Assembly (NCBI RefSeq): GCF_003931855.1
Contig: NZ_CP034248.1
Location: forward strand, 3,844,001 to 3,908,000
Reading direction: 5' to 3'
DNA length: 64,000 bases
From: Paenibacillus lentus
Lineage (GTDB): Bacteria > Bacillota > Bacilli > Paenibacillales > Paenibacillaceae
The translations under genes and the position numbers were made by a program. Each line of letters opens with the position of its first letter. Positions within the stretch are counted from its first letter, which is position 1. The notes under the pieces were generated by a model. The model was not told where the DNA came from. It searched no databases and worked only from the letters and a program-made list of their open reading frames with translations. This document shows positions 1 through 64,000 of the stretch, in pieces.

Positions 1-49
1 TGGATTCTAGTGTAACTACTCCACTCGGGGAAGCATCCGCAACTAACAT
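1..49 (-). CDS. 5' end of an unidentified gene running off the left edge
   Basis: On the minus strand an ATG at 47-49 is preceded by GAGGAGGTGGGCAG, a strong ribosome binding site at good spacing. The frame stays open to the window edge and gives 16 residues beginning MLVADASPSG. The fragment is too short to assign to a family. The ribosome binding site is the main evidence; no convincing promoter was found upstream. Confidence 0.5.
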   Translation of the reverse strand, partial: MLVADASPSGVVTLES

Positions 50-509
50 CTGCCCACCTCCTCAACTTATCGGGTATGACTCATTAATCCTATATTCACT
101 ATCGATTGAAAGCAGTAATACTAACCTAGGAGTGTTTTACCGGGCTTTCGCATAACTTAAATTTCACGCAATACAATTAACCCTTTTTCCAAAATTTGAA
201 ACACTCCTTACAGTTTTGTCATAATCTCAACATTACTATACCACTATTTGTATCATATTTGCTCGGAATAATTTGGTAATCTATTACAATATACCCATAA
301 AAATAGGAGTATCATCTTAACTTTTTAGCTATTTCGAAACTTTTCCGCCCTCTTTTTCGTAATTAAATTTAGAAAAGGAACAAGAAAACACCATTGATTT
401 TTATGAAACTATCATCAAAGATTAATTGAATTATAATGTTTTCTTAATGTATTTTTAAGTTTTCTGCTTTACACTATGTACTATGAAACCACTGTAAGAG
501 GTGATTTGC
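50..509. other. AT-rich intergenic region
   Basis: This 460-bp stretch separates a leftward gene at the window edge from a small rightward gene. It is strongly AT-rich with stops in all frames. I see no convincing terminator, RNA gene or repeat, so it probably holds only divergent promoters, which I cannot place reliably. Confidence 0.5.
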
Positions 510-749
510 ATGAAAATACTCATTAACTTTCAGAACAATCTGATACCTGTTTATTTCAATGTCGATAGCAAGCAGCCAATCCAACGGACGCTCAAGCTGC
601 TGACTAACGCACTGGAGAACAAGTTCTATAACGGTAAACAAGCTTTGAAGAAATGCCTTAACTCGCTAATCAGTATCGAAATCGAAGGCTCTGAAGCTAT
701 ATTACACAGCAAAAGCGAATACGATTCCTTAGCGCTTTCTCTCTATTAA
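510..749 (+). CDS. Small hypothetical protein (79 aa)
   Basis: I do not recognise this protein. The ATG at 510 has AGAGGTGA six bases upstream; an in-frame GTG at 501 overlaps that ribosome binding site and is rejected. The product begins MKILINFQNN, is cytoplasmic in character without a membrane segment, and is rich in Asn, Lys and Leu. It is monocistronic, with AT-rich sequence upstream and a convergent small gene downstream. The start site and sensible composition make it a plausible real gene; function unknown. Confidence 0.6.
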   Translation: MKILINFQNNLIPVYFNVDSKQPIQRTLKLLTNALENKFYNGKQALKKCLNSLISIEIEGSEAILHSKSEYDSLALSLY

Positions 750-821
750 TATTCTCTCCACAAGCTTCAAATGTTTGCTTACTTAATCTAAATTCTCCAA
801 CCACTCAATGAATAGAAGAAT

Positions 822-867
822 AGAGGCCCGAAGCAGCGGCTGCTACAATGCCGACTTCAGGGCCTCT
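822..867 (-). terminator. Intrinsic terminator overlapping the stop of the 843-1043 gene
   Basis: AGAGGCCC at 822-829 pairs with GGGCCTCT at 860-867, extended by GAAG/CTTC at 830-833 and 855-858. On the minus strand it is followed by a T-rich ATTCTTCTATTC stretch. It spans the stop codon of the leftward small gene. Confidence 0.55.
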
Positions 868-1043
868 TCTTCATGCCAAGCTTTCTCGACTCGAATCAAA
901 AACAATCGGAGCAAGTTATGCTTCATTGGCTGACAAGTACAGCTTTGCAGTTTGTTTATTATATACCGGTCAATCGCCATATCCAGCAGAAGAGACATAA
1001 CCGAGTAATCATCCGGTAAGAATACAAACAACACCAGCTCCAT
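843..1043 (-). CDS. Small hypothetical protein (66 aa)
   Basis: A 66-residue leftward frame starting MELVLFVFLPDD and ending EEEALKSAL. The N-terminal third is hydrophobic, the C-terminus acidic then basic, and there are two Cys in a CTC motif. The ribosome binding site is weak (GGGGAAAG upstream of the ATG). A hairpin followed by T-rich sequence at its stop codon supports a transcribed unit. No family recognised. It could be spurious, but nothing else explains this interval. Confidence 0.42.
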   Translation of the reverse strand: MELVLFVFLPDDYSVMSLLLDMAIDRYIINKLQSCTCQPMKHNLLRLFLIRVEKAWHEEEALKSAL

Positions 1044-1131
1044 TGTACCGCTTTCCCCATATTTCGATAATCAGTAATCTAGAAGGAAATGATATAATTT
1101 GCTTAAACATTAGTTATAAGGAGCTGATTTA

Positions 1132-1917
1132 ATGGCTTTAATCCAATGTCGCTTTTTCTCTGAGGTTCTAGGCCTTTCCACTTCCATGACAGTGATTTTG
1201 CCGCAGCGGGCCAAATCGCAAATCGGGATGGGCAGCAGCGAGATTTCCGGATCTATTCCTACGTTATATTTGCTGCATGGATTGTCTGATGATGATTCCA
1301 TCTGGCTCCGCCGTACATCGATAGAACGCTACGTAGCGGAGCTTGGCCTCGCCGTCATCATGCCCCAGGTCGATGTTAGCTTTTATACGGACATGGACAC
1401 GGGCAAACGCTATTGGACATTTATAAGCGAGGAACTTCCCTACATATGCCGTTCGTTTTTTCCCTTGTCCGAGCGTCGCGAGGACACCTTTGTTGCCGGC
1501 TTATCGATGGGCGGTTACGGCGCTTTCAAGCTCGCATTAAGAAAACCTGACGTATTTAGCGCTGCTGCAAGTCTATCCGGTGCTCTCGACGTATCAGTCA
1601 ACCGAATTGATGAAGTAAGGCGTTCGATCGACAATCAGTCCTTGTATCGGCAAATCTTCGGACCCGACGGTCCATCAGGCACGGAGAATGACTTGTTTAA
1701 GCTGCTGGAAACAGCCGATCCGTTAACCTCACCGCGATTGTTCCAATGCTGCGGGACCGAGGACTTTCTATACGATGATAATATTCGCTTTCGAGATGCC
1801 TGCATTAAAGCCGGATTTGACCTCACGTATAAGGAAGGTCCAGGAGCCCACGACTGGGCATACTGGGATGCGCGAATTCAAGATGTTCTGAACTGGCTGC
1901 CCCTCAAGGCGAACTAA
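1132..1917 (+). CDS. Alpha/beta-hydrolase esterase, tributyrin esterase/FrmB type
   Basis: A 261-residue serine esterase of the esterase D group, expected to cleave short-chain acyl or acetyl esters. The oxyanion-side motif LHGLSDDDS is near residue 48. The nucleophile elbow GLSMGGYGA is near residue 125, the likely acid is in GTEDF near 206, and the His is in GPGAHDW near 239, so the catalytic triad is complete. No signal peptide is seen, so it is probably cytoplasmic. AAGGAGCTGATTTA fixes the ATG. It stands alone, and its natural substrate cannot be read from sequence. Confidence 0.85.
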
Positions 1918-2042
1918 CAGCTTCTCCATAGGCTAACTCTCGTCGTTTGGTTCCAGACATATGGATATTACTTTGTATTTCCTGTAGGATGGTATTGTTC
2001 CAGGCTTACGTATTTTGAACTACAAGAACTAGGAGGACTTTC

Positions 2043-3029
2043 ATGCAAGACGTCATAATTATCGGTGCTGGTCCTTGCGGACTCTCCGCGGCCATTGAAT
2101 GCCAAAAAAGAGGACTGCATGTCCTGGTGCTGGAGAAGCACTGTCTCGTACATTCCATCTATTCTTACCCTACGCATATGCAATTTTTTAGTACGCCCGA
2201 GCTGCTGGAAATCGGCGATATTCCCTTCACCACGCCGAACGAAAAGCCCTTCCGACATGAGGCTTTGGCTTATTATCGCGGAGTTAGCCGCCACTATAAT
2301 TTACACATCGCTTCCTATGAGGAAGCAACGGAAATCCATCGCCAGCAAGATGGCAGCTTCATCGTGCATTCGGTGACCCAAAGCGGTGAAAAATGGGAAT
2401 ATCAAGCGCGCAATGTCATCATCTCCACGGGTTATTTCGATCATCCGAACATGCTCGGTATTCCAGGAGAAGAGATGGACAAAGTATCCCATTATTTCCG
2501 GGAAGCCCACCCGTATGCGGGTACAAAGGTAACGATCATCGGAGGGAGCAATTCCGCGGTCGATGCCGCTTTGGAATTAATACGGGTAGATGCTCAGGTC
2601 ACCATCGTCTACCGACGGGATAGTATTTCGGAACAGATCAAGCCATGGGTCAAACCTATCTTTGAAAGCATGGTTAATCGGGGAAAAATCGATCTGCGTC
2701 TATCCTCCCGCGTCATTGATATCGGCCAGGATCACGTCATTGTTGAGTCTGCTCTCGGCCGGGAGAAACTATTGAATGATTTCGTGCTTGCCCTGACTGG
2801 CTTTCATCCCGATCGGAAGCTGCTGTTTCAGGCAGGTGTCGAAATGTCCGGTGAAGCGGAGAAGCCGATCTTTAACCCGGAAACCATGGAGAGCAATGTT
2901 CCCGGTCTGTATGTCGCTGGCGTCATTGCCTCCGGAAGCAATGCCAATGAAGTATTCATCGAGACTGGCCGCAAGCATGGCGTGCTAATTGCGGATCATA
3001 TTATGAGCTCCAGATCGGAAGAAGCCTAG
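2043..3029 (+). CDS. bdr: Putative bacillithiol disulfide reductase (YpdA family)
   Basis: A 328-residue FAD-dependent pyridine-nucleotide oxidoreductase. The N-terminal FAD-binding motif [10 protein letters not shown] starts at residue 8, and a second Rossmann motif [10 protein letters not shown] lies near 168 for NADPH. The stretch [19 protein letters not shown] near residues 40-58 is characteristic of the YpdA group, which reduces oxidised bacillithiol in Firmicutes. The single Cys in GPCG is the residue implicated in catalysis. AGGAGGACTTTC precedes the ATG. The stop is one base from the next start, so it is co-transcribed with the DUF441 gene. Family assignment is strong; the exact role is from family knowledge. 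Confidence 0.85.
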
Positions 3030-3030
3030 A

Positions 3031-3483
3031 ATGAGCCAAGTCGATATAACATCACTTCTACTACTCTTCCTCGCAGCCCTAGGTATATTCAGTAGCAATT
3101 TGCCGATAACGATAGCGATGATTTTCCTGCTGCTGATCCGGGTGCTGCAGCTGCATATGGCGTTTCCTTGGCTGGAAAAGTACGGACTAACGGTGGGAAT
3201 CATTATTTTGACCATTGGCGTTATGACACCGGTCGCCAGTGGAAAAATCCCCCTTTCCGTACTGTGGTCTTCCTTTTTCCATTGGAAATCCTTACTTGCC
3301 ATTGCCGTAGGCATGCTGGTTGCCTGGCTTGGCGGACGAGGAGCCATGCTAATGGGCAATCAGCCGACGATCGTCGCCGGCTTGCTGATTGGCACAGTGC
3401 TTGGCGTCGCTTTCTTCCGGGGAGTTCCGGTGGGCCCGCTGATTGCTGCCGGGATATTATCGCTATTTATCGGTAAGCTCTAA
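3031..3483 (+). CDS. DUF441/UPF0756 family membrane protein (YtwI-like)
   Basis: A 150-residue, almost wholly hydrophobic protein with four to five predicted membrane segments and Gly-rich turns such as [14 protein letters not shown] and [10 protein letters not shown]. These match the DUF441 family of unknown function (YtwI/YeaL). It starts one base after the reductase stop with only a weak GGAAG site, so translation is probably coupled. A strong terminator follows. Family membership is well supported; no biochemical role can be given. Confidence 0.85.
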
Positions 3484-3505
3484 AGCCTTGCACATTTCAA
3501 AAAGC

Positions 3506-3556
3506 AAAAGCGCCGATGAAGCAAATATTCGCTTCATCGGCGCTTTTATCTTTTTT
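3506..3556. terminator. Bidirectional intrinsic terminator
   Basis: A 17-bp perfect stem (3506-3522 with 3531-3547) has AAAA at its left foot and TTTT at its right, followed by TTTTTT. It lies between the convergent DUF441 gene and an ABC exporter, and can end transcription in both directions. Confidence 0.92.
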
Positions 3557-3604
3557 CGATTGTTTTAGCTTTGAAAATTTATGAAACTAATTCAATGTTT
3601 CGCT

Positions 3605-5365
3605 CTATGGGTTCAAATTTTGTATATTGTACAGCTGTGCATATACACCAGCCTTATCCATCAGTTGATCATGTGTGCCCCGTTCAGCGATGCTGCCGTC
3701 CTTCATCACAATAATTTGATCGGCGTGAGTGATCGTGGACAGCCGATGAGCAACGATTAAGGTTGTTCGGCTCCTTGAAAGCCGTTGAAGCGACTGCTGT
3801 ATGAGATGCTCGGATTCCAAGTCCAACGCGGAGGTAGCCTCATCAAGGATTAGTATCGGCGGATCCTTTAGAAATACACGGGCAATGGCAATGCGCTGCT
3901 TCTGTCCACCGGACAGCTTGACTCCTCGTTCCCCTACTTCCGTATCATAACCCTTCGGCAGCTCCATAATGAAATCATGAGCATTCGCTGCCTTAGCTGC
4001 TTCGTACACTGCCTCCTCGCTGCTGCCAGGATTGCCGAGCAGGATATTCTCACGAACGCTGCCGCTAAACAGAAAATTATCCTGCAGCACCATGCCGATC
4101 GAGCCGCGCAAGCTCTCCATCGTCCAATCTTTCACATCCCGTCCGCCCACCTGCAGGCTTCCCTTCTGGATATCATAAAACCTAGGAATCAATCCGACGA
4201 GTGATGACTTCCCGCCACCGCTCATCCCAACAAAGGCCACAGTCTGGCCCGGATTAATTTGAAGCGTAATATTCTTTAGCACCCATGGATCTTGATCATG
4301 ATATTTAAAGCATACATTACGCAGGCCGATTCCATGGCTTCCTCCCGTTAAAGTTAGCGCACCGGGCTTATCAACCATGTCATAAGGCTCCTCCAGCAAT
4401 TCAAGCACCCGTTCCCAAGACGCAGAAGCCTGGGTCAGTACAGTGGAAGAATTAATTAATCGTCTCAAGGGAGAATACAAACGATCCAAGTAACCAAAAA
4501 AGGCAATGAACGTTCCTAACGTCAAATTCCCTTGAATCACCAGATAGCCCCCGTAGCCAATGACAAGCAGCGGCGCGATATCTGTCAGCGTATTAATAAT
4601 CGCAAATGTCCAGGCATTCCAGCGGCTATGCGCTAAGGCTTTGTTCAAATAATTCCCGTTAATACCTGCGAGCTTAACCTGGTCATGTCTTTCCAAGGCA
4701 AAGCTGCGAATGACGGAGATACCTTGTATCCGCTCATGAAGATACGCCTGAATGCCTGCGAGAGCTGCAGAGCGGTCTTTGGTCAGAATCTTAAGACGTT
4801 TGTACAGCACTTTAACCGCAACCGCATATAGCGGAAATATGGATATCGCGACTAAAGTGAGTACCGGGTCCAAATAGAACATAAATCCCAGTACGAATAG
4901 GAGCGTAAATGTATCAAGCCATACATTCATCATACCAACTTCCACGATGTTTTTAGTTTGCTCCGCATCATTGATGAATCGAGAGATTATCTCCCCGACT
5001 TTAGTATTCTGATAATAGCGAAGCGATAGCCGCTGCAAATGGCTGTACAGCTTGTTCCGCAAGTCAAATAAGATTTTTGCCGTTATCAGTTGTGCGAAAT
5101 ACTGCCGGGCATATTCCACCGGCCCTCGAACAATGACGAAAAGAAATAAAGTTATTCCAAGCACGATCATAAGCTGAGACACCTGCTCCTGCAGGCCAAT
5201 CGTCTTATTTAGCAAAATATCGTCGACTACATATTTCTGCACTAACGGCAGCAGCGACGGAATCCCAAATTTCAATACGCCAATAAGCAACGTTAGTATA
5301 ATCCATTTGGTATATGGTTTAACAAAAATGAAATAAGCTTTCCAATGTTTCAACGATGCGCACAT
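3605..5365 (-). CDS. ABC exporter half-transporter (fused membrane and ATPase domains)
   Basis: A 586-residue type-I ABC exporter similar to B. subtilis YgaD and other MsbA-like drug or lipid exporters. Six membrane segments occupy about residues 15-320. The nucleotide-binding domain carries Walker A GMSGGGKSS, signature LSGGQKQRIAIAR, Walker B ILILDEATSALD with the catalytic Glu, and the AHRLST His switch. Both halves of the ATP site are canonical, so it probably acts as a homodimer. The first ATG lies only three bases after its AGAAGG site; a TTG four codons later is the alternative start. Substrate unknown. Confidence 0.88.
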   Translation of the reverse strand: MCASLKHWKAYFIFVKPYTKWIILTLLIGVLKFGIPSLLPLVQKYVVDDILLNKTIGLQEQVSQLMIVLGITLFLFVIVRGPVEYARQYFAQLITAKILFDLRNKLYSHLQRLSLRYYQNTKVGEIISRFINDAEQTKNIVEVGMMNVWLDTFTLLFVLGFMFYLDPVLTLVAISIFPLYAVAVKVLYKRLKILTKDRSAALAGIQAYLHERIQGISVIRSFALERHDQVKLAGINGNYLNKALAHSRWNAWTFAIINTLTDIAPLLVIGYGGYLVIQGNLTLGTFIAFFGYLDRLYSPLRRLINSSTVLTQASASWERVLELLEEPYDMVDKPGALTLTGGSHGIGLRNVCFKYHDQDPWVLKNITLQINPGQTVAFVGMSGGGKSSLVGLIPRFYDIQKGSLQVGGRDVKDWTMESLRGSIGMVLQDNFLFSGSVRENILLGNPGSSEEAVYEAAKAANAHDFIMELPKGYDTEVGERGVKLSGGQKQRIAIARVFLKDPPILILDEATSALDLESEHLIQQSLQRLSRSRTTLIVAHRLSTITHADQIIVMKDGSIAERGTHDQLMDKAGVYAQLYNIQNLNP

Positions 5366-5424
5366 CCTTCTATGTTTGTTCAGCCGTTGCTCCGCAATTA
5401 ACGTGTAGTTTCAATGACTTCGTT

Positions 5425-6369
5425 CTAGCTCCTTCGCAACAAGCTTTCTGCATATTCGTCCAGACGTGCAGCCAACAAATCCTTATGCAGATGCGTAACT
5501 CCAAGATCCACCCACCCCTGATATACCATAAGCTCCACGTCTACGTAACTCGCCAGAGTCAGCATATCCCAATAGGCAGAATACTCGATTCCTTGCTCAC
5601 CTTGCACATGATCGAAGTAGAGGTCAAGGAAATGGTCGGCTGCCTCCAGTCCGTGAAGCTGAACCAAATTGACTCGACAATGTCCAACATCGATTCCAGG
5701 CGGTCCTAGGCAGGCATTAACCCAATCAACGATTCCGGATACCCGTCCACGTTCCCAAAGCACGTTACCAGGGTGGTAATCTCGATGAATGAACCGCGGC
5801 GTGCAGTTCGGCGGAGGCTCTTTGATGATTCGGGCGATTTCCTCCCAAGCCTTTGGTCTGGTCGTCCAGCCCGGAAGGCGAAATTGAGATGGATCGATGT
5901 ATGAGTAATAAGACCATGGAAAAGGTTCTATCTTTTTCCGATGCAAAAGGGCCAGCTCTTGGGCTATGCCTGCTAGCCAGCTAGTAAGATCGTCCGGCAT
6001 TAGAATGACTTCCCCCGACAAGCGTGTCATTAGAACGGATGGCTCGCCACAATGGCTCCCCTCCGGATCGGAAGCGATCCAGTTGGGTGAATTCATCCCA
6101 TTTCGATGCACGATGTTAAGTGCGGACGTCTCATGGAGTACAACATCAGGCTCCTCTGCAAGCCAAGCGCGGTCGGTATACTGACGTAGCACCCATATGG
6201 CATGCTCTTCATTTCTTTGGAGCTGTATTTCATATACAACAGATGAGACTCCCCCCTTTAAGGGGCAAATATGGTAAATATCCCAACTTCCGCCGCATTG
6301 ATTTTTGATCCAATTCAGAACGCTGGCAGATAGAATCGCATCTTGCTGCAAATCCCCGCATTCAGGCAT
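5425..6369 (-). CDS. APH-fold phosphotransferase family protein
   Basis: A 314-residue aminoglycoside-phosphotransferase/choline-kinase-fold protein. The catalytic loop HRDYHPGNVLW and the metal-binding GIVDWVNA motif are intact near residues 200-220. The ATG at 6369 has a perfect GGAGGAAAGTA site; an in-frame ATG at 6393 has none and is rejected. The family includes antibiotic kinases, small-molecule kinases and spore-coat CotS-like proteins, so resistance should not be inferred from this fold alone. It lies 59 bp upstream of the ABC exporter in the same direction and may share its transcript. Confidence 0.8.
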   Translation of the reverse strand: MPECGDLQQDAILSASVLNWIKNQCGGSWDIYHICPLKGGVSSVVYEIQLQRNEEHAIWVLRQYTDRAWLAEEPDVVLHETSALNIVHRNGMNSPNWIASDPEGSHCGEPSVLMTRLSGEVILMPDDLTSWLAGIAQELALLHRKKIEPFPWSYYSYIDPSQFRLPGWTTRPKAWEEIARIIKEPPPNCTPRFIHRDYHPGNVLWERGRVSGIVDWVNACLGPPGIDVGHCRVNLVQLHGLEAADHFLDLYFDHVQGEQGIEYSAYWDMLTLASYVDVELMVYQGWVDLGVTHLHKDLLAARLDEYAESLLRRS

Positions 6370-6514
6370 TACTTTCCTCCATTCGTCATTCATTTTTCGC
6401 CGATCAAGCTGTAATTGTATTCATGTTATGATATACTCCCTATAATATGTCCCTGCTGTCATCGAAAGCCTTCAAGCAGCGACAAGTGCAGTAACCGTTT
6501 GTAGGAGGATAACC

Positions 6515-7033
6515 ATGTCACGTCGATTTGTCATTGAAGCCGTGATGGTGGCCATTTATGGTGAGTTACTTGTGCCCAGTGCGCCTGTAGAATATATTGT
6601 ACCTTATACCACCGTCTTGGAGCTGTACGAATTTAAGAATAGTCCTGAACCTCTCATGCATGATCCGGCCGATGATTTGCATGTTAAGAATAAAATTAAA
6701 GAACTGATCGCCTACTTGGAAGAACCGCTAAATCGCAAGAAGCTCGAACGCGCTCTAAATGTCCCATGGGCCAAGAGCCCATCCATCTTATTCGGCGAGA
6801 ACGTTTCGTGGACTGTAATCAACGCCCTTGATAACGAGCAGTACGGGGAGTTCCTTGATCCAATTGAGACAGAGATCATTCTGACCGCACAACGTGAAGG
6901 CGCCCCTGTCCTGACGGATCAGTTAGAGCTGATTCGCCGTATTATTGAAGCTGAAGTTCCCGTCCAAGTATTTGATATCCAAGATTTTGATTTTGCGATG
7001 GAAGACAGCATTTTCTTAAATAACAACCCCTAA
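6515..7033 (+). CDS. Conserved hypothetical protein (172 aa)
   Basis: A soluble acidic protein beginning MSRRFVIEAVMVAIYGEL, with no signal, membrane segment or catalytic motif that I can identify. GTAGGAGGATAACC sets the start, and a strong terminator follows, so it is a monocistronic gene. Similar Paenibacillus proteins sometimes carry the label ADP-heptose synthase, but I see no nucleotidyltransferase or sugar-kinase motif and do not support that name. The short Asp/Glu-rich C-terminus (FDIQDFDFAMEDS) is a recognisable feature. Function unknown. Confidence 0.8.
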   Translation: MSRRFVIEAVMVAIYGELLVPSAPVEYIVPYTTVLELYEFKNSPEPLMHDPADDLHVKNKIKELIAYLEEPLNRKKLERALNVPWAKSPSILFGENVSWTVINALDNEQYGEFLDPIETEIILTAQREGAPVLTDQLELIRRIIEAEVPVQVFDIQDFDFAMEDSIFLNNNP

Positions 7034-7042
7034 CACAAAGCG

Positions 7043-7070
7043 AAGGCCCGTTTATACGGGCCTTTTCTTC
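7043..7070 (+). terminator. Intrinsic terminator
   Basis: AAGGCCCG (7043-7050), a TTTATA loop and CGGGCCTT (7057-7064) followed by TTCTTC, ten bases after the preceding stop codon. Confidence 0.9.
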
Positions 7071-7107
7071 TGGTTGAGCATCCACTCAGGCGAGGATTTG
7101 TTTATGG

Positions 7108-7410
7108 TTAGTGCTGTCCCTCGGCGATCTCGTACTTATATTCGATATCATGATGCTTCTGGTTGTATTCGACGTTCAAATTATAACCCTTCAAATACCA
7201 CAAATCCTTGTCTTCCATAAAAAACTTAATGCCTTCAACTTCGGAGACAGTTCCTGGTGATACAGGGTTTTCAATTTCGATCCCCAGCGAGAATCCGGGA
7301 TGAATCGTCCCTCCGGCACTATACCGTGCAAAAAAACGGATCGCCTGCCCCGCTTGTACGCCAAGTTCATTTTTGAACCAGCCAGCAGCTTCTTTCGTTA
7401 CGTTGATCAT
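7108..7410 (-). CDS. HesB/YneR-type iron-sulfur-assembly-fold protein
   Basis: A 100-residue member of the HesB-like YneR group. It begins MINVTKEAAGWFKNEL and has the characteristic RFFARYSAGGTIHPGFSLG segment. The three Cys residues that bind clusters in true IscA/SufA scaffold proteins are absent, as is usual in this subgroup, so a cluster-carrier role is not established. AGGGGGGAATCGAT provides the ribosome binding site. It is a single gene, convergent with the preceding hypothetical. Confidence 0.8.
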   Translation of the reverse strand: MINVTKEAAGWFKNELGVQAGQAIRFFARYSAGGTIHPGFSLGIEIENPVSPGTVSEVEGIKFFMEDKDLWYLKGYNLNVEYNQKHHDIEYKYEIAEGQH

Positions 7411-7473
7411 ATCGATTCCCCCCTATCTTCTCCTTATTTTAGACCAATTCCAAACGAAATGCCAAAATAAAAA

Positions 7474-7503
7474 TTGACAGCCACGGGAAAGCGGTGTTAA
7501 ACT
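7474..7503 (+). promoter_or_regulatory. Sigma-A promoter of the bmr-type leader
   Basis: TTGACA at 7474-7479 is a perfect -35 box. An 18-bp spacer follows, then TAAACT at 7498-7503 with an upstream TG (TGTTAAACT), an extended -10. Initiation near 7510 would place the leader ORF and attenuator on the same transcript as the downstream exporter. Confidence 0.65.
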
Positions 7504-7560
7504 CAACAACATACGAGATCTCATTTGCATTAATTACCAAACTATGAAAGGGTGAGCACG

Positions 7561-7680
7561 GTGTTAATTATCAAACATTCTCCAGCAGCTTATATGGGAC
7601 ATATCTTACAACTGAATACCGGAGCAACCCCTGCAGGCTTGATTGGAGTTTATTCGCGAACTGCACCCGCTGTCTTCTAA
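7561..7680 (+). CDS. Putative 39-codon regulatory leader peptide (BmrB-like)
   Basis: A GTG-started frame with AAAGGGTGAG upstream encodes 39 residues, MLIIKHSPAA to RTAPAVF. It lies between a good sigma-A promoter and a strong intrinsic terminator that precedes bmrCD homologues. In B. subtilis the equivalent bmrB leader is translated so that ribosome stalling by antibiotics allows read-through into bmrCD. I do not claim sequence homology with BmrB; the call rests on position, ribosome binding site and the downstream RNA elements. Confidence 0.6.
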   Translation: MLIIKHSPAAYMGHILQLNTGATPAGLIGVYSRTAPAVF

Positions 7681-7684
7681 ACGG

Positions 7685-7791
7685 GTATAGCAATATCATC
7701 TGGCTGCGGTTGCTACACTTTGTGACAACAGCGTAGCGTTATATGTTATTGGAATTTAAGGCATATCGTTTACGGACGGTATGCCTTTTTT
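7685..7791 (+). promoter_or_regulatory. Transcription attenuator upstream of bmrCD
   Basis: The terminator is a 12-bp stem (7758-7769 with 7776-7787) followed by six T. Upstream are competing pairings. TAGCAA (7688-7693) pairs with TTGCTA (7710-7715), and GCTAC (7712-7716) alternatively pairs with GTAGC (7733-7737). ATATG (7741-7745) can pair with CATAT (7762-7766) inside the 5' arm of the terminator. A ribosome at the leader stop would cover the first segment and favour termination; one stalled earlier would leave it free and favour read-through. The pairings are seen; the mechanism is inferred. Confidence 0.62.
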
Positions 7792-7884
7792 GCGGTTTCT
7801 AATCATCATAAATTTACCTGTAGTGGTTATCTTAGAAAATTTATTTAAATTTATGTAACGACGAGGAATAGGAGGAAAATACTC

Positions 7885-9642
7885 ATGTTTTCCGTTCTGC
7901 AAAAGTTAGGGTGGTTTTTCCGCCAGGAAAAAAAGCGATATGCGATTGGTTTGATCCTGCTCATCGTCACCGGCGTCATAGAGCTCATTCCGCCTAGGCT
8001 GCTGGGCGCAGCCATTGACGATATCGCACGAGGATCCATTAGCTGGAAATCGCTGACTCAATATATTTTAATGACTATCGGGGTACTCATTGTGATTTAT
8101 TATATGACCTACATATGGATGCATAAATTATTCGGCGGCTCTAATCTGGTCGAAAGGCTGCTGCGAACCCGATTCATGAATCATTTACTACGAATGAAGC
8201 CGCCGTTCTTTGAACGCAGCCGCACGGGCGATCTGATGGCTCGAGCGACAAATGATTTAAGGTCCGTTGCCCAAACCACCGGATTCGGCATGCTGACCTT
8301 AACAGATTCCACCGCTTACTTGACGGTCATCTTTGTGGCCATGGGCACGCTAATTAGCTGGAAGCTGACGCTTGCGGCAATTATTCCCCTGCCCTTCATT
8401 GCCCTGGCCATGATGATTTATGGCCGGATTATTCATCAGCGCTATACATTAGCTCAAGATGCCTTTGGCGACATGAATGACCAGGTATTGGAATCCATTG
8501 CCGGTGTACGCGTCATTCGCGCTTATGTTCAAGAGCGTCTTGATGAGAAGCGATTCCAGAATGTTACCGATGATGTATATCGCAAAAATTTAGCCGTGGC
8601 TCGAGTCGACGCTTACTTCGAGCCCACGATTCGTCTCTGCGTTGGACTGAGCTACGCCATCGGCTTAACGTACGGCATCTATCTCGTGTTTCATAACGAG
8701 CTGACCTTAGGAGACCTCGTCTCTTTCAATATGTATCTAGGTATGATGATTTGGCCCATGTTCGCCATCGGAGAGTTAATCAATATCATGCAGCGCGGCG
8801 GCGCTTCTCTCGATCGGGTTAATGAAACGCTGAGTGTTAAGCCAGACGTCGAGGATATTGCCAAGCCTATCCATGTAGATACTCCCGATGTCATTCAGTT
8901 CAACAATGTCACCTTCCAATACCCAACTTCAACGATGATTAACCTGGACAACATTAATTTAATGATTCGTCGCGGGGAGACACTTGGTGTCGTTGGCCGG
9001 ACGGGAAGCGGTAAATCCACGCTTCTGAAGCAGCTGCTGCATGAGTATCCACTGGGAACAGGCGAACTGACCATCTCTGGCGTGCCTATTCAGCATATTT
9101 CACTCAGTCAATTGCACAGTTGGATCGGTTATGTGCCGCAGGAGCAAATCCTTTTCTCCAAAAGCGTCCGGCAAAACATTCAATTCGGTCATGCGGATGC
9201 TTCCGATACGGTCATTATGGAAGCCATTCGAACCGCGGCATTCGATCAGGATCTGGAGACCTTGTCCGACGGACTAGATACATTAGTCGGCGAGAAGGGC
9301 GTCGCCCTCTCCGGTGGACAAAAACAGCGAGTGTCCTTAGCAAGAGCCTTTATTGCGAACCCGGACATTCTGATTCTGGATGATGCACTCTCGGCGGTAG
9401 ATGCCCGAACAGAAGCACGGATCGTTGACAATATTCGGAGCAAACGCTCCGGTAAAACCACGCTCATCTCCACTCACCGGCTATCTGCCGTGGAGCATGC
9501 CGATTGGATCGTCGTGCTGGAGAAAGGGCGGATTATCGAACAAGGTACTCATCGAGATTTGCTGCAGGAAAACGGATGGTACCGAGAACAATACGAGCGT
9601 CAGCAGGTAGAATCGAGCCTCACTGACGGGGAGGTGTCCTAA
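7885..9642 (+). CDS. bmrC: Multidrug ABC exporter subunit BmrC (YheI-like)
   Basis: A 585-residue half-exporter matching B. subtilis BmrC in length and in sequence as I remember it (start MFSVLQKLGWFF; HKLFGGSNLVERLLRTRFM; MYLGMMIWPMFAIGELIN). Six membrane helices precede an ATPase domain with Walker A GRTGSGKST and signature LSGGQKQRVSLAR. Walker B is ILILDDALSAVD, with Asp in place of the catalytic Glu, so this subunit contributes to the degenerate ATP site of a heterodimer. TAGGAGGAAAATACTC precedes the ATG. It overlaps bmrD by one base (TAATG). Expression is probably controlled by the upstream leader. Confidence 0.92.
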   Translation: MFSVLQKLGWFFRQEKKRYAIGLILLIVTGVIELIPPRLLGAAIDDIARGSISWKSLTQYILMTIGVLIVIYYMTYIWMHKLFGGSNLVERLLRTRFMNHLLRMKPPFFERSRTGDLMARATNDLRSVAQTTGFGMLTLTDSTAYLTVIFVAMGTLISWKLTLAAIIPLPFIALAMMIYGRIIHQRYTLAQDAFGDMNDQVLESIAGVRVIRAYVQERLDEKRFQNVTDDVYRKNLAVARVDAYFEPTIRLCVGLSYAIGLTYGIYLVFHNELTLGDLVSFNMYLGMMIWPMFAIGELINIMQRGGASLDRVNETLSVKPDVEDIAKPIHVDTPDVIQFNNVTFQYPTSTMINLDNINLMIRRGETLGVVGRTGSGKSTLLKQLLHEYPLGTGELTISGVPIQHISLSQLHSWIGYVPQEQILFSKSVRQNIQFGHADASDTVIMEAIRTAAFDQDLETLSDGLDTLVGEKGVALSGGQKQRVSLARAFIANPDILILDDALSAVDARTEARIVDNIRSKRSGKTTLISTHRLSAVEHADWIVVLEKGRIIEQGTHRDLLQENGWYREQYERQQVESSLTDGEVS

Positions 9643-11717
9643 TGCCTACGCATACGGGAAAAGCACTATTCAAATACGCCATGACGGCAAAAAATACTTT
9701 TATACTGGCCTTGATCATGTTGGCTATCGGCGTCGCTGCCGAGCTAGCTGGGCCATTTCTAGCCCGCACTATGATCGATGATCACATGCTGGCAATTGAA
9801 CGGCCTTTCTATGAGACGACTGTTCCCAACGAGCAAACGGTATCTTACGACGGACGATACTTCAAACGCGGCGACCGATTTGCTGAAGATGAAGTTAAGG
9901 GGCAAGAAGTTCGTATTCTACAGACCGGTACTTCCTTCGTATTCGTAGATGAGCCTGTAACCCAAACCGACGGAGACCGCACCTATAACAGCGGAGTTCT
10001 AGCGATTGAATACAACGGGCGCACCGACCAATATTCGGCCGTTAAGCTGGCGCCAAAGGAATTATTTGCCTTTTACAAGCCGGAACTCCCCGGCATTATT
10101 ACTCTGGTTGGCTGGTACTTCGCTTTTTTAGCCATCGCGATCGTTATGGAATTCGGCAAAACTTACTGGCTCCAGTCCTCGGCCAACAAAGTAATTCAGA
10201 AGCTTCGTGTCGATGTTTACAGCCATATTCAACGTCTGCCGGTGAACTACTTTGATAACCTCCCCGCTGGCAAGGTGGTTTCCCGGGTCACAAATGATAC
10301 TGAAGCAGTAAAAGATCTGTTTATCGCCGTACTCGCGAACTTCTTCTCAGGCATCATCAATATGCTGGGCGTGTATGTGGCTCTCTTCCTGCTCGATGTT
10401 CGACTTGGATTCATCTGTCTGTTCGTTGTACCTATCATTTGGCTCTGGGTGGTGCTTTACCGAAAATTTGCAACGAAATACAATACGATTATCCGCTCGC
10501 GGCTAAGTGAAATTAACGCCATGATTAATGAATCGATTCAGGGCATGTCGATTATTCGTATATTCCGTCGCGAGGGACAGACCAAGGAAGAATTCGAAAA
10601 TCTGAACAACGATTACATGAACCATCAGAACAAAATGCTAAATCTGAATGCCCTGACCTCCCACAATCTTGTCAACGTCATTCGCAGCTTAGCCTTCGCC
10701 ATTGTCCTTTGGTATTTCGGCTCGGCGCAGTTGACGGGAGCTGGCATTATTTCACTCGGTGTACTCTATGCCTTCGTAGATGTACTCGGACGATTGTTCC
10801 AGCCGATCACCGGAATGGTGAACCAATTGGCTGCGCTTGATTCTTCTATGGTATCCGCTGGACGTGTGTTCAAGCTGATGGATGAACCAGGCGAGGACGT
10901 GACTGATGGCGGTATGCCGAGGTACAAAGGAAACGTCGAATTTAAAAACGTCTCCTTCGCCTACAAAAAGGATTACGTACTGAAAAACATCTCTTTCGAG
11001 GCTAAGCAAGGCCAGACCATTGCTCTGGTCGGTCATACAGGATCGGGCAAAAGCTCGATCATCAATCTGCTATTCCGCTTCTACGATCCCCAGATGGGTA
11101 CGATTACGATTGACGGACAGGATGTAACGACGCTGCCGAAGCAGTGGATTCGCCAGCATATGGGCATCGTCCTGCAAGATCCCTACCTGTTCACGGGCAC
11201 GATCGCTTCAAATGTGAGCCTTGGAGACCAGCGAATCAGCCGGGCGAGTGTAGAGAAGGCTCTTGCGGATGTCGGTGCCACGCGCATTTTGCAGCATCTG
11301 CCAAAAGGTCTGGATGAGCCCGTTGTCGAGAAGGGAAGCACGCTGTCTGCCGGCGAGCGGCAGCTGATCTCCTTCGCTAGGGCGCTGGCATTCGATCCAG
11401 CCATCCTGATTTTGGATGAAGCAACCGCTAATATCGATACTGAGACGGAGGCGTTAATCCAATCTGCGCTAGAAGTACTCAAGCGAGGACGTACGACATT
11501 CATTATCGCCCACCGTCTTTCAACGATCCGCAATGCCGATCAAATTCTCGTGCTGCACCGTGGCGAAATCGTCGAACGCGGATCGCACGAGGAACTGCTT
11601 GCCCAAGGCGGCAGATATTATCAAATGTACCGCCTTCAACTAGGCGCAGCAGAAACAGAAGCACAGCCGCAAACCGCAGGCCCGGTGGCCTCGCGTACAG
11701 CGGTAAACCCAACTTAA
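9642..11717 (+). CDS. bmrD: Multidrug ABC exporter subunit BmrD (YheH-like)
   Basis: The 691-residue partner of BmrC. After the first membrane helix it has an extra domain of about 100 residues (near 50-145) before helix two, the extracellular insertion typical of BmrD. The ATPase domain has Walker A GHTGSGKSS and a canonical Walker B ILILDEATANID with Glu. The signature is degenerate (LSAGERQLISFAR). Together with the Asp in BmrC this gives one competent and one degenerate ATP site, as in the B. subtilis heterodimer, which exports drugs and dyes. Translation is coupled to bmrC. No terminator with a T-run was found directly after it. Confidence 0.92.
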   Translation: MPTHTGKALFKYAMTAKNTFILALIMLAIGVAAELAGPFLARTMIDDHMLAIERPFYETTVPNEQTVSYDGRYFKRGDRFAEDEVKGQEVRILQTGTSFVFVDEPVTQTDGDRTYNSGVLAIEYNGRTDQYSAVKLAPKELFAFYKPELPGIITLVGWYFAFLAIAIVMEFGKTYWLQSSANKVIQKLRVDVYSHIQRLPVNYFDNLPAGKVVSRVTNDTEAVKDLFIAVLANFFSGIINMLGVYVALFLLDVRLGFICLFVVPIIWLWVVLYRKFATKYNTIIRSRLSEINAMINESIQGMSIIRIFRREGQTKEEFENLNNDYMNHQNKMLNLNALTSHNLVNVIRSLAFAIVLWYFGSAQLTGAGIISLGVLYAFVDVLGRLFQPITGMVNQLAALDSSMVSAGRVFKLMDEPGEDVTDGGMPRYKGNVEFKNVSFAYKKDYVLKNISFEAKQGQTIALVGHTGSGKSSIINLLFRFYDPQMGTITIDGQDVTTLPKQWIRQHMGIVLQDPYLFTGTIASNVSLGDQRISRASVEKALADVGATRILQHLPKGLDEPVVEKGSTLSAGERQLISFARALAFDPAILILDEATANIDTETEALIQSALEVLKRGRTTFIIAHRLSTIRNADQILVLHRGEIVERGSHEELLAQGGRYYQMYRLQLGAAETEAQPQTAGPVASRTAVNPT

Positions 11718-12056
11718 TCGGCATATCGCCGAGGAGGGCACACCCCATGATCCAAAATACCGCCTAAGACGTTTTATTGCCATCAAAATAAAGGACTTGT
11801 CCAATTACGATAAAAACCGTTTCTTTCTTAAAGTGTTGGTGTGGTCGGGGGCATAAGCTTGTGTTCGCCTTTGTGACCGGGATTTCTGCCTCTTATGGAC
11901 CTTATCATCCAAAAAATCTGGGAACAACAACGATTGTAGAAACATTTTACGTTCTTGCCCCAAATCCAATTCAATAGTTATTAAGCCATAGCGTTTTCCA
12001 CAATTATACGGACATAACTGATATACGGGAATAACTGATGAACCCTTAATCTCACC
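11718..12056. other. Intergenic region without a supported gene
   Basis: About 340 bp between bmrD and the promoter of the next gene. It holds a short hairpin (TCGGC/GCCGA near 11718-11732, no T-run) and a five-codon frame with a ribosome binding site at 11747. A 98-codon leftward frame lacks a ribosome binding site. It may be decayed coding sequence; I cannot identify a parent. Confidence 0.4.
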
Positions 12057-12086
12057 TTGATTCTGATCAAATCTCAATGCTATACT
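12057..12086 (+). promoter_or_regulatory. Promoter of the nuclease-like gene
   Basis: TTGATT at 12057-12062, an 18-bp spacer and TATACT at 12081-12086 preceded by TG (TGCTATACT, an extended -10). The predicted start near 12093 is only about 16 bases before a strong terminator hairpin. Confidence 0.6.
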
Positions 12087-12108
12087 CAAGTCAACGGTCA
12101 TGAAGCAT

Positions 12109-12154
12109 ATGCCGCTTTGATACTTATAAGTATCGAAGCGGCATTTTTATTTTG
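12109..12154 (+). terminator. Promoter-proximal terminator/attenuator
   Basis: A 15-bp stem (12109-12123 with 12130-12144, one G-T pair, loop TTATAA) followed by TTTTTATTTTG. It lies between the promoter and the ribosome binding site of the next gene, so transcription must pass it for expression. Confidence 0.85.
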
Positions 12155-12177
12155 TTCAGAAAAAGGGGGCGGGTTTT

Positions 12178-12846
12178 ATGTTCAAGAAACAATATGAGAT
12201 GTGGATGCAGAAGCAAATTGAACAGGAGAAGAACCATCGAAGATGTGAGTTGCTACAAAAAGGACTTAGCCATGGAACCGTGCAGTTGTTGCATTCGATA
12301 TGGTATCCGGTTGTCGGTAACTTCGATCATTTGTATCCGGAATGGGAGGTTCGTGATTTTAATAACGGATACCGGTATCTTGATTTGGCTTTTTTGCCGG
12401 GTTATGCGAAAGGAGATATAGAGATTCAAGATTACCGATCGCATGCTAGAGATTTGGATACACGTCGTTTTAAAGACTTATGTCGCAGACAAAGTTTGTT
12501 GTCGCTCGACGATTGGATCTTCTTGCCGATTGCGTATCTGTCCATTCAGGAAGAACCGGAGTTTTGCAAGCAGCTAATCTTATCGTTCATGGGCAAGTTT
12601 CTTTCGTTCGAGGTGGATACCCGTTTGAACAGTATGGAGGCGGAAACGGTACGGTATGCGCGAAGACTTCTGAGGCCATTTACACCAATAGAGCTTGCAA
12701 CGCATCTTCGAGTGACCGATCGTTATGCTCGTAATGTACTGCATGGCTTGGTGGAGAAACAATATTTGATCGTGGTTGGGGGCAAATTGAGGTTTCGGAC
12801 GTATCAGTTGAATATTGGCAGTAACTTAAGGAATTTAGGGGGATAA
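12178..12846 (+). CDS. Nuclease-like (DUF559/Vsr-type) protein with C-terminal helix-turn-helix
   Basis: A 222-residue protein. The central part fits the PD-(D/E)XK fold seen in DUF559/Vsr-like proteins: LDLAFLPG near residue 64, GDIEIQDYRSHARDLDTRRF near 75-94, and a later DDWIFLPIAYLSI strand. The usual EIDGxxxHxRD motif is altered to EIQDYRSHARD, so catalysis is uncertain. Residues about 160-205 (PFTPIELATHLRVTDRYARN) look like a winged helix-turn-helix. GGGGGCGGGTTTT precedes the ATG. Its short leader contains an intrinsic terminator. It could be a regulator built on a dead nuclease; no partner gene is adjacent. Confidence 0.65.
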   Translation: MFKKQYEMWMQKQIEQEKNHRRCELLQKGLSHGTVQLLHSIWYPVVGNFDHLYPEWEVRDFNNGYRYLDLAFLPGYAKGDIEIQDYRSHARDLDTRRFKDLCRRQSLLSLDDWIFLPIAYLSIQEEPEFCKQLILSFMGKFLSFEVDTRLNSMEAETVRYARRLLRPFTPIELATHLRVTDRYARNVLHGLVEKQYLIVVGGKLRFRTYQLNIGSNLRNLGG

Positions 12847-12988
12847 GGTGTGGATAAGAATAATAGGGAGGAAAGAAGAAACACGGAGTGGAGGGTAAGA
12901 ATGAGATTGAAAAAAAATGAGATTGAGAATAAGAATGATGCAAAGAAAATAAGAATCGTGGAGTGGGGGGAGGAGAGGAGCAGGCATG

Positions 12989-13170
12989 CGGAACTGAGCG
13001 ACGTTATTCAACGAAATATGGCTGTTTTTGAAAGCTAACGGAACTATAAGCCGCTATTGACTGCAATTCGCGAAGTATTGTCACCGAAATAGGCAAATAA
13101 CGTCACTGAGTTCCGTTAGGAGTACAATATAGCTATTTTCATTGAAATAAGGCTACTGACTTCCGTTACT
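12989..13170. repeat. Palindromic intergenic repeat cluster, four related units
   Basis: Two units point right (12989-13009 and from 13035) and two point left (ending 13119 and about 13170). The shared core reads TAACGGAACTNAGNGACG followed by TTATT. CTAACGGAACT at 13035-13045 and AGTTCCGTTAG at 13109-13119 form a perfect 11-bp inverted repeat. Unit length is about 50 bp with divergent tails. It is a degenerate dispersed-repeat type rather than CRISPR. Confidence 0.6.
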
Positions 13171-13221
13171 GCCACCTAAGCCAAAGGCGGATGTCTTAAT
13201 CCCAGATGCTTTCGAAGCATA

Positions 13222-13345
13222 TTAATAAAGCGATGCCTGAAAGTAGAACAAGACGCCGTCGCGCTGCCGCTCCGCGACCTGGGCTAGCAGCGCCCGCCCC
13301 GCATTCTCGCCCGCATGCCTCGCAGCAGCACCCACCAAAAGGGGC
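13222..13345 (-). pseudogene. Possible C-terminal gene remnant
   Basis: A GC-rich leftward frame without a start codon reads about 40 residues ending QRDGVLFYFQASLY before TAA at 13222-13224. Its base composition and Ala/Arg-rich content differ from the AT-rich repeats around it. The right end abuts the palindromic element at 13339. It may be the tail of a gene truncated by that element. Parent gene not recognised. Confidence 0.3.
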
Positions 13346-13459
13346 TGTCCAGCAGTTGATATGCTCCCCTTACAGCAACAGGTTTTATTTTTTCCTGCCT
13401 ACTATATGGGGCGGGGAGCATATCAGGTCAGTTTTTACTGACTTTCTGGACAGCCCCTT
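13339..13459. repeat. 121-bp palindromic element able to form a three-way junction
   Basis: The outer arms AAGGGGCTGTCCAG (13339-13352) and CTGGACAGCCCCTT (13446-13459) are perfect 14-bp inverted repeats. Inside are GATATGCTCCCC (13358-13369) with GGGGAGCATATC (13413-13424), and GTCAGT-TTTT-ACTGAC (13427-13442). All three stems are perfect and fit together as a three-way junction. It resembles a MITE-like or REP-like mobile palindrome and may also terminate the SLH gene that ends at 13472. Confidence 0.75.
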
Positions 13460-13471
13460 ATTCTTAATGAG

Positions 13472-14368
13472 CTATTTTTTGAGCGGCTTAATTTTCACTT
13501 CATATTTGCTGGATACATACGTCTCCGTCTTAGAATCCGTAATAACCTGTGCGTAGAATTTGCCAGGGTCAGGGGAAAGCAGATTGTAGTAAACAATCGC
13601 CGTCTTATCCTGGAATTCTACTTTAGCGACTGAAATGCCATAACCGGGATGCGGTTGATTTGCACGCGTCAAAATAACCTTATTTACCTGGTCATTCACT
13701 TTTTCAATTTGATGGAATACCTGGTTCAACTGATCTCCATCCTCTATGTCCGGGATTACGTTATCTTTCTGTTTTTTCACATATTCAACGGCATTATAAA
13801 CAAGGCGAGCTGCTTCGATCCGAGTTATCGGTGATTTTGGATTAAATTTTCCGTCCTCATCCAGGGAAGTTAGCTTCGTAAGAAGCAGCGCTTGTATGCT
13901 GTTCATGTAATCGGGATTGACCGCTTCGGAATCAGCCATATGCAGATACATCATAATCATCGGGTAGTCGCCGGTGGCAGATACACCTTGCATAAGTATA
14001 CTTGCAAATTCTTCTCTCGTCAGCTTCTCGTTCGGCTTGAATTCGGCAGGCAATTGGATTCCATTGTCCTTCGCGATCTGCAGCGACTCAGAATACCAGA
14101 ATTCCGCACCGCCCTTTACGTCAAAATTTTTGCTGTTTCCTTTCAAATCCAAGGCCTGTACGACCATTCGTACACCTTGCGCTCCTGTAAGATGACTCTT
14201 CGGCGCAAATCTGTCCTTTGAGATCCCCTGGATGATCCCCTTCTCATGCAGAGACTTCGTAATTACAGCGTCTTTCGGCTCCACATCCTGGAATGCGGCA
14301 GCCGAGGAGGCTAGCAGCAAAGAGCTGGACAGCAGGAGCACTGCTGATGCTTTCAATTTTTTATTCAT
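13472..14368 (-). CDS. Secreted protein with S-layer-homology repeats
   Basis: A 298-residue protein with a clear signal peptide (MNKKLKASAVLLLSSSLLLA, cleavage after SSAAA). About three SLH-like repeats follow, over residues 25-195, with motifs such as FQDVEPKDAVI, KLTREEFASILMQGV and PITRIEAARLVYNAV. SLH repeats bind pyruvylated secondary cell-wall polymer, so the protein is probably exported and wall-bound. The last 90 residues form a separate beta-rich domain of unknown role. AGAGGTGATACAAG precedes the ATG. A palindromic element starts 13 bp after its stop. Confidence 0.8.
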   Translation of the reverse strand: MNKKLKASAVLLLSSSLLLASSAAAFQDVEPKDAVITKSLHEKGIIQGISKDRFAPKSHLTGAQGVRMVVQALDLKGNSKNFDVKGGAEFWYSESLQIAKDNGIQLPAEFKPNEKLTREEFASILMQGVSATGDYPMIMMYLHMADSEAVNPDYMNSIQALLLTKLTSLDEDGKFNPKSPITRIEAARLVYNAVEYVKKQKDNVIPDIEDGDQLNQVFHQIEKVNDQVNKVILTRANQPHPGYGISVAKVEFQDKTAIVYYNLLSPDPGKFYAQVITDSKTETYVSSKYEVKIKPLKK

Positions 14369-14465
14369 CTTGTATCACCTCTGCCCTTTCTGACGCAAGG
14401 ACTGTCCAAAAGGTTTCAACTGGAGTTAACTTTTACAGATGCAGCGGGATTCCACTGGTGCAAAA

Positions 14466-14503
14466 TCAAAAAAAGGCGCGTAAACGAGGATACCTGCGCT
14501 TTC
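14466..14503 (-). terminator. Intrinsic terminator of the Cys-rich protein gene
   Basis: On the minus strand GCGC-AG-GTA pairs imperfectly with TAC-GCGC, followed by CCTTTTTTT. It lies 13 bases past the stop of the 14516-14851 gene. Confidence 0.55.
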
Positions 14504-14515
14504 GTACTGTTCTAT

Positions 14516-14851
14516 TTAAGCAACCGCAGTCGCACTGCGGCAAATTTCAGCGCATCTACGGCACGCCTGTTCACATGGCTTGCAATGATGGTGCTCATGC
14601 TTCCCGCACTCCCTCGCGCAAGCATCACAAGCTTTAGCACACAGCTCGCAAATCTCTTGGGCGAAGGGAGTATTACGTGATAACGATTCTGCGGCAAAAG
14701 AACAGATTTCCGCACACTCTCGGGTAAGCCTAATGCATTCCCTTAACATAGCCAAATCGTATTCCTTCAAGCTGGAGACATAGCAGTAGTTACATGCATT
14801 CATACACTCGAGACAAGCTTCGATGCACTCTCTGTATTTTTCCTGAATCAT
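14516..14851 (-). CDS. Cys-rich four-helix-bundle metal-binding protein (DUF326/YhjQ-like)
   Basis: A 111-residue protein with about 18 Cys spaced as CxxxC and CxxC along amphipathic helices (CIEACLECMNACNYC; CELCAKACDACARECGK), plus a GKHEHHHC cluster. This is the DUF326 ferredoxin-like/YhjQ group, related to copper-storage proteins that bind Cu(I) inside a helical bundle. CAGGAGGGATTGAACA precedes the ATG. It lies beside a His-rich COG0523 metallochaperone on the same strand, which fits metal handling. The specific metal is inferred from family knowledge. Confidence 0.82.
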   Translation of the reverse strand: MIQEKYRECIEACLECMNACNYCYVSSLKEYDLAMLRECIRLTRECAEICSFAAESLSRNTPFAQEICELCAKACDACARECGKHEHHHCKPCEQACRRCAEICRSATAVA

Positions 14852-14957
14852 TGTTCAATCCCTCCTGAAAATATTGTCTCCGTCAACAAACTCTTTATTA
14901 AACTAACCAGGAAGACGATGATATGAAACATCGAAGTTGCTAAAATTGAACTGCTGA

Positions 14958-15989
14958 TTAATGAGGGATTGCTTCAAGCTGGCGAAGCTGTTCGGCCAGT
15001 TTGTTCTTGTCAAAATGCTCACCTATAAATACCACGACATCCGGAACATTGCCTTTAGGAGCAATCTTTAAATAATCAGCCTCACGATAAGCATATTGGA
15101 ACAAAAAACGACTGGACGTATCGGAAAAACTTAGCACCCCTTTTCCTCGGTAAACATCTCGTGGCAGGTCGGCAATGAACTTCTCAAACTGTTCACTATT
15201 CACCGGACCTTGAAAATAGTGGCTATACACGGTGACATGATCATGCGTCTCATTTACTCGATCGTGTCGGCAGCCTTGTTCTTGATCATTGTCGGTAGTT
15301 TCATGATTTTTATGGCTGCAGTCACACTCATGACCTTCATGATGATCATGATTCCGATGCAATGGATCATACATTGTAGTAAGGCGATCTAAATCCACAT
15401 CACATTTCACCGCAGGCAGCAGGTCGGCGAATGGATTTAAATGTCGCAGCAGCGATTCAACCTCTGCCAGTTGCTTTCCTTGCAACCTGTCGATTTTATT
15501 AACGATTAAAATCGAGCCGCAACGGATCTGCTCCATCATAAGTCGATAAGTTTTCCCTTTCTGAGCTTCATGCAATTCTAGCAAATGAACCGAATCTACA
15601 ACCGTAATCATCGGCTTGATATCGATTTTGGCTGTTAAAGACACCTCCGTTACAGCGTCTAGTATTTCCAACGGATTAGCTGCTCCAGTAGCCTCAATAA
15701 CGATTACATCCGGACGCTCATTGTTTATTAATTCAAACATTTGCATGCTCAGGTCGCCCCGTACCGTACAACAAATACACCCGCCCAACATTTCAGTCAT
15801 CGGAAGTTCATCGTCGACAAGGATACCGTCTAAATTAACATCACCAATTTCATTCATGATAATTGCAGGTTTAAGTCCCCCATCTTTCCAGTAGGATAAC
15901 ATCCGGTGCAGCAGTGTTGTCTTTCCGCTGCCGAGGAATCCGGATAATATGTAAATCGGCGTTGCTTTGGTCACATTCATTTCCGACAT
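14958..15989 (-). CDS. COG0523 (CobW/YciC/ZagA-type) GTPase metallochaperone
   Basis: A 343-residue G3E GTPase with Walker A GFLGSGKTT near residue 15, the metal-site motif GGCICC (CxCC) near 67-72, and NKID for guanine recognition. A linker of about 40 residues is rich in His, Asp and Cys (DHHEGHECDCSHKNHE). A C-terminal CobW_C domain follows. Such proteins deliver or sense Zn and other metals. The ATG at 15989 has GGAGGTATTTAC; an upstream in-frame ATG at 16193 overlaps moaB and is rejected. No Zur box is visible. The intergenic palindrome CCAAG-CCCCT-CTTGG at 16042-16056 is a possible operator. Confidence 0.88.
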   Translation of the reverse strand: MSEMNVTKATPIYILSGFLGSGKTTLLHRMLSYWKDGGLKPAIIMNEIGDVNLDGILVDDELPMTEMLGGCICCTVRGDLSMQMFELINNERPDVIVIEATGAANPLEILDAVTEVSLTAKIDIKPMITVVDSVHLLELHEAQKGKTYRLMMEQIRCGSILIVNKIDRLQGKQLAEVESLLRHLNPFADLLPAVKCDVDLDRLTTMYDPLHRNHDHHEGHECDCSHKNHETTDNDQEQGCRHDRVNETHDHVTVYSHYFQGPVNSEQFEKFIADLPRDVYRGKGVLSFSDTSSRFLFQYAYREADYLKIAPKGNVPDVVVFIGEHFDKNKLAEQLRQLEAIPH

Positions 15990-16140
15990 GTAAATACCTC
16001 CATTAAGCTGGCAATTCCTTATCCATGAGAGCGAGTTTACACCAAGCCCCTCTTGGATGCAACTTCTCTTTGAAGTATAAGTTCGAATAATTATGTTAAA
16101 ATAGGATAAATTCATATTATAAAGGAAAGGAAACGATACG

Positions 16141-16653
16141 ATGAGATCCGTAGAAGAACACCGTAATGAAGCACCCGACCACGTTTCCTGCATGATCGTA
16201 ACCGTGTCTGATACCCGTACCGCCGAAAATGATACAAGCGGGAAACTGATTCGTCAGCTTTTAGAAGAAAACGGCTATAAAGTGATGAAATATACTATCA
16301 TCAAAGATGATTATGACAGTATTCGCCAGCTTCTCCGAGAGGCAGCATCGGATCGCGGTATAGAAGCCGTTCTGCTCAGCGGGGGCACAGGAATTTCACC
16401 GCGGGATACAACTTATGAAGCCGTGCGCAGCTTGCTTAATAAAGAAATGCCCGGTTTCGGAGAAATTTTTCGTTACTTAAGCTTTACAGAGGATATCGGT
16501 TCGGCCGCAATATTAAGCCGAGCAATCGCTGGGACGATCAGCAATATGGCTGTGTTCTCCATGCCCGGCTCTCAGGGAGCTGTAAAGCTGGCCATGGAGC
16601 GAATCATCATTCCTGAGCTTAAGCATATCATGCGCGAGATTAACAAAAAGTGA
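16141..16653 (+). CDS. moaB: Molybdenum cofactor biosynthesis protein MoaB
   Basis: A 170-residue MoaB/MogA-family protein. The cofactor-binding motif LLSGGTGISPRDTTYEAV lies at about residues 79-96 and MPGSQGAVKLAMERI near 141-155, with an IVTVSDTRT N-terminus. The family binds molybdopterin and acts in adenylylation or molybdenum insertion. AAAGGAAAGGAAACG precedes the ATG. It diverges from the COG0523 GTPase and no other moa gene is adjacent. A structured palindromic region and a terminator follow. Confidence 0.9.
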   Translation: MRSVEEHRNEAPDHVSCMIVTVSDTRTAENDTSGKLIRQLLEENGYKVMKYTIIKDDYDSIRQLLREAASDRGIEAVLLSGGTGISPRDTTYEAVRSLLNKEMPGFGEIFRYLSFTEDIGSAAILSRAIAGTISNMAVFSMPGSQGAVKLAMERIIIPELKHIMREINKK

Positions 16654-16670
16654 CTAATCGTGTAAAAATT

Positions 16671-16809
16671 TTATCAGCGCAAAGAAGTCAAGAGCCGGAA
16701 ACAGCAGGATTCCGAGCTTGACTCGATATAGCTGATAAGTACCTGTGCATCCACAGTTCGGCATAATTAGCTCCAGGTTGTCAAAGGCATGACGGGGGCA
16801 TACGAGCTA
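16671..16809. other. Structured intergenic region, possible ncRNA or 3'-UTR element
   Basis: TTATCAGC (16671-16678) pairs with GCTGATAA (16731-16738). After a symmetric 7x7 internal loop, AGTCAAG (16686-16692) pairs with CTTGACT (16717-16723), capped by CGGAA/TTCCG. CTGTG-CATC-CACAG follows at 16743-16756. TAGCTC (16768-16773) pairs with GAGCTA (16804-16809) around a GTCA/TGAC hairpin. It lies between convergent genes. On the minus strand the long stem is followed by AATTTTT and could act as a terminator. No known RNA family recognised. Confidence 0.5.
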
Positions 16810-16840
16810 TATACCTCGCTAATAACTTTTCGACTATGAA

Positions 16841-16875
16841 AAAAGGCAGCTGCTCAAAATAAGCAGTTGCCTTTT
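16841..16875. terminator. Bidirectional intrinsic terminator
   Basis: A 14-bp stem (16841-16854 with 16862-16875, one G-T pair) with AAAAAA on the left and TTTT on the right. It sits 15 bp from the stop of the leftward reductase gene and closes both convergent units. Confidence 0.85.
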
Positions 16876-16890
16876 CCTGAATAAATTTAT

Positions 16891-17919
16891 TTATCTGCGA
16901 TTGCCCGATGATTTGTTCCTTCTAAGAGAAACAACCTGACGTCCAATCGCCTGACCACTTAACACGGTCGAAAATGCCTCTTCCAGCTGCTCCAGTTCAT
17001 AAACCTTAATGCCGTCCTGTAACACCTGCTCCGGTTTCCACTCACATCCAAGCCGCTTCCATAATTCGAGCCGTTCTGCCCGTGGACAATACACGGAATC
17101 GATGCCAAGTAAATTGATGCCACGCAATATAAAAGGAAAAACCGAGGTGTCTAGCGCCACGCCTCCCGTTAGTCCGGATAAAGCAACCGATCCGCCGTAG
17201 TTCATTGTTTTCAAAATCTCCCCAGTGCCCGCTCCACCGACGGGGTCGACAACAGCTGACCACTGGCTTTTGCCGAGTGCTCCTTTGACCGAAGCAGAGG
17301 CAGCTTCCCGTGTAATCACTGAGGAAGCACCCCAACGGGTTAGCATAGCCTGAGCCTCTGCCTTTCCCGTGGAAGCAACGACCTCAAAGCCAAGCTTGCT
17401 CAAAATGTTTACGGCAATGCTTCCCACACCGCCTGTTGCCCCTCTAACAAGGACAGGCCCACTCTCGGGCTGGATACCGCTATGCATCAGCCGCTCTACC
17501 GATAAAGCGGCGGTAAAACCTGCTGTACCGATAGCCATACTCTCTTGAAGCGTTAAGCCTTCCGGCAGCTTGATAAGCCATTCTGCCGGAACGCGTGCGA
17601 ACTCCGCATAGCCCCCATCGTGAGATACGCCTAATCCGTAGCCAGTACACAATACCTCATCACCAGCCTGGAACTCTGGACTCCGAGAAGCTACCACTCT
17701 CCCGGCTAAATCAATACCAAGAACCAAGGGATAGCTGCTGACTACTTTTCCCTTCGAGGTACTAGCGAGACCATCCTTATAATTTACACTAGAGTAGAAC
17801 ACCTCAATTGTAACGTCATTGTCCGGCAAATCATTTAAATTTAATGTATCGATGCCGCTTGAGAATCCGTCCTCATCCAGATGTACGCGAAATGCGCGAA
17901 ATACATTCTCTACCTCCAA
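16891..17919 (-). CDS. Zinc-free medium-chain reductase, YhfP/acrylyl-CoA reductase type
   Basis: A 342-residue NADPH-dependent quinone oxidoreductase-like protein of the YhdH/YhfP group. FYSSVNYKDGLA is near residue 40, YPLVLGIDLAGRV near 64-76, and the Rossmann motif VRGATGGVGSIA near 158-169. It lacks the zinc-ligand Cys residues of alcohol dehydrogenases. Members reduce acrylyl-CoA or related enones; the substrate here is unknown. The start is TTG with GAAGGAGGTTATCTATT upstream. It has its own terminator. Confidence 0.85.
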   Translation of the reverse strand: MEVENVFRAFRVHLDEDGFSSGIDTLNLNDLPDNDVTIEVFYSSVNYKDGLASTSKGKVVSSYPLVLGIDLAGRVVASRSPEFQAGDEVLCTGYGLGVSHDGGYAEFARVPAEWLIKLPEGLTLQESMAIGTAGFTAALSVERLMHSGIQPESGPVLVRGATGGVGSIAVNILSKLGFEVVASTGKAEAQAMLTRWGASSVITREAASASVKGALGKSQWSAVVDPVGGAGTGEILKTMNYGGSVALSGLTGGVALDTSVFPFILRGINLLGIDSVYCPRAERLELWKRLGCEWKPEQVLQDGIKVYELEQLEEAFSTVLSGQAIGRQVVSLRRNKSSGNRR

Positions 17920-18022
17920 AATAGATAACCTCCTTCAACAGCAGTGAAGCTATGAATAGTACAGCTCCTATAGCTTAGCAAGCTTTAAGCACACCACATT
18001 ACTAGGTTTATCCTAATCCCAC

Positions 18023-20329
18023 TTATAAAAATGGATGCTCATGCTTAGCCAGCAATATTTGCCATCTACGATTGACTTCCCGCTCAAATTCGGCGAGCGC
18101 TTCACTGTTCTCAGGCTTAGTCAAGTGGCGAGTTTTGCCCATAGTCTTCAGCCAATCGACGAGCGGAACCCGCTTACCCTTTTCCTCCGGGTTGTACGTA
18201 ATCGTCGTTTCTCCACGTTCGACCTCATAGAGTGGGAAGAAGCAGGAATTGACAGCTGCGTCTACAATATTCGTCCCCTCATCATCGGGACTGATCCAGT
18301 TAAGCGGACAAGCTATTAGTATTTTACCATAGACAAGTCCTTCATTCTGAGCGTACCATTGCGCTTTTGCCGCTTTTTTGACCAGATCCTGCGGATAAGC
18401 CTCGCTGCCCGTGAACACATAAGGGATGTTAGTTGCAGCCATAATTTGCGGTGTATCTTTATGATGGAATACTTTCCCCTTCTGTACCGAGCCGATATTC
18501 GAAGTTGATGTGCGATGTCCAAGCGGCGTCGAATAAGACAGCTGGGCCCCCGTATTCATATACCCTTCATTATCGTATTCAATAATAATCATCCGATGAT
18601 TGCGAAGCGCAGCGCCGATCGCCGGTCCCATACCAATATCCATCCCGCCGTCACCGGTCACCATCACGAAAGTGAAGTCTTCTTGAAGTCCAAGGTGATC
18701 TAGCTCTCCGCGGCGTTTTCGCTCCCAGAACATCTCCACTACGCCGGATAAGGTCGCAGCGCCGTTTTGAAACAGGTTATGAATATAGGTTGCCTTATGC
18801 GAAGAATAAGGATAACCGGTGGTTACTACCATCGCACAGCCCGTATGGAACAGAGCGACGATATCGCCCTCAATCCCTTTAAAGAACAGCTCTAGCCCGG
18901 AGAAAATACCACATCCTGGACATGCACCATGACCTGGAGCAATCCGTTTAGGCTTCTTCGTCAATGAGCGGAGCGGCGGTATGCGGACACCAAGCTTGCC
19001 AGTTTCCTCATTTTGCGTCACCTTAATGAGCCCGGCTTTCAAATCTTCGAAGCGAAGCGGATTCAGCACCCGTTTAGGCGCCTTCTCAGGATCTCCCGGT
19101 GTATGTCCATAATAATCAAACGGAACCTCAACCTTCTGTTTTTTCGCTGCATCAATTGCAAGTGAGAATAAATGGTGGCCATCTTCTGCGTAAAACTCCT
19201 TGCCGCCCAAGCCATAAACGCGGCTTACGACCTGCGTTGTCTTATTTCCATACGTAAATAAGGCCGCTTTGATCTCGTTCGTCATATTGCCGCCATGAGC
19301 CCCGTAAGAGTCAGCGCGATCCCCCACCGTGATCGCCTTCACATTTTTAAGCACTTCAGCAATTTGCCGCTGTGGGAAGGGCCGAATCATATTCGGAGCA
19401 ATCGAGCCCGCCTTAATGCCTTGATTTCTCAAGCTGTCCACAACGTCTTTGATAATTTCAGAGGCAGAGTTCATTAGGAAAACCGCAACCTCGGCATCCT
19501 CCATTCGATATAAATCCAGCATTTCATATTTTCTGCCCGTCAGCAGCTCATATTCGCCGGCAATGCGTTCAAACACTTTCTCTGCCCGGTACATGGCCTC
19601 GGACTGCTGGTAACAGTTGTTGATATAATCAGGCTCATTCATATATGGGCCTACCGTGATCGGATTATTACGATCTAGTGTATGCGGAAATCCTGCTGGC
19701 GGCTGTTCACCAACGAACTTCAATACATCCTCGCGGTTCGCGAACGTATGAACTCTTCGTTTCTGGTGCGAGGTAAAATACCCGTCTGAAGCAACAAGCA
19801 CAGGTAATCTAACCTCAGGATCTTCAGCAAGCTTGATCGCCATGATGTTCATGTCGTACACCGCCTGCGGATCACGGCACATTAATATCGGCCATCCTGT
19901 ATTCAGGGCAAAATACAAGTCCGAATGATCACCGTGAATATCCAGCGGACCGGAAACCGATCGGCATACCAGGTTCATAACCATCGGAAAGCGGGTTCCC
20001 GACTGAACCGGCATCTGCTCGAGCATATACATGTATCCGTTCGCGCTCGTAGCATTAAATACCCGCCCGCCAGCTGTAGATGCCCCGTAGCAAATTCCCG
20101 CAGAACTATGCTCACCATCCGAAGGGATTAGCTTGATGTCATGCTGGCCGTTCGCCTTCATCAAATCGAGAAATTGAGCAACCTCCGTGGACGGAGATAT
20201 CGGGAAATATCCCATAATATGATAATTGATTTGATGGGCAGCATATGCCGCCATTTCATTACCTGACTCATATACTACGCGTTGCTCCACTTTAGCTGTG
20301 CCTTGCTCTTTTGCAATATCCATCGCCAT
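18023..20329 (-). CDS. 2-oxoacid (pyruvate-type):ferredoxin oxidoreductase, fused alpha-beta subunit
   Basis: A 768-residue fusion of the alpha and beta subunits of a pyruvate/2-oxoacid:ferredoxin oxidoreductase. The alpha part (about 1-430) has GYFPISPSTEVAQ and domain-II sequence. The beta part (about 450-768) has GHGACPGCG, HTGC and a later CFFP for a [4Fe-4S] cluster, and the thiamine-diphosphate motif GDGGMDIGMG followed by YDNEGYMNTG. The enzyme decarboxylates a 2-oxoacid to acyl-CoA and reduces ferredoxin. ATG at 20329 follows AAAGGCGGATGCGTT; an in-frame ATG at 20377 has no such site. The gamma-delta gene lies 89 bp upstream. Confidence 0.85.
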   Translation of the reverse strand: MAMDIAKEQGTAKVEQRVVYESGNEMAAYAAHQINYHIMGYFPISPSTEVAQFLDLMKANGQHDIKLIPSDGEHSSAGICYGASTAGGRVFNATSANGYMYMLEQMPVQSGTRFPMVMNLVCRSVSGPLDIHGDHSDLYFALNTGWPILMCRDPQAVYDMNIMAIKLAEDPEVRLPVLVASDGYFTSHQKRRVHTFANREDVLKFVGEQPPAGFPHTLDRNNPITVGPYMNEPDYINNCYQQSEAMYRAEKVFERIAGEYELLTGRKYEMLDLYRMEDAEVAVFLMNSASEIIKDVVDSLRNQGIKAGSIAPNMIRPFPQRQIAEVLKNVKAITVGDRADSYGAHGGNMTNEIKAALFTYGNKTTQVVSRVYGLGGKEFYAEDGHHLFSLAIDAAKKQKVEVPFDYYGHTPGDPEKAPKRVLNPLRFEDLKAGLIKVTQNEETGKLGVRIPPLRSLTKKPKRIAPGHGACPGCGIFSGLELFFKGIEGDIVALFHTGCAMVVTTGYPYSSHKATYIHNLFQNGAATLSGVVEMFWERKRRGELDHLGLQEDFTFVMVTGDGGMDIGMGPAIGAALRNHRMIIIEYDNEGYMNTGAQLSYSTPLGHRTSTSNIGSVQKGKVFHHKDTPQIMAATNIPYVFTGSEAYPQDLVKKAAKAQWYAQNEGLVYGKILIACPLNWISPDDEGTNIVDAAVNSCFFPLYEVERGETTITYNPEEKGKRVPLVDWLKTMGKTRHLTKPENSEALAEFEREVNRRWQILLAKHEHPFL

Positions 20330-20418
20330 AACGCATCCGCCTTTCTCTTCTATATTTAGGGGGTGTTGAACTCGCATTATTATGACTTCAACTATAACTT
20401 TATTGCCGACATTCCCGC

Positions 20419-21426
20419 TTATTGCAGGGCTAAATCAAACAGATGCGGAACGCGATTGGCTTCCGCGTAACCGTCTTCCTCCCGCTCCCCAGACAGTGCG
20501 TCCGTTGGGCAAGCATGAATACACTTCAAACAGCCCTTGCAATATTGATAATCAATTCCCTGCAAGAACATCTGTAAGCGGCCTTTTTTGTCAGGGAGTT
20601 CCTTCCATACGAAGCAATTATCAGGACAGACATTATCACATTGGGCACAATGAATGCAGGTATCTATATTAAAATGCGGCATCATCCCCGAACGCGATAT
20701 GCTCAAATCCTTCAAAATACTGTTCCCCGGATTCGTCACAATCCCGCCAATCGGCTGAGTTTCATATCCAAGAACTGGTGTATCTGCACGTGTGAACGCA
20801 GGCATACTCATTCCTGCGGGCAGCGAAAAAGACTCAATGGTCACCTCTTGGTAGCCCCGCTCGAACGTAGCCAACGCCGGAGCAACCGATTGAGGATATT
20901 TTTTTTCTAGTGATTTACGGATAACGTCCTTCATGATCTGGGGATCCAGGAAAGGACATAAACGGAACATTGCTCCGAGCATGGCCATATTGACTCTGTT
21001 CTTCTCCTCAAGAGCAATACCGGTAGCATCAATAACAGCGATCGTTCCGCCAAGCAGCTTTAATTGCTCTTTCAGCTCCGCTGGTGTTTTACGAGAGTTA
21101 ACAAGCACGGTGCTGTCTTCATAGATACCACTGATGACATTTACGGTCTTAGCAAGCGCTTCCTGAAATATCCCTACGATATGCGGCCGTTCCACGGGCG
21201 ATGTATCCCGAATCGGCGTCTTGAGATCGCAAAAGCGAATATGCGCCTTCACGGGCGACCCCTTCTTCTCCGAACCGTACGAAGAAAAACTAACACCGTT
21301 CAGTCCGGCACCTTCGACTCCTGCTTCAGCCAGCATCTTTCCAGCTAGGTTCGCGCCGAGACCGCCAATCGATTCCAGCCGAATTTCAAAAAATCCTAAC
21401 TCGTTCAACTTTGGTAATTGGACCAT
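20419..21426 (-). CDS. 2-oxoacid:ferredoxin oxidoreductase, fused gamma-delta subunit
   Basis: A 335-residue fusion. Residues about 10-190 form the gamma domain (IGGLGANLAGKMLAEAG; FSSYGSEKKGSPVKAHI). The C-terminal part is a delta-type ferredoxin with two [4Fe-4S] motifs, CIHCAQCDNVCPDNC and CKGCLKCIHACP. It supplies the electron outlet and CoA-side domain for the alpha-beta protein encoded directly downstream, so two genes encode the whole enzyme. AAGGGAG with nine-base spacing precedes the ATG. Such an enzyme needs low-oxygen conditions in most organisms. Confidence 0.85.
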   Translation of the reverse strand: MVQLPKLNELGFFEIRLESIGGLGANLAGKMLAEAGVEGAGLNGVSFSSYGSEKKGSPVKAHIRFCDLKTPIRDTSPVERPHIVGIFQEALAKTVNVISGIYEDSTVLVNSRKTPAELKEQLKLLGGTIAVIDATGIALEEKNRVNMAMLGAMFRLCPFLDPQIMKDVIRKSLEKKYPQSVAPALATFERGYQEVTIESFSLPAGMSMPAFTRADTPVLGYETQPIGGIVTNPGNSILKDLSISRSGMMPHFNIDTCIHCAQCDNVCPDNCFVWKELPDKKGRLQMFLQGIDYQYCKGCLKCIHACPTDALSGEREEDGYAEANRVPHLFDLALQ

Positions 21427-21511
21427 GCGTCTGGACTCCCTTCTTTCGCTTATGCGAGTTCATTAAAATGATTTTATAAACGGTTAAAACCTATAAAAAA
21501 TGCCCTTCAAC

Positions 21512-21582
21512 TCCGTCACATTAAACCGAGTCAAAAAACCCTCGATTAATTTTTCAATTTACCATATGTGAGGTGTGACGGA
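21512..21582. promoter_or_regulatory. Inverted repeat upstream of the oxidoreductase operon
   Basis: TCCGTCACA (21512-21520) and TGTGACGGA (21574-21582) are perfect 9-bp inverted repeats with centres 62 bp apart. They lie in the region that must hold the operon's promoter. They could bind a regulator at two sites; the spacing argues against a simple RNA hairpin. Regulator unknown. Confidence 0.35.
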
Positions 21583-21676
21583 TGTAACAAATGTCATATG
21601 GACAATTTTGGAGCTGATGTCGAATGAAGCAAGCAGTGACGCTAAATATAGCATTTTTTGCGCTTTCCCGAGAAAT

Positions 21677-21717
21677 AAAAAAGACCGTTCCTACAGCTTT
21701 GGCTGAGAAACAGTCTT
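21677..21717 (-). terminator. Intrinsic terminator of the pnc operon
   Basis: On the minus strand AAGAC-T-GTT pairs with AAC-G-GTCTT (21681-21717), followed by TTTTTATTTC. It lies 17 bp past the pncB stop. Confidence 0.7.
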
Positions 21718-21734
21718 AAAATATACATATTGCA

Positions 21735-23189
21735 TTAATCTTCTTGGTGACCTAAATAATCCTCGATCAGCTTTTGCTTCAATTCCCACGCTTCCTGACT
21801 CAGATTAACGCGATATTTTTCCGGGTTCAGCTTCCGTAAATATTCCGGCCAGAACATTTGCAGCTGTTCCTTATGATATTTCCGAATAGCATGAAGTGAA
21901 GGTAATTTGTAGACTAACTCCCCATTCACGTATATGGGCTGCAGCATCTCTATAGCCCTATAATTTTTCACAGACTTTTTAAGGTAAGGATGAACCGGAT
22001 CAAATAAACGCAATTTACCTCCAGCTCTTGCCTGCTGCTCATGTGGGAAGCAAATGTAATCGGCAATCGCTTTGCCGCTCTCTATATCAACGATTCGCAA
22101 TATATCTTTCTTGCCCGGAGTCGTTACTTTCTCTGGGTTGCCGGATATTTTGATCGTCGGCTCCATTTTTCCGTTGTATTCCCGTTCAACCAACTTGTAC
22201 ACGCCGCCTAAGGCCGGCTGATCAGCAGCCGTAATTAACTGAGTCCCGACTCCCCAAATATCGATCTTGGCCCCTTGAGCCTTGAGGTTAAATATCGTAT
22301 TCTCATCAAGATCATTCGACGCCACGATTTTGACATAAGGAAGGCCGGCTTCATCCAGCATCTTGCGTGCTTGAATCGATAAATAAGCCAGATCACCGCT
22401 ATCTAGGCGGATACTGCTTAACCTTTTTCCTTTACTCTCCAGCAGCCTCGCTGTTTTAATCGCATTCGGTACACCACTGTTGAGCGTATCAAACGTATCT
22501 ACGAGCAAAGAAACTTGATCGGGCAATGCCTTGGCGAAGCGTTCAAAAGCCTCCATCTCCGAGTTAAAGCTCTGAACCCAAGAATGCGAATGTGTACCCT
22601 TCGTTGGTATGCCGAAGATTTCCCCCGCAAGCAAATTCGATGTCGCGTCAAACCCTGATAAATAGGCGGCACGCGCTCCCCATATGGCTGCATCCGCCTC
22701 TTGCGCACGGCGCGAGCCGAATTCAAGCAATACTTCATTCTCGGCTACTCTTTTCACACGGGAGGCTTTAGTCGCGATCAAGGTCTGAAAATTCATAAAA
22801 TTAAGCAGCGCTGTCTCAATGAGTTGAGCTTCCATAATCGTTCCGTCTACCCGAACCAGCGGCTCATTCGGAAACACCAATGTCCCTTCCGGGACGGCTA
22901 GAAGATTGCCCTTAAAACGGAAGTTACGCAGCAACTCCAAAAAAGCAGGATCATACTTCTCTTCCTGTCTGCCTAAAAATTCGATTTCGCTATCCGTAAA
23001 CCGCAAATGGGATATGTATTGCACGATTCGCTCCAAACCTGCAAACACAGCATAGCCATTGCCAAAGGGCAGCTTGCGAAAATAAGCCTCGAACACAGCC
23101 TTGCGCTCATGTGTACCGTTTACCCAATGGGCATAGATCATATTGATCTGATATTTATCCGTATGTAGCGCCAAACTCTCGCTTTGCAT
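21735..23189 (-). CDS. pncB: Nicotinate phosphoribosyltransferase
   Basis: A 484-residue PncB that makes nicotinate mononucleotide from nicotinate and PRPP with ATP. Seen: N-terminal LHTDKYQINMIYAHW; the FGSRRAQE segment; GTHSHSW near residue 210, whose His is the phosphorylation-loop type; and SIRLDSGDLAYLS near 270. AGAGAGGATGAAAGATAA precedes the ATG. It is the last gene of a leftward cluster, NUDIX-HTH, pncA, pncB, and uses the nicotinate that PncA makes. Confidence 0.93.
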   Translation of the reverse strand: MQSESLALHTDKYQINMIYAHWVNGTHERKAVFEAYFRKLPFGNGYAVFAGLERIVQYISHLRFTDSEIEFLGRQEEKYDPAFLELLRNFRFKGNLLAVPEGTLVFPNEPLVRVDGTIMEAQLIETALLNFMNFQTLIATKASRVKRVAENEVLLEFGSRRAQEADAAIWGARAAYLSGFDATSNLLAGEIFGIPTKGTHSHSWVQSFNSEMEAFERFAKALPDQVSLLVDTFDTLNSGVPNAIKTARLLESKGKRLSSIRLDSGDLAYLSIQARKMLDEAGLPYVKIVASNDLDENTIFNLKAQGAKIDIWGVGTQLITAADQPALGGVYKLVEREYNGKMEPTIKISGNPEKVTTPGKKDILRIVDIESGKAIADYICFPHEQQARAGGKLRLFDPVHPYLKKSVKNYRAIEMLQPIYVNGELVYKLPSLHAIRKYHKEQLQMFWPEYLRKLNPEKYRVNLSQEAWELKQKLIEDYLGHQED

Positions 23190-23248
23190 TTATCTTTCAT
23201 CCTCTCTGGTGTCACAACAACTGTACAAATGCACAGCTTCGCTGAAGT

Positions 23249-23791
23249 TTATCGGCTATTTGTAACATTTGCCCCCAAAGTAGCCCGGAAATGTCCGAGT
23301 GCCCATGCATGGCCTTCCGGATTGAAGCTGGCAACGCCATCCTCGTAAATGGTAATGCTATAACCTTTATTATAGGCATCCACGGCCGTATGCAATACAC
23401 AAATATCCGTACAAACGCCGACAATCGCTATTTCTTGAATTCCACGCTCACGTAATTTCTGCTCAAGATTCGTTCCGCAAAAAGCACTGTATCTCGTCTT
23501 GTCCATCCAATAAATCTCTTTATGATGCTGTTCATATACTTCCGCTAATTTACCGTATAATTCCCGGCCTTCCGTGTCGCGAATATTATGTGGTGGAAAC
23601 AGCTTTGACTCCGGGTGCAGTGTATCTCCCTCTTCATGCAAATCCACCGCCATCACGACAAAGTCGCCGTTCTGCACATATTGCTTCGTAATTTTACAAA
23701 TGGCCGATTCAAGTAAGATCGCCGGCTCCCCTACAGGCAACTTTCCATCTACAAAATCCTTCGTATAATCAACAACAAGCAATGCCTTCAT
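23249..23791 (-). CDS. pncA: Nicotinamidase
   Basis: A 180-residue isochorismatase-fold nicotinamidase converting nicotinamide to nicotinate and ammonia. The catalytic Asp is in VVDYTKDFVDG (Asp8), the Lys in WMDKTRYSAF near residue 97, and the nucleophile Cys in GVCTDICVLHTA near 130. The metal-site pattern DLHEEGDTLHPES near 50-62 is present. GGTGAAGCTAG precedes the ATG. It lies 59 bp upstream of pncB and is almost certainly co-transcribed with it. Confidence 0.92.
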   Translation of the reverse strand: MKALLVVDYTKDFVDGKLPVGEPAILLESAICKITKQYVQNGDFVVMAVDLHEEGDTLHPESKLFPPHNIRDTEGRELYGKLAEVYEQHHKEIYWMDKTRYSAFCGTNLEQKLRERGIQEIAIVGVCTDICVLHTAVDAYNKGYSITIYEDGVASFNPEGHAWALGHFRATLGANVTNSR

Positions 23792-23922
23792 CTAGCTTCA
23801 CCCAGCCCTTCCTCTGTAATAATGCGACTATGAACATGGTATGAACAATGAAACAACAGCCTGACTGACAATTAACAACATGAATAACCACTCGAGAAAA
23901 ACGGGTATTCAATAAAGCTGGA

Positions 23923-24711
23923 TTAAGTATAAATAGATAGTCTCGGGGTGTAATCCGTAAATCGATACAGCTGAGCCGGACGCTGCGAATACTGATTAGA
24001 CAGCATAGGGTTGCCATTCTCATCATGCACTTCTTCCAATATCCCTTGTCTACTGCGGGTAGACGTTATTTTACGGATAAAATTCAGCTCAGCGAAGTCG
24101 GGAACTACGGTTTGGATGACCTGATACAGCTCGCCAAGTGTAAAATGAGGCGGCAAAAACTGCTTTGCGATCGTAGTATGGAGCATTTGCTGCTGAATTC
24201 TTTTGTAGGCGTCCTCTAAAATTTCCCGATGATCAAACGCCAGTTGTAAGTCCTCCAGCGCCTCCTTCACCGTAAACAATCCAACTTCCTGAGCATCATC
24301 TGCGGACTGGCGCTTCTCTAGCACACATTCCTCTACAAGTGCAAAGAAGGCATGCGAGATAATCCATCCGCGCGGGTCGCGTCCCGGTTTACTATATACA
24401 CCGAGATATTCCAAATGATGTCCATCTACTCCAGTCTCTTCCTTCAGCTCTCTGCGTGCTGTCTCATATAGGGACTCATCCTCTTGGGAGAATCCCCCCG
24501 GGAGTGCCCAAGCGCCGGCAAACGGCCAGCTTCTTCTGCGAATTAGCATCACTTTCAGATCAAACCTGGGAAGTGACTTAGTGGCCGCTTTTCTCTCCTG
24601 CTTGGCTAGTGTAAACATGACTATATCTGCAGGAATTCCGTCCGGTGTTCGGTATTTCTTAACATCGTTTTGATGCTGCCCCTGATCCTGTTCTTGTCCC
24701 ATACTCATCAT
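23923..24711 (-). CDS. NUDIX protein with C-terminal winged helix (NrtR-like or ADP-ribose pyrophosphatase-like)
   Basis: A 262-residue protein. Residues about 27-165 are a NUDIX domain with a complete box: GGFSQEDE, then RREL and KEETGV. The C-terminal 90 residues (FTLGELYQVIQTVVPDFAEL; FIRKITSTRSRQGILEE) resemble the winged helix of NrtR, a regulator of NAD genes that senses ADP-ribose. NrtR proteins often have a degenerate NUDIX box; here it is intact, so hydrolysis remains possible. Position upstream of pncA and pncB supports a role in NAD metabolism. An imperfect palindrome lies just upstream. Confidence 0.78.
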   Translation of the reverse strand: MMSMGQEQDQGQHQNDVKKYRTPDGIPADIVMFTLAKQERKAATKSLPRFDLKVMLIRRRSWPFAGAWALPGGFSQEDESLYETARRELKEETGVDGHHLEYLGVYSKPGRDPRGWIISHAFFALVEECVLEKRQSADDAQEVGLFTVKEALEDLQLAFDHREILEDAYKRIQQQMLHTTIAKQFLPPHFTLGELYQVIQTVVPDFAELNFIRKITSTRSRQGILEEVHDENGNPMLSNQYSQRPAQLYRFTDYTPRLSIYT

Positions 24712-24738
24712 GAATCACCACATTAATTATATGATAAC

Positions 24739-24763
24739 GTTGCACGATGGATCACTGTACAAC
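24739..24763. promoter_or_regulatory. Imperfect palindrome upstream of the NUDIX-pncA-pncB cluster
   Basis: GTTGCAC (24739-24745), 11 bp, then GTACAAC (24757-24763): a 7-11-7 dyad with one mismatch. It lies 27 bp upstream of the NUDIX gene start. It is a candidate operator, perhaps for the protein encoded next to it; no consensus is available for comparison. Confidence 0.35.
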
Positions 24764-24789
24764 ATTCCCTTGTAATTCCAAATAACGTA

Positions 24790-25212
24790 CTAGCTTTTCT
24801 GCGCAGCAGCATCCGTCTTAGCTTTCGGCAAACGGAATGTTGCTGTCGAGATACATCCCAGTATGCCTTCACTATTGTGAACCTCAGCACGTAAAGTCAT
24901 CGTACGGAATGTTTCATGCAGCGGATAAGCAGTTACGATCAATTCGCCTTTGGTCATCGGACTGAGAAAATTCACATTCAAATGGGTTGTTACGCCCTCC
25001 CGTCCGCCCTTCGTGGCCGTTACGAGCGTTCCCATAGCCTGATCCATCATCGAAGACAATACGCCCCCATGGACAATACCCATGGAATTAAGATGTGATT
25101 CCGTAGCGGTGAGGCCGATTTCCACACGTTGACTGTCTGCCGATAACAGGCGGAGGCCAAGCATTCCCCAAAAAGTTTTCTCGCTGCGGGAAATAATATC
25201 CGTCCAATCCAT
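24790..25212 (-). CDS. PaaI-type hotdog-fold thioesterase
   Basis: A 140-residue hotdog-fold acyl-CoA thioesterase. The motif NSMGIVHGGVLSSMMDQAMG (about residues 42-61) carries the HGG signature and the acidic residue of the PaaI family. The ATG at 25212 follows GGGGGGACGATA; an in-frame ATG ten codons upstream has no site. The substrate is probably an aromatic or medium-chain acyl-CoA but cannot be read from sequence. It is transcribed leftward between ricA and the NUDIX gene. Confidence 0.85.
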   Translation of the reverse strand: MDWTDIISRSEKTFWGMLGLRLLSADSQRVEIGLTATESHLNSMGIVHGGVLSSMMDQAMGTLVTATKGGREGVTTHLNVNFLSPMTKGELIVTAYPLHETFRTMTLRAEVHNSEGILGCISTATFRLPKAKTDAAAQKS

Positions 25213-25358
25213 TATCGTCCCCCCTATTCTGAACGGGCTCATTTACAGTAACCCTTCTAGATGTAGTATTTCTAAGATGTCATCATTCAAACAATCATAC
25301 GCGTAATATTCATATTATGAACTAGCTTGAATCTTTGCCTGTTCTATTATATATCGTC

Positions 25359-25388
25359 AAAAAAAGTGCGAAGGGGAAGCCTCCGCAC
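25359..25388 (-). terminator. Intrinsic terminator after ricA
   Basis: On the minus strand GTGCG-G-AGG pairs with CCT-T-CGCAC (25366-25388), followed by TTTTTTT. It ends the miaB-ricA unit 15 bp past the ricA stop. Confidence 0.85.
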
Positions 25389-25402
25389 AGATTAATGATA
25401 AC

Positions 25403-25858
25403 TTACTCACCATACCCTGAGGTCGGAGCGGGGTCGCTTCCGGACTCGACGTTTACCTTCTCCGATACCGTATCCCGAATTACCGAGATGACCAGCTGCA
25501 GCAAATAGTTAATATCGCTCTGGCTTTGTTGAAACTCGGTAACTACCGGTATCTCATCTAGTTCATCCTGAAGTTCATCAATCTCCCGCTCAATCTTGTC
25601 CACCATCGCTTGATTTTTAAAGCTTTCGAAGGCAACGATCTCCTTCTGCTTCTTCTTAATGGCGCTAATTAGCGTCTGTACTCTTTCATGCTTTTGTATC
25701 AGACGTTCTGCTTTTTGGAAATGCTGAACCTCATCGCTCGTACCAATCAACTCAGCGAGCTCTTTTGCTTTTTCCATAATATCTTCTCGAATAACGAGAT
25801 CACGAGAATTGAATTTCGGTATTCCGCAATCCGTCATCTGGTTACGCTCTTGTCCCAA
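25403..25858 (-). CDS. ricA: RicA/YmcA, YlbF-family regulator of RNase Y
   Basis: A 151-residue helical protein of the YlbF/YmcA family. KAKELAELIGTSDEVQHFQ, the KKKQKEIVAFESFKNQ coil and a DINYLLQLVISVIRDTVS C-terminus match RicA. In B. subtilis RicA acts with RicF and RicT as a complex that guides RNase Y cleavage of some operon mRNAs and affects sporulation and competence. TTG is the likely start (GGGGAGGATAGAGCC upstream). It directly follows miaB, as ymcA follows ymcB in B. subtilis. Its partner RNase Y is encoded near 37 kb. Confidence 0.9.
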   Translation of the reverse strand: MGQERNQMTDCGIPKFNSRDLVIREDIMEKAKELAELIGTSDEVQHFQKAERLIQKHERVQTLISAIKKKQKEIVAFESFKNQAMVDKIEREIDELQDELDEIPVVTEFQQSQSDINYLLQLVISVIRDTVSEKVNVESGSDPAPTSGYGE

Positions 25859-25943
25859 GGCTCTATCCTCCCCACCATAATCAAACCATGTATTATCGGC
25901 TGCTAGTGCTAATACCGTTAAATTTAATAATTAAGCTTATGAA

Positions 25944-27494
25944 TTAAGCGGAGCTTACCGCCGTTGCTACAATATTCCCCTTGATATACCACGTCATTGG
26001 ATCCGTAATTTCCACTTGAACGAAGCTGCCGATCAAATCCTTGCTCCCTTCGAAGTGGACCAGTTTGTTGCTTCGCGTCCGTCCGGACAAAACGTCCGAA
26101 TTGTTCTTGCTCTCACCTTCCACGAGAACTTCAACAATCTTGCCTTCCATCAGGTCATTGCTCATTCGGCAGTGTTCATTAACGACCTCGTTCAAACGCT
26201 GCAAGCGCTCCTTCTTGACCTCCATCGGTACATCGTCTTCCATGACCGCAGCGGGTGTTCCTTCACGTGGTGAATAAATGAATGTGTAGGCGAAATCATA
26301 GCCTACTTCACGAACCAGTGACAGCGTATCCTGGAACTGCTCCTCGGTCTCCCCCGGGAACCCAACGATAATGTCTGTAGTCAAAACTACGTGAGGTATG
26401 GCTTTCTTAATTTTGCCAACCAGTTCCAAATAATGCTCTCTGGAATATTTACGGCTCATCCGCTTCAATATTTCCGTATTGCCGGATTGTACAGGTAGAT
26501 GAATATGTTCTACCAAATTACCGCCCTTAGCTAACACTTCAATCAAAGCATCATCAAAATCACGTGGATGCGAAGTCGTAAATCGAACACGCGGAATGTC
26601 GATTTGCCGAATATCGTCCATTAAATTGGCAAATGTATAGTCGATGTCCGTAAAGTCTTTGCCATACGCGTTTACATTCTGTCCAAGAAGCGTAATTTCC
26701 TTGAATCCCTTGCGCGCTAATTCACGAACCTCTGCAATGACGTCTTCAGGACGGCGGCTCCGCTCCTTCCCTCGAGTAAACGGAACGATACAATAGGTGC
26801 AGAATTTATCACAGCCGTACATAATGTTGACCCAGGCCCGCATGCCTTCCCGCTTCTTCGGCAGGTTCTCGATGATGTCGCCTTCCTTGGACCACACCTC
26901 GACGACCATCTCTTTGCTGAATAAGGCTTCCTGGATTAAATATGGTAGACGGTGAATATTATGGGTGCCAAAAATCATGTCGACAAACCCGTGCTTCTGT
27001 AGAATCCGGTTTACGACACCTTCCTCTTGAGACATACAGCCGCAAACGCCGAGCAGTAAATCGGGATTTTCCGTCTTTAGCCCCTTCAAGTGGCCAAGCT
27101 CTCCAAATACTTTATCCTCGGCATTCTCCCGAATAGCGCAAGTGTTCAACAGAATGATGTTTGCTTCCTTACGTTCCTCCGTCGAAGTGTAGCCCATTTC
27201 CTCCAGCAGGCCCTTCATCGTCTCGGTATCGTGTTCATTCATCTGACATCCGTACGTATAAATAATGTATTTCTTACCGTTACCAATGCCCTTCAACTCC
27301 TCAGGCACAGCGGTATCATACAGCACTTGAATATCCTCTTTCCCGCGCTGCTTCTCTTTGCGGTGATCCGGTTCCGAAAGAATTTGAATATCCCGACCAC
27401 GAATTCTGATCTTCTTACCACGCTCGTCCTCGGAAATGACTTTAGCGTCCGAGAAGTCAAAATACTTGGCGTAATCCTTCGTTTCCTTAGCCAT
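25944..27494 (-). CDS. miaB: tRNA methylthiotransferase MiaB
   Basis: A 516-residue radical-SAM enzyme that adds a methylthio group to i6A37 of tRNA. The N-terminal UPF0004 domain carries the auxiliary-cluster Cys residues ([30 protein letters not shown]). The radical SAM motif is CDKFCTYC near residue 227, and a TRAM domain closes the C-terminus. The N-terminal extension of about 65 residues is typical of Bacillales MiaB. The AAAGGAG site is about 13 bases from the ATG, longer than usual. Operon with ricA. Confidence 0.95.
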
Positions 27495-27660
27495 AATGTT
27501 TGGCCCACTCCTTTAATCAATCTATCGCTAAAAACTCAACGTCCTCATTCTCATGAGATTTTAAAAAATGCATTACACTAAATTATAACATGGTTCTAAA
27601 TTGATATCTAGACGAGATCGGCTACTTCACGAGATTCAGAAAACGGCATTGAAGTATATA

Positions 27661-27688
27661 AAAAAGCCCGTTCTCAGGAACGGGCTTA
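27661..27688 (-). terminator. Intrinsic terminator after the DUF1657 gene
   Basis: AAGCCCGTTC (27665-27674), TCAG loop and GAACGGGCTT (27679-27688); the minus strand continues into TTTTTT. It ends the short DUF1657 transcript and insulates miaB. Confidence 0.9.
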
Positions 27689-27718
27689 ACTGATGCTTGT
27701 TAGCGAAATACAGCAAAA

Positions 27719-27925
27719 TTAGAATCCTTTGTATTGCGGCTCTTCATTCTCCAATTGTTGGACTCTCGTTTGTACTTGATCAACAATTTGCTGCGTTTGC
27801 TGCGCTGCGGTTGTAAATAAGTTTTTTGCATCCTGGTTCTGCGTGCCCAAGGCGAATTGCTCCAGATTGGCTTGAGCGCTTTTTAACGAAGCCAGTGTTG
27901 TTTTCACTTGAGCTGCTACGGTCAT
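27719..27925 (-). CDS. DUF1657 family small protein
   Basis: A 68-residue helical protein of the DUF1657 family (QVKTTLASLKSAQANLEQFAL; AKNLFTTAAQQTQQIVDQV). In spore-formers this family accompanies DUF421 and SpoVA proteins, often in SpoVA-type mobile operons linked to spore heat resistance. Here it is divergent from the DUF421-spoVAC-spoVAD genes and shares their 174-bp upstream region. AAGGTGGTGAATTAAAA precedes the ATG. Biochemical function is unknown. Confidence 0.85.
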   Translation of the reverse strand: MTVAAQVKTTLASLKSAQANLEQFALGTQNQDAKNLFTTAAQQTQQIVDQVQTRVQQLENEEPQYKGF

Positions 27926-28099
27926 TTTTAATTCACCACCTTAGCTAATAACTTGCTTTGCGCCATCATAATTTCACCCATCCTGCATAAATCATACCTC
28001 TTTCATTCGTTCCAAATTTTGCGGTATTAAAAAAACCTGTTTCTGCGCATAATTGGGTTACCAGAGTTTGTCTAAGAGGTAGTGAAAGGAGCATCGATC

Positions 28100-28960
28100 A
28101 TGCCACTATGGTTAGAGATTGTCGTCCGTACCCTAGTATCTGTTGTCGTACTTTTTTTTCTGACTCGGATGCTTGGCAAAAGGCAGGTTTCCCAGTTGTC
28201 CTTGTTTGAGTATATTACCGGGATTACGATCGGGAGTATTGCCGCCTATATTTCTCTAGATGTCGATACCGACTGGTACTTAGGTATTATCGCATTAGTC
28301 GTATGGGTGCTTGTTTCCTACGGAATTGAAGTACTGCAGTTAAAAAGCAAACGCGCGAGAGCCTGGATTGATAGCAAATCGACCGTGCTCATCAAGGATG
28401 GAAAAATCCTAGAGGATAACCTGAAAAAGGAAAAACTAACAAACGAAGAGCTGCTAGAGCAGCTGCGCAAAAAAAATGTGTTTAAGGCGGCTGAAGTGGA
28501 ATTTGCCGTCATCGAGCCCAGCGGTGAGGTTAATGTGTTGCTCAAGAGTGAATATCAGCCGATAACCCCTTCCCACCTGGGCATCAAAGTAGCTCCTGAG
28601 CCGGAGTCCCAAGCCGTGATCCTCGATGGGCGAGTAATGGATGAGCCGCTTTCAACGCTCGGATTAAACCGGGCCTGGCTGGATACTGAGCTGGAAAAAT
28701 TAGGAGTATCGATCGACAACGTGTTTTTGGGGCAAGTCGATGGCTATGGCCAGTTATACGTCGACCTATATGATGACCAACTGCAGGTGCCTGAGCCTCA
28801 GGAAAAGGCATCATTACTCGCTCAACTGAAGAAATGTGAAGCCGACCTGGAAATGTTCGCACTCTCTACAGAAAATACGGAGGCTAAACAGATGTATACT
28901 GACTGCTCAAATCAGTTAATCCAGGTTATTCATGATGTAAGGCCGATACTGTCTCAATAG
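28100..28960 (+). CDS. DUF421 (YetF-like) membrane protein with C-terminal DUF1657-like domain
   Basis: A 286-residue protein. Three N-terminal membrane helices (about 1-75) include FFLTRMLGKRQVSQLSLFEY, the DUF421 signature. A cytoplasmic YetF-type domain follows (AWIDSKSTVLIKDGKI; VFKAAEVEFAVIEPSGEV). The last 55 residues (LLAQLKKCEADLEMFALSTE) resemble the separate DUF1657 protein encoded next door, so the gene looks like a DUF421-DUF1657 fusion. AAAGGAGCATCGATC selects the ATG at 28100. It leads a rightward operon with spoVAC and spoVAD. Confidence 0.85.
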   Translation: MPLWLEIVVRTLVSVVVLFFLTRMLGKRQVSQLSLFEYITGITIGSIAAYISLDVDTDWYLGIIALVVWVLVSYGIEVLQLKSKRARAWIDSKSTVLIKDGKILEDNLKKEKLTNEELLEQLRKKNVFKAAEVEFAVIEPSGEVNVLLKSEYQPITPSHLGIKVAPEPESQAVILDGRVMDEPLSTLGLNRAWLDTELEKLGVSIDNVFLGQVDGYGQLYVDLYDDQLQVPEPQEKASLLAQLKKCEADLEMFALSTENTEAKQMYTDCSNQLIQVIHDVRPILSQ

Positions 28961-28970
28961 GAGGAACAGA

Positions 28971-29459
28971 ATGAGCAGTCAAAATAAAAAAATGACACCG
29001 GTGCAGCAAAAATATCAGAAACTCGCACAAACGAAAGAACCGAAACGCCCTGTATGGAGCAATTGTCTGCGGGCCTTTATCGTAGGCGGGGGAATATGTC
29101 TGCTCGGCGAGTGTATACGTCAAGCTTTTATGAAATATGGCGGCTTCGATGAAAAGTCTGCCTCCAACCCGACAGTAGCCATCCTCATCCTGATCGCTGT
29201 CATTCTCACCTCATTAGGGGTATATGACAAAATTGCCCAATGGGCTGGCGCAGGCTCCGCCGTTCCCGTTACCGGGTTCGCAAACTCGATGGCATCCTCG
29301 GCTATAGAGCATCGAAGTGAAGGTCTCGTGCTAGGGGTAGGTGCAGGAATGTTCCAACTGGCCGGCTCCGTAGTCGTATTTGGAACCGTCGCCGCTTTTG
29401 TCATCGGCGTCATCTATGCCTTGTTTGTACCAGGCTATATAGGAGGAGGAGGTTCGTGA
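28971..29459 (+). CDS. spoVAC: Stage V sporulation protein AC
   Basis: A 162-residue membrane protein of the SpoVAC/SpoVAEB family with about four membrane segments. Conserved sequence includes AFIVGGGICLLGECIRQ, the DKIAQWAGAGSAVPVTGFAN loop and EHRSEGLVLGVGAGMFQLAG. In B. subtilis SpoVAC forms a mechanosensitive channel used for dipicolinate movement across the inner spore membrane. TAGGAGGAACAG precedes the ATG. It sits between the DUF421 gene and spoVAD with 1-10 bp gaps. Confidence 0.92.
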   Translation: MSSQNKKMTPVQQKYQKLAQTKEPKRPVWSNCLRAFIVGGGICLLGECIRQAFMKYGGFDEKSASNPTVAILILIAVILTSLGVYDKIAQWAGAGSAVPVTGFANSMASSAIEHRSEGLVLGVGAGMFQLAGSVVVFGTVAAFVIGVIYALFVPGYIGGGGS

Positions 29460-29460
29460 A

Positions 29461-30477
29461 ATGCTCAAAGGCCACCAGAGCTGGATATTTGAGAACAAAC
29501 CGAAAATCATTAGCAAAGCAACCATCGTTGGCCCGTTTGAAGGTCAAGGGCCATTGGCCAAAGACTTTGATATCATTCATGCAGACCTCTATTTGGGACA
29601 AGAAAGCTGGGAGAAAGCCGAGAAAACGCTCATTGAAGAGTCATCCAGTTTAGCGATTGAAAAAGCCGGATTAACCAAAGATCAGGTACAATTTTATTTC
29701 GGCGGCGACCTAATGAATCAAATCATTAGCAGCAGCTTTGCTGCCAGAACCCTCAGCATTCCTTATCTGGGCTTGTTCGGCGCCTGCTCCACATCCATGG
29801 AGAGCCTCGCCCTGGCTGCCTTTATTGTCAATCATGGAGGCGCTAAATACGCGCTTGCTGGAACCTGCAGCCACAATGCCAGTGCAGAGAAGCAGTTCAG
29901 GTACCCGACCGAATACGGATCTCAGAAGCCTCCAACCGCCCAATATACGGTAACCGGGTCAGGAGCGGTCATCGTGTCCCCTGAAGGAGACGGCCCTGCT
30001 GTCACTTCAGCCACGATTGGGCGAGTCATCGATATGGGCATAAGCGATCCGTTCAACATGGGCGCTGCCATGGCCCCAGCGGCTGTAGACACGATGCAAG
30101 CCCACTTTCGCGACATGGGCATTGAACCGTCGTATTATGATCTGATCGTTACCGGCGATCTCTCCAGAGTGGGCTATGAAATTGCCAAGGAATTACTGAG
30201 GCAGCACCGCATCCCAATGGAAGGTACGATTTATAAGGATTGCGGGATGATGATCTATGATTACACCAAGCAGCAGGTACAAGCCGGAGCAAGCGGCTGC
30301 GGCTGCTCGGCCGTCGTCACCTATGGACATTTACTGAACCAAATGCAGCGTGGCGAGCTCAATAAAATTCTAGTCGTCGCAACAGGAGCCCTTCTTTCCC
30401 CTCTGTCCTACCAGCAGGGCGAGACGATTCCTTGCATCGCTCATGCGGTAGCGATCGAGAATGCTTCCGCACCGTAA
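29461..30477 (+). CDS. spoVAD: Stage V sporulation protein AD
   Basis: A 338-residue thiolase-fold SpoVAD (SWIFENKPKIISKATIVGPFEG; GLFGACSTSMESLALAAF; CGMMIYD). SpoVAD binds dipicolinate on the outer face of the inner spore membrane and works with the SpoVA channel. GGAGGAGGTTCGTGAA precedes the ATG, one base after the spoVAC stop. It is the last gene of the cluster: no spoVAE follows before the terminator, which differs from the usual spoVAC-AD-AE arrangement. Confidence 0.93.
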   Translation: MLKGHQSWIFENKPKIISKATIVGPFEGQGPLAKDFDIIHADLYLGQESWEKAEKTLIEESSSLAIEKAGLTKDQVQFYFGGDLMNQIISSSFAARTLSIPYLGLFGACSTSMESLALAAFIVNHGGAKYALAGTCSHNASAEKQFRYPTEYGSQKPPTAQYTVTGSGAVIVSPEGDGPAVTSATIGRVIDMGISDPFNMGAAMAPAAVDTMQAHFRDMGIEPSYYDLIVTGDLSRVGYEIAKELLRQHRIPMEGTIYKDCGMMIYDYTKQQVQAGASGCGCSAVVTYGHLLNQMQRGELNKILVVATGALLSPLSYQQGETIPCIAHAVAIENASAP

Positions 30478-30510
30478 ATAAAGAATCATCTCCACAAACT
30501 TACAAATGAA

Positions 30511-30552
30511 AACGGGCTGCCCCCCGGAATTTGATCGGGGGATAACCCGTTA
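30511..30552. terminator. Intrinsic terminator between spoVAD and pduL
   Basis: AACGGG (30511-30516) pairs with CCCGTT, and CCCCCG with CGGGGG, giving a two-part stem with an internal loop. TTATTT follows on the right and TTCATTTG on the left. It lies between convergent genes and may serve both. Confidence 0.65.
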
Positions 30553-30570
30553 TTTGGTCATATTATGGAA

Positions 30571-31143
30571 CTAGTCAATGATCTCAGCCGTATCGCCATT
30601 ACTGGCTCCCGCTGCGTTTGCTTCATCCGTATCGATATGCATGTCCAGTGCAAAGGAATCAGAGACTCGTGCGATGACGTTCTCCAGTACTAGACCGCGC
30701 TCGCCACTCAGGCGAACCTTCAGCATTTGCTTGTCTTTAATGCCCCATTTCTCAGCATCGGAGGTATGGAAGTGAATATGACGAGCCGCAACGATAACCC
30801 CTTCATTCAATTCCACTTCGCCAGCTGGGCCCTTAATCTTAACGCCCGGCGTACCTTCAGTATTTCCAGATTCTCGAACTGGCGCTTTTACACCGATCGC
30901 AAAAGAATCCGTACGGGAAATTTCAAGTTGTGAAGCAGGACGTGCAGGTCCTAAAATACGCACTTTGTCAAATTGACCTTTCGGACCGATAACAGCCACA
31001 GTTTCATTTGCTGCGAATTGTCCAGGTTGGGACAACGGCTTAAATTCGGTAAGCTGATAGCCTTGTCCAAACAAAGCCTCAATATGTTCTTGGGTCAAAT
31101 GAATATGACGCGCTGATACGCCGACTGGCACTGTTTTGCTCAT
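30571..31143 (-). CDS. pduL: Phosphate propanoyltransferase PduL
   Basis: A 190-residue PduL-type phosphotransacylase. The two conserved metal-binding motifs, VGVSARHIHLTQEHIE near the N-terminus and VIVAARHIHFHTSDAE near residue 110, each carry the HxH zinc ligands. It interconverts acetyl- or propanoyl-CoA with acyl phosphate. No shell-targeting extension or microcompartment gene is nearby, so it is probably the housekeeping type. ATG at 31143 follows GAGGAGTG at eight bases; the upstream in-frame start has no site. Context with ferredoxin oxidoreductases fits acyl-CoA to acyl-phosphate conversion. Confidence 0.92.
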   Translation of the reverse strand: MSKTVPVGVSARHIHLTQEHIEALFGQGYQLTEFKPLSQPGQFAANETVAVIGPKGQFDKVRILGPARPASQLEISRTDSFAIGVKAPVRESGNTEGTPGVKIKGPAGEVELNEGVIVAARHIHFHTSDAEKWGIKDKQMLKVRLSGERGLVLENVIARVSDSFALDMHIDTDEANAAGASNGDTAEIID

Positions 31144-31228
31144 TTTGCAAACACTCCTCAGTTTTTTCTCTATGTCGATGAGATTTTTCACATCGTTACC
31201 CAATTATACACCTAATTCAAACAAAATG

Positions 31229-31256
31229 AAAAAGATGTCCTCCCAAAAAGGACATC
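31229..31256 (-). terminator. Intrinsic terminator after korB
   Basis: GATGTCC (31234-31240) pairs with GGACATC (31250-31256); the minus strand continues TTTTTC. It separates korAB from pduL. Confidence 0.85.
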
Positions 31257-31266
31257 CTTCACTGTT

Positions 31267-32133
31267 TTATCTAAATTCTGCTACAAGATTGTCAAACTCA
31301 GCCTGGGATAATGCCAACGATTGATGCGCCAGCGGCTCCTGAGAAAAACCGTAAACCAAATTCTCGTAGCTCTTCTTCTCTTTATTCTGGTAGATTAAGC
31401 CGGTAATCATACTGCCCGTTTCCATCAGCTTGGTCATTGCAGCCAAACGATTCGTAGAGTCGTAGCCTTCTAGCGTATCCAGATTGATGATGTTTTCTTT
31501 GAACCAATCATAGGTGTTCACTTTGTTGAACGTCACGCATGGACTGAATACGTTGATCAATGAGAAGCCTTCATGCTGAATACCTTGTTCGATCAAGGAG
31601 GTCAGCTGCTTCAGATCACTGGAGAAGGATTGCGCTACGAAAGTAGCTCCCGCAGCAATGGCCACCTCAAGCGGGGACAATGTCGATTCAATCGATCCTT
31701 CAGGCGTACTCTTGGTTTTGAAGCCCTCCCCGCTTCGCGGGGAGGTTTGACCTTTCGTAAGTCCATAGATCTGATTATCCATGACGATGTAGGTAATGTT
31801 AATGTTCCGGCGAATCGCATGAACGGTATGCCCCATGCCAATCGCGAATCCATCGCCATCTCCGCCGGAAGCGATGACAGTCAAATCGCGGTTCGCCAGC
31901 TTTACACCTTGTGCGATAGGAAGAGCCCGCCCATGAATACCATGCAGTCCATAAGCGTTAATATATCCAGAAATCCGGCCGGAACAACCAATGCCGGATA
32001 TAACAGCCAAATTCTCCGGCTCCAGTCCTACATTGGCCGCAGCGCGTTGAATGGCAGCTTGCACGGAGAAGTCTCCACATCCAGGGCACCAATTGGGTTT
32101 TACTTTATTACGAAAATCCTTGAAAGTTGCCAT
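31267..32133 (-). CDS. korB: 2-oxoacid:ferredoxin oxidoreductase beta subunit
   Basis: A 288-residue beta subunit (KorB). Cluster ligands lie in NWCPGCGD near residue 14, GIGCSGR near 48 and FSPC near 198. The thiamine-diphosphate motif GGDGDGFAIG is near 88 and MDNQIYGLTKGQTSP near 118. With KorA it oxidises 2-oxoglutarate or a related 2-oxoacid to acyl-CoA and reduces ferredoxin. The ATG directly abuts the korA TAA with AGGAGGA inside the end of korA, so translation is coupled. Confidence 0.92.
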   Translation of the reverse strand: MATFKDFRNKVKPNWCPGCGDFSVQAAIQRAAANVGLEPENLAVISGIGCSGRISGYINAYGLHGIHGRALPIAQGVKLANRDLTVIASGGDGDGFAIGMGHTVHAIRRNINITYIVMDNQIYGLTKGQTSPRSGEGFKTKSTPEGSIESTLSPLEVAIAAGATFVAQSFSSDLKQLTSLIEQGIQHEGFSLINVFSPCVTFNKVNTYDWFKENIINLDTLEGYDSTNRLAAMTKLMETGSMITGLIYQNKEKKSYENLVYGFSQEPLAHQSLALSQAEFDNLVAEFR

Positions 32134-33894
32134 TTATACCAACTCCTCCTGCGGTTTATTCCCAGCTACATTTTTGCATTCGTTATAAACTTCCGAAGGA
32201 AGGAACGGATTACCGTCATATTTAAGCGCATTAACAATTTTATCATGATAACCAATGTTTTGTTTGATTAAGTTGGCCAGTTGGCCCGTTGCGTTGTTTT
32301 CCAGAACGAGTACTTTCTTCGCCTTCTTAATTTGCGGAAGCACCTCTTCAACCGGGAACGGATGCAGTAAACGAACGGTCATATGGTTCGTCTTGATCCC
32401 TTCACCATCCAGACGACTACGTGCCTGATCAATGGTACCACCAGTTGAACCCATACCAATGAGAAGAATGTCAGGCTCAGCATGCGGAGCTTGCAGATGG
32501 ATCGGATTCGTCACCTGAAGTTTATTTAGCTTGCGCAGACGCTTATCCATCATTTTCTTCCGGTTGATCGGGCTCTCCGATGGACGTCCAGCCTCGTCAT
32601 GCTCGACCCCGGTAACGTGGTGGATTCCGTTCTTCTCTCCTGGCAGAACCCGAGGAGAGATGCCATTCTCTGTAAATGCATAGCGATTGAACATACTGCC
32701 ATCTTCACGATCAGGAATATCCTTGACCACATATCCGCGGTCGATAACAATTTTGTTGTAATCAAGCATTTCACAGGACTGCTTGCCCAATGAAAGCTGA
32801 AGATCCGTCGCCAAAATAACAGGCACTTGATATTTGTCAGCTAGATTGAAGGCTTCAATCGTATCGTAGAAGCATTCTTCAATCGAGCTTGGCGCAATCA
32901 CGATCTTCGGTATCTCGCCGTGGGTACCATAGATCAAAGCGTTAATATCACTTTGCTCCTGCTTCGTTGGAAGACCTGTACTCGGCCCGCCGCGCTGCGT
33001 ATCTACGATAACCACAGGCGTTTCCGTCATCCCGGCTAGTCCAATTGCTTCCATCATCAGGGATAAACCAGGGCCTGCTGATGCAGTCATCGTCCGAACG
33101 CCTGCATAATTCGAGCCAATCGCCATCGTAATCGCCGCAATTTCATCCTCGGTTTGAATAACAGTTCCACCGAATTTCGGTAGCTTCTGAATCAGATATT
33201 CCATAATTTCGGAAGCCGGTGTAATTGGGTATGCACTCATGATTCGGCAGCCGGCAGCAACCGCTCCAAGACCGATCGCATCGTTACCAATCATGAACAA
33301 TTTCTCCTTGCCGTCTGCCGGCCCCAGCTTGAAGCTATCAATCGGCCCACCCGCAAGCTGTAATACGAAATCAGCACCGCGTCTCACCGCTTCTATATTC
33401 TTCTCAACAATCGTCGGCCCTTTACGGCCAAACTCTTCTTCCACGGCTTTATTAAACACTTCTAACGGTAGACCCAGCAACGCCCAGGATGCTCCAGAGG
33501 CTACCATATTCTTCATCAGCGAAGTACCTAGCTCTTCCGCAATTGCCGTAATCGGTACTGCAAAGAGAGTTGCACCCACTCCTTCAGGAACCGTAGGATC
33601 GAATTTAGCATCCGCTATGATGACGCCACCGCTGCGAAGCTCATGTGCATTCAAATCGATACTTTCTTGGTCAAAAGCGACTAAAATGTCCAAATCGTCG
33701 GAAATCGCACGAATCGGCATTGTACTGATCCGAATTTTGTTATTCGTATGGCCGCCTTTAATACGGGAGGAAAAGTGTCGATACCCGTATAAATAATACC
33801 CAAGTCTGTTTAAGGCCGTCGAAAAAATTCGATCTGTACTTTCAACGCCTTCACCCTGCTGTCCACCGATCTTCCAAGACAATTGACTAATCAA
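32134..33894 (-). CDS. korA: 2-oxoacid:ferredoxin oxidoreductase alpha (gamma-alpha) subunit
   Basis: A 586-residue KorA with an N-terminal gamma-type domain (WKIGGQQGEGVESTDRIF; HFSSRIKGGHTNNKIR) and an alpha domain with AYPITPASEIMEYL near residue 220, TQRGGPSTGLPTKQEQ near 305 and a C-terminal transketolase-like part. Start is TTG at 33894 after AAAGGGGTGGGCGATC; it restores the conserved beginning M-I-S-Q-L-S-W. Longer in-frame starts up to 34002 have no site. Operon with korB. Confidence 0.92.
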   Translation of the reverse strand: MISQLSWKIGGQQGEGVESTDRIFSTALNRLGYYLYGYRHFSSRIKGGHTNNKIRISTMPIRAISDDLDILVAFDQESIDLNAHELRSGGVIIADAKFDPTVPEGVGATLFAVPITAIAEELGTSLMKNMVASGASWALLGLPLEVFNKAVEEEFGRKGPTIVEKNIEAVRRGADFVLQLAGGPIDSFKLGPADGKEKLFMIGNDAIGLGAVAAGCRIMSAYPITPASEIMEYLIQKLPKFGGTVIQTEDEIAAITMAIGSNYAGVRTMTASAGPGLSLMMEAIGLAGMTETPVVIVDTQRGGPSTGLPTKQEQSDINALIYGTHGEIPKIVIAPSSIEECFYDTIEAFNLADKYQVPVILATDLQLSLGKQSCEMLDYNKIVIDRGYVVKDIPDREDGSMFNRYAFTENGISPRVLPGEKNGIHHVTGVEHDEAGRPSESPINRKKMMDKRLRKLNKLQVTNPIHLQAPHAEPDILLIGMGSTGGTIDQARSRLDGEGIKTNHMTVRLLHPFPVEEVLPQIKKAKKVLVLENNATGQLANLIKQNIGYHDKIVNALKYDGNPFLPSEVYNECKNVAGNKPQEELV

Positions 33895-34122
33895 GATCGC
33901 CCACCCCTTTAATCGTATCGCTATAACACTATTAAGATATCTATAGTGCAGCCAGAATGTTAACTTGGAAACAGAATTCACCGCCTCCAAATTTGTGAAC
34001 ATTCTGTTTCAGAGTCATGTCAATTTTATGTCGCAAACAAATAAAAAGCAAGCGTTTTCGTGCCTTTTCTTATATAGTTGTTTTCGATCATATCAATCTC
34101 ACGATTGGATTAATTAAAGCGC

Positions 34123-35076
34123 TTACTTGTTTTTTGGCAACCACATGCGTAAAAATGCGACCGCGTTATCGTACAGCCACCCTCGCACAAGCTGCTCCGG
34201 GTAATGCTTCAGTAGCGTTTCAACCCAATCGGAATAGCGTCCGCAATGATTTAAATCACTAACGTGACTCTCGATTCCATCGAAGTCTGAGCCGAACATA
34301 ATGATGTTCTCTCCACCCAAAGCACAAATATGCTCGATATGCTTGAGTAGATGGCTGCTTGACACTGCATCGCCCTGATGCACAAACCAGGGGACAAATG
34401 TCACACCAATCCGTCCATTCAACCGTATAATAGCTTGAATCTGATCGTCGTGCAAATTTCTAACATGATTACAAATTGCGTACGCATTGGAATGTGAAGC
34501 AATAAAAGGACGCCGCGCCTTCTCTGAGAGCTCTACAAGCTCCCAGAAGCCTTTATGCGACAGATGGGACACATCCAGTATCATTTCTAATTGATGGCAT
34601 AGATCAACGAGCTGGAGGCCTTTAAGTGTAAATCCTCCGTTGCGCGGCTCTAATATACCGTCGGCTGCCCAGTTGGCATGATTCCAGGTGAGCCCGAGAC
34701 AACGCACGCCCAAATCAAAGCAAATTTGCAAATAATGCAAATTGCCTTCTAAGCCATCCGCCCCCTCCAGCGACAGTAAGCCCCCCATAGCACCGCTTAG
34801 CTCCCATTGCTCCAGCTCTTCGACATAGCGAATGGGAGTAAGACCATTCGGAATGACCTTCGTATTGTAAATATCTATTTGATTCAGAATATGCTCAATA
34901 GTCGGTGAACCAAGCTGCCCGGATAAAAAAATGGCAAAGCATTGCAGCATTACACTGCCTTGTCTCATTCTCTCTGCGGTTACATCAAGTCTTTTGTCTG
35001 TATTGAAATCCATATGAGGATGAAGACGCATTTTGCTCAATGCATCACAATGGAAATCGACAACTTTGTAGTTCAA
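34123..35076 (-). CDS. Membrane-dipeptidase-type peptidase (M19 family)
   Basis: A 317-residue renal-dipeptidase-like zinc hydrolase. VVDFHCDALSKM supplies the HxD metal ligands at the N-terminus, EGADG the bridging Glu region near residue 120, ILDVSHLSHKGF and FIASHSNAYAICNHVRN the later His ligands, and FGSDFDG a conserved loop. It hydrolyses dipeptides, possibly including D-residue peptides. Start choice: GGGGTGATGAGG points to TTG at 35076, while GTG at 35085 and ATG at 35082 lie inside the site itself. It sits between spoVS and korA. Confidence 0.87.
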   Translation of the reverse strand: MNYKVVDFHCDALSKMRLHPHMDFNTDKRLDVTAERMRQGSVMLQCFAIFLSGQLGSPTIEHILNQIDIYNTKVIPNGLTPIRYVEELEQWELSGAMGGLLSLEGADGLEGNLHYLQICFDLGVRCLGLTWNHANWAADGILEPRNGGFTLKGLQLVDLCHQLEMILDVSHLSHKGFWELVELSEKARRPFIASHSNAYAICNHVRNLHDDQIQAIIRLNGRIGVTFVPWFVHQGDAVSSSHLLKHIEHICALGGENIIMFGSDFDGIESHVSDLNHCGRYSDWVETLLKHYPEQLVRGWLYDNAVAFLRMWLPKNK

Positions 35077-35165
35077 CCTCATCACCCCGTTTTTTATAAT
35101 CTGATTACATTACATCTTTTATCGTGAAATGAAACGATAAGCCAACAATCTATCCTTCCTTAAAC

Positions 35166-35203
35166 GCAAAAAACCTGTCTACGTTAACATGCTCGTAAAC
35201 AGG
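35166..35203 (-). terminator. Intrinsic terminator after spoVS
   Basis: On the minus strand CCTGTTTACG pairs with CGTAGACAGG (35174-35203, one mismatch) and is followed by TTTTTTGCG, 28 bp past the spoVS stop. Confidence 0.85.
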
Positions 35204-35230
35204 CACTTAATCTTCGAACGATGTTATATT

Positions 35231-35491
35231 TTATCTAGGCTCAACGATCAGTTTAATGGCTGTACGGTCTTCCCCATCGATGACAATGTCAGTAAACGCC
35301 GGAATACAAATCAAGTCGACACCACTGGGTGCGACGAATCCCCGGGCAATCGCTACCGCTTTAATGGCTTGGTTCAGAGCACCGGCTCCAATGGCTTGAA
35401 GTTCAGCAGCGCCTCGTTCTCTAAGAACACCTGCAAGCGCACCGGCAACGGAGTTGGGATTGGATTTTGCTGAAACTTTTAATACTTCCAT
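35231..35491 (-). CDS. spoVS: Stage V sporulation protein S
   Basis: An 86-residue SpoVS, nearly identical to the very conserved Bacillus protein as I recall it (MEVLKVSAKSNPNSVAGALA; GFVAPSGVDLICIPAF). It is an Alba-like dimeric protein affecting septation and coat assembly in sporulation. GGAGGTACTTACC selects the ATG at 35491; twelve extra upstream codons are excluded. A sigma-H promoter match is just upstream, fitting its known regulation in B. subtilis. Confidence 0.97.
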   Translation of the reverse strand: MEVLKVSAKSNPNSVAGALAGVLRERGAAELQAIGAGALNQAIKAVAIARGFVAPSGVDLICIPAFTDIVIDGEDRTAIKLIVEPR

Positions 35492-35537
35492 GGTAAGTAC
35501 CTCCCTGGGAATAATGGTTGATTCCACTACTTAGAAG

Positions 35538-35566
35538 ATATTCGGTAGAAGCGAAAAAATTCCTGC
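35538..35566 (-). promoter_or_regulatory. Sigma-H promoter of spoVS
   Basis: On the minus strand GCAGGAATT (35558-35566) matches the sigma-H -35 consensus RNAGGAWWW, and ACCGAATAT (35538-35546) matches the -10 RNNGAATWW, with an 11-bp spacer. Both boxes agree at every position. Confidence 0.75.
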
Positions 35567-35619
35567 TTTTTCCCCTGTACTCGTCCCCTGTAACCACCAT
35601 TTCAGCTATTGTCTTCGAC

Positions 35620-36414
35620 TTACTCCATGATCCATTCATCTTCCAGCAGACGAATTTTTTGAATCTGCTTGGCTCGACCTGAAGCCTCATCTATCTCTAC
35701 AACTACTGCATGAAAATGCCATTTCCCTTCACATACCTGAAAACGTACTGGCAGCTGTGTCGTGAACTTCCGCAGCACCGCTTCCCTTTCCATGCCAAGC
35801 ACGCCTTCCCGCGAGCCTACCATGCCCACGTCGGTCAAATAGGCCGTTCCTTGAGGCAATATAATATCATCGTTGCTTTGCACATGCGTATGCGTTCCTA
35901 CAACGAGGGAAGCCCGGCCATCCAGATGCCAGCCCATCGCAATTTTCTCTGAAGTAGCCTCTGCATGAAAATCCACGAGGATGCATTTGTGTTTCTTTGC
36001 TAATTTTCCTATGATCTCGTCTGCCGCCCGGAATGGATCGTCAATCGCAGGAAGAAATGTTCTCCCCATTAAATTAACGATCGCCAGTTCCTTCCCGTTC
36101 GCTTTAATTACGGTATGACCGAGCCCAGGGGTACCTGGGGGGAAATTAGCTGGCCGAATCATCCGTGGCTCATCATCGATAAATTCAAATATTTCCTTAT
36201 TGTCCCATGTGTGATTTCCCATTGTAAGACCATGTACGCCAAGCTCGAAAAACTCTTTAGCAATCGCCGCAGTGATCCCTCTTCCCCCCGCAGCATTTTC
36301 ACCATTGGCAATGATGACCTGCGGGCCAAATTTGGACTTCAATTGCGGCAGCGTTTGCTTCAATGCTTTGCGTCCCGTACTTCCCACAATATCTCCGATA
36401 AATAAGACCTTAAT
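35620..36414 (-). CDS. ymdB: YmdB phosphodiesterase with a predicted ATT start codon
   Basis: A 264-residue calcineurin-like metallophosphodiesterase that hydrolyses 2',3'-cyclic nucleotides and influences biofilm and motility choice in B. subtilis. Motifs: FIGDIVGSTGR, NGENAAGGRG, MGNHTWDN, DFHAEATSEK and GTHTHVQ supply the metal ligands. The first canonical start in frame is the GTG at 36387, which would remove FIGDI including the metal-binding Asp. GGGAGG is followed after eight bases by ATT-AAG-GTC-TTA, giving the expected M-K-V-L-F start and a length equal to the Bacillus protein. It follows rny. Confidence 0.9.
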   Translation of the reverse strand: MKVLFIGDIVGSTGRKALKQTLPQLKSKFGPQVIIANGENAAGGRGITAAIAKEFFELGVHGLTMGNHTWDNKEIFEFIDDEPRMIRPANFPPGTPGLGHTVIKANGKELAIVNLMGRTFLPAIDDPFRAADEIIGKLAKKHKCILVDFHAEATSEKIAMGWHLDGRASLVVGTHTHVQSNDDIILPQGTAYLTDVGMVGSREGVLGMEREAVLRKFTTQLPVRFQVCEGKWHFHAVVVEIDEASGRAKQIQKIRLLEDEWIME

Positions 36415-36459
36415 AATGGGTTCCTCCCTAAAATCAAAATTATTCTCTCATAAGCATGA

Positions 36460-36486
36460 GAAAAAGCGGCCCCATAAGGGCCACTT
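36460..36486 (-). terminator. Intrinsic terminator after rny
   Basis: AGCGGCCC (36465-36472) pairs with GGGCCACT (36478-36485), one G-T pair; the minus strand continues TTTTTCTC. It reduces read-through from rny into ymdB. Confidence 0.75.
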
Positions 36487-36499
36487 CTCATCATTAACT

Positions 36500-38041
36500 T
36501 TACTTCGCATATTCAACCGCCCGCGTCTCACGAATGACGGTAACTTTGATATGACCCGGATAGTCCAGTTCATTCTCAATCGTCTTCGTAATATCTCTAG
36601 CCAGACGGAATGCTTCCGCATCGTCGATTTTATCAGGCTGTACCATGACACGAACTTCACGTCCAGCTTGAATGGCATAGGATTTCTCCACGCCTTCAAA
36701 CGATTCCGAAATTTCCTCCAACTTCTCAAGGCGTCGGATATACGTCTCCAACGTCTCGCGACGAGCGCCTGGTCTTGCCGCTGATAAAGCATCAGCCGCA
36801 CCAACCAGCATGGCGATCACCGATGTAGCCTCGCAGTCCCCGTGATGGGATGCAATACTATTAATAACCACCGGATGCTCCTTGTACTTCTTAGCCAGTT
36901 CCACGCCGATCTCGACATGAGACCCTTCCACTTCATGATCAAGCGCTTTACCGATATCATGCAGCAGTCCCGCTCGCTTAGCCAGAACGATATCTTCGCC
37001 TAATTCGCCAGCCATCAGACCTGCCAAATAAGCAACTTCCATCGAATGCTTCAGCACGTTTTGACCGTAGCTTGTCCGGAATTTAAGACGTCCCAAAATT
37101 TTGATCAGATCCGGATGGAGCGCATGAACGCCAACTTCGAAAGTCGCTTGTTCACCGTATTCACGAATCCGTTCATCGACCTCGCGACGTGATTTCTCAA
37201 CCATTTCTTCAATCCGCGCCGGATGAATCCGTCCATCTGCTACCAGCTTCTCCAGCGCAGTACGGGCAATTTCGCGACGAATCGGATCAAAGCCCGACAA
37301 GATGACCGCTTCAGGCGTATCATCAATAATAAGATCAATCCCGGTCAGCGTCTCAAGCGCACGGATATTCCGGCCTTCACGACCGATGATCCGCCCCTTC
37401 ATCTCTTCGTTCGGCAACGCTACAACAGAAACGGTGGTCTCCGCAACATGATCGGCCGCACATCGTTGAATAGCTAGCGTAATGATTTCGCGCGATTTCT
37501 TATCGGCGTCTTCTTTCGCCTGCTGTTCAATATCTTTAATCAGCTGCGCCGTCTCATGGCGTACTTCCTGCTCCACATTATTCAGGATAATAACTCTAGC
37601 ATCCTCCATCGTTAGGTTAGAGATCCGTTCCAATTCCTGAACTTGGCTTTTGTAGATCTGGTCAATTTGCTGCTGTGTCTCTTCAATTCGCTTCTCTTTG
37701 CCTGCCACCTGCTCTTCTTTTCGTTCGAGCGATTCTAATTTTTTATCCAGCGACTCTTCCTTTTGCAACAATCGTCTTTCTTGCCGTTGAACTTCATTCC
37801 GACGTTCACGAATGTCTTTATCAGCTTCAGTCCGGATTTTATGGACTTCGTCCTTAGCCTCCAGAACTGTTTCTTTCTTCAGTGCTTCTGCGTCTTTCTT
37901 TGCGCTTTCCAAGATTTGACTAGCAGCGTGTTCCGCACTGGAAATTTTAGCTTCTGCAAGAGATTTGCGAATAAAATATCCGATCACGAACCCAAAGAAT
38001 AAAGCGGCTGCAACGAGAGCGACCCAGACTCCATCGTGCAT
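36500..38041 (-). CDS. rny: Ribonuclease Y
   Basis: A 513-residue membrane-anchored endoribonuclease that starts bulk mRNA decay. One N-terminal membrane helix ([19 protein letters not shown]), then a coiled coil to about residue 190, a KH domain ([17 protein letters not shown]) and an HD domain ([13 protein letters not shown]). GAGGAGGTGAACAG selects the ATG at 38041. The gene has its own sigma-A promoter and a leader of about 220 bases. The cofactor gene ricA is also in this window. Confidence 0.96.
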
Positions 38042-38266
38042 CTGTTCACCTCCTCGTTGATTCCTCCAAGGCATTCCTTGGGATACTTGCAGTTGTAGTT
38101 AACTTCCTCAATTCATCATCATTACTAAGAATCGAATACAGGCCGATTCAGGTAGGCCGCTCATGGTAAAACATGAGCCAATTCGTTATAAGCCTTCATG
38201 ATTGGCGAATAGAATGTGTACAGAGTCATGATTTTGGAAGGAAAAAAGGACTCTGCGCATATAGAC

Positions 38267-38296
38267 ATTTTATTATTTGACGAAAGATATTGTCAA
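38267..38296 (-). promoter_or_regulatory. Sigma-A promoter of rny
   Basis: On the minus strand TTGACA (38291-38296), an 18-bp spacer and TAAAAT (38267-38272). The transcript would begin near 38260, leaving about 220 bases of 5' leader that includes CAGAGTC/GACTCTG (38221-38227 with 38249-38255) and CTCATG-GTAAAA-CATGAG hairpins. Confidence 0.7.
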
Positions 38297-38324
38297 GCAA
38301 TTGACGGTATCTCTACCACCAGGC

Positions 38325-39152
38325 CTATCCCTCTTCCCATTCCTCCGTACTTTCCTGGCCTTCCTGGTCGACCAATTCGCGAAGAACTTTGGAAACAAGT
38401 CCTCCAGAGTATCCTCTGCGCATTAAAAACGCTCCCGTTTTCCGCCTTTTGTCCATACTTTCGCCTTTTGTAGAATTCCATTTCTTGAGCCCCAACTGGA
38501 ATGCACTGGCATATTCATCCTCTTCACTAACCTCGCCAAGCGCCTCCTCGATTAAAGGCTTCGCAATGCCCTTCTGGCGTAGTTCATGGCGAATCCATAG
38601 TTTTCCCTTTCCACGATTACCAACACGCTGCTTGGCCCATTCCTGAGCGTATGCGGCATCATCCACAAGTCTCTCTTGCGTAAGCCTGCGAATCACGTCA
38701 CTTACCACAGATTCGCTCCAGCCCTTTTCTCCAAGCCGCTGAGTGATTTCATAAACCGTACGCGGCTTCCGGCTTAAATACACAAGAGCATCGCTGTAGC
38801 TTCTCTGGCGCTCATCCGCAGCTATAATTTCCTCTAAGTCAGCCTTAGCAAATGTCGCACCCTTGATCATCCGATATTTAATCATAACATCTTCATGAAC
38901 TTCCATGGAATAGGAATCGAAATGAATTCGATAACGAAATTTGGGGCGCTTTAGAGCTTCCACCCTTGTAATTTCTAATTCCTGGTCCTCCGGGAAATCC
39001 GCAACCCCTGGTCCCTCGTTAAAGAATTCTTCTTTAGTATTTCCCCAAAAACGCTCTTCAGATATATCAACTATTCCCTCGACTTCCTCCAAGTGGCTCT
39101 CCCCCTTCTCTGAGGGTTTCAGTTTCCTCCGGTTGCCGTACCGCTCGTGCAT
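38325..39152 (-). CDS. recX: Regulatory protein RecX
   Basis: A 275-residue RecX, which modulates RecA filaments. Three-helix repeats start near residue 115 (DALVYLSRKPRTVYEITQRL; VSDVIRRLTQERLVDDAAYA; KLWIRHELRQKGI). The N-terminal 70 residues are an acidic extension (HLEEVEGIVDISEERFWGN) not needed for the fold. AAGGAGGATTGTCCG selects the ATG at 39152; an upstream ATG at 39221 lies inside the recA terminator region and is rejected. recX follows recA. Confidence 0.9.
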   Translation of the reverse strand: MHERYGNRRKLKPSEKGESHLEEVEGIVDISEERFWGNTKEEFFNEGPGVADFPEDQELEITRVEALKRPKFRYRIHFDSYSMEVHEDVMIKYRMIKGATFAKADLEEIIAADERQRSYSDALVYLSRKPRTVYEITQRLGEKGWSESVVSDVIRRLTQERLVDDAAYAQEWAKQRVGNRGKGKLWIRHELRQKGIAKPLIEEALGEVSEEDEYASAFQLGLKKWNSTKGESMDKRRKTGAFLMRRGYSGGLVSKVLRELVDQEGQESTEEWEEG

Positions 39153-39225
39153 CGGACAATCCTCCTTGCTGCGATTCTTCTTGTTTATTCCGTCAGAAGA
39201 CATGGCTTGGTTTGTACCCATTATC

Positions 39226-39270
39226 TAAAATAAAAGCGCTCTGTTCTGGACACACCAGATTACAGAGCGC
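39226..39270 (-). terminator. Intrinsic terminator after recA
   Basis: GCGCTCTGT (39236-39244) pairs with ACAGAGCGC (39262-39270) and TCTGG pairs with CCAGA inside. The minus strand continues TTTTATTTT. It separates recA from recX. Confidence 0.92.
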
Positions 39271-39286
39271 ATATCATTATAAATTA

Positions 39287-40345
39287 TTATTCCTCGAAAA
39301 GCGCCTGCTCTTCTTTGGCTTCTTTTTCTAATTCGTCCGCCGATGCCACAGGAACCACCGCAGTCAAATTACTGACTTCGCGAATTTTCTGTTCAATCGC
39401 GTCAGCGATCTGCGGATTATCCTTTAAGTATTGCTTCGCATTCTCGCGGCCTTGACCAAGCCGCTCGCCAGAATACGAATACCAGGCTCCACTCTTGTCG
39501 ACGATGTCATGCTCTACGCCGATATCAATAATACTGCCTTCTCTAGAAATACCTTCACCATACATAATATCAATCTCAGCCTGCTTAAAAGGAGGGGCCA
39601 CTTTATTCTTGACAACCTTGACGCGCGTACGGTTACCAACCATATCATTCCCCATCTTGATCGTCTCTACACGACGCACATCCAAACGGATTGTAGAGTA
39701 AAATTTCAGAGCCCGTCCACCGGGCGTTGTCTCTGGATTACCGAACATAATGCCGACTTTCTCACGCAATTGGTTAATGAAGATCGCAATCGTCTTTGAT
39801 TTACTGATCGCTCCCGACAACTTACGAAGCGCCTGAGACATCAATCTTGCCTGTAAGCCGACGTGCGAATCCCCCATTTCGCCTTCAATTTCCGCTTTCG
39901 GAACCAGCGCTGCAACGGAGTCGATAACGATAATGTCGACGGCGCCGCTTCTTACGAGTGCTTCCGCAATTTCAAGCGCCTGCTCCCCAGTATCTGGCTG
40001 AGAAAGCAGCAACTCGTCAATATTAACGCCAAGCTTGCTGGCGTAAGAAGGATCCAACGCATGCTCCGCATCGATGAACGCAGCTTGTCCGCCAATTTTC
40101 TGAACTTCTGCAATGGCATGCAGGGCTACGGTCGTCTTACCTGAGGATTCCGGCCCGTAAACTTCAATAATTCGGCCACGCGGCAACCCGCCTGTGCCAA
40201 GAGCTATATCTAACGCCAACGAGCCACTGGGAACAATTTCCACCTGCATATGAGTGGACTCACCTAGCTTCATAATCGAACCTTTACCGAATTGCTTTTC
40301 TATTTGACGAAGCGCCATATCGAGCGCTGCACGACGATCTGACAA
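39287..40345 (-). CDS. recA: Recombinase RecA
   Basis: A 352-residue RecA for strand exchange and SOS co-protease activity. Conserved start M-S-D-R-R-A-A-L, Walker [11 protein letters not shown] near residue 66, DNA-binding loop L1 with [10 protein letters not shown] and loop L2 with [13 protein letters not shown], and an acidic C-terminus. The start codon is TTG, eight bases after AAGGATG. A promoter and LexA-type box lie upstream, and a terminator follows. Length is normal for the family. Confidence 0.98.
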
Positions 40346-40395
40346 TTAGCTCACATCCTTATCAAATTGATTAATCATAGGACTTCATATTTGTA

Positions 40396-40424
40396 ATTGT
40401 ACCTTGTTTTGGAACGTTTGCCAA
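40396..40424 (-). promoter_or_regulatory. recA promoter
   Basis: On the minus strand TTGGCA (40419-40424), a 17-bp spacer and TACAAT (40396-40401), each with one mismatch to consensus. The predicted transcript start is about 45 bases before the TTG start codon. Confidence 0.75.
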
Positions 40425-40433
40425 GCACTTTTT

Positions 40434-40447
40434 CGAACATACATTCG
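40434..40447. promoter_or_regulatory. LexA (DinR)-type SOS box of recA
   Basis: CGAACATACATTCG matches the Bacillus SOS consensus CGAAC-N4-GTTCG with one mismatch (ATTC for GTTC). It lies nine bases upstream of the -35 box. Its last G is the first base of a 27-G run. Confidence 0.65.
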
Positions 40448-40473
40448 GGGGGGGGGGGGGGGGGGGGGGGGGG
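40447..40473 (+). repeat. 27-nt guanine homopolymer
   Basis: An uninterrupted run of 27 G directly upstream of the recA promoter and touching its SOS box. The run may be a real slippage-prone tract or a sequencing or assembly error. It begins a region of hairpin-forming repeats extending to about 40880. Confidence 0.7.
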
Positions 40474-40880
40474 CTCAACCCACCCAAACCCTCCCTTACC
40501 GTAAGGGAGGGCCCCCGCAGGGCTTGCAGCCCTCGGGATTCCCGCAAATTGGAGGAACGTGGGAGGAGCAGAGGTGCTCCTGCCGCTGTCCCCTTTGGGG
40601 ATGCGCTCTAAGTTTGTGCATAGAACGCTTTTCCCCCTTCGGGTACGTCTTACATTAGGTTCACCTGGGTTACCTGAAAACACGCTGCTCAAAGAGACAA
40701 GTTAGCGCTACCGAGTTAGTTCGCTGCTACTAGCCGCTTGTCGCCCTTTGGGCACGCTTTAGGTTTGCGCTCCTGCAAGGTGACCCTGGAGTTATGATCG
40801 TGCGATTTCCTTCTACTTCCTGCAAGGAGGGCGCTATCCCTGCGGGACTGGCTTGGGTCTGTTCATGAGCTAAACACATG
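40474..40880. repeat. Cluster of related short hairpin repeats
   Basis: Three units share a pattern: a CCCTT-T/C-GGG mini-hairpin, then A-C/T-G and a tail ending near TTAGGTTYRC (40590-40620, 40634-40665, 40744-40770). Around them are CTCCCTTAC/GTAAGGGAG, GCAGGGC/GCAGCCCT, GAGGTGCTCC and TCCTGCAAGGAGG palindromes. No supported open frame. The block sits between the cinA terminator and recA, genes that are usually adjacent. Confidence 0.6.
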
Positions 40881-40943
40881 TTAGATAAATAAGGGCTATT
40901 TTTGCAAATCTATGACACCAAATGGGTCGTCCCGGGACAACAG

Positions 40944-40985
40944 AAAAAGAACCGCAGCACAACAAATCAGTTAGGCTACGGTTCT
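40944..40985 (-). terminator. Intrinsic terminator after cinA
   Basis: AGAACCG pairs with CGGTTCT (40948-40954 with 40979-40985), with an AGC/GCT extension on the other side of a mismatch. The minus strand continues TTTTTCTG. Confidence 0.8.
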
Positions 40986-41031
40986 TCCGTGATCTCATTA
41001 TACATCGAAGCATAGACGCTTGCAAATATGA

Positions 41032-42297
41032 TTACGCCTCGTCAGCTATCTCTTTCAATTGCTTCCACAGGTGGTATAGAATCGTCTTAGCAGAGCGAGT
41101 GCGGATTGTTTCTCGGTTCCCCTTCAAGTTCAGTTCCAGAACAAGGGTATCGTGCTCGCGTCGGGAAATACCGATATATACAAGGCCGACTGGCTTACGC
41201 TCCGAATACCCGGGGCCGGCAACGCCGGTAATCGACAAGCCGAAATCTGTATCCACGATCATTCGCACCTGCTCAGCAAGTACCTTTGCAGTCTCAGCGC
41301 TGACGGCACCAGGAGCATTTTCGCCCTCTAGCAAGTCATGTGGAACGTGAAGGAGCTTCTCTTTCATTTCATTGGAGTAGCAGACGATTCCGCCTTGGAA
41401 TACCGCACCACTGCCTGGAATAGAAGTCAAGGTCTCCATCAATAAGCCACCGGTGCAGCTTTCGGCGCAGCTCACCGTGAGGTTCAGCTCAGTAAGCATA
41501 TCTATAATCGTCTTCTCGATTGGAATATCCCCGGTAGCATACAAATGATCTCCGAGCCGAGAGGCTATTTCCTTCTCTAGCGTGTCCAGCTTGGCCATCG
41601 CTTCGCTTTCGCTGTCCGCCTTCGTTGTAATGCGCAAGGTAACCTCACTCTCTTTAGCATACGGAGCTACGGTTGGATCGCTTTGTTTCTCGATCAGATC
41701 GATAACCCGAGTTTCCAAAGCAGATTCTCCGATTCCCGCGAATTTCAGCATTTTCGAATAAATCGGCTTTTCATGAGTTAGAACTTGCTGCAGTATCCAG
41801 GTTTTCGCCTGATTTTGAAACATAGGAATCAACTCTTTCGGCGGCCCGGGCAATACAATATAGAACTTGCCATTATGAGCGATAGCATTCCCTACAGCGA
41901 GCCCCGTCTCATTCGGCAACGGCGTACATCCATCTATAGCATGCGCCTGGCGCCGATTATTCTCGGTCATCGGAATATTTCGCCCCCGGAAGAACCGGTC
42001 AATGTTATCCATCGCCATGCGATCATAATGGAGGTTTCTTCCTAATACTGACGCTAATGCCTCTTTCGTTAAATCATCTTGCGTTGGACCGATGCCACCT
42101 GAGAAAATGAGCACATCCGCTCTGGATTCAGCGGTATGAATCGCTTGGCGCAAGCGATCCATATTGTCACCAACAACAGTTTGGAAATATACGTCAATTC
42201 CGAGAGAAGCCAATTCCTGAGACAAAAACTGGGCATTCGTATTCACAATTTGTCCGAGCAAAAGCTCGGTGCCTACCGCGATAATTTCAGCTTTCAT
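41032..42297 (-). CDS. cinA: CinA-family competence/damage-inducible protein
   Basis: A 421-residue protein with an N-terminal MoaB/MogA-like domain (MKAEIIAVGTELLLGQIVNT; FSGGIGPTQDDLTKEALA; VLPGPPKEL) and a C-terminal CinA domain (SCAESCTGGLLMETLTSIPG; GVAGPG). Members show ADP-ribose pyrophosphatase or nicotinamide-mononucleotide deamidase activity. In Bacillus it precedes recA. GATGGAGAGAT precedes the ATG. Here a repeat cluster and a terminator separate it from recA. Confidence 0.93.
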   Translation of the reverse strand: MKAEIIAVGTELLLGQIVNTNAQFLSQELASLGIDVYFQTVVGDNMDRLRQAIHTAESRADVLIFSGGIGPTQDDLTKEALASVLGRNLHYDRMAMDNIDRFFRGRNIPMTENNRRQAHAIDGCTPLPNETGLAVGNAIAHNGKFYIVLPGPPKELIPMFQNQAKTWILQQVLTHEKPIYSKMLKFAGIGESALETRVIDLIEKQSDPTVAPYAKESEVTLRITTKADSESEAMAKLDTLEKEIASRLGDHLYATGDIPIEKTIIDMLTELNLTVSCAESCTGGLLMETLTSIPGSGAVFQGGIVCYSNEMKEKLLHVPHDLLEGENAPGAVSAETAKVLAEQVRMIVDTDFGLSITGVAGPGYSERKPVGLVYIGISRREHDTLVLELNLKGNRETIRTRSAKTILYHLWKQLKEIADEA

Positions 42298-42350
42298 ATC
42301 TCTCCATCGTCTCCTTCTGCCACCAAAATAAAAACAGTCAGTTCTCCAAT

Positions 42351-42938
42351 TTAACTTTTAGAGAATGAAAGCAGCTTTTTGTTCTTCACAAAATAATCGA
42401 TGCCGGAGTATATCGTAATTAATGTAGCAATCCATATCGCGATTTCATCGAATGGAATATTGAGCCATTCAAAAGGAAAATTGTTCAGAAGCAGCGCTGA
42501 AATCGCAATGATTTGAGCAATCGTCTTCGCCTTTCCCCAGTTGCTGGCCGCAATTACCGCCCCTTCCAGCAAGGCGATTTCCCGCAAACCCGTCACCGCA
42601 AACTCACGGCTAATGATAATGATTGCAATAATCGCTTCGATTTCGCCCATCGCAACGAGCGCAACCAACACTGCGGCAACCAGCAATTTATCCGCAAGCG
42701 GATCCAGCAGCTTGCCAAGATTCGTAACCAAATTATGCTTGCGGGCAATATATCCATCAATGCCATCCGTACTAGCAGCTATTATAAACAGTAAAGCCCC
42801 AATCAACTGATTTACCGGCAGTGTAAACGAACCCAATGACAGTTCATAAGACCACCACGGGAAATCCACCAGCAAAAAGACGAGCATAACCGGGATCATA
42901 AAAATTCGGGCAATTGTAATGCGATTAGGTAAATTCAA
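42351..42938 (-). CDS. pgsA: Phosphatidylglycerophosphate synthase
   Basis: A 195-residue membrane enzyme transferring phosphatidyl from CDP-diacylglycerol to glycerol-3-phosphate. The CDP-alcohol phosphotransferase signature is complete: DGIDGYIAR, then GKLLDPLADK, near residues 57-84. Five to six membrane helices. Its ATG overlaps the rimO stop by four bases (ATGA), so translation is coupled. The operon order rimO, pgsA, cinA matches related bacteria. Confidence 0.95.
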   Translation of the reverse strand: MNLPNRITIARIFMIPVMLVFLLVDFPWWSYELSLGSFTLPVNQLIGALLFIIAASTDGIDGYIARKHNLVTNLGKLLDPLADKLLVAAVLVALVAMGEIEAIIAIIIISREFAVTGLREIALLEGAVIAASNWGKAKTIAQIIAISALLLNNFPFEWLNIPFDEIAIWIATLITIYSGIDYFVKNKKLLSFSKS

Positions 42939-44263
42939 AGGACACCCTCCCCGGACAAATCATATTCATAAGCATGCGTAATCCGCACTTTAGCCATCTC
43001 GCCGATGCCGACGGGACAGTTTGTTACATACACTTCACCATCAATTTCGGGCGCATCAAATTGCGAACGCCCAATATAGACGTCGCTACGTCCATCATAA
43101 CGCTCCACAAGCACGTCCAGGACTTGTCCCACGAATTTACTGGCATTCTCATTAGAGACCTCTCGCTGAATTTCCATCAGCGTCGTGGCACGCCATTCCT
43201 TCACCTCATCTGGAATTTGATCCGGCAGCCTTGACGCCGGCGTATCTTCTTCCTTTGAATAGGTAAATACGCCTAAACGGTCAAACTTGATCTCTCTTAC
43301 GAAATCGCATAGACGAGCAAAATCATCTTCTGTCTCACCCGGAAATCCGACGATAAGGGAAGTTCGGAGCGAAACATTCGGAATACGGGAACGTATTTTG
43401 GCAATCAGCTCGCGGATGTCACGATTCCGCCCCGGTCTGCGCATCCGTTTGAGCAGAGCATCCTCACTATGCTGCAGCGGCATGTCAACATATTTACATA
43501 TCTTTGGATTCGTTGCAATCATCTCAATTAATTCATCCGTGAAGAAGCCCGGGTATGCATAGTGCAGTCGTACCCATTCGATACCGTTAACCTTTGTAAC
43601 CTGATCCATCAATTCAGCGAGCTTATATTCACCATAAAGATCCGTTCCGTAATTCGTCGAGTCCTGTGCGATCAGACTGATCTCCTTTACCCCTTGCGAC
43701 GCCATAAGCTTGCCCTCAGCCACAATCGATTCCATCGAACGACTGCGAAACTTCCCGCGCATTATCGGAATGCTGCAAAAAGTACAGTTATTATCGCAGC
43801 CCTCCGCGATTTTTACATATGTAGTATACTTAGCTGTCGATACTTTACGAGGGAGAACCTCCTCATAATTAAACACAGGATTCCCGACTTGAATCGGTTT
43901 CTTACCTTTCAGGGCTTCGTCCACGATCTGAGCAATATTATAAAAATCCCCGGTTCCGACAATACCGTCGATCTCCGGCATTTCTTCCATTAGGGCCTGC
44001 TTGTAGCGCTGAGTCAGACAACCGGATACAATGAGCGCCTTCAGGTTCGCTGTCTCTTTTAAATCAGCTAAATCGAGAATCGTATTCACTGATTCTTCTT
44101 TGGCAGCATCAATAAATCCACAGGTGTTAACGATAATAACCGTCGCCTCTCCACGATCCTCCACAAGACGATAGCCTCTCTGATCGATTAGTCCTGACAT
44201 AATTTCCGAGTCAACCAGGTTTTTCTCACAACCAAGTGTAACGATTTTCACTTTTTCTGTCAT
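42935..44263 (-). CDS. rimO: Ribosomal protein S12 methylthiotransferase RimO
   Basis: A 442-residue radical-SAM methylthiotransferase modifying an Asp of ribosomal protein S12. UPF0004 Cys residues lie in TLGCEKNLVDSE, NTCGFIDAAKEE and SGCLTQRY. The radical SAM motif is CDNNCTFC near residue 158, and a TRAM domain closes the C-terminus. The EGCDNNCTFCSIP context and short N-terminus separate it from MiaB, which is also in this window. GGGGGATACTGATAT precedes the ATG. Confidence 0.95.
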   Translation of the reverse strand: MTEKVKIVTLGCEKNLVDSEIMSGLIDQRGYRLVEDRGEATVIIVNTCGFIDAAKEESVNTILDLADLKETANLKALIVSGCLTQRYKQALMEEMPEIDGIVGTGDFYNIAQIVDEALKGKKPIQVGNPVFNYEEVLPRKVSTAKYTTYVKIAEGCDNNCTFCSIPIMRGKFRSRSMESIVAEGKLMASQGVKEISLIAQDSTNYGTDLYGEYKLAELMDQVTKVNGIEWVRLHYAYPGFFTDELIEMIATNPKICKYVDMPLQHSEDALLKRMRRPGRNRDIRELIAKIRSRIPNVSLRTSLIVGFPGETEDDFARLCDFVREIKFDRLGVFTYSKEEDTPASRLPDQIPDEVKEWRATTLMEIQREVSNENASKFVGQVLDVLVERYDGRSDVYIGRSQFDAPEIDGEVYVTNCPVGIGEMAKVRITHAYEYDLSGEGVL

Positions 44264-44403
44264 ATATCAGTATCCCCCAATGAAATTAGCCGATTACCCG
44301 TTTTTCCCTACAAGTATAAGCTTTAGGAACATACCGTGTCAAAAACGTGTAAAGGTCTCTCACCACGCGATTAACGCAGCGAAAGACCAACATTTTTAAA
44401 CGC

Positions 44404-44895
44404 CTATTTGAAGTTGGTAAATTGTAAATCGAGCGACAGATCCCCTTTGCGGAGCATCTGCATCACCTGCTGCAGATCATCCTTGCTCTTGCCGGTAACC
44501 CGGATTTGATCGCCTTGAATTTGGCTTTTGACCTTCAGCTTTGAATCGCGGATCATCACATTAATTTTCTTAGCATTCTCCGCATCAATGCCTTGTTTCA
44601 GCTTAATACGCTGACGCACCGTTCCTAGCGACGCCGGCTCTACTTTACCGTAATCCAAGTTCTTGATCGGCAACCCTCTCTTAATCATTTTCGATTGCAG
44701 AATATCAATGACAGCGCCGAGCTTGTAATCATCGTCTGAGACGACAACCAATTCATCCTTCTCGACTTTAAGCTCGGTCTTGCTCCCTTTGAAGTCAAAT
44801 CGGTTAGCTATTTCCCGCTCCGTCTGGTCGATCGCATTCGTAAGTTCCTGCATGTCCATTTTGGAGACGATATCAAATGAGCTTTCAGAAGCCAT
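44404..44895 (-). CDS. YajQ-family nucleotide-binding protein
   Basis: A 163-residue UPF0234/YajQ protein (ASESSFDIVSKMDMQELTNA; NRFDFKGSKTELK; GKSKDDLQQVMQMLR). It folds as two RNA-recognition-like domains; a YajQ homologue in Xanthomonas binds cyclic-di-GMP. ACGGAGAAAT precedes the ATG. It lies alone between rodZ and rimO. Its role in this organism is not known. Confidence 0.92.
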   Translation of the reverse strand: MASESSFDIVSKMDMQELTNAIDQTEREIANRFDFKGSKTELKVEKDELVVVSDDDYKLGAVIDILQSKMIKRGLPIKNLDYGKVEPASLGTVRQRIKLKQGIDAENAKKINVMIRDSKLKVKSQIQGDQIRVTGKSKDDLQQVMQMLRKGDLSLDLQFTNFK

Positions 44896-45020
44896 ATTTC
44901 TCCGTCCTTTCCTGTTTACTTATCTCTAATTAATTATATGTAATCCTATGGGCAAAGTCCAACCTCACAGTGTCATTGAACCTGAGCAGTTGGATCATCA
45001 AATTTAGAAATATGCAAAAA

Positions 45021-45056
45021 AGGTATTCCTCGGATAACGCCCGAAGAATACCCTTT
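45021..45056 (-). terminator. Intrinsic terminator after rodZ
   Basis: On the minus strand AAGGGTATTC pairs with GAATACCTT with a CGGGCG/CCG inner pairing; TTTTTTGC follows. It lies about 60 bp past the rodZ stop. Confidence 0.8.
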
Positions 45057-45117
45057 TCTTGCACATTACAGCAATCAATCTTTTAATTAGGTTGTTTCTC
45101 TCCGGGGGTTAAAGCGG

Positions 45118-46134
45118 TTATTCTGTACTCAGATCGGAGTCAGCATCACTTTCCCTTCCAGCTTCGGCTTCTGTGCCAGATGCACCTGTATCCATGTTAA
45201 GCTGGATTTTGGAAGTATTCTTGCCATCCTCAACGACCTGTCCCGCCACAGTAATTTGCGTGTACGAGGAAGCCCCCGATTTAATATACATTCCTTCAGG
45301 ACCAAGTTCATAAGTCAGCACTTCGCCCTCAGATGTATTATCGAAGTACAGCTTCTCACCGTCCTTGCCTCCCTTATACACTTCGACCCAGCTCCTACCG
45401 GTCGCGTTGATCACAACTTGCACCGGCTGCCCGCTAGGATTGGATACTTTAAAATTGGTTGTGCTACCGCTCTTTCCGTCCGGCAGGACAACAACATCTC
45501 CATCAGCCCCCGCATCAGTACCGTTATTCGATCCGTCATCCGTACTGTCAGGCGTGTTAGAGTTTTCTTGGTTCCCATCGGCAGCGGACGACGTATTCTC
45601 CTTCTCCGACTGCTGCTCGGCAGCTTTACCATCATTAGACCCATTAGAAGCTCCGTTCTGGCTCTTATCGCCTTGCTTCGCAGGTGTTTCCGATTGGGTT
45701 AATTTAGTTGGATCCGTCTCATTTTTCTTATCCGCAGTCGGATCTTTACCCCAAACTACAAAATACGTATAAATGACGATCAGGATTACTATTGTAAAAG
45801 ACCACATCAGCGCCGTAGACATCCATTTAGAATTACGCCCCGATGTTTGTCTGCTGCGGCGTTTCTGTAACACAGGCTCCATCGTCTGCTCCACCTGAGG
45901 AGCTGGTACATCTTGACGATGCTCATTGAGCAGCTCATCTGCATCCACTCCAACCGCTTCGGCGTATGTCTTTATAAAGGCCCGCACATAAAAACTTCCC
46001 GGCAACACTTTATAATCTCCCGCTTCGATGGCTTCTAAATATCTTTTGCGAATTTTTGTCATATCTTGTACATCATCCAGTGACAAGCCTCTGGCAAGGC
46101 GGGCTTCCTTCAATTGCTGGCCCAAATTCGACAC
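45118..46134 (-). CDS. rodZ: RodZ-like cell-shape protein (YmfM type)
   Basis: A 338-residue bitopic membrane protein. An N-terminal helix-turn-helix (LGQQLKEARLARGLSLDDVQ) binds MreB in RodZ proteins. One membrane helix follows near residue 105-125 (LMWSFTIVILIVIYTYFVVW). A low-complexity Ser/Asn/Asp-rich linker then leads to a C-terminal DUF4115 beta domain (VQVVINATGRSWVEVYKGG). AGGAGG with eight bases points to GTG at 46134; ATGs at 46140 and 46152 overlap the site. A 14-bp direct repeat lies upstream. Confidence 0.88.
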   Translation of the reverse strand: MSNLGQQLKEARLARGLSLDDVQDMTKIRKRYLEAIEAGDYKVLPGSFYVRAFIKTYAEAVGVDADELLNEHRQDVPAPQVEQTMEPVLQKRRSRQTSGRNSKWMSTALMWSFTIVILIVIYTYFVVWGKDPTADKKNETDPTKLTQSETPAKQGDKSQNGASNGSNDGKAAEQQSEKENTSSAADGNQENSNTPDSTDDGSNNGTDAGADGDVVVLPDGKSGSTTNFKVSNPSGQPVQVVINATGRSWVEVYKGGKDGEKLYFDNTSEGEVLTYELGPEGMYIKSGASSYTQITVAGQVVEDGKNTSKIQLNMDTGASGTEAEAGRESDADSDLSTE

Positions 46135-46156
46135 GTCCATCACCTCCTGCAAATAG

Positions 46157-46196
46157 TTGAAATATAATTTATGATTTCAAAATTGAAATATAATTT
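46157..46196. repeat. 14-bp direct repeat upstream of rodZ
   Basis: TTGAAATATAATTT occurs at 46157-46170 and again at 46183-46196, 26 bp apart. Between them TTTCAA-AA-TTGAAA is a dyad. It is AT-rich and near the expected promoter of rodZ, so it may be an operator or promoter duplication. Confidence 0.5.
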
Positions 46197-46199
46197 TCA

Positions 46200-46530
46200 T
46201 AATAGATCAGAACACTTCGATACATTAAACGTATGCACCCTATAAATTGTTACGCTTCGCTTTAATATTCCAGAGCCTGATTTATCCTGTGTCTATTTCA
46301 CCAAAAAAAGACGACAATAACGCCCTCTCTCATCAATGTACTTCAAAAGACCTACGAATTTATGTATCGGAATGTTCAAACCCTTAAAAACTCTCATTCG
46401 ACAATATGGGTCATTATTCCTGCATCGTGTTGCCGGCACTGAAAAGTATGCAGAATTAAAGCGAACAATTACAATACGTGTTTTATGATATATAAAATAA
46501 TTTCGAAAGGCAAGCGGCTGTATTAAATGG
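46200..46530. other. Intergenic region without a supported gene
   Basis: About 330 bp between rodZ and the terminator of the DUF3243 gene. An 84-codon leftward frame occupies part of it but has no ribosome binding site and overlaps the terminator. I see no RNA gene or clear repeat. Confidence 0.4.
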
Positions 46531-46566
46531 TAGAAAAAGCTCCCCATTACAGGGAGCTTTTCTACG
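46531..46566. terminator. Intrinsic terminator after the DUF3243 gene
   Basis: A stem of 14 bp, AAAAGCTCCC/GGGAGCTTTT with outer GTAG/CTAC (46531-46545 with 46553-46566), and T-rich on both strands. It starts four bases from the stop of the leftward gene. Confidence 0.85.
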
Positions 46567-46570
46567 TAAA

Positions 46571-46825
46571 CTATGCGTTTTCCTTAGCTAACTTTACCAT
46601 CAGCCGAGCGATCGTCTTGCGCTCTTCTTCATTACCGACATCCCAAAGCTCTTTGAGGGTGCGGTTAGAAGCATTTTGTGGATCTACCTTCTCGTCCAGA
46701 AATCCGCCGATCTCATAAGCAAGACGAGCTATAGCCTCTTCGCTCAGACCTGATCTTTCCGCATGTTTGACGCGTTCACCCAAGAATTTCTTCCAGGTAT
46801 CAAAATTTTTGAGTACTGTTGACAT
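46571..46825 (-). CDS. ymfJ: DUF3243 family protein (YmfJ)
   Basis: An 84-residue helical protein (FDTWKKFLGERVKHAERSGL; ELWDVGNEEERKTIARLMV) of the DUF3243/YmfJ family. The B. subtilis gene has the same neighbours, ymfI upstream and the rodZ homologue downstream. AAGGAGGATTTAAAC selects the ATG at 46825. Function is unknown. Confidence 0.9.
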   Translation of the reverse strand: MSTVLKNFDTWKKFLGERVKHAERSGLSEEAIARLAYEIGGFLDEKVDPQNASNRTLKELWDVGNEEERKTIARLMVKLAKENA

Positions 46826-46967
46826 GTTTAAATCCTCCTTCACTTGGACGTGAGATTTAAAATCAACAGTCGTAATATGCGAATTAAACAGCCTATTTAT
46901 TCGTCATGACACTTGAATCGCTTAACCATTCCTTCCCTGTACGGCTAAGTTCGTTTTGTCTTGCCAT

Positions 46968-47735
46968 TTACGTAAGCCAGCCGCCGTTAGGACTAATGAT
47001 TTGCCCCGTAATATATCCTGATTCCGGAAGTGCGAGGAAATAAACCAACGACGCGATTTCTTCTGGCGAGGCTAATCTCCCTGCAGGAATTTCTTCCTCC
47101 AGCATACGAATTTCCTCAGCGTCAAAGCGTTCCATCATATCCGTTTTTACAGCCCCCGGAGCGACCGCGTTGACCGTTACACATGAAGGGGCTAGTTCTT
47201 TAGCCAGCGCCTTCGTAAAGGCGTTCACGCCCCCCTTGGCGGCGGAATAGACGGCCTCACAAGCTCCACCAGAAATCCCCCATACTGAAGAGACATTAAT
47301 AATCCGTCCAAAACGCTGGTGAATCATATAGGGCATAAATGCCTGACTGCACAAAAACACGCTTTTTAAATTTATATCCATCACTTCATCCCACTGCTCT
47401 TCTTGGACATCCGACAACAGGCTATAATGAGATACCCCCGCATTATTCACCAGAATATCCGGTTTAAGACCGCGACTCTCCAGCTTTTCCTTCATCCGAT
47501 AAATCTCTTCCCGGCTTCTCAAATCAGCATTGACCGTAAATACCTTGGCACCAAGCTCAAGACATTTCCTCGCCACTTCATTGGCTGCTTCGTGCGATTT
47601 CATGTAATGAATGATGATATTCATGCCGACCGCTGCAAAACGGAGCGCGATCTGAGCCCCAATGCCTCTGCTCGCCCCCGTAATGAGCACGGTCACTTCC
47701 CCAATGCTTTTATCTATCCCATGATTGATGTTCAT
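46968..47735 (-). CDS. ymfI: Short-chain dehydrogenase/reductase (YmfI, FabG-like)
   Basis: A 255-residue classical SDR. TGASRGIGAQ near residue 20 is the cofactor loop and NNAG the structural motif near 96. Ser in NVSSVWG near 150 and YSAAKGG near 164 complete the Ser-Tyr-Lys site. VNAVAPGAVKTDM is the FabG-like segment. It probably reduces a 3-oxoacyl or related substrate with NADPH. No good ribosome binding site is visible; its ATG lies three bases after the ymfH stop, so translation is probably coupled. Confidence 0.88.
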   Translation of the reverse strand: MNINHGIDKSIGEVTVLITGASRGIGAQIALRFAAVGMNIIIHYMKSHEAANEVARKCLELGAKVFTVNADLRSREEIYRMKEKLESRGLKPDILVNNAGVSHYSLLSDVQEEQWDEVMDINLKSVFLCSQAFMPYMIHQRFGRIINVSSVWGISGGACEAVYSAAKGGVNAFTKALAKELAPSCVTVNAVAPGAVKTDMMERFDAEEIRMLEEEIPAGRLASPEEIASLVYFLALPESGYITGQIISPNGGWLT

Positions 47736-47738
47736 ATA

Positions 47739-49019
47739 TTACGGACTGACGACGAGCGATACCGCTAACTGTTCCCAATTAATATGCTCGCGCAACCGGT
47801 TGTTCACCTCTTCCAGAGTCAAAGATTCGTAAATCTGCAATACGGAGAAGAGATCTTGGCCCCGGAACCGATAACGGGTAAATTCATGAGCGATATTTTC
47901 CGGTGAATTTAACATGCGCAAATAACTTCCAATTTTTTTCTTGCGCGCCCGCTCGAAGTCATCGTTCACAAACCCCTTAGCAACAACCGCTTTAATCTCT
48001 TCCGTTACAATTTCCAGAAGACGCTCCGGATCCTTTGTGTCGCCACCGATCGCCGAGAAGGCATAGTTCGGATTACTGTTATATTCATGGCCGAAGCCGT
48101 CGGAAATAAGATCCATGTCATACAGATTTTGATACAGCTTCGTACTGGTACCGATCAGCAAATCCAAAGCCAGCTTGATCGCTAAATCCCGACGCAGCAA
48201 AGCCTCACCCGTATTCCCGAGATTCGTCTCTTTAAACCCAAACAAGCATTTAGGCAGAGAAACAGGAAGCTTGACAACTTTACGCTTCTCATGCACCTCG
48301 ACTGGCTCCGCATCGAATAGCCGCTTAATTTCTCCCTGGGGCTCATATTTCTTCTTGGCCTGATTGCTCCGCACCACAGAGAATACCTCTTCTGGATCAA
48401 CGCCGCCTACGACAAACAACAGCATATTGCTCGGATGGTAAAAAGCGTCATAACACGTATATAACGTCTCTTTTGTGATCGTTCCAATGGATTCCACCGT
48501 ACCTGCAATATCGATATGAACTGGATGAACGGAATACATTGCCTCGATCAAGCCGAAATACACGCGCCAATCTGGATTATCCTGATACATGCCGATTTCT
48601 TGACCAATGATGCCCTTCTCCTTTTCCACGTTCTGATCTGTAAAATAAGGATTTTGCACGAAGTTCACCAACGTCTCCAAATTTTCCATCACGTTCTCCG
48701 TAGCGGAGAATAAATAGACAGTTTGATCAAAACTTGTAAAAGCATTAGCGGAAGCACCTAAAGAAGCAAATTTGGCAAAAATATCGCCCTCCGGCTCCTC
48801 GAACATTTTATGCTCCAGGAAGTGGGCAATGCCATCCGGCACCTTCGTATCGGCTTCACCTTCTACTCGGAAATGATTATCGATCGAGCCGTACTTGGTC
48901 GAGAAAGTAGCATACGTCTTCTGGAAGCCCGGCTTAGGAAGCACATACACCTGCAAACCATTATCCATCGTCTCCCGATATACCGTCTCTTTCAATCTTT
49001 CATGCGTAATGACTTCCAT
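47739..49019 (-). CDS. ymfH: M16 metallopeptidase, active-type subunit (YmfH)
   Basis: A 426-residue pitrilysin-family protein with the inverted zinc motif HFLEH (GIAHFLEHKMF) near residue 65 and the third ligand Glu in GQEIGMYQD near 142, so the zinc site is complete. The C-terminal M16_C domain follows. It is encoded three bases after ymfF, which lacks the motif; together they probably form a two-chain peptidase. The AAGGAGGTGTAGCTC site lies at the ymfF end. Confidence 0.92.
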   Translation of the reverse strand: MEVITHERLKETVYRETMDNGLQVYVLPKPGFQKTYATFSTKYGSIDNHFRVEGEADTKVPDGIAHFLEHKMFEEPEGDIFAKFASLGASANAFTSFDQTVYLFSATENVMENLETLVNFVQNPYFTDQNVEKEKGIIGQEIGMYQDNPDWRVYFGLIEAMYSVHPVHIDIAGTVESIGTITKETLYTCYDAFYHPSNMLLFVVGGVDPEEVFSVVRSNQAKKKYEPQGEIKRLFDAEPVEVHEKRKVVKLPVSLPKCLFGFKETNLGNTGEALLRRDLAIKLALDLLIGTSTKLYQNLYDMDLISDGFGHEYNSNPNYAFSAIGGDTKDPERLLEIVTEEIKAVVAKGFVNDDFERARKKKIGSYLRMLNSPENIAHEFTRYRFRGQDLFSVLQIYESLTLEEVNNRLREHINWEQLAVSLVVSP

Positions 49020-49022
49020 GAG

Positions 49023-50303
49023 CTACACCTCCTTCTTTCCTGTCAAAAAGTAAATCGTATCCAATTCAACCGTGTTGGCCACTTCCACGACATCCTCCGT
49101 CGTGATAGCTTCAACCTGCCGAAGAAGCTCTTCTGCCGGCCGTTCCCGATCAGACAATACACGATTAAAGTCATACGCCACCATATCAAAAGCAGAATCC
49201 TGCATTTCCAGCAAACTGTTGCGAATCATCGCCTTGGTCTGAGACATTTCTAGTTCGCTAATTTGACCTTCGCGCAAGCTGCCTAGCTGTGCCTTAATAA
49301 TTTCAAGCGCTTTTTGATAATTTGCAATTTCAATCCCGGACTGGATCGAAATAATTCCCTTATGGCCATCAAATCTTGATGCAGCATAATAAGCCAAGCT
49401 TTCCTTCTCCCTAACGTTAATAAATAACTTGGAGTGAGGGTAGCTGCCTAGAATACCGTTATAGAGAAGCGCTGCTGCATAGCGCTCATCTCCATAGGTC
49501 ACCGGAATGCGCAGACCCATATTCAGTTTGCCTTGTTTGACATCGAGTACCTCTTCTACAGTGCGAACATCATCTCCAGACAGATGGCTCTGAGCAGGCA
49601 CATATTGCGGCGAAGCAGATCGTCCTATGTTAAAATGCTGCTCCACAAGTTTCTGTACTTCTGCAAGCGTAGTGTCTCCAACGACGTACAAATCAAGGTT
49701 TGCCTGTTGCAGCCACTGCTGAAACGCCTTGTACAGCGACTGGGAGGTGATTCCCTCCAAATCCTTGCGCTGACCTAACGGGTGAAGGCGATATGGGTCA
49801 TTCCGGAACATTTCCTCCATGCACCGTTCCGCGGCATAACGAATTTTATCATTGATGATCGCTTCAAGCTTCTTGCGTACCGTCTCCCGCTCCGAGCTCA
49901 CATATGCGTTACGGAATACACCGTTTTCCATGACAGGTTTCGTTACGACTTCACCGAGAAAAGAGAATGTTTTTCGCAGCAAAGAATCGTCACTGGACAC
50001 AAAATCGTCGTTAATCGTATCCATGCGGAACTGGACAATTTGGTAATTTCCACGTTTATATACATCAAAGCCGAAGCCCGCGCCATATAAGTGTTCAAGC
50101 TGCTCGCGAAATTGAATCGTCTCTGGATACGAGACCGTACCCCGCCGCAGTACGAAAGGCGTTAGTGCTGTAGTTGTAACCGTCTGCTCATTTAGCGGAA
50201 TTCCCGCATAGAGCGATACTGCGAAGGTTTTGAATCTCGTCGTCGGCAGAACATGAATTCGAATATGACCGGCGCTGCCCCGTTCAAATACAGTTTTATT
50301 CAA
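49023..50303 (-). CDS. ymfF: M16-like peptidase, inactive-type partner (YmfF)
   Basis: A 426-residue M16 homologue in which the HxxEH site is replaced (the equivalent region reads LTPFVLRRGT), so it cannot bind zinc there. It keeps the M16_C part and the conserved substrate-clamp region (INVREKESLAYYAASRFDGH). It is likely the non-catalytic partner of YmfH. The start is TTG after AAAGGAGTTTTCATA. Confidence 0.9.
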   Translation of the reverse strand: MNKTVFERGSAGHIRIHVLPTTRFKTFAVSLYAGIPLNEQTVTTTALTPFVLRRGTVSYPETIQFREQLEHLYGAGFGFDVYKRGNYQIVQFRMDTINDDFVSSDDSLLRKTFSFLGEVVTKPVMENGVFRNAYVSSERETVRKKLEAIINDKIRYAAERCMEEMFRNDPYRLHPLGQRKDLEGITSQSLYKAFQQWLQQANLDLYVVGDTTLAEVQKLVEQHFNIGRSASPQYVPAQSHLSGDDVRTVEEVLDVKQGKLNMGLRIPVTYGDERYAAALLYNGILGSYPHSKLFINVREKESLAYYAASRFDGHKGIISIQSGIEIANYQKALEIIKAQLGSLREGQISELEMSQTKAMIRNSLLEMQDSAFDMVAYDFNRVLSDRERPAEELLRQVEAITTEDVVEVANTVELDTIYFLTGKKEV

Positions 50304-50380
50304 TATGAAAACTCCTTTACAAGAGACTATCTAGACTTTAAATACAGGCAATTTCAGTTCCATTCTATACCATCGCAAAG

Positions 50381-50416
50381 TAAAGAAGCAACCCGATGAA
50401 ATGAGCGGCTGCTTCC
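50381..50416 (-). terminator. Intrinsic terminator after sleB
   Basis: On the minus strand GAAGCA pairs with TGCTTC (50385-50390 with 50410-50415) with a CC/GG extension; TTTACTTTG follows. It separates the sporulation gene sleB from ymfF. Confidence 0.65.
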
Positions 50417-50430
50417 CTTTCAAACGTTAT

Positions 50431-51261
50431 TTACATGCAAAAAATATGTTTTCCGATCGTTTTAACCTGCGGACGAGTCCAAATCCATTTTGAAGTCGCT
50501 GTCTCTGGATTAAAATAATATAGACATCCGCCTGACGGATCCCAACCATTCAATGCTTGTTGAACGGCTTTTCTTGCACTCTCATTCGGTTCAAGCCAAA
50601 TTTGGCCGTCATCCACCGCTGTAAAAGCCCGCGGTTGAAAAATAACACCGGATACTGTATTTGGAAAGCTCGGTGATTTTACACGGTTAAGAATTACGGC
50701 AGCCACCGCTACTTGTCCCTCAAATGGTTCACCGCGCGCCTCCCCATACACCGCATTAGCCATAATTTTGAGATCATTAGCCGATAATCCCATCGCGTTA
50801 GAGGAGGATAAATCCGCCGATGTATTCGCCTGTTCTTGCCCGGTTTTAGCAGCCTCTTGATGGGTGCCCGTTTGTCCTGCAGCCATCTCAGTGCCGGGTC
50901 TCCAGTCTTTTGTGGCATTGTACAGCTTCAGCTTCGTTTTCGGCCCGGCAAGCCCATCAACGACCATACCGAATTCCGATTGAAACCATTTTAGAGAGTC
51001 TTGCGTTTTCGGTCCAAAGTAACTATCGATCTCGCCATGATAAAATCCTAGGAAGGCCAATCGGCCTTGCAGCTCGTAGACGTCTGTGCCGAATGCGCCA
51101 TACTGTATTACCTGTTCACTGAATACGGGAAGAGAAGATTTCGGCTCCTCGCTTCTTTCCGTCATAGCGGGCGTACTATTCCATAGTCGATAAGCTCCGA
51201 ACAATGCCCCGCACAAAAGCAGCACTAAACCGGCGGAAAACCATATTTTAGCTTTTTTCAT
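50431..51261 (-). CDS. sleB: Spore cortex-lytic enzyme SleB
   Basis: A 276-residue cortex hydrolase used in germination. An N-terminal signal-anchor helix (IWFSAGLVLLLCGALFGAY) is followed by a peptidoglycan-binding repeat (DVYELQGRLAFLGFYHGEID) at about 55-115. The C-terminal Hydrolase_2 lytic transglycosylase domain starts near 160 (IMANAVYGEARGEPFEGQVA). ATG at 51261 is used because the upstream ATG at 51309 lies within the promoter start region. A full sigma-G promoter match precedes it. No ypeB follows. Confidence 0.9.
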   Translation of the reverse strand: MKKAKIWFSAGLVLLLCGALFGAYRLWNSTPAMTERSEEPKSSLPVFSEQVIQYGAFGTDVYELQGRLAFLGFYHGEIDSYFGPKTQDSLKWFQSEFGMVVDGLAGPKTKLKLYNATKDWRPGTEMAAGQTGTHQEAAKTGQEQANTSADLSSSNAMGLSANDLKIMANAVYGEARGEPFEGQVAVAAVILNRVKSPSFPNTVSGVIFQPRAFTAVDDGQIWLEPNESARKAVQQALNGWDPSGGCLYYFNPETATSKWIWTRPQVKTIGKHIFCM

Positions 51262-51309
51262 ACGTTTAGCTCTACCTTTCTCTTGTGGATTAACATAGAT
51301 GGATGACAT

Positions 51310-51339
51310 TATTATGACTACTGCCCCACTTTCCTATGC
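51310..51339 (-). promoter_or_regulatory. Sigma-G promoter of sleB
   Basis: On the minus strand GCATA (51335-51339) matches GHATR and CATAATA (51310-51316) matches CATNHTA, with exactly 18 bp between. This predicts forespore expression, as known for sleB in B. subtilis. Confidence 0.75.
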
Positions 51340-51371
51340 ACCCAAAAAAGAATCTCTTGCGCAAGCAAAAA

Positions 51372-51408
51372 TAAACGGCAGATCTTTTGTCCATCAAAAG
51401 ATCTGCCG
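51372..51408 (-). terminator. Intrinsic terminator after spoIIIE
   Basis: CGGCAGATCTTTTG (51376-51389) and CAAAAGATCTGCCG (51395-51408) form a perfect 14-bp stem; the minus strand continues TTTATTTTT. Confidence 0.92.
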
Positions 51409-51430
51409 CAACACAAATATTTTAAACCAT

Positions 51431-54154
51431 TCAAGAAGATATTTTGCCTAACTTGAACTGCTCCATAGAAATCAAAACTTCCCGTGGCTTGCTGCCCTCG
51501 TAAGGACCAACGATGCCCCGTGCCTCCATAGAATCAATCAATCGGGCTGCACGCGTGTAGCCGATCCGCATCCGTCTTTGCAACAACGACACCGATGCCT
51601 GCTTAGCTTCCAAGATAATCTGAACCGCTTGATCGAACAGTTCGTCCACAACCTCTTCCGTTTCCTGCACCTCTTCATCCACTTCTGGAACGAGGCTTTC
51701 ATCATACTCCGCTTGAGCTTGTCCGCGAACATAACCTACGATTGCTTCAACTTCTTGATCACTCATAAAAGCACCTTGCACACGAATCGGCTTTGAAGCT
51801 CCCATCGGCATAAAGAGCATATCCCCGCGTCCAAGAAGCTTCTCCGCGCCCGCCATATCCAGAATCGTTCGGGAGTCTACTTGAGAAGATACGCCAAAAG
51901 CGATGCGCGACGGAATGTTCGCTTTAATGACGCCGGTAATGACATCTACAGAAGGACGCTGCGTGGCAATGATGAGATGGATACCCGCAGCACGCGCCAT
52001 CTGCGCCAACCGAGCAATCGCATCCTCAACATCATTTGCTGCAACCATCATTAAGTCAGCGAGCTCATCAACGATAACGACAATATATGGAAGTACGGCT
52101 TCCGGATTGTCCTTCATCATCAGATTATAGCCTTCCACATTTCGGGCTCCGGATTTGGAGAACAACTCGTAGCGCTTCTCCATTTCAACGACAATCTTTT
52201 TGAGCGCCAGCGAAGCTCGTTTCGGATCGGTGACTACTGGAGCAAGAAGATGGGGAATCCCATTATATACGTTTAGCTCAACCATTTTGGGGTCGACCAT
52301 CAGAAATTTCACTTCATCCGGCTTCGCTTTATATAAAATACTTGTAATGATTCCGTTGATACATACCGACTTTCCGGAGCCGGTTGCCCCGGCTACAAGT
52401 AAATGGGGCATCTTCGCGAGATTTCCGACAATCGTCTGCCCGGAAATATCCCGCCCAAAGGCGATGGACAGCTTCGAATCGGCATCCTGAAACACTGGCG
52501 TTTCCATCACTTCCCGCATCGTCACCAACGAAACTTCATTATTCGGAACCTCGATGCCAATTGCGGATTTTCCAGGAATCGGCGCTTCCATACGAATATC
52601 CCTAGCGGCGAGCGCCAGAGCGATATCATCCGTCAGGTTAACAATCCGGCTTACCTTTACCCCGATATCCGGCTGAATTTCATACCTCGTTACAGCAGGA
52701 CCTCGAACGACCTCCAACACACGAGCCCTTACTCCAAAACTCTCGAGAGTTGCCTCGAGTTTCCGGGCTGTTTGTTTATAATCCGCCTGATCCCCAGCCT
52801 TGCCGCTACCAGCAGGCTTGGATAGCAAGCGGAACGGCGGCAGCTTATACGGTTTAGGAGCTGGCTTCGGCGGTGGATCCGCTCCTTCCAGCTTATCCTC
52901 CGCTCCGGTAATACCTTCAACACTTTCTCCAGAAGGATCTTCAATCGAAGAATCATCAATCAAAGCACCCTCAACCATGGTTTCCGCCTCTGGCAAGTCC
53001 AAATCCTCCGAAAGCAAAATAACCTCTGGCGCCGACTCTGTCTCGGCCTCCTTCGGCCACAGCGGCTGTTCTTCAGCTTGCTCCTCCCCTTCGCGCTCAG
53101 CATCAGTCGGGCGGCCTTCAAGATGAATGTTGTCAAAGAAATCACGGATAATAGGCCCTACCTCGCCTTGCTCTTCTTGCTGAACGAGCGGTTCGCCAGT
53201 TAAAGGATCAAATCTTGCTGCCGTGGATCTCGAATGACTATCGCCGTACTTCAGTGCATTCCAGTCCACATCGGAACTATATGGGTCACGGTAATCGTTA
53301 ATCTGTTCGCCTAAATCTTCATGCACATCCCCAGCAGGTTCCACAGGCTTCGGACGAGGCTTGAAGTTAAACAATTGAAAGAAAACCGGCCTGTTTCTCG
53401 GCTGAGCAGGCAACGACAATTCCTCTTCCTCCTGCTCCTGTTCCTCATATCCTGCATCTTGTACTGGCTCTGCAGCAGGCCGTTTTGATTTGCTATGAAC
53501 AGGAACAGGTCTCAGCAATTTCAGCTTTCGGCTGAATTTTGTTCCTACCCCGCCTAAATGCTTCCGAATAAGACGGAATAATTCGACATAAGACAACCCT
53601 GTAATTAACATAAAGCTAATCGCCATCATGACGATCATAATCAGCTTTGCACCAGCAATGCCAAATAGAGAATACAACAGAGCGAACTCCAGGCCACCCA
53701 CATATCCGCCGCTTATGTCCAAGCCAAGAAGACTGAACCCGGTTTCTCCCAGCGTTGGCTCAAACAGAGCGGTTTGAAGATCATGATGAATCTGCGACAT
53801 AATGCTGCCTGCAGACAAAGACACCGATGGTGCCAACTTCTTCTCCATTGCTAATGTCGTGCTCATAAGAACAAGTGACAATACGGCAAGCAGCGCTCCA
53901 CTGCGTCGCGTATTCCAGCGAGCCGGCCATTTACGGTTAATCATCACACTGAGTCCAATAAAAATTCCGATCAATGGAATGACAAAATAAAACTTGCCCA
54001 GAACAAGTGCGGACATTTTCGATAACGTCCTGCCTACCGCGGCTTCCCCAGACAAGGCTATGATCGATAAAGTAATCAGGATGATCCCATATATCTCATA
54101 CTTGAGCATGGTGCCCAATGCTGCCTTTTTTTTCTTCTTTTTTCGCGCCAACAA
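51431..54154 (-). CDS. spoIIIE: DNA translocase SpoIIIE/FtsK
   Basis: A 907-residue DNA pump. About four membrane helices span residues 15-195. A long acidic Pro/Glu-rich linker runs to about 450, then the motor with Walker [10 protein letters not shown] near 588, Walker [12 protein letters not shown] near 690 and a C-terminal gamma winged helix ([20 protein letters not shown]). Four membrane helices and the ylzJ/tepA neighbourhood favour SpoIIIE over SftA. The linker is longer than in the Bacillus protein, which is about 790 residues. The start is one of two adjacent TTG codons after GGGGGTGATC. Confidence 0.93.
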
Positions 54155-54211
54155 AGATCACCCCCTAGATGAATATTATACCATAATCACCGGGGGCAAC
54201 CTATAGGACTC

Positions 54212-54445
54212 TTATTGTTTATTTAGTGTAGGAGCAAACGAAATTTGTTGACCAGGCGCATATGCAGGGTTTAAATAGTCATCTAGAGAGCAGCGCAGCA
54301 ATCGAACAATGGTCGCCTGATTGTTATTCTCCTCTATTCTTACCTGCATCAAAATACCGCCAAGCTCAATTTCAGTATAGCTGCTATCGGATGCTTCCTT
54401 ATCGTCCCAATAAGCCTCTTCCGGCATGATCGTATAATAAGTCAT
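54212..54445 (-). CDS. ylzJ: YlzJ-like protein
   Basis: A 77-residue protein of the YlzJ family ([44 protein letters not shown]). Its ATG overlaps the tepA stop by four bases and spoIIIE follows, the same order as in B. subtilis. No function is known. The overlap means it is translated from the tepA message. Confidence 0.88.
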
Positions 54446-55209
54446 TGGGTAATCCCCCCTGCTGACACGCGCCGGGCTTCGATCAATACATTTAATTTCG
54501 TCAAACCTTGACCGATCCCGCCGATTCCGTCAATTAATCCAAATTTAACTGCATCTGCCCCGCCTACGGCTGTACCAATGTCGCGGTTTAACTCCCCTGT
54601 CTTGAACATCAGCTCCTTGAAATTGTTCTCAGAAATTTTTGAATGAGTCGTCACAAATCGTACGACCCTCTCCTGCATCTTCTCAATATACTCAAAAGTC
54701 TGCGGAACGCCGATCACCAAACCTGTCATTCGGATTGGGTGGATGGTCATCGTTGCGCTCTCCGCTATAAACGAATAATCGGAAGCTACTGCAATCGGAA
54801 CCCCGATACTGTGCCCTCCGCCAATGACGACAGTTACGGTCGGCTTAGTGAGAGATGAAATCATTTCTGCGATCGCCAACCCGGCCTCAACGTCCCCGCC
54901 AACGGTATTCAGAATAATTAATATTCCTTCAATACGCGGGTTTTGTTCAGCCGCTACCAGTTGGGGAATCAAATGCTCGTACTTGGTCGTTTTGTTCTGA
55001 GGGGGCAGTATAAGGTGACCCTCAACTTGCCCGATTATCGTCAAACAATATACATTAGATTCCCCCGGTCCAGGCACCGTAGTTTGCCCAAGCTGTTCAA
55101 TCGCTGCCACCGCTGCTGCTGTTTTTTCCCCCTCAGGGACAACCGGTGCAGGCCCTGTTCCTTCGTTAGTAGCTTCTTTCGATTGCTGTCGTTGTCGTTG
55201 CTCCTTCAT
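54442..55209 (-). CDS. tepA: ClpP-like translocation-enhancing protein TepA
   Basis: A 255-residue ClpP-fold serine-protease-like protein. Motifs include [20 protein letters not shown] near residues 97-116, [13 protein letters not shown] near 131-143 with Ser at the nucleophile position, and [10 protein letters not shown]. The N-terminal 40 residues are low-complexity Gln/Arg-rich. In Bacillus TepA is linked to protein export and SASP degradation. ATG at 55209 follows GGAAGTGTCAAGA. It overlaps ylzJ by four bases. Confidence 0.9.
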
Positions 55210-55289
55210 TCTTGACACTTCCTTTCGGCTGCTGGCCAGTATTTGTCCATTGTGATGTTAGTATGCCTAGGCCGACACCCTTCATACAG

Positions 55290-55357
55290 TTAAAAATAAA
55301 AAAGAAAGCCCCCTCTCCTACAAGAAACCGTCCAATATTACCGGCAGGAGAAGGGGC
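55290..55357 (-). terminator. Intrinsic terminator after rnjB
   Basis: GCCCCCTCTCCT (55308-55319) pairs with AGGAGAAGGGGC (55346-55357), one mismatch; the minus strand continues TTTCTTTTTTATTTTT. Confidence 0.9.
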
Positions 55358-55417
55358 GACTGCGTGCCCAACCTGAAAAGGTTAGTATATTAAATTATTC
55401 TTCTTTAAATGTAGTTC

Positions 55418-57097
55418 TCACACTTCCATAATGATGGGAAGAATCATCGGTCTGCGCCGTGTTTGTTCGTAAAGGAAACGTCCTAACGAATCCTTCACGT
55501 TCGTCTTCAGCGAAGCCCATTCATTCACATTTTCGCTCATTAACTTCTCCAATGTGCTGGATACAATTCGATTTGCTTCTTCAAGAAGGCCTTCCGACTC
55601 TCTAACGTATACGAAGCCTCTGGATATAATGTCTGGTCCAGAAACGATTGTTCCATCTTGTTTGCTCAGCGTGACAACGACAACAAGAATGCCATCTTGA
55701 GACAACAGCTTACGGTCACGAAGCACGATATTCCCAACGTCACCGACTCCAAGCCCGTCAATTAGCACATTGCCAGCTGGTACTTTACCCGCTTTGCGAG
55801 CTGCGCCATTCTGAATTTCTACCATTTCGCCGATGTCAAGCAAGAAGATGTTATCCGGATCAATTCCGACGGATTCACCGAGTAGAGCATGCTTCCGCAG
55901 CATTCGATACTCCCCGTGAACAGGGATGAAATATTTAGGACGCATCAAATTCAACATCAATTTCAATTCTTCCTGGCTGCCATGCCCGGAGACGTGAACT
56001 CCTGAATTAGAACCGCTATAAATTACCTCGGCGCCGAGACGGAATAATTCATCAATCGTGCGTCCTACGTATTTTTCGTTACCAGGCACTGGCGTCGCCG
56101 CGATGATGACTGTATCTCCAGGCAGAATATCCACCTTACGGTGAGTTGACCGAGCCATACGAGTTAAGGCTGACATCGGCTCGCCTTGACTGCCTGTGCA
56201 GAGTATGACAACACGATCCGCCGCCATTTTGTTCACTTCGTCCGGATCGATTAAGATACCATCCGGAACGTTCAAGTAGCCAAGTTCTGCAGCAATCGTC
56301 ACGACGTTAACCATACTGCGACCAATAATCGTGAGTTTGCGATCTGTCGAGTAGGTTGCATCGATCACTTGTTGAATTCGGTGTACATTGGAGGCGAATG
56401 TAGCAACAACAACGCGCTGCTGAGCCTTCCGGAAAATATCATCCAATACGATTCCAACATTTTTCTCTGATGGTGTGAACCCAGGCTTCTCGGCATTCGT
56501 ACTATCCGATAATAGCGCCAGTACCCCTTTCTTCCCGATTTCCCCCATCCGGTGCAAATCAGCAAACTGATCATTAACTGGAGTATGGTCAAATTTGAAG
56601 TCACCCGTATGAACTACGTTTCCTTCCGGCGTTTCGATGCACACCCCAACCGAATCAGGAATACTGTGGTTTGTTTTAAAGAATGTCGCTTTTAGCGTCG
56701 AGCCTAACTGAATCTCCGAATCCGCATGAATGAGTACACGCTTCGTATCCCCAAGCAAACCGGCTTCCTTTAATTTGTTCTCAACCAGCCCCAGCGTCAA
56801 TTTCGTTCCGTAGACAGGAACATTTAAGTTTTTGAGTACATATGGCAATCCACCGATATGGTCTTCGTGGCCGTGCGTAAGCACGATGCCCCTTACTTTG
56901 TCACGATTCTCTGTCAAGTAAGTGATATCGGGAATGACGATATCAATGCCAAGCATGTCCTCTTCTGGAAATTTAAGGCCAGCATCAATTACAACGATGT
57001 CATTGGCATATTGAACGACGTACATGTTCTTTCCGATTTCCGCTACGCCGCCCAATGCAAAGATCGTCAATTTATCATTATTCATTTTTTTGGACAA
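55418..57097 (-). CDS. rnjB: Ribonuclease J (RNase J2-position paralogue)
   Basis: A 559-residue beta-CASP metallo-beta-lactamase RNase. HGHEDHIGG near residue 77 and HTGDFKFD supply zinc ligands; the beta-CASP part includes SSDSTNA-like LLSDSTNAEKPG and SGHGSQEELKLM. All His of HGHEDH are present, whereas B. subtilis RNase J2 has a degenerate site, so this copy may be active. Position after dapA matches rnjB. The likely start is TTG after GGAGGGTTAGATTCAC, or the ATG four codons later. Confidence 0.92.
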   Translation of the reverse strand: MSKKMNNDKLTIFALGGVAEIGKNMYVVQYANDIVVIDAGLKFPEEDMLGIDIVIPDITYLTENRDKVRGIVLTHGHEDHIGGLPYVLKNLNVPVYGTKLTLGLVENKLKEAGLLGDTKRVLIHADSEIQLGSTLKATFFKTNHSIPDSVGVCIETPEGNVVHTGDFKFDHTPVNDQFADLHRMGEIGKKGVLALLSDSTNAEKPGFTPSEKNVGIVLDDIFRKAQQRVVVATFASNVHRIQQVIDATYSTDRKLTIIGRSMVNVVTIAAELGYLNVPDGILIDPDEVNKMAADRVVILCTGSQGEPMSALTRMARSTHRKVDILPGDTVIIAATPVPGNEKYVGRTIDELFRLGAEVIYSGSNSGVHVSGHGSQEELKLMLNLMRPKYFIPVHGEYRMLRKHALLGESVGIDPDNIFLLDIGEMVEIQNGAARKAGKVPAGNVLIDGLGVGDVGNIVLRDRKLLSQDGILVVVVTLSKQDGTIVSGPDIISRGFVYVRESEGLLEEANRIVSSTLEKLMSENVNEWASLKTNVKDSLGRFLYEQTRRRPMILPIIMEV

Positions 57098-57251
57098 GTG
57101 AATCTAACCCTCCTAATTATTTGGACGTTGTATATTCAATCACATTAAATTTTTAAATCACCGCACCCAGTCACTTGAAATCATTATACATGATTAAAAT
57201 GGCAAAAAACAAGTCAAAGGCTTTACACCTAGTTAACGTTACCATATGCAA

Positions 57252-57288
57252 TAATGAAAAAACCGATGCCCCAAAGCGGGCATCGGTT
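57252..57288 (-). terminator. Intrinsic terminator after dapA
   Basis: AACCGATGCCC (57261-57271) pairs with GGGCATCGGTT (57278-57288); the minus strand continues TTTTC. It ends the dpaAB-dapGA unit. Confidence 0.92.
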
Positions 57289-57321
57289 CTTGGAAGAAGA
57301 GCACATTTTTAACTTTTTCCT

Positions 57322-58197
57322 TTAGGAAAGCAGATTTCGGATAAATCTTGCCTCTTCCTCCGTAGGCGGGATAAGCGGCAAACGCACAGAGCCTACGGCA
57401 ATACCTGATGCGTTTAATGCGTATTTTACAGCTACAGGATTTGGCACCGGATGCGGGCATTCAAATAATCCTTTAAATACAGGAAGCAACTCCCGATGCA
57501 ATTTCGCGGAATCTGCAACGCGGCCATTCAAGAACGATTCAATCATTTCCTTCATCTGCTTGCCGATAATATGGCTCGCTACGCTAACGATTCCATATGC
57601 GCCAACTGACAAAGCAGGCAAAGTCGCCGAATCATCTCCGGAGTATACCTTAAAGCGCTCTGGAGCCCCAGTTACAATCTGAGCCACCTGTTCGAGCGAT
57701 GCGCATTCTTTCGTGGCAACCACATTCGGGAGCTCGGCCAAACGCAGCGTTGTCTCTGCACTAAGGCTTATTACCGTACGACTTGGCACATTGTACAGCA
57801 TGATCGGAAGTTCCGTCGAACGGGCGATTGCTTCAAAATGACGGTAGAGTCCTTCTTGGTTCGGCTTGTTATAATAAGGAGCTACAAGAAGTACTCCGTC
57901 CACACCGCATTTCTCGGCTTTTTCCGTTAACTGGATGGATTCTTCCGTACTGTTGCTCCCTGTACCTGCGATAATTTGGCACCGTCCCTTGACCTGCTTG
58001 ACGGCAAATTCAAAAAGTGAAACTTTCTCCTCCTCACTTAATGTGGGAGACTCCCCCGTCGTACCGCAAATGACAAGTGAGTCAGACTTTTGCTCTTCAA
58101 TCAAATACTCAATCAGTCTAGCTGTCTGCTCCCAATCGATAACCCCTTTGTCATCGAATGGAGTTACCATGGCTGTAATCAATCTTCCGAAATCCAC
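57322..58197 (-). CDS. dapA: 4-hydroxy-tetrahydrodipicolinate synthase
   Basis: A 291-residue TIM-barrel aldolase joining pyruvate and aspartate semialdehyde. GTTGESPTLSEEEK near residue 43 and YNVPSRT near 133 carry the catalytic Thr and Tyr; the Schiff-base Lys is in VATKECAS near 161. GTG at 58197 follows GGAGGAGGACACGAA; longer frames run into dapG. It supplies the precursor for lysine and for DpaAB-made dipicolinate. Confidence 0.95.
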   Translation of the reverse strand: MDFGRLITAMVTPFDDKGVIDWEQTARLIEYLIEEQKSDSLVICGTTGESPTLSEEEKVSLFEFAVKQVKGRCQIIAGTGSNSTEESIQLTEKAEKCGVDGVLLVAPYYNKPNQEGLYRHFEAIARSTELPIMLYNVPSRTVISLSAETTLRLAELPNVVATKECASLEQVAQIVTGAPERFKVYSGDDSATLPALSVGAYGIVSVASHIIGKQMKEMIESFLNGRVADSAKLHRELLPVFKGLFECPHPVPNPVAVKYALNASGIAVGSVRLPLIPPTEEEARFIRNLLS

Positions 58198-58222
58198 TTC
58201 GTGTCCTCCTCCAAATAATTCG

Positions 58223-59443
58223 CTAATGGGCGAGTTCAAATTTAGTGTGAAGCGCTCTGAGCGCCTGTACCATATCTTCTTTATTGACGAGTACCCAGAT
58301 CGTTGTGTTTGAATCCGCAGACTGCAATATTTGTATCCCTTGCTCGGCCAGTGCTTCCACGATTTTAGCCATAATTCCAGGAACCCCGTTAATCCCGCCA
58401 CCGATTACAGAAACTTTAGCACAACCGCTTAATATTTGAGGCAGGAAACCCATCGACTCTAAAATTGAGGATGCTTTTCTAGCATCACTGTCGAAAACAG
58501 TATAAACGACACCCGTCGGGGTAACATTAATAAAATCGACGCTGATGGCATTTTCAGCCATCGCCTGAAACACTTTCAGTTGCAAATTGCCTTTGGACGG
58601 TTCAGATGATTGCACAGTTATCTGAGTTACATTCCCGACGTATGCAATTCCTGTGACATATCTGTCAACAACGCCAGTCTGCACATCTTTAAAACCTTCC
58701 GGGTTAGCAACCAGCGTCCCTTCGCTATTCGAAAATGTAGAACGTACTCGAATCGGGATGCCGGACTGCATAGCGATTTCTACTGCCCGGGGGTGAATCA
58801 CTTTAGCTCCCTGATATGCCATATTACAAATCTCAGCGTAACTAACATGAGGGAGCGCCCTGGCATCCTCAACAATTCGCGGATCGGCTGTCAATATGCC
58901 ATTCACATCCGTATATATATCGACCATTTCAGCACGTAGCGCCGCACCCAGCGCAGTTGCTGAAGTATCGCTGCCACCTCGTCCTAATGTCGTAAATTCG
59001 CCGTTCAAATTCTGCCCTTGGAATCCAGTTACGATGACGACGTCCTTTTTTTCCAATTCTTCAAGTACTCGAGACGGGACAACATCAAGGATTCGTGCAT
59101 TTCCGAATTGGCTGTCCGTCCTGAATCCAGCTTGCGCTCCTGTAAGAACAGTAGATGATATACCTTGGTGTTGAAGCAAACCGCTTAGCACGCTTGCAGA
59201 TATGATCTCACCGCAGCACAGCAGTAAATCCTGTTCACGCGAGGAAAGAGATCCCCCAGTCTGCTCGATCAAGTCAAGCAGCGTGTCTGTTGCATAGGGA
59301 TCTCCTTTCCGCCCCATTGCGGATACTACAATTACAAGCTGGTAGCCATTGTCCAACTCCCGGCGAATATGTGATATGACGTGCTCCCTCGCTTCAGATG
59401 TAGAGAGAGATGTACCGCCGAACTTCTGCACCAAAATGTGCAT
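58223..59443 (-). CDS. dapG: Aspartokinase I
   Basis: A 406-residue aspartate kinase with VQKFGGTSL at the N-terminus, TLGRGGSDTSATALGAAL near 150 and two C-terminal ACT domains (VTQITVQSSEPSKGN; VSVIGGGINGVPGIMAKIVE), the regulatory type. The DapG isozyme in B. subtilis is controlled by meso-diaminopimelate. It lies 25 bp upstream of dapA. The asd gene that usually precedes dapG in Bacillus is absent here. Confidence 0.94.
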   Translation of the reverse strand: MHILVQKFGGTSLSTSEAREHVISHIRRELDNGYQLVIVVSAMGRKGDPYATDTLLDLIEQTGGSLSSREQDLLLCCGEIISASVLSGLLQHQGISSTVLTGAQAGFRTDSQFGNARILDVVPSRVLEELEKKDVVIVTGFQGQNLNGEFTTLGRGGSDTSATALGAALRAEMVDIYTDVNGILTADPRIVEDARALPHVSYAEICNMAYQGAKVIHPRAVEIAMQSGIPIRVRSTFSNSEGTLVANPEGFKDVQTGVVDRYVTGIAYVGNVTQITVQSSEPSKGNLQLKVFQAMAENAISVDFINVTPTGVVYTVFDSDARKASSILESMGFLPQILSGCAKVSVIGGGINGVPGIMAKIVEALAEQGIQILQSADSNTTIWVLVNKEDMVQALRALHTKFELAH

Positions 59444-59510
59444 GCGTATTCCTCCAGTATAATGGCGGAGTAAAGCATTACTTCATTCCGTCTTAAAATT
59501 GCTGACCCTC

Positions 59511-60101
59511 TTACCTAAAACGCTCAATAATGAGCGGTTGATACTGCTTGCCCTCCAGCGCTGCATAAGCTGTCTCGGGAACGAGTTCCATTCTGGCTAC
59601 AAGCGAATTTGGCTTTAACGTCGGATTATCCTGACCAAACGGAACGAAATAAATGTTCTTAGCCACAATTAATTTAGCGATATTTGCCAAGTTAAATCCC
59701 AATCCGTCATTTGTCGAAACAGCCAACACAACTGGCCGGCTATTACGAAGTTGTGCCTTTGCTGCCATTAAAACCGGACTGTCTGTCATTGCGTTTGCCA
59801 GTTTACTTGTCGTTGTTCCAGTGCAAGGAGCAATGACAAGTACGTCCAGCAGCTTGCTAGGCCCAAGCGGCTCAGCTTCGACAATTGAAGAAATGATATC
59901 ATTCCCCGTTATATCTTTCAACTGTTTGCGCCAATCATCCGACTTACCAAACCTGGTATCCGTCGTTAAGACAGATTGGGAAATAATCGGTATGACATTA
60001 GCGCCTCGTTCGACAAATCGCTGGATTTGCGGCATGACTTCAGCAAACGTACAATGCGAACCCGTTACCGCGTAACCTACCATTTTTCCTTGCCAATTCA
60101 C
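59511..60101 (-). CDS. dpaB: Dipicolinate synthase subunit B
   Basis: A 196-residue flavoprotein of the SpoVFB/UbiX-like fold (GYAVTGSHCTF; LVIAPCTGTTTSKLANAMTD; STNDGLG). With DpaA it makes dipicolinic acid in the mother cell. Its ATG overlaps the dpaA stop by four bases. It is transcribed with dapG and dapA, 67 bp downstream. Confidence 0.94.
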   Translation of the reverse strand: MNWQGKMVGYAVTGSHCTFAEVMPQIQRFVERGANVIPIISQSVLTTDTRFGKSDDWRKQLKDITGNDIISSIVEAEPLGPSKLLDVLVIAPCTGTTTSKLANAMTDSPVLMAAKAQLRNSRPVVLAVSTNDGLGFNLANIAKLIVAKNIYFVPFGQDNPTLKPNSLVARMELVPETAYAALEGKQYQPLIIERFR

Positions 60102-60997
60102 ATTTCATCCCCCCGTAAATGGAACTCTTTCGATATCGACTGACAGATCGTGTTCGCCATGATGATTCCAGCCGTCTTAGGAGCTACGATTCCTGGTAAA
60201 CCAGGGGCAAGAAGCGCCTTGATTCCCCGCTTCTCAGCGAAGCGAAAATCCGTCCCACCCGGAGCCGAAGCCAGATCGATAATAACCACACTACGGGGCA
60301 ATTTAGAGATGATTTGTGCTGTGACTATCATAGTCGGAATTGTGTTAAAAATCAAGTCGATTTCCCCTGTGTAAGCGGCTGAATCCGTTGCTACAAAAGG
60401 CTTCCATCCCATTTGGATCGCTCTGGCGGCTTGATCCTCCCGACGGACTCCCGCCTTCACTTTTGCCCCGAGGCCCTGCAAGGTTTGCGCCAGAGTGAAG
60501 CCTGTTCTCCCTAAACCAAGTACCATACAGGTAGAGCCATGAATCGTAATGTCTGTATGCTGAATAGCCATCATCAAGGCTCCTTCAGCCGTCGGAATCG
60601 AGTTGTAAATCGCGACATCATCTCGCTCTAACAGCTCGATTAATTTGAAACTAAATTCGGCGGCCATGCGTTTCAGTAAACTCTTGGCCATTCCTGTATA
60701 GACCGCCGTCCCTTCCCGGATCGCCGAAAACACTTCCCGGTTTATTACGATTTCTTCCTTGGCGAACGGTGCGCTGACTTTTCCTTGGTCATCGCAGCCA
60801 ACCACCGGGAATACAATGACGTCAGCTTCCACTAATAGGCCGGGTGACAGCTTTTCATGCGAAACTCCGAATAGAGGAGGCTCCAGTTGATCGAAACCGA
60901 CTACCTTCACTGTTGCGTCAAGCTCCGTGCACTTGTTAATGATTTCGATCTGCCGAGCGTCCCCGCCAATGAACACTATAGTTAGTCCGGTAAGTAT
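60098..60997 (-). CDS. dpaA: Dipicolinate synthase subunit A with a predicted ATA start codon
   Basis: A 299-residue NAD(P)-binding protein (FIGGDARQIEIINKC; VLGLGRTGFTLAQTLQGLGA; DLASAPGGTDF; APGLPGIVAPKTAG). The Bacillus protein begins M-L-T-G. Here the same reading frame shows ATA-CTT-ACC-GGA, with AAAGGAGG nine bases before ATA. The first canonical start, GTG at 60976, is 30 bases from that site and would cut into the Rossmann fold. ATA, or the adjacent ACG, is therefore the predicted start. A sigma-K-like promoter lies upstream. Confidence 0.9.
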   Translation of the reverse strand: MLTGLTIVFIGGDARQIEIINKCTELDATVKVVGFDQLEPPLFGVSHEKLSPGLLVEADVIVFPVVGCDDQGKVSAPFAKEEIVINREVFSAIREGTAVYTGMAKSLLKRMAAEFSFKLIELLERDDVAIYNSIPTAEGALMMAIQHTDITIHGSTCMVLGLGRTGFTLAQTLQGLGAKVKAGVRREDQAARAIQMGWKPFVATDSAAYTGEIDLIFNTIPTMIVTAQIISKLPRSVVIIDLASAPGGTDFRFAEKRGIKALLAPGLPGIVAPKTAGIIMANTICQSISKEFHLRGDEM

Positions 60998-61034
60998 CGT
61001 GGACGTCCTCCTTTCAAGCTAGCACAGTATAAAC

Positions 61035-61062
61035 CATCTTATGCCGCCGCCTATCAAGTGGT
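61035..61062 (-). promoter_or_regulatory. Sigma-K-like promoter of dpaA
   Basis: On the minus strand ACC (61060-61062), 16 bp, then CATAAGATG (61035-61043). The sigma-K consensus is AC-N16/17-CATANNNTA; there is one mismatch (TG for TA). The role of dpaAB in the mother cell supports it. Confidence 0.45.
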
Positions 61063-61083
61063 GAAACCCACTTTTCCTGCCGA

Positions 61084-61137
61084 ATAAAATAAAAAAAGCT
61101 TGCTGAGCCCCGTACAATCAGTACAGAACTTGCAAGC
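61084..61137 (-). terminator. Intrinsic terminator after dut
   Basis: GCTTGC (61098-61103) pairs with GCAAGC (61132-61137), with a GTAC/GTAC pairing inside; the minus strand continues TTTTTTTATTTTATT. Confidence 0.8.
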
Positions 61138-61169
61138 CTGCTCAATTTCATGCTCTTCATTATGTCGGA

Positions 61170-61625
61170 TTAATTTCTTCCTGTATGGCCAAATCCGCCA
61201 GCACCACGAACGGTAGCGGACAATTCGTCCACCTGGATCAAATTCACCTCAGGAACGATTTGGAATACCATTTGGGCGATACGCTCACCCCGATGAAATG
61301 TAAATGGTTCTTCTCCATGGTTAATCAGCAGCACTTTAACTTCCCCACGGTAGTCAGCGTCGATCGTACCAGGTGTATTTAGACAAGTAATGCCATGCTT
61401 AAATGCCAGCCCGCTGCGCGGGCGAATCTGGGCTTCAAGCCCTGCCGGCATAGCGAGAGCAAAGCCCGTCGGAATCAATGTTCGCTGTCCCGGTTCGAGC
61501 ACGATTTCATCTGTAATCGCTGCGTATAGATCAAATCCGGAAGCCAGCTCTGACATCTTACGGGGAAGCTCAAGGTCTTCATTTCCTGCTAAACGCTTAA
61601 TTTGGACTTCATACGACAAGTTCAT
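61170..61625 (-). CDS. dut: dUTP diphosphatase
   Basis: A 151-residue trimeric dUTPase with the family motifs in order: ASGFDLYA, RPRSGLAFKHG, NTPGTIDADYRGEVK, RIAQMVF and the C-terminal RGAGGFGHTGRN P-loop-like arm. It hydrolyses dUTP to dUMP. The ATG at 61625 lies only two bases after AAGGAG; TTG at 61619 has better spacing and is an alternative. It overlaps the end of mlpA by up to 17 bases, so translation is coupled. Confidence 0.94.
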   Translation of the reverse strand: MNLSYEVQIKRLAGNEDLELPRKMSELASGFDLYAAITDEIVLEPGQRTLIPTGFALAMPAGLEAQIRPRSGLAFKHGITCLNTPGTIDADYRGEVKVLLINHGEEPFTFHRGERIAQMVFQIVPEVNLIQVDELSATVRGAGGFGHTGRN

Positions 61626-62862
61626 CTCTCCTTATTCCTGACAATACCCGATCAGAGGAACCGACCATAGCTAGAGCATAGGGTTGCTTAAACATCCCCT
61701 GCAGCACGGCATTGATATCCTCCATCGTCACTGCTTCTATTCGTGAAATAATTTCATCCAGCGTATAATGCCGCCCGAGCATAAGCTCATTTTTTCCAAG
61801 ACGATTCATTCGACTGCTTGTACTTTCTAAACTAAGGATCAGGCTACCCTTCAACTGCTCCTTTCCTTTGCTCAGTTCGCTATCCGTAAGCCCGTTAAGG
61901 GATACATCGTGCAATATTTCCTTAGTTAGCTCAAGAACATCCTTTGTTTGCTTAGGAGCCGTACCCGCATATACGGTAAACAGTCCGCTGTCCGCATGCG
62001 AGCTATGATAAGAAAATACAGAGTAAGCTAGTCCCCGCTTCTCGCGAATTTCCTGGAACAACCGTGAGCTCATCCCTCCCCCTAAAGCGTTATTCAGCAA
62101 TACCATGGCATACTGATGTTTGTGACCGATCGGTAGCCCAGGGAAAGACATACAGATGTGGTTTTGCTCTGTTTTTTTACGGTGAAATTTTATGTCACCG
62201 AGAAAATCGGGAGCTGTCAGCCCGCCTTCCGTTCCTCTTGTGCTGAAGCGACCAAAATGCTCCTCCAGCAGATCGAGAATGTTGTCGTCATAATTTCCTG
62301 CGATGCTGATAACAGTGTTATCGATTGTATATTTTTCGCGCATATACGCCTTAAGATGAGATGGCTCCATCGCCTGCAGTTGTTCTTCTGTCCCAAGGAT
62401 AGGCAAGGCAAGAGGATGACTGCCATAAGCAGCTTCGGATATAAGATCATGCACCATATCATCTGGCGTATCTTCATACATCGCGATCTCTTCCAAAATA
62501 ACATTCTTCTCTTTGCGCAGCTCTTCCTCATCAAACAACGATCTAAAGAACATATCGGACAATACATCTACAGCAATCGGCAAATGTTCGTCCAATACTT
62601 TGGCGTAGTAACAAGTATATTCCTTTGACGTAAAGGCATTAACATTTCCGCCTATGGCGTCAAACTGTTCAGCGATCTCTTTCGCATCATATCGTTCAGT
62701 TCCTTTGAAAAGCATGTGTTCAATGAAATGTGAAATGCCGCCTAAATCGGGACTTTCGTTCCGTGATCCAGTCTTAACCCATATGCCGAAGGACACCGAG
62801 CGGAAGGTAGGGATTTTCTCCATAACCACCCTCAGGCCGTTTTTAAGTTGCGTTTTGTGCAC
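61609..62862 (-). CDS. mlpA: M16 processing peptidase MlpA/YmxG
   Basis: A 417-residue zinc peptidase with HFIEH (GGISHFIEHMLFKGT) near residue 46 and the Glu ligand in LEEIAMYEDTP near 125, so the zinc site is complete. It is the mitochondrial-processing-peptidase type known in Bacillus as MlpA. GTG start after AGGAGGGCCTTTC. A tandem repeat block lies upstream, then ylxY, the same order as in B. subtilis. Confidence 0.93.
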   Translation of the reverse strand: MHKTQLKNGLRVVMEKIPTFRSVSFGIWVKTGSRNESPDLGGISHFIEHMLFKGTERYDAKEIAEQFDAIGGNVNAFTSKEYTCYYAKVLDEHLPIAVDVLSDMFFRSLFDEEELRKEKNVILEEIAMYEDTPDDMVHDLISEAAYGSHPLALPILGTEEQLQAMEPSHLKAYMREKYTIDNTVISIAGNYDDNILDLLEEHFGRFSTRGTEGGLTAPDFLGDIKFHRKKTEQNHICMSFPGLPIGHKHQYAMVLLNNALGGGMSSRLFQEIREKRGLAYSVFSYHSSHADSGLFTVYAGTAPKQTKDVLELTKEILHDVSLNGLTDSELSKGKEQLKGSLILSLESTSSRMNRLGKNELMLGRHYTLDEIISRIEAVTMEDINAVLQGMFKQPYALAMVGSSDRVLSGIRRDELVV

Positions 62863-62883
62863 GAAAGGCCCTCCTAAAAAGTT

Positions 62884-63054
62884 TTACGAAGTAAAACTTA
62901 CTCCGTAAGCATACACTTTGTTTTTGCGGAGCTTTACTGCTTTGAGATACTTCGCAGCAAAACTCACTTCGTAAGCATTCGCTTGGTTTTGCGGAGCTTC
63001 ACTACGTTACAATACTTCGCAGCAAAAATCACTTCAAGAGCATACGCTTATTTT
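62884..63054. repeat. Tandem repeat of about 65 bp, 2.6 copies
   Basis: Units 62884-62949, 62950-63014 and a partial 63015-63054 share CTTCGCAGCAAAA, TCACTTC, AAGCATNCGCTT and GGTTTTGCGGAGCTTCAC segments. Units two and three are closest; unit one is more diverged. The block fills the gap between ylxY and mlpA and has no open frame. Confidence 0.75.
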
Positions 63055-63095
63055 ACGTGAAATCATCATAATCCTATCAAAAAAAGCAAGATTGC

Positions 63096-64000
63096 TCAAC
63101 TCCCCGGCACGATTACCCGATCACTCGACAGTGTTTCCTCCACCGTTCCAAGCACTAGTCCCTTCTTGCGAATAACTTCGATCATTTCCTTCAATGCTCG
63201 GCTGGATGAATCTGTCGGATGCATCAAAATTAGAGTGCCCGGAGTTACATTATTCGATATCTTTTGAACGATACTGGACGGCAAGGGTTTCCTCCAATCC
63301 ACGGTATCCAACGTCCAAAGCACCGTCTTCAATCCGTAATCAGCAGCCTGGCGCACCGTACGGGCATCAAAATCACCGGAAGGCGGGGCAAACCAGCGAT
63401 TGTCCACACCCAGTTCGCTTTTCAACAAATCCTTCGTTTTGGAAATTTCCATTCTGGCCCGATCATCATCTAACTCACTCATATTCGGATGAGAATACGC
63501 ATGATTCTCCAGTTGATGCCCTCGCTTCTGAATTTCCTTTGCCAGCTCTACGTTTTTCTTCAACCAACTGCCATCGAGAAAAAAGGTAGCCTTGACCTTC
63601 GCCTCATCTAACGTGTCCAGCATCGGTTTAATGTACTCATTTCCCCATGCGACGTTGATCATGAGCGCAACCATCGGCTTATTCGGATTCCCGCGGTAAA
63701 TCGGCTCGGCCGCCAAATCCTCTAAATCGACGCGAGGCTTCGTTTCCCGGTATTGATAAGGAATATCCGAACCCCGTGGAAGTTCTTTCGCATGTTGATA
63801 TGTTTTATCAACATCTACTTCCAATCCGTTATAACCCGGGATCGCCTTCCAAACCCGGTCTATCACCGCATCTATCGGCTCCTCGCGGCGCTTGGCCGCC
63901 TCTTCACGAATAATCTTCATTAATTCATCATCCCTGTCGACTTCGGAAAATAACCGAAATGCATAATCAACGCTCGGTTTGATCAAGCTTCCTTCTAAAA
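63096..64000 (-). CDS. ylxY: Polysaccharide deacetylase family protein YlxY, 5' end outside window
   Basis: At least 301 residues of a NodB-fold protein open to the right edge. Motif 1 is degenerate: VALMINVAWGNEY replaces the usual TFDD metal motif. ENHAYSHPNMSEL retains the HxxxH pair, and FAPPSGDFDARTV follows. Loss of the first Asp pair is typical of YlxY, and catalysis is doubtful. Its N-terminus, probably with a signal or anchor, is outside the window. It precedes mlpA as in B. subtilis. Confidence 0.88.
   Translation of the reverse strand, partial: LEGSLIKPSVDYAFRLFSEVDRDDELMKIIREEAAKRREEPIDAVIDRVWKAIPGYNGLEVDVDKTYQHAKELPRGSDIPYQYRETKPRVDLEDLAAEPIYRGNPNKPMVALMINVAWGNEYIKPMLDTLDEAKVKATFFLDGSWLKKNVELAKEIQKRGHQLENHAYSHPNMSELDDDRARMEISKTKDLLKSELGVDNRWFAPPSGDFDARTVRQAADYGLKTVLWTLDTVDWRKPLPSSIVQKISNNVTPGTLILMHPTDSSSRALKEMIEVIRKKGLVLGTVEETLSSDRVIVPGS

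Follow-up and report, generated by a model that had tools for sequence, protein, structure and literature searches.

A putative ribosome-sensing attenuator upstream of bmrCD homologues in Paenibacillus lentus, with a leader ORF predicted to bury its start site in its own coding region

In the E. coli trp attenuator, translation of a leader chooses between an antiterminator and a terminator. In Bacillus subtilis, lincomycin, erythromycin and chloramphenicol switch on the bmrCD operon, kanamycin and gentamycin do not, and its induction requires that the leader is translated (PMC4191407). In the vmlR leader the start of an upstream ORF (uORF) lies inside an anti-antiterminator stem, and stalling at that place frees the antiterminator (PMC9226507). 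We found a leader of comparable layout in Paenibacillus lentus, with homologues close to B. subtilis BmrC and BmrD directly 3' of it and an intrinsic terminator between the promoter and bmrC, which begins 77 nt 3' of the leader ORF stop and not inside the ORF. The window, meaning the whole stretch of DNA analysed, comprises 64,000 nucleotides; the host genome is 5.29 Mb, and the relatives that carry names are mostly Paenibacillus. The features, in window positions and all on the forward strand, are as follows.

7474..7503, forward strand: promoter, TTGACA, an 18-nt spacer and TAAACT with an upstream TG (extended -10); from a motif scan, conserved
7546..7552, forward strand: Shine-Dalgarno (SD) sequence of the leader ORF, GAAAGGG; from sequence, in columns that are largely near-invariant in the alignment
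7550..7565, forward strand: putative 5' strand of the start helix P1, made of SD GGGT (7550-7553), GC (7556-7557) and the start region CGGTGTT (7559-7565); from duplex and covariation
7561..7680, forward strand: leader ORF, GTG start, 39 codons, MLIIKHSPAAYMGHILQLNTGATPAGLIGVYSRTAPAVF; from the ORF list, with an SD-led ORF in relatives
7583..7600 (approximate), forward strand: predicted hairpin H1 lying within the ORF, weak in P. lentus and clearer in relatives; from covariation and average fold
7615..7630, forward strand: putative 3' strand of P1, the core, made of AATACCG (7615-7621), GC (7624-7625) and ACCC (7627-7630); from duplex and covariation
7623..7629, forward strand: E2b, AGCAACC, candidate alternative partner of E3, overlapping the P1 core; from an inverted repeat and covariation
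7703..7737 (approximate), forward strand: hairpin H3 with an outer stem, candidate anti-antiterminator; from covariation and average fold
7708..7714, forward strand: E3, GGTTGCT, predicted to pair with E2b or to join H3; from covariation
7732..7745, forward strand: predicted 5' strand of the antiterminator (AT), CGTA (7732-7735) and ATATG (7741-7745), with partners at 7771-7774 and 7762-7766; from covariation
7758..7791, forward strand: predicted intrinsic terminator (T), a hairpin followed by a U run; from an inverted repeat and covariation
7885..9642, forward strand: bmrC homologue, best PDB match YheI (BmrC) of B. subtilis
9642..11717, forward strand: bmrD homologue, best PDB match YheH (BmrD) of B. 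subtilis

The ORF list also contains an alternative in-frame GTG start at 7552. The best 25 NCBIfam matches listed for each transporter all fall short of the cut-off, and for four neighbouring proteins NCBIfam gave no match. At the bmrC/bmrD junction we observe in eight loci (L073, L075, L078, L083, L093, L026, L128 and L134) that the bmrC stop is TAG and that the frame runs on into bmrD, so that one read-through of this TAG would fuse the two pump subunits; in all of them except L093 the bmrC end reads TAGGAGG, overlapping an SD-like sequence, and in L001, L023 and L024 the bmrC frame does not run on into bmrD.

The regions upstream of bmrC that we compared came from searches of the genus and the class and from 80 named loci, and we located promoter and terminator in them with loose patterns (TTGAC; a hairpin with a CATA-like sequence, then a T run). 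Of 145 Paenibacillaceae regions, a count in which some genomes are repeated, 143 yielded both, whereas L023 (terminator not found) and L090 (promoter not found) did not pass the cut. This bears out the earlier note, which had described a promoter, a 39-codon ORF, alternative pairings and a terminator before bmrCD homologues. From the 110 distinct leaders, among which TTGACA and TG.TAA are conserved, a 93% identity threshold left 77 representatives; two further alignments, A1 with 30 genus leaders and A3 with 52 leaders, were hand-picked, and the BmrC tree holds 72 taxa, omitting the five of the 77 that come without a gene sequence. Additionally, 20 other-class loci were picked by hand from a listing, and 16 more distant paralogue regions were inspected by eye only. 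The conserved blocks are the promoter, blocks in the 5' UTR, the SD and start, the terminator and the core, which reads ACAA.T.AATACcGgAGcA. A covariance model built on the segment from SD to core (R1, 52 leaders) returned one strong match in each of 38 of 39 genus genomes, many of which are in its training set, with E-values from 3.4e-19 to 4.2e-8, together with six additional weak matches (E 0.013-0.093). The genome without a match, G027, is 85% complete and also lacks a bmrC match at 1e-200. By their coordinates all strong matches sit just upstream of bmrC, and we therefore see no sign of the element before other genes in these 39 genus genomes.

The main feature, absent from the earlier note, is the helix P1, in which CGGTGTT, holding the GTG start, would pair with AATACCG, GC with GC, and the SD GGGT with ACCC of the core. 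By our reading the best duplex between SD/start and ORF interior lies in the P1 register in 69 of 77 leaders, two of them in part only, and only in 34 of 77 is its energy such that at most 5 of 100 shuffles match it. Across the 77 leaders P1 is paired in 87.3% of cells, compared with 35.0-47.4% in slid controls, and double changes occur in 31 cells against 8.3 after shuffling; the 52-leader alignment gives 87.7% paired cells and 17 double changes against 4.7. The start codon's first base lies in a GC pair in 57 leaders, in an AU pair in 11 and in a GU pair in 2, being unpaired in 7, and because this pair switches between GC and AU among leaders the start codon and the core co-vary. On the BmrC tree both sides of a P1 pair change on one branch 13 times, against about 3.7 from a simple product expectation, the pair being kept in only 6 of these 13. 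When the SD-to-core segment is folded alone, a calculation that has no control, the start codon pairs with the core at a mean probability of 0.91 and above 0.5 in 72 of 77 leaders, a count lowered by an automatic core position that is wrong for some rows (e.g., L139). In a longer segment the SD-to-start stretch of Paenibacillaceae is occupied by the ORF interior at 0.73 versus 0.55 in shuffles, with 74 of 77 leaders above their shuffled mean and only 16 of 77 matched by at most 2 of 40 shuffles. RNAalifold gave no consensus structure for the 52-sequence SD-core alignment A3. Overall, the comparison supports a leader ORF whose SD and start codon would be buried in a helix with its own core.

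The downstream half would fold in competing ways. E2b:E3 pairs in 89.8% of cells in the 30 genus leaders, where one slid control reached 67.6%, and in 78.1% in the 77 leaders, with slid controls up to 51.2%. In the same 30 genus leaders H1 is paired in 69.2% of cells, with double changes in all six pairs, and H3 in 84.7%, its outer strand overlapping the antiterminator; the AT, which competes with the terminator, pairs in 93.7% of cells there and in 81.2% in the 77 leaders. The terminator is paired in 98.3% of cells (77 leaders) versus 31.3-66.7% in slid controls, with 68 double-change cells against 17.0 after shuffling. On the BmrC tree, same-branch changes are strong for the terminator only (14 vs about 1.1) and weak for E2b:E3 (7 vs 3.4) and AT (4 vs 1.6). 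The search for co-varying stems that the earlier note had proposed was thus clearly positive for the terminator and positive for P1, the other stems being weaker. A pairing of 7504-7510 with 7768-7774, seen in average folds, was set aside because 7504-7510 probably precedes the transcript start.

Taken together, comparison among relatives supports P1, E2b:E3, H3, AT and T, next to the promoter and the SD-led ORF, as the predicted components of the leader, and we infer that P1 is linked to the choice of terminator in Paenibacillus. We lean, by a small measure, towards reading the leader as a BmrB-type attenuator that senses ribosomes, controls transcription of bmrCD and works like the vmlR leader: a ribosome stalled near the start would free the core and allow read-through. 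Without a ribosome P1 would hold the core, and under free translation the ribosome would run over it; with the core held or overrun, E3 would fold into H3, AT would stay incomplete and T would end transcription. A 50S drug that holds the ribosome at or just after the start codon would instead cover the 5' strand of P1, upon which the core would pair with E3, H3 would open, AT would replace T and bmrCD would be transcribed. Since it is the drug-held ribosome at the start that would free the core, the signal would be the position of the ribosome at initiation or early elongation, and not a specific arrest peptide. The BmrB-like layout and logic, which had been suggested from the P. lentus sequence by itself, gain support from position, conservation and covariation. 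The reading also fits what has been published, namely the dependence of B. subtilis bmrCD on leader translation and its response to 50S drugs (PMC4191407), and the response of the vmlR leader to ribosomes stalled at its uORF start (PMC9226507).

The leader peptide bears directly on this reading. All 77 representative leaders have an SD-led ORF that by our reading runs through the core (with manually adjusted starts in L013 and L027); it starts with GTG in 58 and with ATG in 19, and spans 24-71 codons in the 75 leaders measured. The N-terminal half of the peptide varies freely, whereas 70 of 77 Paenibacillaceae leaders, judged by the start-to-core distance modulo 3, read the core in the QLNTG frame, and some SD-led leaders of Bacillus encode the similar segments QLNIGVT or QFHICVT, so that the suggestion of a conserved layout with an unconserved peptide holds in part only. 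It is conceivable, though in our judgement unlikely, that a QLNTGATPAG-like segment stalls the drug-bound ribosome in the ORF at the core, as in erm and msr leaders, and that this sets the RNA fold; the frame shared by most leaders, the unbroken passage of the ORF through the core and the Bacillus segments speak for it. However, the core nucleotides fall in a different frame in seven leaders (L032, L147, L148, L150, L153, L160 and L161), giving, e.g., TIEYRCSP, and an arrest peptide conserved in one frame, as expected of the erm/msr type, is thus not what we find; the SD-led ORF of the B. subtilis type reads the core as SYWRGKP, and a ribosome sitting on the core would hide E2b. Because of these seven leaders, a conserved RNA core is the likely cause of the peptide likeness. 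The core is likely held largely as RNA, with the frame usually but not always kept, which argues against a strict arrest peptide and also against simply unrelated peptides.

A second explanation accepts P1 and confines its role to masking the start behind the first ribosome, so that the leader would be limited to about one round of translation and P1 would not influence whether AT or T forms. Equilibrium folding in Paenibacillus, where no coupling appears, agrees with it. Before the 3' arm of the terminator exists, blocking the start in Paenibacillaceae raises E2b:E3 from 0.02 to 0.16 only, and a ribosome-sized block leaves AT at 0.22-0.24; once the whole hairpin is present, T stands at 0.94-0.95 and AT at 0.00 at every ribosome position tried. 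With the start blocked, core-to-downstream pairing in Paenibacillaceae is 0.22 versus 0.24 with shuffled downstream sequence (29 of 76 leaders above), and the block has no effect on the terminator arm. Furthermore, E2b (7623-7629) lies outside the start-codon half of P1 (7615-7621). Against masking alone stand the overlap of E2b with the SD half of P1 (7624-7630) and a shift of downstream pairing under a start block in other Bacilli. In 31 leaders from there, core-to-downstream pairing climbs from 0.15 to 0.40 under the block (0.22 with shuffled downstream sequence; 23 of 31 above), and the terminator arm pairs upstream at 0.68 instead of 0.53 (shuffled 0.53). These calculations use few shuffles (8 per leader in other Bacilli, 5 in Paenibacillaceae, 40 for L222) and skipped 1 of 32 and 1 of 77 leaders in the two groups, respectively. 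We consider a masking role alone improbable, and keep to the reading in which P1 acts on the terminator.

We also examined bmrC orthologues in other families of Bacilli, where the leader sequences differ and the layout is similar, the leader ORF being chosen by hand and nearly always the best-scoring SD-led ORF. In 27 of 32 leaders there is an SD/start duplex of other sequence that no more than 10 of 200 shuffles equal; with L192, L195, L054 and L067, in which the duplex was not found and of which L192 has no SD-led ORF at all, the total is 27 of 36 orthologue leaders. The SD-to-start stretch is occupied at 0.77 versus 0.50 in shuffles across the 32, with 31 above and 20 matched by at most 2 of 40. 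Separately, in L178-L185, L191 and L194-L196 the last ~100 nt before bmrC hold a second short SD-led ORF, which in several Bacillus-type loci ends in EGG, ESG, DSG, NSG or EGD plus stop; none caught our eye in Paenibacillus. In L042-L044, L046-L049, L186 and L188-L190, all of other Bacilli families, the leader ORF contains the element GTGACCTC or a close variant. Two tandem hairpins precede bmrC there, and by eye the first of them contains a CAGGTCAC-like sequence complementary to this element.

A direct comparison with the model case is offered by L222, a B. subtilis-type locus in which all 576 compared residues of BmrC agree with PDB YheI. The bmrB frame of L222 is 53 codons (162 bp) long and stops 119 bp short of bmrC, the same as published for B. 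subtilis (PMC4191407). We observe, 16 nt upstream of the annotated GTG, an SD-led ATG that opens a 23-codon ORF in another frame, overlapping annotated bmrB and reading the core as noted above. This SD-led start is occupied by the core at 0.89, versus 0.53 in shuffles and at a level that 1 of 200 shuffles reached, whereas for the annotated GTG the occupancy is 0.002 and there is no locking. Blocking the start raises upstream pairing of the terminator arm from 0.63 to 0.97, against 0.53 to 0.58 in shuffles. Among ten loci of the MPRN... leader type, L222 included, an SD-led ORF of 23-32 codons is present in all ten, and an annotated-type GTG in seven, its ORF ranging from 16 to 61 codons. By this comparison annotated bmrB, which the earlier note had taken as the reference peptide, is a doubtful one. 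When BmrB was fused to GFP in the annotated frame, the fusion was visible from a plasmid and not from the single chromosomal copy (PMC4191407).

A third possibility is an attenuator independent of translation, in which the structured leader would respond to a protein or small molecule, with an ORF that is incidental. The 5' UTR blocks CATACGAGATC and TAATTACC (window 7511-7539), conserved in Paenibacillaceae leaders and lacking an assigned partner, would suit such a ligand. Against it stand the SD-led ORF kept through the core in every representative leader, the requirement for translation in B. subtilis (PMC4191407) and the Rfam searches, in which no family, riboswitch or other known cis-element, matched the leader at the gathering threshold and only three matches, all far below it, appeared at E<=5. 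We regard this alternative as very unlikely.

Finally, taken as a single sequence the leader is unremarkable. Its whole fold has a z of -0.95, with 18 of 100 shuffles folding equally well, it holds 2 promoter-like sites versus 3.0 in shuffles and thus no excess over chance, and the terminator at 7758-7791 is absent from the single-sequence scanner list. The inverted repeats in the leader are 7758-7769/7776-7787, the terminator arms (12 nt, 92%), 7623-7634/7703-7714 (12 nt, 83%) and 7668-7687/7714-7733 (20 nt, 70%). This signal barely beats chance, and we accept the promoter, the pairings and the terminator as real because they are conserved in relatives. Chance complementarity next to an ordinary terminator, which these weak statistics would allow, is scarcely credible given the covariation of P1 and the terminator and the recurrence across Bacilli.

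We tentatively propose a wider view, which may well prove too broad: that across Bacilli the bmrCD leaders are sensors of initiation occupancy with their own anti-SD/anti-start strand, in which the peptide would be largely irrelevant and start and core would co-evolve. The working leader of B. subtilis would then be the SD-led 23-codon ORF (MPRNLRVYQTVSYWRGKPFVLFS), so BmrB may not be the sensor, which calls into question the sensor ORF in the model case. If true, one pump operon could respond to 50S inhibitors of unlike chemistry with no need for an arrest peptide specific to a drug, and the drift and frame change of leader peptides while regulation persists would be explained. The anatomy, an SD/start complementary to the core of its own ORF, offers a pattern to look for upstream of other resistance genes.

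This kind of attenuator is already known from bmrB, vmlR and cplR, and it is the start-locking part that may be new. A literature search, mostly at abstract level, found no Paenibacillus bmrCD leader, no SD/start helix in bmrB, and no leader ORF that supplies its own SD/start and coding core as co-varying helix strands recurring in bmrCD leaders of Bacilli; a search of PMC10219788 for bmr terms found none. The B. subtilis bmrB attenuator shares with the Paenibacillus leader the operon, a leader ORF and a terminator with competing structures (PMC4191407), the Bacillus leaders L178 and L181 show, on inspection by eye, a AATACCGG-like core, and the B. subtilis-type locus L222 has an SD/start hairpin. 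The two differ in that the B. subtilis terminator lies inside annotated bmrB, whereas that of Paenibacillus lies past the ORF stop, and in that three structures are predicted within nucleotides 60-162 of bmrB, with no SD/start helix described in the accessible portion of that account (PMC4191407). The vmlR leader likewise has its uORF start in an anti-antiterminator stem and an antiterminator freed by a stalled ribosome, but its uORF has three codons and precedes an ABCF gene (PMC9226507), the likeness considered being one of layout; the far longer ORF of Paenibacillaceae supplies both strands of the start helix, one from its own SD/start and one from its coding region. In the C. difficile cplR leader a 5' hairpin sequesters the regulatory uORF and stalling induces, whereas this uORF has three codons and translational attenuation of the main gene is added (PMC10201436). 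The trp attenuator senses an amino acid through its codons, whereas the bmrCD leader would sense a drug-held ribosome near its start.
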